DNA of 13,063 bases from Methanobacteriota archaeon (lineage in GTDB: Archaea > Thermoplasmatota > Poseidoniia > Poseidoniales > Poseidoniaceae), in the NCBI GenBank assembly GCA_002727515.1, contig PBXF01000002.1:1-13063 (forward strand), given 5' to 3'. Both the position numbers and the translations under genes were made by a program. The notes under the pieces are model-generated. The model saw only the letters and a list, made by a program, of their open reading frames with translations, searched no databases and had not been told where the DNA came from. The first letter of the stretch is position 1; the number at the start of each line of letters is the position of its first letter. Below are positions 1 through 13,063 of this stretch, piece by piece.

Positions 1-63
1 TGATGAAAAGACGATTAGTAGAATTCCAACTAACGCAATAGATATAGCAATAATTTTCTTCAT
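1..63 (-). CDS. N-terminus of an exported protein, cut by the window edge
   Basis: Reading the minus strand from the ATG at 63 gives 21 codons beginning MKKIIAISIALVGILL, open to the window edge. Two lysines followed by an uninterrupted hydrophobic run are a classic signal peptide or N-terminal membrane anchor. The start is supported by a good archaeal Shine-Dalgarno (AGGTGAG, 73-67) three bases upstream of the ATG. It lies 81 nt downstream of the stop of the giant repeat protein on the same strand, with no obvious T-rich terminator between them, so the two may be co-transcribed. The mature protein is outside the window and its function cannot be read. Confidence 0.7.
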   Translation of the reverse strand, partial: MKKIIAISIALVGILLIVFSS

Positions 64-66
64 AAT

Positions 67-73
67 CTCACCT
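67..73 (-). promoter_or_regulatory. Shine-Dalgarno site of the truncated exported-protein gene
   Basis: The minus strand reads AGGTGAG, complementary to the 3' end of archaeal 16S rRNA, ending three bases before the ATG at 63. It decides the start of a gene that otherwise shows only 21 codons, and suggests an internal operon position, since several other genes here look leaderless. Confidence 0.6.
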
Positions 74-144
74 AATTTTCACTCAAATCCTTACGTGTAC
101 TCGATCCGCCTTGCGGTACCAACGATTGGCGAAGGTGGCCTTAG

Positions 145-3096
145 TTACTCAAGAGAATATTCTCTTCTGACAAAAGCCGCAGCGGAGAGTATTCCGACCA
201 ACGTAAGTACAGCGCCTATACTTGGTATGGAATCTTCTTCCGCTTCATTATCATCAGATTCAGCTTCAGGGTTACCCTTACATGGAATCCAATGGGAATC
301 AACTCCAGGCTCTCCTGCACTAGTGATGCCACCTGCTTCAGAGATGTATAGCATTTGAGAGCCTGCTGGCCATTCTACAACATAATTTCCAGTATAGAAT
401 GAGATTGTATTATCCCAAACCGGTTGGCTATTAGCGGCCCATGTTTCTTTACATGGACATTTGTAGGGTTTCCAGAACTCATCGATTCCGCCGTCCACAA
501 TAGGGTCTGCAACATAATCAGGTCCGCCATTATTGCCGCTATGGATAAAGATAATTTCGTAATAATTTCCTGAATTTGCAGGGAACTGATAGATATCTCC
601 AATTTGAGGTGTAGTTGTATTGTCCCAGACTGCCACATCTAAGCCGTCACAAGGCCCAGGACTTGCTCCAGTTCCATCACAAAGAACCCAGTGGGTGTCA
701 ACGCCAGGTTCTCCGGCGCCAACGGTTACTCCGCCTGACTCAAGAGGGGTGTACAAATTACCCGATCCTGCTGGGTGTTCAACAACATAATTTCCGGGGT
801 AAGCAGTACCTGCTACCCAAACCGGTTGTCCATTAGCGACCCATGTTTCCTTACACGGGCAATCGATTGGTGACCAAACATCCATGTCCATATCTGGTGC
901 ATTGACATTCGTGAATGGGCTTCCAGGATTTACCTGATAGTACATTTCAGAACCAGCAGGATATTCATAAATTTCACCGGAGGTTACTACTGTGGAAGGA
1001 CTCCAAACTCCGATAACATCCAATCCAGCGCACTGATTGGAATAAGGCAAGTTTGTACCAGGACAGAGTTTCCAAGAATCGGAGTTAGGGTTTGGCTCAG
1101 CTCCAGAAGTACTGTCAATTGCGATCCATAGAGTGTCAGAACCTGCTGGCCACTCAACTACCTCATCTAACCAGTAAAATGTGGATATGTCCCAAACTGG
1201 TTCACCATTAGCAACCCATGTTTCCTTACATGGGCAATCGATTGGTGACCAAACATCCATGTCAATATCAGGGGCGCTTACGCTCCAGAATGGGCTTCCT
1301 GGATTCACTATGTAATAGTTGGAAGAACCAGCAGGATACTGATATACATCGCCGGACGTCACATTCGTTCCTGAAGTCCATACGCCGACCACATTAAGTC
1401 CAGCACATGGTTCACCAGAAGGCTCACCAGGTTCGCTGCAAAGTTCCCATTCAGGGTCAGTTCCCGGTTCGTCTCCAGGGCCTGGAGAAGGCGATGCGAC
1501 GTACAACATCATTGAACCTGCTGGCCATTCGACAACATCGTTTGGTGAGTATGCAACCGAAGCATCCCATACAGGTTGTCCATTAGTTTCCCATGTGTCC
1601 TCACATGGACAAACTACAGGCGCCCATACATCAAGATCTGTAGTTGGAGATAGAACCTCTTGGTCTACATATCCTTGAATTACAACCTGATAATATTCAT
1701 TTGAACCTGCTGGATATTCGTAAATTTCACCTGTTGACACTCTTGCCATGTCATACCAGGCACCAACATAGTCTAGACCACCACATGGTCCAGTTGAGTT
1801 GTTATTTTCAGGACCACACAGTTCCCATTCATTACCATCAGCCCAAGGCTCCCCTGGCTCAACACCAGCAGTGGTTGATGGCATTATGGCCATCCAGTAA
1901 TCACCTGTGTTTACTGGGTGCTCAACTATTACTCCTGAAGAGTATGTTGTAGATGCATCCCAAACTAGATTTCCGCCTGCTTCCCAAATCTCTTCACAGG
2001 TACAATGTTTTTCAGACCATGCATCCAAATCAACGCCTGGGGCTCCAACTAATTGAGCACTAAAGCCCGGTGAGACGATGTAGAACATTCCTGAATCGTC
2101 AGGGTATTGGAATATATCTCCGGACGTAACAGGGGTTGTGTCAGTCCAAGTCTTACCACCAGTTCCGTTGAAATCATCACAAAGGTTGCCGCTTGGCTGG
2201 TCTCCATTACAAGGAGTCCAAAGGTAGGAGCTGTTAGCACTTCCAGGCTCAACATTTCCATGGTCGAAGGAGATGTAAAGGGTATTTGATCCTGCAGGCC
2301 ACTCAACAACCGCGTTTTGCATGTAGTTAGCACTTGAATCCCAGACAGGCATCCCTGTATCATACCAAATATCCTTACAGTCACAATCCAGAGGTTCACC
2401 CCATGCATCGAGGTCTACTCCAGGCGCTCCAACTGTTTGGTTAACCATTCCCACTCCCACCACGGTGTAGAAATGGCCCGAATTCGCTGGATATTGGTAT
2501 ACTTCTCCTTCTGTTACAAGGGTTGAGTTTTCCCATACAGGGGTGGGTAAATTAGCTATTGATGCACATGATTCTGCACAAAGAATCCAAAGGTCATTGC
2601 CTTCTACTGGGACATCTCCAGCATTAGTTCCTGCATCTTGAACAAACCAAATTCCACCGTTATATTCTACAATTTGCCATGCATTATATGCCATTGTTGA
2701 ATTCCACATAATGCCGCTAGTTTCAGCGATGTCTTCACATGAACAGGGGCCTGTCCACTTACCTGTAGCATTTGGTTCACTTGTTGGCCCTGCAGTGGTG
2801 CTCTGCCAAAAATGGCCAGAATTAGCAGGCCATTCTACAATGTCATGCAAATTGTATGAAGCGCTACTATCCCAAACAGGGCCGCCCATTCCATCTGCAG
2901 CATTTGTGAAATTACATCCTGAATCGGTTCCGCTTACATTCCCCTGCATACCTGAAGATTGTCTACCAGATGTTTGAGAAACATCATCTGGTTCATCGGT
3001 ATCAAAATCAATTTTATCGTTTGTGTAGTCCATGCTGTAAATCGACATGTGTATGGTCAGAACAGCAATTATAGCCCAGCAACTTAGTTTGCGCAT
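145..3096 (-). CDS. Giant secreted repeat protein with tandem chitin-binding-type (CBM5/12-like) modules and C-terminal anchor
   Basis: A protein of about 983 residues. The N-terminus (MRKLSCWAIIAVLTIHMSIY) is a signal peptide, followed by a Ser/Gly/Asp-rich linker to about residue 70. Fourteen modules follow. Eight type-A modules (about 73-118, 129-173, 250-296, 377-427, 508-553, 633-678, 758-806, 892-939) read PVWD.S..Y....VVEWPAGS..LY......EPG...W.LC, the aromatic pattern of type 3 chitin-binding (CBM5/12) domains. Six type-B modules (177-240, 306-367, 438-498, 564-623, 689-748, 816-882) read C.GL..VGVW....VTSGEIYEYPAGS.YY.V...APD.D.DVW....CPC. Each A+B pair has about four cysteines, suggesting disulfides. 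An acidic linker (944-956) leads to a hydrophobic helix and Arg-Arg (957-978), the layout of archaeal C-terminal sorting/anchor signals. No catalytic domain is visible, so it is probably a surface adhesin or glycan-binding protein. I chose the ATG at 3096 because a TATA box lies 25 nt upstream; ATG 3102 and TTG 3111 are alternatives. Confidence 0.85.
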   Translation of the reverse strand: MRKLSCWAIIAVLTIHMSIYSMDYTNDKIDFDTDEPDDVSQTSGRQSSGMQGNVSGTDSGCNFTNAADGMGGPVWDSSASYNLHDIVEWPANSGHFWQSTTAGPTSEPNATGKWTGPCSCEDIAETSGIMWNSTMAYNAWQIVEYNGGIWFVQDAGTNAGDVPVEGNDLWILCAESCASIANLPTPVWENSTLVTEGEVYQYPANSGHFYTVVGVGMVNQTVGAPGVDLDAWGEPLDCDCKDIWYDTGMPVWDSSANYMQNAVVEWPAGSNTLYISFDHGNVEPGSANSSYLWTPCNGDQPSGNLCDDFNGTGGKTWTDTTPVTSGDIFQYPDDSGMFYIVSPGFSAQLVGAPGVDLDAWSEKHCTCEEIWEAGGNLVWDASTTYSSGVIVEHPVNTGDYWMAIMPSTTAGVEPGEPWADGNEWELCGPENNNSTGPCGGLDYVGAWYDMARVSTGEIYEYPAGSNEYYQVVIQGYVDQEVLSPTTDLDVWAPVVCPCEDTWETNGQPVWDASVAYSPNDVVEWPAGSMMLYVASPSPGPGDEPGTDPEWELCSEPGEPSGEPCAGLNVVGVWTSGTNVTSGDVYQYPAGSSNYYIVNPGSPFWSVSAPDIDMDVWSPIDCPCKETWVANGEPVWDISTFYWLDEVVEWPAGSDTLWIAIDSTSGAEPNPNSDSWKLCPGTNLPYSNQCAGLDVIGVWSPSTVVTSGEIYEYPAGSEMYYQVNPGSPFTNVNAPDMDMDVWSPIDCPCKETWVANGQPVWVAGTAYPGNYVVEHPAGSGNLYTPLESGGVTVGAGEPGVDTHWVLCDGTGASPGPCDGLDVAVWDNTTTPQIGDIYQFPANSGNYYEIIFIHSGNNGGPDYVADPIVDGGIDEFWKPYKCPCKETWAANSQPVWDNTISFYTGNYVVEWPAGSQMLYISEAGGITSAGEPGVDSHWIPCKGNPEAESDDNEAEEDSIPSIGAVLTLVGILSAAAFVRREYSLE
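831..900 (-). repeat. Near-identical direct repeat inside the giant gene (partner at 1206-1275)
   Basis: Positions 831-900 and 1206-1275 match at about 65 of 70 bases with an offset of exactly 375 nt (125 codons, one A+B module pair). The segment encodes the end of a type-B module and the start of the next type-A module (SPIDCPCKETWVANG). Other module copies are much more diverged at DNA level, so this pair reflects a recent duplication or gene conversion of one module pair. Confidence 0.8.
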
Positions 3097-3116
3097 GGAC
3101 ATTACCCACAATCAAA

Positions 3117-3124
3117 GAATATAG
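3117..3124 (-). promoter_or_regulatory. TATA box of the giant secreted-protein gene
   Basis: The minus strand reads CTATATTC at 3124-3117, centred about 25 nt upstream of the ATG at 3096. This is the distance expected if transcription starts at the ATG itself (leaderless mRNA). No convincing Shine-Dalgarno precedes this ATG. Confidence 0.5.
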
Positions 3125-3130
3125 CCTTAT

Positions 3131-3156
3131 TGATTGAAGAGTATGTTATTCAATCA
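3131..3156. promoter_or_regulatory. 8-bp inverted repeat upstream of the giant gene's TATA box, possible operator
   Basis: TGATTGAA at 3131-3138 and TTCAATCA at 3149-3156 are perfect inverted copies separated by 10 nt (centre to centre 18 bp, under two helical turns). The element sits immediately upstream of the TATA/BRE zone of the giant minus-strand gene, where archaeal activators or repressors bind as dimers. AT-rich intergenic sequence can produce such repeats by chance, so the regulatory role is inferred. Confidence 0.35.
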
Positions 3157-3434
3157 TTATTGACTTAATTGTAAAATAAGGAAGTTCTGCAAAGTTAAAA
3201 TTGTGTTTAGACTAAGATTGTAGAAAACATTGCATTAAATGATGAGAGTTAAAGTTGCGGCCATGGACATCTATGACATCTCATTATTCCTGATAATGAA
3301 ATCAAGTGGAGTGGACCTCCTGGAGTAATAGAACTTAGTTCGGCATCAGAAGTACAACTTTTGTATTAAATCAGAAATGGTCAAATGATATAGTACTCCA
3401 TGTTAATTCAATGATGAATTTTGATCTAATTTGT
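3157..3434. other. AT-rich non-coding spacer with a possible gene fragment
   Basis: No start-to-stop gene is visible on either strand. On the plus strand a 30-codon open stretch (3277-3369) without a start codon reads H L I I P D N E I K W S G P P G V I E L, continuing to a TAA, and is directly preceded by a TGA. Its composition is protein-like rather than random, so it may be a decayed gene tail. Otherwise I see only AT-rich sequence between the upstream region of the giant gene and the 3' end of the next minus-strand gene. Confidence 0.3.
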
Positions 3435-4049
3435 TTATTCATCTGCAATGAAACAATCATCGTCGATTTCATGAATTTGTCCTGTAACTAGCAAATGGTC
3501 TATCGCCTCATCACATTCTTCTATTGAAACACCATTTTCAATCATTGGTTTGTAAATATCTGCAATCTCTACCCAACTTGCACCCTTCCCAGTTTTTTCT
3601 TGGATAAAAATCAACATCATCTGCGCAGTCACTGCAAGCAAAGGGTCATCACAATCATCATTTGGAAATAGGTTGATGAAGGTGCCTGCAGGGTGCGGCT
3701 CCTCATAATTCGAGTCGTCAATTCTTTCACTGATGTGCTTGAAAGATTCGGGTATGTCGAAACAATCGAACAAATTAGTTTGTCCATTAGGAACTTCTCG
3801 TATATCAACAGGATCTAATTTACTGACTATGTTTTGAAGCCTGTAAAGTCTTTGTTCTAACTGAATTTTCTCCCTATTGATATCTGATTTGATGAGATTC
3901 AAGTCTTCTTTTGCCTTTTCTTCCAACCATGATTCAATACTAAAGTGAGGGTCAATAGAAAGCATAGCGTCAACCAATTTCTGGACACTAATTGGCATTT
4001 GTTCCACTCTGAGTTTACTTTCTCCCCAGTCCTTGGAATCGTCTGCCAT
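3435..4049 (-). CDS. Unrecognised acidic cytoplasmic protein with a central coiled coil
   Basis: A 204-residue protein I do not recognise. It has no signal peptide or membrane segment. Residues about 44-78 (EEKAKEDLNLIKSDINREK onward) are highly charged with heptad-like leucine/isoleucine spacing and probably form a helix or coiled coil. The C-terminal part (about 135-200: LLAVTAQMMLIFIQEKTG then ASWVEIADIYKPMIENG then DHLLVTGQIHEIDDD) has the helix-turn-helix-beta look of a winged-helix fold, as in proteins that sense or bind nucleic acid or partners, but the key contacts cannot be judged. The protein is rich in Asp and Glu. The minus strand has AGGAG at 4061-4057, seven bases before the ATG, and a TATA-like CTTTAT near 4080. 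It stands alone, divergent from the dehydrogenase gene at 4235. Confidence 0.75.
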   Translation of the reverse strand: MADDSKDWGESKLRVEQMPISVQKLVDAMLSIDPHFSIESWLEEKAKEDLNLIKSDINREKIQLEQRLYRLQNIVSKLDPVDIREVPNGQTNLFDCFDIPESFKHISERIDDSNYEEPHPAGTFINLFPNDDCDDPLLAVTAQMMLIFIQEKTGKGASWVEIADIYKPMIENGVSIEECDEAIDHLLVTGQIHEIDDDCFIADE

Positions 4050-4234
4050 GCTTCTACTCCTAGTTTTGGCACTCGATAAAGGTACACTAAGTCATCCAAG
4101 GTGCATTTCGATTGGAATAATAGGGTGCTGCGTTGATAATTCCTAATAATTCTACTCCATTTGACAATGACCCCTAACCAGCGCGAAATTCGATAGGGGG
4201 CGGTTTCATTTAGGGGGGGCTCTTCGATTGCAAT

Positions 4235-5419
4235 ATGAGCGACCACCGCATCGCAATCTTGCCTGGAGACGGAACTGGCAGAGAAGTAGCAATAGAGGCG
4301 ATGCGGATACTCGATGCGATCGAAGCAAATACAAATTATGGGTTCGAGAAGGTTGTAATTCCTTGCGGCGGAGAGAACTATCTCAAAACAGGTGATGAAT
4401 GGGCGGAGGGCTCATTTGAATTCTGTCGCGATGAAGCAGACGCGATATTCTTGGGAGCGATTGGTCACCCGGGAGCTAGACTTCCGAATGGCGATTTGGC
4501 TGGGGGCTCAGTGATTTTGGGTATGAGGGCTGGATTGGATCTTTACGCAAATGTTAGGCCAATCAAACTCTACGAGGGAGTCCCACACAAAGTTCATGGA
4601 AAATTCACTCAGATATGGGAGCCAGGAATGGTTGATATGACAATTTTGAGAGAGAATACAGAAGGTTTGTATCATTCTCTACTAAGAAGAAGCGCGGACA
4701 GAGCAATGGGAAGAGAAGAATATATTCCGCCAGAAATGGAATTCCCTGGCTTAGAAGGCGAAGTTGCTTATGACCCAAGACCTATTTCCGCTGCTGGAAC
4801 AGAGCGCTTAGTTAAGATGGGATTCGATATTGCAATGACTCGAAATGGCGCTCCAATAGATGGAGTTAGTAGAGTTTCATGTATAGACAAAAGTAACGTT
4901 ACCAGAGGGTGCCAATTATTCAGAAGAGTATTCGATAAAGTATCATCCTCGTATCCAACAATTGAGAAGGATTATGGATACATAGATGCATTCATGCAGT
5001 GGCTTACTAGGTCTCCCGAACATTACGATGTAGTTGTGTCCTCAAACATGTTTGGCGATATTTCGACTGACCTCGGCGCTGTACTTCAGGGAGGAATGGG
5101 TATGGCGGCATCTGGAAACATTGGCGACAAGCATGCATTCTTCGAACCCGTTCATGGTAGCGCTCCAAAGCACGCTGGACAAAACAAAGTCAATCCAATC
5201 GCAAGCATCAACTCGATTCAAATGATGATGGACTGGTTGGGCCGCAAGAACAACGACAATGGGCTAATCTCGATTTCAGAAACAATAGATTCCTGTGTCG
5301 CAGATCATCTACGTGATGGTAAGAACTTGACCTATGACCTTGGTGGTAACGCAACATGTAGCGCCGTAGGAGAGTCTATTGCAAATCTGCTATCAACTAA
5401 ATTGTCTGAAAATCATTGA
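4235..5419 (+). CDS. NAD(P)-dependent isocitrate/isopropylmalate-type oxidative decarboxylase
   Basis: A 394-residue member of the beta-decarboxylating dehydrogenase family (isocitrate, 3-isopropylmalate, homoisocitrate and tartrate dehydrogenases), which oxidise a 2-hydroxyacid and release CO2. Visible landmarks are ILPGDGTGRE near the N-terminus, the substrate arginines R98, R108 and R139 (LYANVRP; LRENTEG), Y146, K219 (IDKSN), metal aspartates D251, D275 and D279 (NMFGDISTDLG), and the adenine-loop motif HGSAPKHAGQNKVNP at 307-320. In that loop the Lys-His pair and KVNP resemble NADP-dependent bacterial isocitrate dehydrogenase (APKYAGQDKVNP) rather than NAD-dependent isopropylmalate dehydrogenase (APD.AG). 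The substrate loop (GGSVILGMR) keeps the Ser of isocitrate dehydrogenase but has Ile where its Asn sits, so the substrate is undecided. It stands alone, overlapping the convergent synthetase gene by 7 bp. There is no good Shine-Dalgarno. Confidence 0.9.
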   Translation: MSDHRIAILPGDGTGREVAIEAMRILDAIEANTNYGFEKVVIPCGGENYLKTGDEWAEGSFEFCRDEADAIFLGAIGHPGARLPNGDLAGGSVILGMRAGLDLYANVRPIKLYEGVPHKVHGKFTQIWEPGMVDMTILRENTEGLYHSLLRRSADRAMGREEYIPPEMEFPGLEGEVAYDPRPISAAGTERLVKMGFDIAMTRNGAPIDGVSRVSCIDKSNVTRGCQLFRRVFDKVSSSYPTIEKDYGYIDAFMQWLTRSPEHYDVVVSSNMFGDISTDLGAVLQGGMGMAASGNIGDKHAFFEPVHGSAPKHAGQNKVNPIASINSIQMMMDWLGRKNNDNGLISISETIDSCVADHLRDGKNLTYDLGGNATCSAVGESIANLLSTKLSENH

Positions 5420-6162
5420 TTTCCAGTTTTCGCCATTGTATTTACAATGTGATTTAGAGCGTCTTGTAATCCGTTATCATTATTCCAATCAGTTTTTGGC
5501 GGTCTTTCGGGAATGAACTGAATTAAATTTTTAGCGACTCTAGTTACTTCATCAACAGCAGTTACAGATGCAAATTTAGCCGAACGCGAGAGAGGATTAA
5601 GATCTACAACAAGAACATCTTTGCCCATAGCTCTCAGTGCTTGACATCTGTCTCCATCTTCGAGCGGAACAAGAACAACATCTGCATTGAAGATTCCATC
5701 TTCATGACAAGCCCCTCTTGGCCCATCTAGATTTGGAATTCTTGCATCTGGCATCCCGCCCAAAATTTCAACATCTAATCCTAAATTTTGCTTTGCAACT
5801 TTCAAATTAGCAAGAAGAGCACCCATTCTTTCAGGAGTTCTGTAGAAAATATTGATTTCAACAGGGCATCCTAATTGGCTTGCGATTTTCAAAAATTCAG
5901 GGCCGGCAAGAGCAATCGAGTTTCCATTCAACGACAAAACAGGCCTCTCTGCTGCACTAAGCCTTGCAGCCATCTCTCTAGTAGCAGCCATTGCAGAGGG
6001 TATCGTTTGCTCACCAAGTAAGTAGTCGAAAGCCTCTCCGCGACCATGAGCAATCATAGCAGACTGTGCTAGCATGCCCTTTTCGCCTGCTTCGGAAATT
6101 TTCTTTCTCATCATCAAAGAGTTATATCTTGGATGATTTTCGTCAATGTTTTCTTCCACCAT
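5413..6162 (-). CDS. Archaeal phosphopantothenate synthetase (4-phosphopantoate-beta-alanine ligase)
   Basis: A 249-residue protein matching the archaeal-specific family (formerly DUF137) that joins 4-phosphopantoate and beta-alanine using ATP, giving 4'-phosphopantothenate for coenzyme A. Together with pantoate kinase it replaces the bacterial PanC/PanK route. Family signatures are NHPRYNSLMMRKKI-type N-terminus (9-22), GLIAHGRGEAFDYLLGE-like motif (35-51), LSLNGN (77-81), the FYRTPERM segment (106-113), LVPLEDGDR (164-172), and VVDLNPLSRSA (185-195). Length is typical. It is the second gene of an operon: its ATG is 11 nt after the stop of the upstream phosphoribosyltransferase gene, and its Shine-Dalgarno (AGGTGG) overlaps that stop codon, pointing to coupled translation. 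Both genes serve cofactor synthesis. The family is a strong sign of an archaeal host. Confidence 0.93.
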   Translation of the reverse strand: MVEENIDENHPRYNSLMMRKKISEAGEKGMLAQSAMIAHGRGEAFDYLLGEQTIPSAMAATREMAARLSAAERPVLSLNGNSIALAGPEFLKIASQLGCPVEINIFYRTPERMGALLANLKVAKQNLGLDVEILGGMPDARIPNLDGPRGACHEDGIFNADVVLVPLEDGDRCQALRAMGKDVLVVDLNPLSRSAKFASVTAVDEVTRVAKNLIQFIPERPPKTDWNNDNGLQDALNHIVNTMAKTGNQ

Positions 6163-6173
6163 GGCCGTGCCAC

Positions 6174-7118
6174 CTATAACGTATTCATTATCATTGTCAA
6201 ATCCAATGGAGTAGTTCCTCTATTGATTGTGCTGGTAGATAGTACATCCAATCCACATTCTCGCCAATCTTCTAGGTCATCTAGTACAATACCGCCACTG
6301 GCTTCTAGGAAGACATGTTCTCTCAATCCCATTTCGGTCAGTTCATCTGCAACAGATTTACATTTTTCCGGCCCAAAATTGTCTAGCATGATAACTAACC
6401 TGTCAAGACCATCAATCATTCTTCTTTCAGACCACGTAAAAGCGGCCATTATGGCCTCTTTATCTTCTCTGACTTCAATTTCTAAGAACGCTCCGCATTC
6501 AGAATAATCAACTTCTTTTAGGAACATAGAGATTCTTGCAGCATTACCACTCAAGTCAGGATACATTACTGCAAGATCATTTTCCTTGACCATTTTCGCA
6601 TCTTTCTTTGATAATCGGTGAGTAAGCCCACCTCCAAGGTGAACAGCCCACTTGTCCAATAGCCCCCACACGGTTTTTCTTGTGCATGCAATTTGTCCTG
6701 GAGCCTTCGCTGACCATTTTTTTGCCTCTGTTGCAATGCCTGATAACTGTCCGAGGACATTGAGAATAGTCCTCTCAAGTGCGAGAACAGCCTCTTTGTC
6801 TCCACTGATGGTTGCGATTTCATCTCCTTTAGACACACTTCTGCCCTCACCATGCGACCAAGATATCTGCACATTACCTGCCCAAATTTGTATCATATGA
6901 TCAACCATAGAACACCCTGCAAGCGTACCGTTTTCTCTCGCAATAATCTTTGCTTCTACTGGACTTTCACTACCCATGAATGGCATATCAATTCCGTCAT
7001 CAGACAATAGAGATGTAGTCCATCTATCAAAACTAGAAATCAACATTCTAGTGGGTCCATCAGAAGCACTCCATAATTCCGCGCCCCTGTCATGAGGTGG
7101 CCTGGAACTCTCTGCCAT
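6174..7118 (-). CDS. nadC: Divergent quinolinate phosphoribosyltransferase (NadC family)
   Basis: A 314-residue type II phosphoribosyltransferase of the NadC/ModD fold, expected to turn quinolinate and PRPP into nicotinate mononucleotide plus CO2 in de novo NAD synthesis. Visible: the N-terminal barrel segment ending ARENGTLAG (60-67), ERTILN (115-120), GQLSGIAT (123-130), TRKT (146-149), GGGLTHR (162-168), a Lys at 178, E213/E215 in LEIEV, LDN (245-247) and EASGGI (272-277). Substrate Arg and Lys positions are largely kept. Departures from the family are the usual DTRKTTPGLR changed to CTRKTVWGLL and the usual KDNH changed to KEND, so activity on a related substrate is possible. About 24 extra N-terminal residues precede the family-like start; Met25 (at 7046) is an alternative start. 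It is the first gene of an operon with the phosphopantothenate synthetase and diverges closely from the FAD enzyme. Confidence 0.8.
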   Translation of the reverse strand: MAESSRPPHDRGAELWSASDGPTRMLISSFDRWTTSLLSDDGIDMPFMGSESPVEAKIIARENGTLAGCSMVDHMIQIWAGNVQISWSHGEGRSVSKGDEIATISGDKEAVLALERTILNVLGQLSGIATEAKKWSAKAPGQIACTRKTVWGLLDKWAVHLGGGLTHRLSKKDAKMVKENDLAVMYPDLSGNAARISMFLKEVDYSECGAFLEIEVREDKEAIMAAFTWSERRMIDGLDRLVIMLDNFGPEKCKSVADELTEMGLREHVFLEASGGIVLDDLEDWRECGLDVLSTSTINRGTTPLDLTMIMNTL

Positions 7119-7172
7119 GAATATCGGAAATCTTACGAGGACTTCATGGTTGTGGACTTATTGGGTCGAGGT

Positions 7173-8078
7173 ATGAAGAGGGTTCTAGTTGTAGGTGCTG
7201 GAATTCACGGATTGGTAACAGCAATCAAGGAACATCTGTCTGGAAACCAAGTTTTCGTATTGGAAAAAAGGAAGCGAATTGGTGGTAGAGGCACTAGTCA
7301 AGAGTCTCATGGGCATCAAATTGAACATGGGCCCCACCTCCTTCTAAAGGGCGGGCCATTTCATAAAATGCTGAAAAAAATCAGCAAAGTAAAACCATCT
7401 CTACGCCCCATTAGGCCTAATAAAATACAAATCGTAGGTCATGGAATTCTATATCCTACAAATAATCCGAAGGAATTATTGAATTTGAAAATGGGTAAAG
7501 ATCCAATTAGAGCAAATGCATTGAAACTAATTTCTGGATGGGGAATTGAAAATCCTGAAAGAGAAAAAGCGCTACTCAGTGGCAAACTTTGCGTTGTAGG
7601 CGAAGGATGGGCAGGGCTAATTGGCAGGCTTGCTGCAGCCCTAGAAGAAGTAGGGGTGCCAGTTCAATCAGGAATAGAGGTAGTAGATGTTGTTGAACGA
7701 GGAGTAATCACATCTAAAGGAGCAAAAATCGAAGCAGATGTTGTAAAAATGTGCGACGGTAAATCCAATAACGAACCGATTTATGTTTCAACATTAGACC
7801 TCGTTTTGGATAATAAGCCAATGAAAGGGTTACATGGATTGGTCAAAGATAATGTCGCAATACTAAATTTGACCGAAATACATTCTCTTAGGGGTCGAGA
7901 AACAACCCACCTTTCATGCATAAATTTAGATTGTAATCTATCGGATATTGAGCACTTACTTGATGAAAGATTATCTGGTTGGAGATCGCATATCGTCACT
8001 AAGTTAGAAAACAAGAAAATCACACTTTCTTATGAAAGCGAATTCTTGTCTGATGGCATCATATCAAGAACCTCCTAG
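7173..8078 (+). CDS. Short FAD-dependent oxidoreductase, phytoene desaturase/amine oxidase-like
   Basis: About 301 residues from the ATG at 7173. It opens with a Rossmann FAD-binding motif, MKRVLVVGAGIHGLVTA, then VLEKRKRIGGRG, the dinucleotide-binding and GGR motifs of phytoene desaturase-like and amine oxidase enzymes. A second family block (about 146-176, GEGWAGLIGRLAAALEEVGV) matches the region where these enzymes position substrate and second strand. Family members usually run past 420 residues and close the FAD site with a C-terminal GD motif; none is visible here and the gene stops only 15 nt before exonuclease III, so the protein is naturally short or decayed. Substrate unknown. An upstream ATG at 7146 has GAGG five bases before it and would add nine residues; I preferred 7173 because the Rossmann strand starts there. 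Confidence 0.7.
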   Translation: MKRVLVVGAGIHGLVTAIKEHLSGNQVFVLEKRKRIGGRGTSQESHGHQIEHGPHLLLKGGPFHKMLKKISKVKPSLRPIRPNKIQIVGHGILYPTNNPKELLNLKMGKDPIRANALKLISGWGIENPEREKALLSGKLCVVGEGWAGLIGRLAAALEEVGVPVQSGIEVVDVVERGVITSKGAKIEADVVKMCDGKSNNEPIYVSTLDLVLDNKPMKGLHGLVKDNVAILNLTEIHSLRGRETTHLSCINLDCNLSDIEHLLDERLSGWRSHIVTKLENKKITLSYESEFLSDGIISRTS

Positions 8079-8093
8079 ACAACCGGCTAATCG

Positions 8094-8876
8094 ATGAGAA
8101 TCGTTTCGTGGAACGTAAACGGCATTAGAGCAGCCATTAGAAAAGGGTTGGACAAATTCATCTCTTCTATTGATGCAGATATTTGGATGCTCCAAGAAGT
8201 AAGATGTTTACCTGAACAACTACCAAAAGATTGGAGAATACCTTCAGGATTTGAAATGATTTTACATCCTGCCGAAAAGAAAGGATATTCCGGAGTGTCA
8301 ACTATTTCTCGCCTACCAATGAGTGAATTGGCCAGAGGAATATCAGGTGAAGTTGATCCTGAAGATACAGAAGGCAGAGTTTTGATTACACAACATGAAG
8401 GCCTGACCTTAGTTAATACATATCTGCCCAGTGGTTCAGCTAAAGAAGAGAGACAACGATACAAAGAAAATTGGATGGAGGAATGGCGGCAGACAATCAA
8501 GAAATATCTCGGAAGTGATGCCCCAGTTATTGTTGCAGGTGATTTGAACATCGCACACACTGAAATGGATATATGGAATCCTAAGGGCAATCAGAAAACC
8601 AGTGGGTTCTTGCCGCATGAAAGAGAGTGGTTCAGTGAATTACTATCAGATGGCTGGCATGATTTGTTCAGAGAATATGTAGGGCCAGATGAAAAGATAT
8701 TCTCGTGGTGGTCTAACCGCGGGCAGGCTAGAGTAAAGGATAGAGGATGGAGAATAGATTATTTCTTGGGTAATGAGGCCGCTAAGAAGATAGTAAAATC
8801 CGTAGAAATCAATAGGCAGGGCGGGCTAGAAGTTAGTGACCATGCCCCGGTCATATTGGATATTCATTCATCTTGA
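8094..8876 (+). CDS. xth: Exodeoxyribonuclease III / AP endonuclease
   Basis: A 260-residue ExoIII-family enzyme that cuts DNA 5' to abasic sites and trims 3' ends, acting in base excision repair. All family motifs are in order: VSWNVNGIRA (4-13, Asn7), LQEVRC (33-38, metal-binding Glu35), GYSGVSTISR (64-73), NTYLPSG (108-114, Tyr110), AGDLNIAHTEMDIW (148-161, Asp150 and Asn152), WRIDYFL (219-225) and SDHAPV (248-253, the Asp-His pair). Length is standard. The ATG lies 15 nt after the stop of the FAD enzyme, so the two form an operon. The 3' end overlaps the convergent Pcc1-like gene by 13 bp. I see no missing catalytic residue. Confidence 0.95.
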   Translation: MRIVSWNVNGIRAAIRKGLDKFISSIDADIWMLQEVRCLPEQLPKDWRIPSGFEMILHPAEKKGYSGVSTISRLPMSELARGISGEVDPEDTEGRVLITQHEGLTLVNTYLPSGSAKEERQRYKENWMEEWRQTIKKYLGSDAPVIVAGDLNIAHTEMDIWNPKGNQKTSGFLPHEREWFSELLSDGWHDLFREYVGPDEKIFSWWSNRGQARVKDRGWRIDYFLGNEAAKKIVKSVEINRQGGLEVSDHAPVILDIHSS

Positions 8877-9076
8877 TCTGAAAATCCTGCTAGCAAGTCA
8901 TCGACTATACTCCTAAGTTTTTCAAGTGAATCAGAACTAACAAATATTGTCAATTTAGAAATATCTGAGACATCTTCCACGCTGTATTGAATACTTTCTG
9001 GGATTAATTCAATCAATCTAGCACAGATATCTTTGCTGCCCTCCCAGGTCAATTCTGTGGAAAAGGTTTCAGACAT
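8864..9076 (-). CDS. Small Pcc1-like protein, candidate KEOPS complex subunit
   Basis: A 70-residue acidic protein from the ATG at 9076 (a TTG at 9088 would add four residues). The pattern of an N-terminal beta strand (FSTELTW), a helix containing ARLIELIPESIQ, a second strand pair (SKLTIFVSS) and a C-terminal helix (SLEKLRSIVDDLLAGF) matches the Pcc1/CTAG fold: a helix with a Pro-Glu, then strands, then a dimerisation helix. In archaea Pcc1 is the dimerising subunit of KEOPS, which makes the t6A base of ANN-decoding tRNAs. The assignment rests on size and pattern rather than strong motifs. No other KEOPS gene lies in the window. It shares an intergenic region with hflX, transcribed the other way, and a TATA-like element sits about 30 nt upstream of its ATG. 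Confidence 0.5.
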   Translation of the reverse strand: MSETFSTELTWEGSKDICARLIELIPESIQYSVEDVSDISKLTIFVSSDSLEKLRSIVDDLLAGFSDQDE

Positions 9077-9152
9077 GTAACCGCCCAAATGGTTTCTCGA
9101 TTCATAATTATCTATTGCAACCTATTATTAAAATCGGTTAATTGCAATAAGC
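9077..9152. promoter_or_regulatory. Divergent promoter region between the Pcc1-like gene and hflX
   Basis: In 76 bp two back-to-back archaeal promoters are visible. For hflX, ATTATTAAAAT at 9123-9133 is centred about 25 nt upstream of the ATG at 9153, predicting a leaderless transcript. For the Pcc1-like gene, the minus strand reads GATAATTATG at 9112-9103, about 30 nt upstream of the ATG at 9076. Neither ATG has a Shine-Dalgarno. Confidence 0.55.
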
Positions 9153-10478
9153 ATGGATGAGCCAATCCAGATTTTAGCAGGCACAGGAGGTGTCGCTTTA
9201 GGAGAGGCTCGAACCAACCATGAAGGAAGAAAAGCAATTCTTCTTTATCGCGATGGGAATCCTGCAGAATTAATTGGATTAGCAGAAACTATGGGGATAG
9301 AAATAATCGAACTTGTAAATCAAAAAGGACGTGACGACGTAAAGACGTACTTTGGTAAAGGCAGGCTACAAGATGTTGCAGATGAATTGTCAGGTTCATT
9401 ATCAGGGCATAAATGGCATGGAGTCGATTTGGTAATTCTTCATACTAACGCATCGCCAAGACAATTGGTAAACATTCATGAAAATGTGCAGGTTGAGGTG
9501 TGGGATAGAGTCAGATTACTTCTTTCATTGTTCATTTCACACGCTAACAGCGTCGAAGCAAGAACACAGGTAAGAATTGCCCAATTACAGGCAGATAGAA
9601 CCGTACTCAGGGAGTTGGCAAACCAACAAACTACGGGCGAAAGAGCCGGTTTTGGAGCAGGTGGTAAGCAAGCGATTCAAGGCGTTTTGACCACGGTTTC
9701 GAGGGAATTAACTCAACTTAACAAGCGTCAACAAAAACATGCAAGAGCTCGCAAAGAAAGAAGAAGACAGAGGATTCGTGGAGGTGCGAAAACGGTAGGC
9801 TTAGCCGGCTATACCAACGCTGGCAAATCTTCACTTTTCCTGAAACTATCAGGAAAAGAAGTGTTGGTAGAAGATAAATTGTTCTCAACACTTGAAACTA
9901 CAGTTGGTAGGATGGAGATGAGTCCGAGAATATTGTTAGCAGATACAATTGGTTTTATCGACGAATTACCATCCGACCTTTTGGATGCATTTCATGCAAC
10001 TTTAGACGAATCACTTGAGTGCGATCTACTTCTTTTGTTAGTAGATAGTAGCGATAATATCGATGAATTAAAAAGAAAACTTTCAACCTCCAGGAGAGAA
10101 ATTTTCGATAGAATGGAAGCATTACCTCCAAAAATAAAACTCGTCCTCACTAAATCAGATAATATGCAAGATCTAGAAGAAGCACTAGATTATGTTAATA
10201 CAATTGGCATGCAAGATCCAATAGTTATTTCTTCGCATACAGAACACGGAATCGCCGATCTTCGGCAATGTATTTTGGAGTCTCTATATGGTGGTGAAAC
10301 CAGTGTTTACGTGGCTGATGACGAGAACTCAACAGTTAGCAGTGAGTCCTTAATTAGCAAAATCTACAATTTAGGGATCGTGACTAATCGGCATGGTAAT
10401 GAATTAGTTATATGGTGCGATAGAGGAGAATTAAATCGGTTAATTTCTAAATCCAACGGGCGCATTTCTATCAAGTAG
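9153..10478 (+). CDS. hflX: Ribosome-associated GTPase HflX
   Basis: A 441-residue GTPase of the HflX family, which binds the large ribosomal subunit and rescues or splits stalled ribosomes. Residues 1-155 are the HflX N-terminal domain, including VWDRVRLLLSLFISHANSVE (116-135) and the ARTQVRIAQLQ helix. A Gly-rich linker (GERAGFGAGGKQ, 162-172) is followed by a basic coiled coil (190-208). The G domain has G1 GYTNAGKS (219-226), the switch I segment LFSTLETTVGR (243-253), G3 DTIGFIDELP (264-273), G4 TKSD (333-336, in place of the usual NKxD) and a G5-like SSH (360-362). A C-terminal extension of about 60 residues ends in a short beta-rich tail. It leads a likely operon with the membrane protein 20 nt downstream. 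A TATA box 25 nt upstream and no Shine-Dalgarno suggest a leaderless mRNA. Confidence 0.95.
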   Translation: MDEPIQILAGTGGVALGEARTNHEGRKAILLYRDGNPAELIGLAETMGIEIIELVNQKGRDDVKTYFGKGRLQDVADELSGSLSGHKWHGVDLVILHTNASPRQLVNIHENVQVEVWDRVRLLLSLFISHANSVEARTQVRIAQLQADRTVLRELANQQTTGERAGFGAGGKQAIQGVLTTVSRELTQLNKRQQKHARARKERRRQRIRGGAKTVGLAGYTNAGKSSLFLKLSGKEVLVEDKLFSTLETTVGRMEMSPRILLADTIGFIDELPSDLLDAFHATLDESLECDLLLLLVDSSDNIDELKRKLSTSRREIFDRMEALPPKIKLVLTKSDNMQDLEEALDYVNTIGMQDPIVISSHTEHGIADLRQCILESLYGGETSVYVADDENSTVSSESLISKIYNLGIVTNRHGNELVIWCDRGELNRLISKSNGRISIK

Positions 10479-10498
10479 TTTTGCTGCCTAGGCCTGTT

Positions 10499-11368
10499 AT
10501 GGCCGACCTGCTAGATGGTGTTGAACAACTTCCAGCGGAAGAGCCAGTTTTTCAATCGAGTGGAGTGGTTTTCCAGGTTAAATCTGATGATGGCCACCCA
10601 ATGTTGAAACCAATTGCAATGTTTGTATTTGTAATTTGTATTCTTGGCTTTGCAAACGGTCTAGACTTCATTAATCCTAAAGCAGGCTTGGTTCGCCCCC
10701 ATGAATGGATAAACGGAATGGCTAAAGGCGCTCCTTACGATTCAGCAGAATTCGAAGGAATAGTTACCTCTGATGGTGATCCTATAGCTAACGCTACTGT
10801 ATATCTAGAAGTAAAATTAGATGATGGTCTAAAAGCACAGGTATTAACTCAAACTAATGAAGAGGGGAAATTTGAATTTTCTGAAGTCACTCCTGGATTA
10901 ACTCAAATCATGATAGTGAGGTGGAATGATGACGGAAAACACGATTCGGTATTACACCGTTTGATATTGAATCCTCCAACGCCACTCGAAGCAGTTGGTT
11001 TCACTAAAATTGATTTTGATTTACCGCCAGTTGAAGATTTTTCAGAATTAGAATGTGTTGATTTCTATGGGAACGGAACTTGTGTAAGAGAAATTGATTA
11101 TCAGCCAGATGAAATGAAATTTCCATTGCTAGACGAGTCAGCATCTGGATTGTATGTCATGGTTGGTTGGGGAATGATTGGTCTTGCATTAATTGCAGCA
11201 GGATTCAATTTCTTCGGATTAAAAAATGGTTCCAAGGGATTAATCCAAACCGCTTGCGTCTTAGCATTCTTTACCGGCGGCCATTATTACAGCGCATGCC
11301 TATTTTCTGTTATAGCGTTCGCACTAACATTTGCAGTACCAAAGAATACGATGATAATTGACGCTTGA
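10499..11368 (+). CDS. Membrane protein with an extracytoplasmic carboxypeptidase-regulatory-like domain
   Basis: About 289 residues from the ATG at 10499 (a TTG at 10481 would add six). A short acidic N-terminus leads to membrane segment 1 (about 37-57, KPIAMFVFVICILGF). Residues about 84-142 form a CarboxypepD-regulatory-like (transthyretin-like) beta sandwich: EGIVTSDGDPIANATVYLEV, then TNEEGKFEFSEVTPG, the usual 'new variant plus added detail' pattern of this fold. A Cys pair (186, 195) in an acidic linker may form a disulfide outside the cell. Two or three membrane segments follow (217-240 and 247-280), the latter rich in aromatic residues and including GGHYYSACLF. The function is unknown; proteins with this domain often carry or bind surface ligands. 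The start is 20 nt after hflX, so they are probably co-transcribed. Confidence 0.75.
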   Translation: MADLLDGVEQLPAEEPVFQSSGVVFQVKSDDGHPMLKPIAMFVFVICILGFANGLDFINPKAGLVRPHEWINGMAKGAPYDSAEFEGIVTSDGDPIANATVYLEVKLDDGLKAQVLTQTNEEGKFEFSEVTPGLTQIMIVRWNDDGKHDSVLHRLILNPPTPLEAVGFTKIDFDLPPVEDFSELECVDFYGNGTCVREIDYQPDEMKFPLLDESASGLYVMVGWGMIGLALIAAGFNFFGLKNGSKGLIQTACVLAFFTGGHYYSACLFSVIAFALTFAVPKNTMIIDA

Positions 11369-11407
11369 GGCCGACATGCTATTCACCTTAATGCTCTAGG
11401 CATCGAC

Positions 11408-12430
11408 ATGGACTTGACCCAATCCACTTGGATGATTCGGGATTTGGGTCAGCCCGTTAGTGCCGTCCGAATATGCCCTGATAAATCCATAATTGCTGGT
11501 GGATGGGATGGCAAATTATCCCATTGGGATTCAGATGGTAAACTGCTTTGGTCTACAGATTGTATGGATAGAATAGAATCTATTTGCCAAATAGAATCTA
11601 AATTCATAGTTACTTCAGGATTACATGTTGTCTGTGTTGAAAATGGCGAGCAGCTTTGGGCGCACCCATTAGAAGGTTCTGCGGACCTACTTTCATACTT
11701 TGACGGAGAAGTAATCGCCACATCTAGCGTTTATGATATAGAACATGGAGACTTTATGGAAAGTGCAATATGGAAATTTTCTCTTGAGGGTGAATTAAAT
11801 TCTGTAGAAAAAATCGATGAAAGACCATGGTTCATGTCCGCAAAAGAAGATCTCGTCATTGGTCTAGGTCGACCTAAATGTGGTCTTTTGGTGAACGGTA
11901 ATCATGTCGACTTAGGTACCGATTCGCCAGTTATGTGTGGCATGGAAGGCAATGATGGAATATTGCTGGGTCATGCTGACGGTACAATATCGAAATCTAC
12001 AGGAGAAATAGTCAGTACAGAATCTTCTGGAATAGAATCAATTATTCCAACAGAAAATGGTTATACTACGGCTTTGGAAGACGGGACTATTTTGGCAAGG
12101 AACACTGATACTGAACTATTATGGAAGGTTAAGAAAAATCAAATCACAACTCAATCTACTGCATTTTCATACCATTGGTTAGGAAATTGGGATGGCTTGA
12201 GAGGTTCAGTAGAAGTTAGAGACAATTTGGGTAAACTTGTTACATCCCAAAATACGTCCAAACCGAGAGTATCTTCGGAAGCATCTGGTAGGATTTGTTT
12301 TGGTTTTGAAGATGGACAAATTTTGGTCTGGGAAAAGGAACTTTTTGAGAGAAGGAAAACCCAGGAAGTAGTTGTACAAGATGAGAAGAAATCTGCTCTC
12401 GCAGCCAAACTCAGATCACTACGTAAATAG
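11408..12430 (+). CDS. Cytoplasmic beta-propeller (WD40/PQQ-like) protein
   Basis: A 340-residue protein with no signal peptide, built of repeated beta-propeller blades. Clear blade signatures are VRICPDKSIIAGGWDGKLSHWDSDGKLLW (first blade, residues about 19-47), ICQIESKFIVTSG..VVCVENGEQLW, GLGRPKCGLLVNG, GMEGNDGILLGHADGTISK, TALEDGTILARNTDTELLW and RICFGFEDGQILVWEKE (the last blade). The DG.I/LW spacing suits a six- or seven-blade WD40 or PQQ-type propeller acting as a protein-docking platform. A basic C-terminal tail (KKSALAAKLRSLRK) extends beyond the propeller. The partner is unknown. A TATA-like stretch lies about 25 nt upstream of the ATG. The gene follows the membrane protein on the same strand after 39 nt and is followed by a T-rich terminator. 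Confidence 0.8.
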   Translation: MDLTQSTWMIRDLGQPVSAVRICPDKSIIAGGWDGKLSHWDSDGKLLWSTDCMDRIESICQIESKFIVTSGLHVVCVENGEQLWAHPLEGSADLLSYFDGEVIATSSVYDIEHGDFMESAIWKFSLEGELNSVEKIDERPWFMSAKEDLVIGLGRPKCGLLVNGNHVDLGTDSPVMCGMEGNDGILLGHADGTISKSTGEIVSTESSGIESIIPTENGYTTALEDGTILARNTDTELLWKVKKNQITTQSTAFSYHWLGNWDGLRGSVEVRDNLGKLVTSQNTSKPRVSSEASGRICFGFEDGQILVWEKELFERRKTQEVVVQDEKKSALAAKLRSLRK

Positions 12431-12432
12431 TG

Positions 12433-12441
12433 TTATTTTTT
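12433..12441 (+). terminator. T-rich archaeal terminator after the beta-propeller gene
   Basis: TTATTTTTT begins two bases after the TAG stop at 12428-12430. Archaeal RNA polymerase terminates at such T tracts without needing a hairpin. It separates the protein-coding operon from the putative RNA gene downstream. Confidence 0.55.
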
Positions 12442-12442
12442 G

Positions 12443-12517
12443 GCCGAATTCTCCACCGGACACAGTGGAAAATAACCCCGCAAACCCCCGTTTCTGATGG
12501 AAAATAGGGTGTTTTTT
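12443..12517. other. Short spacer between the beta-propeller gene and the putative RNA promoter
   Basis: About 75 nt without a gene. A small inverted repeat (TCCAC 12452-12456 with GTGGA 12465-12469) and a second T6 tract (12512-12517) are visible. The T tract could be a second terminator for the upstream operon. No conserved snoRNA C/D box pair or tRNA is seen. Confidence 0.3.
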
Positions 12518-12532
12518 CCGAAAGGTTTATTT
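12518..12532 (+). promoter_or_regulatory. BRE/TATA promoter of the putative structured RNA
   Basis: CCGAAAGG followed directly by TTTATTT fits an archaeal BRE (purine and A-rich) plus TATA box; strong stable-RNA promoters in archaea use this arrangement. Transcription would start about 25 nt downstream of the TATA centre, near 12554. No start codon and Shine-Dalgarno for a protein gene follow at the proper distance. Confidence 0.55.
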
Positions 12533-12551
12533 GCCTCCACCCCCCAAGGTG

Positions 12552-13063
12552 AGATTGCCGCTCCCATGGAGTGGTGGAGGAGGGCGTCAAAACCCGACTC
12601 TAGGACCCTGCCAACCGGTTGCTCAAACCGAGCAAAGTGTTGGTCACAAACCTTGGAGACAAGGCGAGTGAGGTGGGCAAGAAGATTTGGTCTTTCGGGA
12701 TCAAAAGTTCTCCCATCCATAGGAAGATTGGAAGCTTCGGCAGAAAATCACATGAAATCGAAAGAAATCATGACAGGGAGGGCACAACTTCGGTTGTGTA
12801 GTACCAATCCTATGCAACAGCCGGGAGGAGTAGCAGTAACAGTTCTTCGGGACAACCTCTGTTACAACAAACGGCAACCGACCAAGATACTTCGGTATCA
12901 TGGTCACGAGAAACCGAACCAAGGAGTAGCTTCGGCTGCAACCTAGTAACGGGCTCACCGGACGGAAACCGCGCCACTCCTTCTTCGGAAGGAAGTGGAA
13001 ACGGACCTCCAGGCCAAAGTGAAAAAGCACCTAGTGCTTTGAATCTGAAGCCACAGCGAACCC
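12552..13063 (+). ncRNA. Putative large structured non-coding RNA, running off the window end
   Basis: No convincing protein is encoded in over 500 nt. The plus strand folds into a dense run of local hairpins. Seven are capped by UUCG, with the loops at 12694, 12736, 12789, 12846, 12891, 12931 and 12984. The best are CACAAC/GTTGTG (12783-12798), GATAC/GTATC inside GACCA/TGGTC with an A/A mismatch (12880-12905), and CCACTCCTTC/GAAGG-A-AGTGG (12974-12998, one bulged A). GNRA loops cap CCTTG/CAAGG (12651-12664) and a hairpin at 12751-12772. A perfect 7-bp stem AAAGCAC/GTGCTTT closes near 13024-13040. Enclosing stems (CTCCC 12710-12714 with GGGAG 12776-12780; GCCG 12820-12823 with CGGC 12872-12875) create branched junctions. 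UUCG is a plus-strand RNA signature, so strand is clear. The 5' end is inferred from the promoter; the 3' end is beyond the window. I cannot assign a known RNA class. Confidence 0.75.

Follow-up and report, generated by a model that had tools for sequence, protein, structure and literature searches.

The Ornate Large Extremophilic (OLE) RNA is a bacterial RNA of ~600 nt whose biochemical role is described as not established. It has dedicated protein partners, OapA, OapB and OapC. The ROOL and GOLLD RNAs, which are found in bacteria and phages, have been reported to form RNA-only cages and are presented there as being of unknown function, ROOL being known from phages and prophages, where it often neighbours tRNA islands, and the same source treats OLE, ROOL and GOLLD as described from bacteria and their phages (PMC12286853). 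PMC2864571 bears on archaeal RNA candidates, and in the archaeal group to which the DNA studied here belongs Tan1 (Thalassoarchaea ncRNA 1) has been reported as an abundant, structured non-coding RNA of 229 nt with six homologues (PMC5069720).

Here we analyze a locus of the Poseidoniales that appears to encode a large RNA of a different kind, no description of which was found in the open-access PMC papers covered. Like OLE, this RNA combines a similar size with an elaborate and conserved secondary structure but, unlike OLE, it is archaeal and has no Rfam match at cut-off. It resembles ROOL and GOLLD in being large, ornate and rich in arms, and differs from them in lacking an Rfam match, in having no tRNA in the window (the whole stretch of 13,063 nt under analysis) and in occupying one syntenic place on the chromosome across many species. 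The negative Rfam result and, for ROOL and GOLLD, also the genomic context lend no support to membership in OLE, ROOL or GOLLD; by analogy, it is possible that the RNA works like one of them. With Tan1 it shares the condition of being a structured non-coding RNA from the same archaeal group, although Tan1 is reported as only 229 nt long and is set against the present RNA by description only. Archaeal RNase P RNA (RF00373) and SRP RNA (RF01857) are likewise large structured RNAs of the same genomes, but their ordinary copies lie at other places. The features of the window on which the analysis rests are as follows.

11408..12430, plus strand: gene for a 340-aa beta-propeller-like protein, directly upstream of the RNA and its usual neighbour (synteny)
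12451..12504, no strand assigned: upstream boxes CTCCACCGGACACAGTGGAAAA (12451-12472) and GTTTCTGATGGAAAA (12490-12504), in a block that is recognizable both in close loci and in the distant loci displayed
12518..12533, plus strand: BRE/TATA-like promoter element, CCGAAAGG plus TTTATTTG, with the TATA-like part at 12526-12533 (sequence, relatives)
12552..13063, plus strand: structured non-coding RNA, 5' part, continuing past the window end (folding and UUCG statistics; homologues in 19 related loci)
12547..12725, plus strand: 5' domain, as matched by model R2, with a hairpin GCCGCUCC-CAU-GGAGUGGU at 12557-12575 followed by a GCCAAC/GUUGGU stem and branched helices (covariation in alignment A1, held-out detection)
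12726..13063, plus strand: variable middle, made of consecutive UUCG-capped arms whose number and sequence depend on the species (fold, alignments)

Fold, extent and covariation of the RNA

The first-pass annotation had read the interval 12552-13063 as an RNA with at least ten stable hairpins, seven of them capped by UUCG and two by GNRA loops, at a density that chance would not produce. The computed fold of the plus strand bears this out with 13 hairpins and with both tetraloop counts exact, the UUCG loops having their first loop base at 12694, 12736, 12789, 12846, 12891, 12931 and 12984, and the GNRA loops corresponding to GAGA at 12656 and GAAA at 12760. At -187.9 kcal/mol, the minimum free energy of this interval has a z-score of -5.4 relative to 100 dinucleotide shuffles, and the seven UUCG-capped hairpins of the interval compare with none in all of 300 dinucleotide shuffles. 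The raw count of TTCG, also seven, has a mean of 1.5 and a maximum of 7 over 300 shuffles, meaning that at least one shuffle equals the window, and hence the exceptional feature is the placement of TTCG at hairpin tips. The reverse strand of the interval also folds well (z = -3.8 against 100 shuffles), which is to be anticipated where stems are complementary. The hexamer CTTCGG occurs six times on the plus strand of the window and, in 15 relatives, between two and nine times in sense and at most once in antisense.

As regards the extent of the RNA, the annotation was right about a structured RNA at 12552..13063, but what lies there is only its 5' part. With the HflX gene of the window as the query, 34 loci were recovered from the genome collection, and in 19 of them blastn detected the RNA with an aligned length of 612-886 nt. 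These relatives extend ~95-370 nt beyond the point at which the window stops and include a 3' domain that is the most conserved part of the molecule; the window therefore ends inside the RNA, with the 3' domain lying outside. In distant relatives the size of the RNA ranges from ~450 nt (L130, L139) to ~1250 nt, the upper value being the distance between the 5' match and the last terminal hairpin, and the middle of the RNA is too variable between species in the alignments for a single class-wide structure. The long form, seen in ten genomes (G274-G278, G282-G285 and G287; e.g. loci L079, L083 and L092), carries the 3' domain copied in tandem, with two matches to model R3 ~300-330 nt apart on one contig, and a single R3 match is present in G279 (L085) and G286 (L091). 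An apparent internal tandem duplication is also visible in the compact RNAs of L138 (G015), L143 (G014) and L144 (G212), where overlapping matches cover the same part of the query. In G052, two copies of the 3' domain lie on different contigs (C45 and C153), the only such case in the R1 and R3 searches, which may reflect a mixed bin or a second copy.

Homologues with covarying stems were found, in line with what a conserved RNA would be expected to show. Three alignments were used: A1 for the 5' domain (20 sequences, including the window), A2 for the 3' domain (19 sequences) and A3 for the terminal hairpin (32 distinct sequences from several clades, after leaving out sequences with N and exact duplicates). 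As controls, 500 shuffles were run and pairing partners were slid by 1-3 columns; none of the counts takes account of relatedness among the sequences. RNAalifold reports two-sided changes in 20 of 47 pairs in A1 and in 15 of 55 pairs in A2. Without correction for relatedness, double-change cells amount to 65 in A1 versus 17.6 in shuffles (slid controls at most 16), to 48 in A2 versus 14.6 (slid, at most 10) and to 52 in A3 versus 14.8 (slid, at most 4), each of the three values lying above all 500 shuffles. In A3, which comprises 16 pairs, 98.6% of the cells are paired, and the number of further pair types does not rise above shuffles (494 of 500 as high). The clearest covariation is that of the 3' terminal hairpin, which has a loop of the CCGGAUGAA type and a GGAG/CUCC base that stays constant in different loci under a 12-bp arm of changing sequence: CUGGCAGGGGGG/CCCCCCUGCCAG, CAGGUAGAGGGG/CCCCCCUACCUG (with one mismatch), CUGGUGAGUGGG/CCCACUCACCAG and CUGGCUGGCGGG/CCCGCCAGCCAG. 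The tail GCUUAUGACUGUU that follows this hairpin is conserved within the close group, and a pairing of the two ends of the RNA through UUGCC/GGUAA was considered as a possibility, by eye only.

Known families, coding potential and distribution

A search with all models of Rfam 15 (4227 families) returned no family at the gathering cut-off, either in the window itself or in the 21 related loci searched (nine close and twelve distant). The best match below cut-off was to Ysr283 (E 0.0066, 18.5 of 58 bits); this and the matches to SAM-IV, mir-1896, HOXB13-AS1_1, RAGATH-31, HIV-1_SL3 and whalefall-1 were weak and were taken as chance. ARAGORN found no tRNA in the window. Identity with RNase P or SRP RNA, which the annotation had been unable to recognize, was rejected, since ordinary copies sit elsewhere: RF00373 scores over its cut-off away from this locus in 15 of 16 genomes (G012 gave no match), and RF01857 in 7 of 11 draft genomes (no match in the other four).

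The earlier statement that the region encodes no believable protein likewise stood, no open reading frame being shared across loci and most indels having lengths that are not multiples of three. Among 19 sequences, the pairwise indel lengths leave remainders of 0, 1 and 2 on division by three in 454, 1379 and 873 cases, so that 454 of 2706 are multiples of three, counted over pairs that are not independent. For 38 loci, a set from which L007, L071, gaps shorter than 600 nt and gaps containing over 20 N were excluded, frames were compared with 100 random sequences per locus that matched it in dinucleotide composition; the longest frame surpasses that of 95% of the random sequences in sense in a single locus and in antisense in eight. 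The window contains a 149-aa sense ORF and some relatives have longer antisense frames, but a listing of ORFs across loci revealed none shared across clades. The 150-aa sense ORF of L079 has two database relatives, one of them nearly identical, and the 261-aa antisense ORF of L008 has 49, many on short contigs, the sole named one being a 'hypothetical protein'. We read these sense and antisense frames as gene-caller by-products over a conserved RNA. In this regard, it has been reported that 93% of RNA-Seq reads on euryarchaeal contigs stem from 13 mRNAs of 'intrinsically disordered' proteins, one such protein cluster being annotated as 'collagen-like cell surface protein' (PMC5069720). By analogy, spurious frames in an abundant structured RNA could resemble such mRNAs; nevertheless, stop-to-stop frames of at least 60 aa in the RNA contain no run of four or more collagen-like G-x-y units, so that a link to that protein cluster stays conjecture.

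The place of the RNA on the chromosome is markedly constant. In all 19 close loci it lies between a homologue of the beta-propeller-like gene and a convergent fumarase gene. Among 28 distant loci from 25 genomes (G191, G192 and G296 being each counted twice) the beta-propeller gene is found in 26 and the fumarase gene in 25, and among a further 20 loci in 19 and 16, respectively. Overall, 64 of 67 loci (19/19 close and 45/48 distant) thus have the beta-propeller gene ahead of the RNA. In L130, L157 and L161 there is no fumarase gene behind the RNA within the stretch fetched and the upstream gene is unchanged, which makes the upstream neighbour the more constant of the two. In L130 (3473-3955, minus strand; G213), a gene that by eye is ferritin-like replaces fumarase after the RNA, with the upstream beta-propeller gene kept. 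The 340-aa beta-propeller-like protein has a weak Pfam match to PQQ_2 (E 1.9e-4, below cut-off) and no NCBIfam match. Elsewhere in the window (145-3111, minus strand), a 988-aa repetitive protein with alternating W/Y-rich modules (VWDSS..Y..HDIVEWPANSG..W) and no Pfam match gives the impression of a cell-surface repeat protein.

Model R2, which represents the 5' end, was trained on the window and its 19 close relatives, without distant lineages, and was searched over 34 sources. It matches the window, a member of its training set, at 12547-12725. Among held-out loci, it detects every one of the 26 distant loci that carry the RNA (E between 7e-22 and 2e-3) and none of seven loci without the RNA; two of these seven, L026 and L029, are HflX loci, and in G014, the genome of L026, the RNA is present at another place. 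In a second set of 20 loci, R2 matched 19, the twentieth being L168 (G078), which consists of a 25-nt match without the neighbour gene.

At the level of genomes, models R1 and R3 find the RNA in 47 and 53, respectively, of 339 Poseidoniia genomes, the 47 being contained in the 53. DNA of the compact form (L139) matches 36 of the 339, three of which were already counted and 32 of which were added after G078 was dropped, and DNA of the L157 form matches 43 genomes in a 389-genome draw of the phylum, 33 of them new, with a 145-genome draw of the class giving the same 43. The union of R1, R3, L139 and L157, from which G078 is excluded, places the RNA by sequence match in at least 118 of 339 Poseidoniia genomes, a lower bound because L157 was run on part of the class and R3 missed genomes caught by the DNA search. 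Indeed, G208, G210, G014 and G015 are false negatives of R3, so that all model-based genome counts are to be read as lower bounds. The neighbourhood was examined in 18 of the 26 genomes that L139 matched weakly, and the beta-propeller gene is there in every one of them, whereas the 33 added by L157 rest on sequence match. All matches in the two phylum draws are to genomes already in the class search, and these two queries thus found the RNA nowhere outside the class. In 52 of the 53 genomes found by R3 there is one match, or a tandem on one contig.

In five loci, the match to the beta-propeller gene and that to the fumarase gene are only 22-23 nt apart. R3 with laxer filters found no match in these five genomes, which are also absent from the R1, R3 and L139 matches, bearing in mind that R3 misses diverged copies. 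In a tree of the beta-propeller protein (50 rows, leaving out proteins shorter than 200 aa or with 20 or more X), the five RNA-free loci fall together in a single clade with full support; its sister is the group that contains the closest relatives and, under a midpoint rooting used for drawing only, it is nested among RNA-bearing lineages. The simplest reading is a single loss of the RNA in one clade, where it is consequently dispensable. L012, whose contig ends before the RNA site, was counted among the RNA-bearing close loci for this tree; this contig (PAYR01000040.1) is titled 'Flavobacteriales bacterium', has the beta-propeller gene and an HflX 72% identical to that of the window, and is probably a mis-binned Poseidoniales contig.

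The promoter block and its resemblance to origin recognition boxes

A BRE/TATA promoter ahead of the RNA had also been proposed, and a TATA-like element after a BRE-like stretch is indeed present, with a similar one in relatives; its TTTAT is kept in close relatives and is variable in some distant ones. Transcription would start near 12553. The block between the beta-propeller gene and the TATA element contains inverted boxes of the TTCCAnTGGAAA type, and 12481-12500, read as its reverse complement CCATCAGAAACGGGGGTTTG, is similar to an archaeal origin recognition box (ORB). A wide regulon for the promoter motif was considered and rejected: the single palindrome TTTCCNNTGGAAA gives 1-4 matches per genome in six genomes versus 0-2 for the reversed control and, with counts so near the control, is not specific. 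The inverted box pair occurs only at the RNA in five of seven genomes, is absent from G208 and, in G275, is found at two other places and not at the RNA. A promoter shared with RNase P or SRP RNA was discarded as well, neither motif pattern appearing in those 12 loci.

PMC4010727 bears on archaeal origins, and a common ORB consensus has been given as TCCA[CG]T[TG]GAAA[TC][GA]AAGGGGT (PMC4164010, Table 1). With up to three mismatches, this consensus has four matches in 667,538 bases (18 sequences), all of them in the upstream block of the RNA (L008, L017, L018 and L025), as are all nine matches obtained with free spacing. There is no ORB match at the block in the window, whose copy fails the three-mismatch scan, in L014 or in the contigs of G297 and G303. 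The boxes of the block are about one base short in spacing relative to the published consensus and, with up to four mismatches, three of ten matches fall at unrelated places. On five contigs 114-192 kb long, the cumulative GC skew has no extreme at the position of the RNA, and for this reason an origin at the locus, in spite of its ORB-like boxes, is kept as a lead only. Better inverted ORB pairs exist in G003 and G013, 70-75 kb from the RNA and 12-16 kb from the skew maximum. These pairs, with 1-3 mismatches and 137-138 bp apart (G003:C18 130574-130711, equivalent to L206 10574-10711, and G013:C6 20962-21100), adjoin a GGGP synthase gene in both genomes and a beta-CASP nuclease gene in G003, and may be considered a candidate Poseidoniia replication origin. 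In G275, two diverged ORB-like inverted pairs were observed (L179 924-978 and L175 1501-1555), the former lying behind a PCC-domain gene and immediately upstream of one for an MCM helicase. That the promoter of the RNA is under initiator-box-like control, without being an origin, is a lead rather than a result, and it seems rather unlikely that Orc1/Cdc6 binds these putatively ORB-derived boxes and so ties a giant archaeal RNA to the cell cycle.

Interpretation, alternatives and significance

That the locus encodes a structured non-coding RNA is close to certain, and it is very likely that this RNA constitutes a new class. The suggestion of a possible new archaeal RNA class in the first-pass annotation is supported by the lack of an Rfam family, the covarying homologues and the lack of a conserved ORF; the RNA is categorically new in the sense that no family matched, 'large ornate RNA' being a description and not a mechanism. 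Taken as a whole, the locus is best explained as the gene of a large, trans-acting structured non-coding RNA that probably existed already at an early stage of Poseidoniia evolution, a reading to which we assign a probability of about 0.75. The RNA would be transcribed from its own TATA promoter and would act as RNA in trans. Its functional core may correspond to the most conserved ends, the 5' hairpin and the 3' terminal hairpin, the terminal hairpins being the most likely docking site for a protein or for a second copy of the RNA, and the UUCG- and GNRA-capped arms, variable in number, could serve as structural struts as in OLE, ROOL and GOLLD. A scaffold or RNA-RNA assembly mechanism of this sort, proposed by analogy, is tentative and falls somewhat short of an even chance.

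Among the alternatives, the locus might act primarily as DNA, in the form of a replication origin bound by Orc1/Cdc6 or of a site controlled by the initiator, and the RNA would then be a transcript linked to the origin that assists initiation or signals it. The confinement of the three-mismatch and free-spacing ORB matches to the upstream block speaks for it, as does the similar inverted pair upstream of the MCM helicase gene in G275, but the five long contigs show no GC-skew extreme at the RNA, better ORB pairs lie near the skew maximum in G003 and G013, the box spacing is short, the block lacks an ORB match in the window, L014, G297 and G303, and part of the four-mismatch matches map to unrelated places. 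Moreover, the 22-23-nt gap of the RNA-free clade lacks both boxes and RNA, and we regard this explanation as improbable. We give equally little credence to a precursor from which smaller regulatory RNAs, perhaps the 229-nt Tan1, would be cut out and base-pair with targets; the abundance and structure of Tan1 in the same archaeal group (PMC5069720) are congruent with it, yet it is the ends, and not single arms, that are most conserved, and the paired regions of those ends covary with no one sequence being kept.

A cis-acting role, in which the beta-propeller gene would end in a long 3' UTR or a terminator region, would fit an RNA that lies on the same strand directly downstream of that gene, its neighbour in nearly all loci, but is very unlikely in view of the conserved TATA and box block that separates them, of the persistence of the gene in the RNA-free clade and of an RNA size that varies from ~450 to ~1250 nt. 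The annotation had also noted a resemblance to the RNA of mobile elements, for which the evidence gives no support. A mobile or viral element with a HEARO-, GOLLD- or ROOL-like ornate RNA might be suspected because phages and prophages carry ROOL, in many cases close to tRNA islands (PMC12286853), but synteny over many species disfavours it, there is neither a tRNA in the window nor an Rfam match, and 52 of 53 genomes have one match or a tandem on one contig, all of which renders it highly improbable. Finally, the notion of a protein-coding region with coincidental hairpins, which could invoke the 149-aa ORF of the window and the longer antisense frames of some relatives, can practically be dismissed on account of the frame-breaking indels, the covariation and the failure to see a shared frame.

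Read as the gene of a trans-acting structured RNA, the locus offers archaeal RNA biology a concrete object, with a defined gene, a promoter and two conserved terminal domains. The compact form of ~450 nt suits structure work, and the RNA-free clade seems to be a natural knockout. Through the ORB-like boxes of the promoter, a connection of a non-coding RNA with replication initiation becomes testable. Should Tan1 be a fragment of this RNA, a piece of it would already be in print. The archaea that carry the RNA can form a major part of surface-ocean communities, archaea of this group having accounted for 24% of the 16S reads in a Red Sea sample (PMC5069720), and if the RNA were as abundant as ROOL reportedly is, some of the marine metatranscriptome counts now assigned to proteins would need to be read again.
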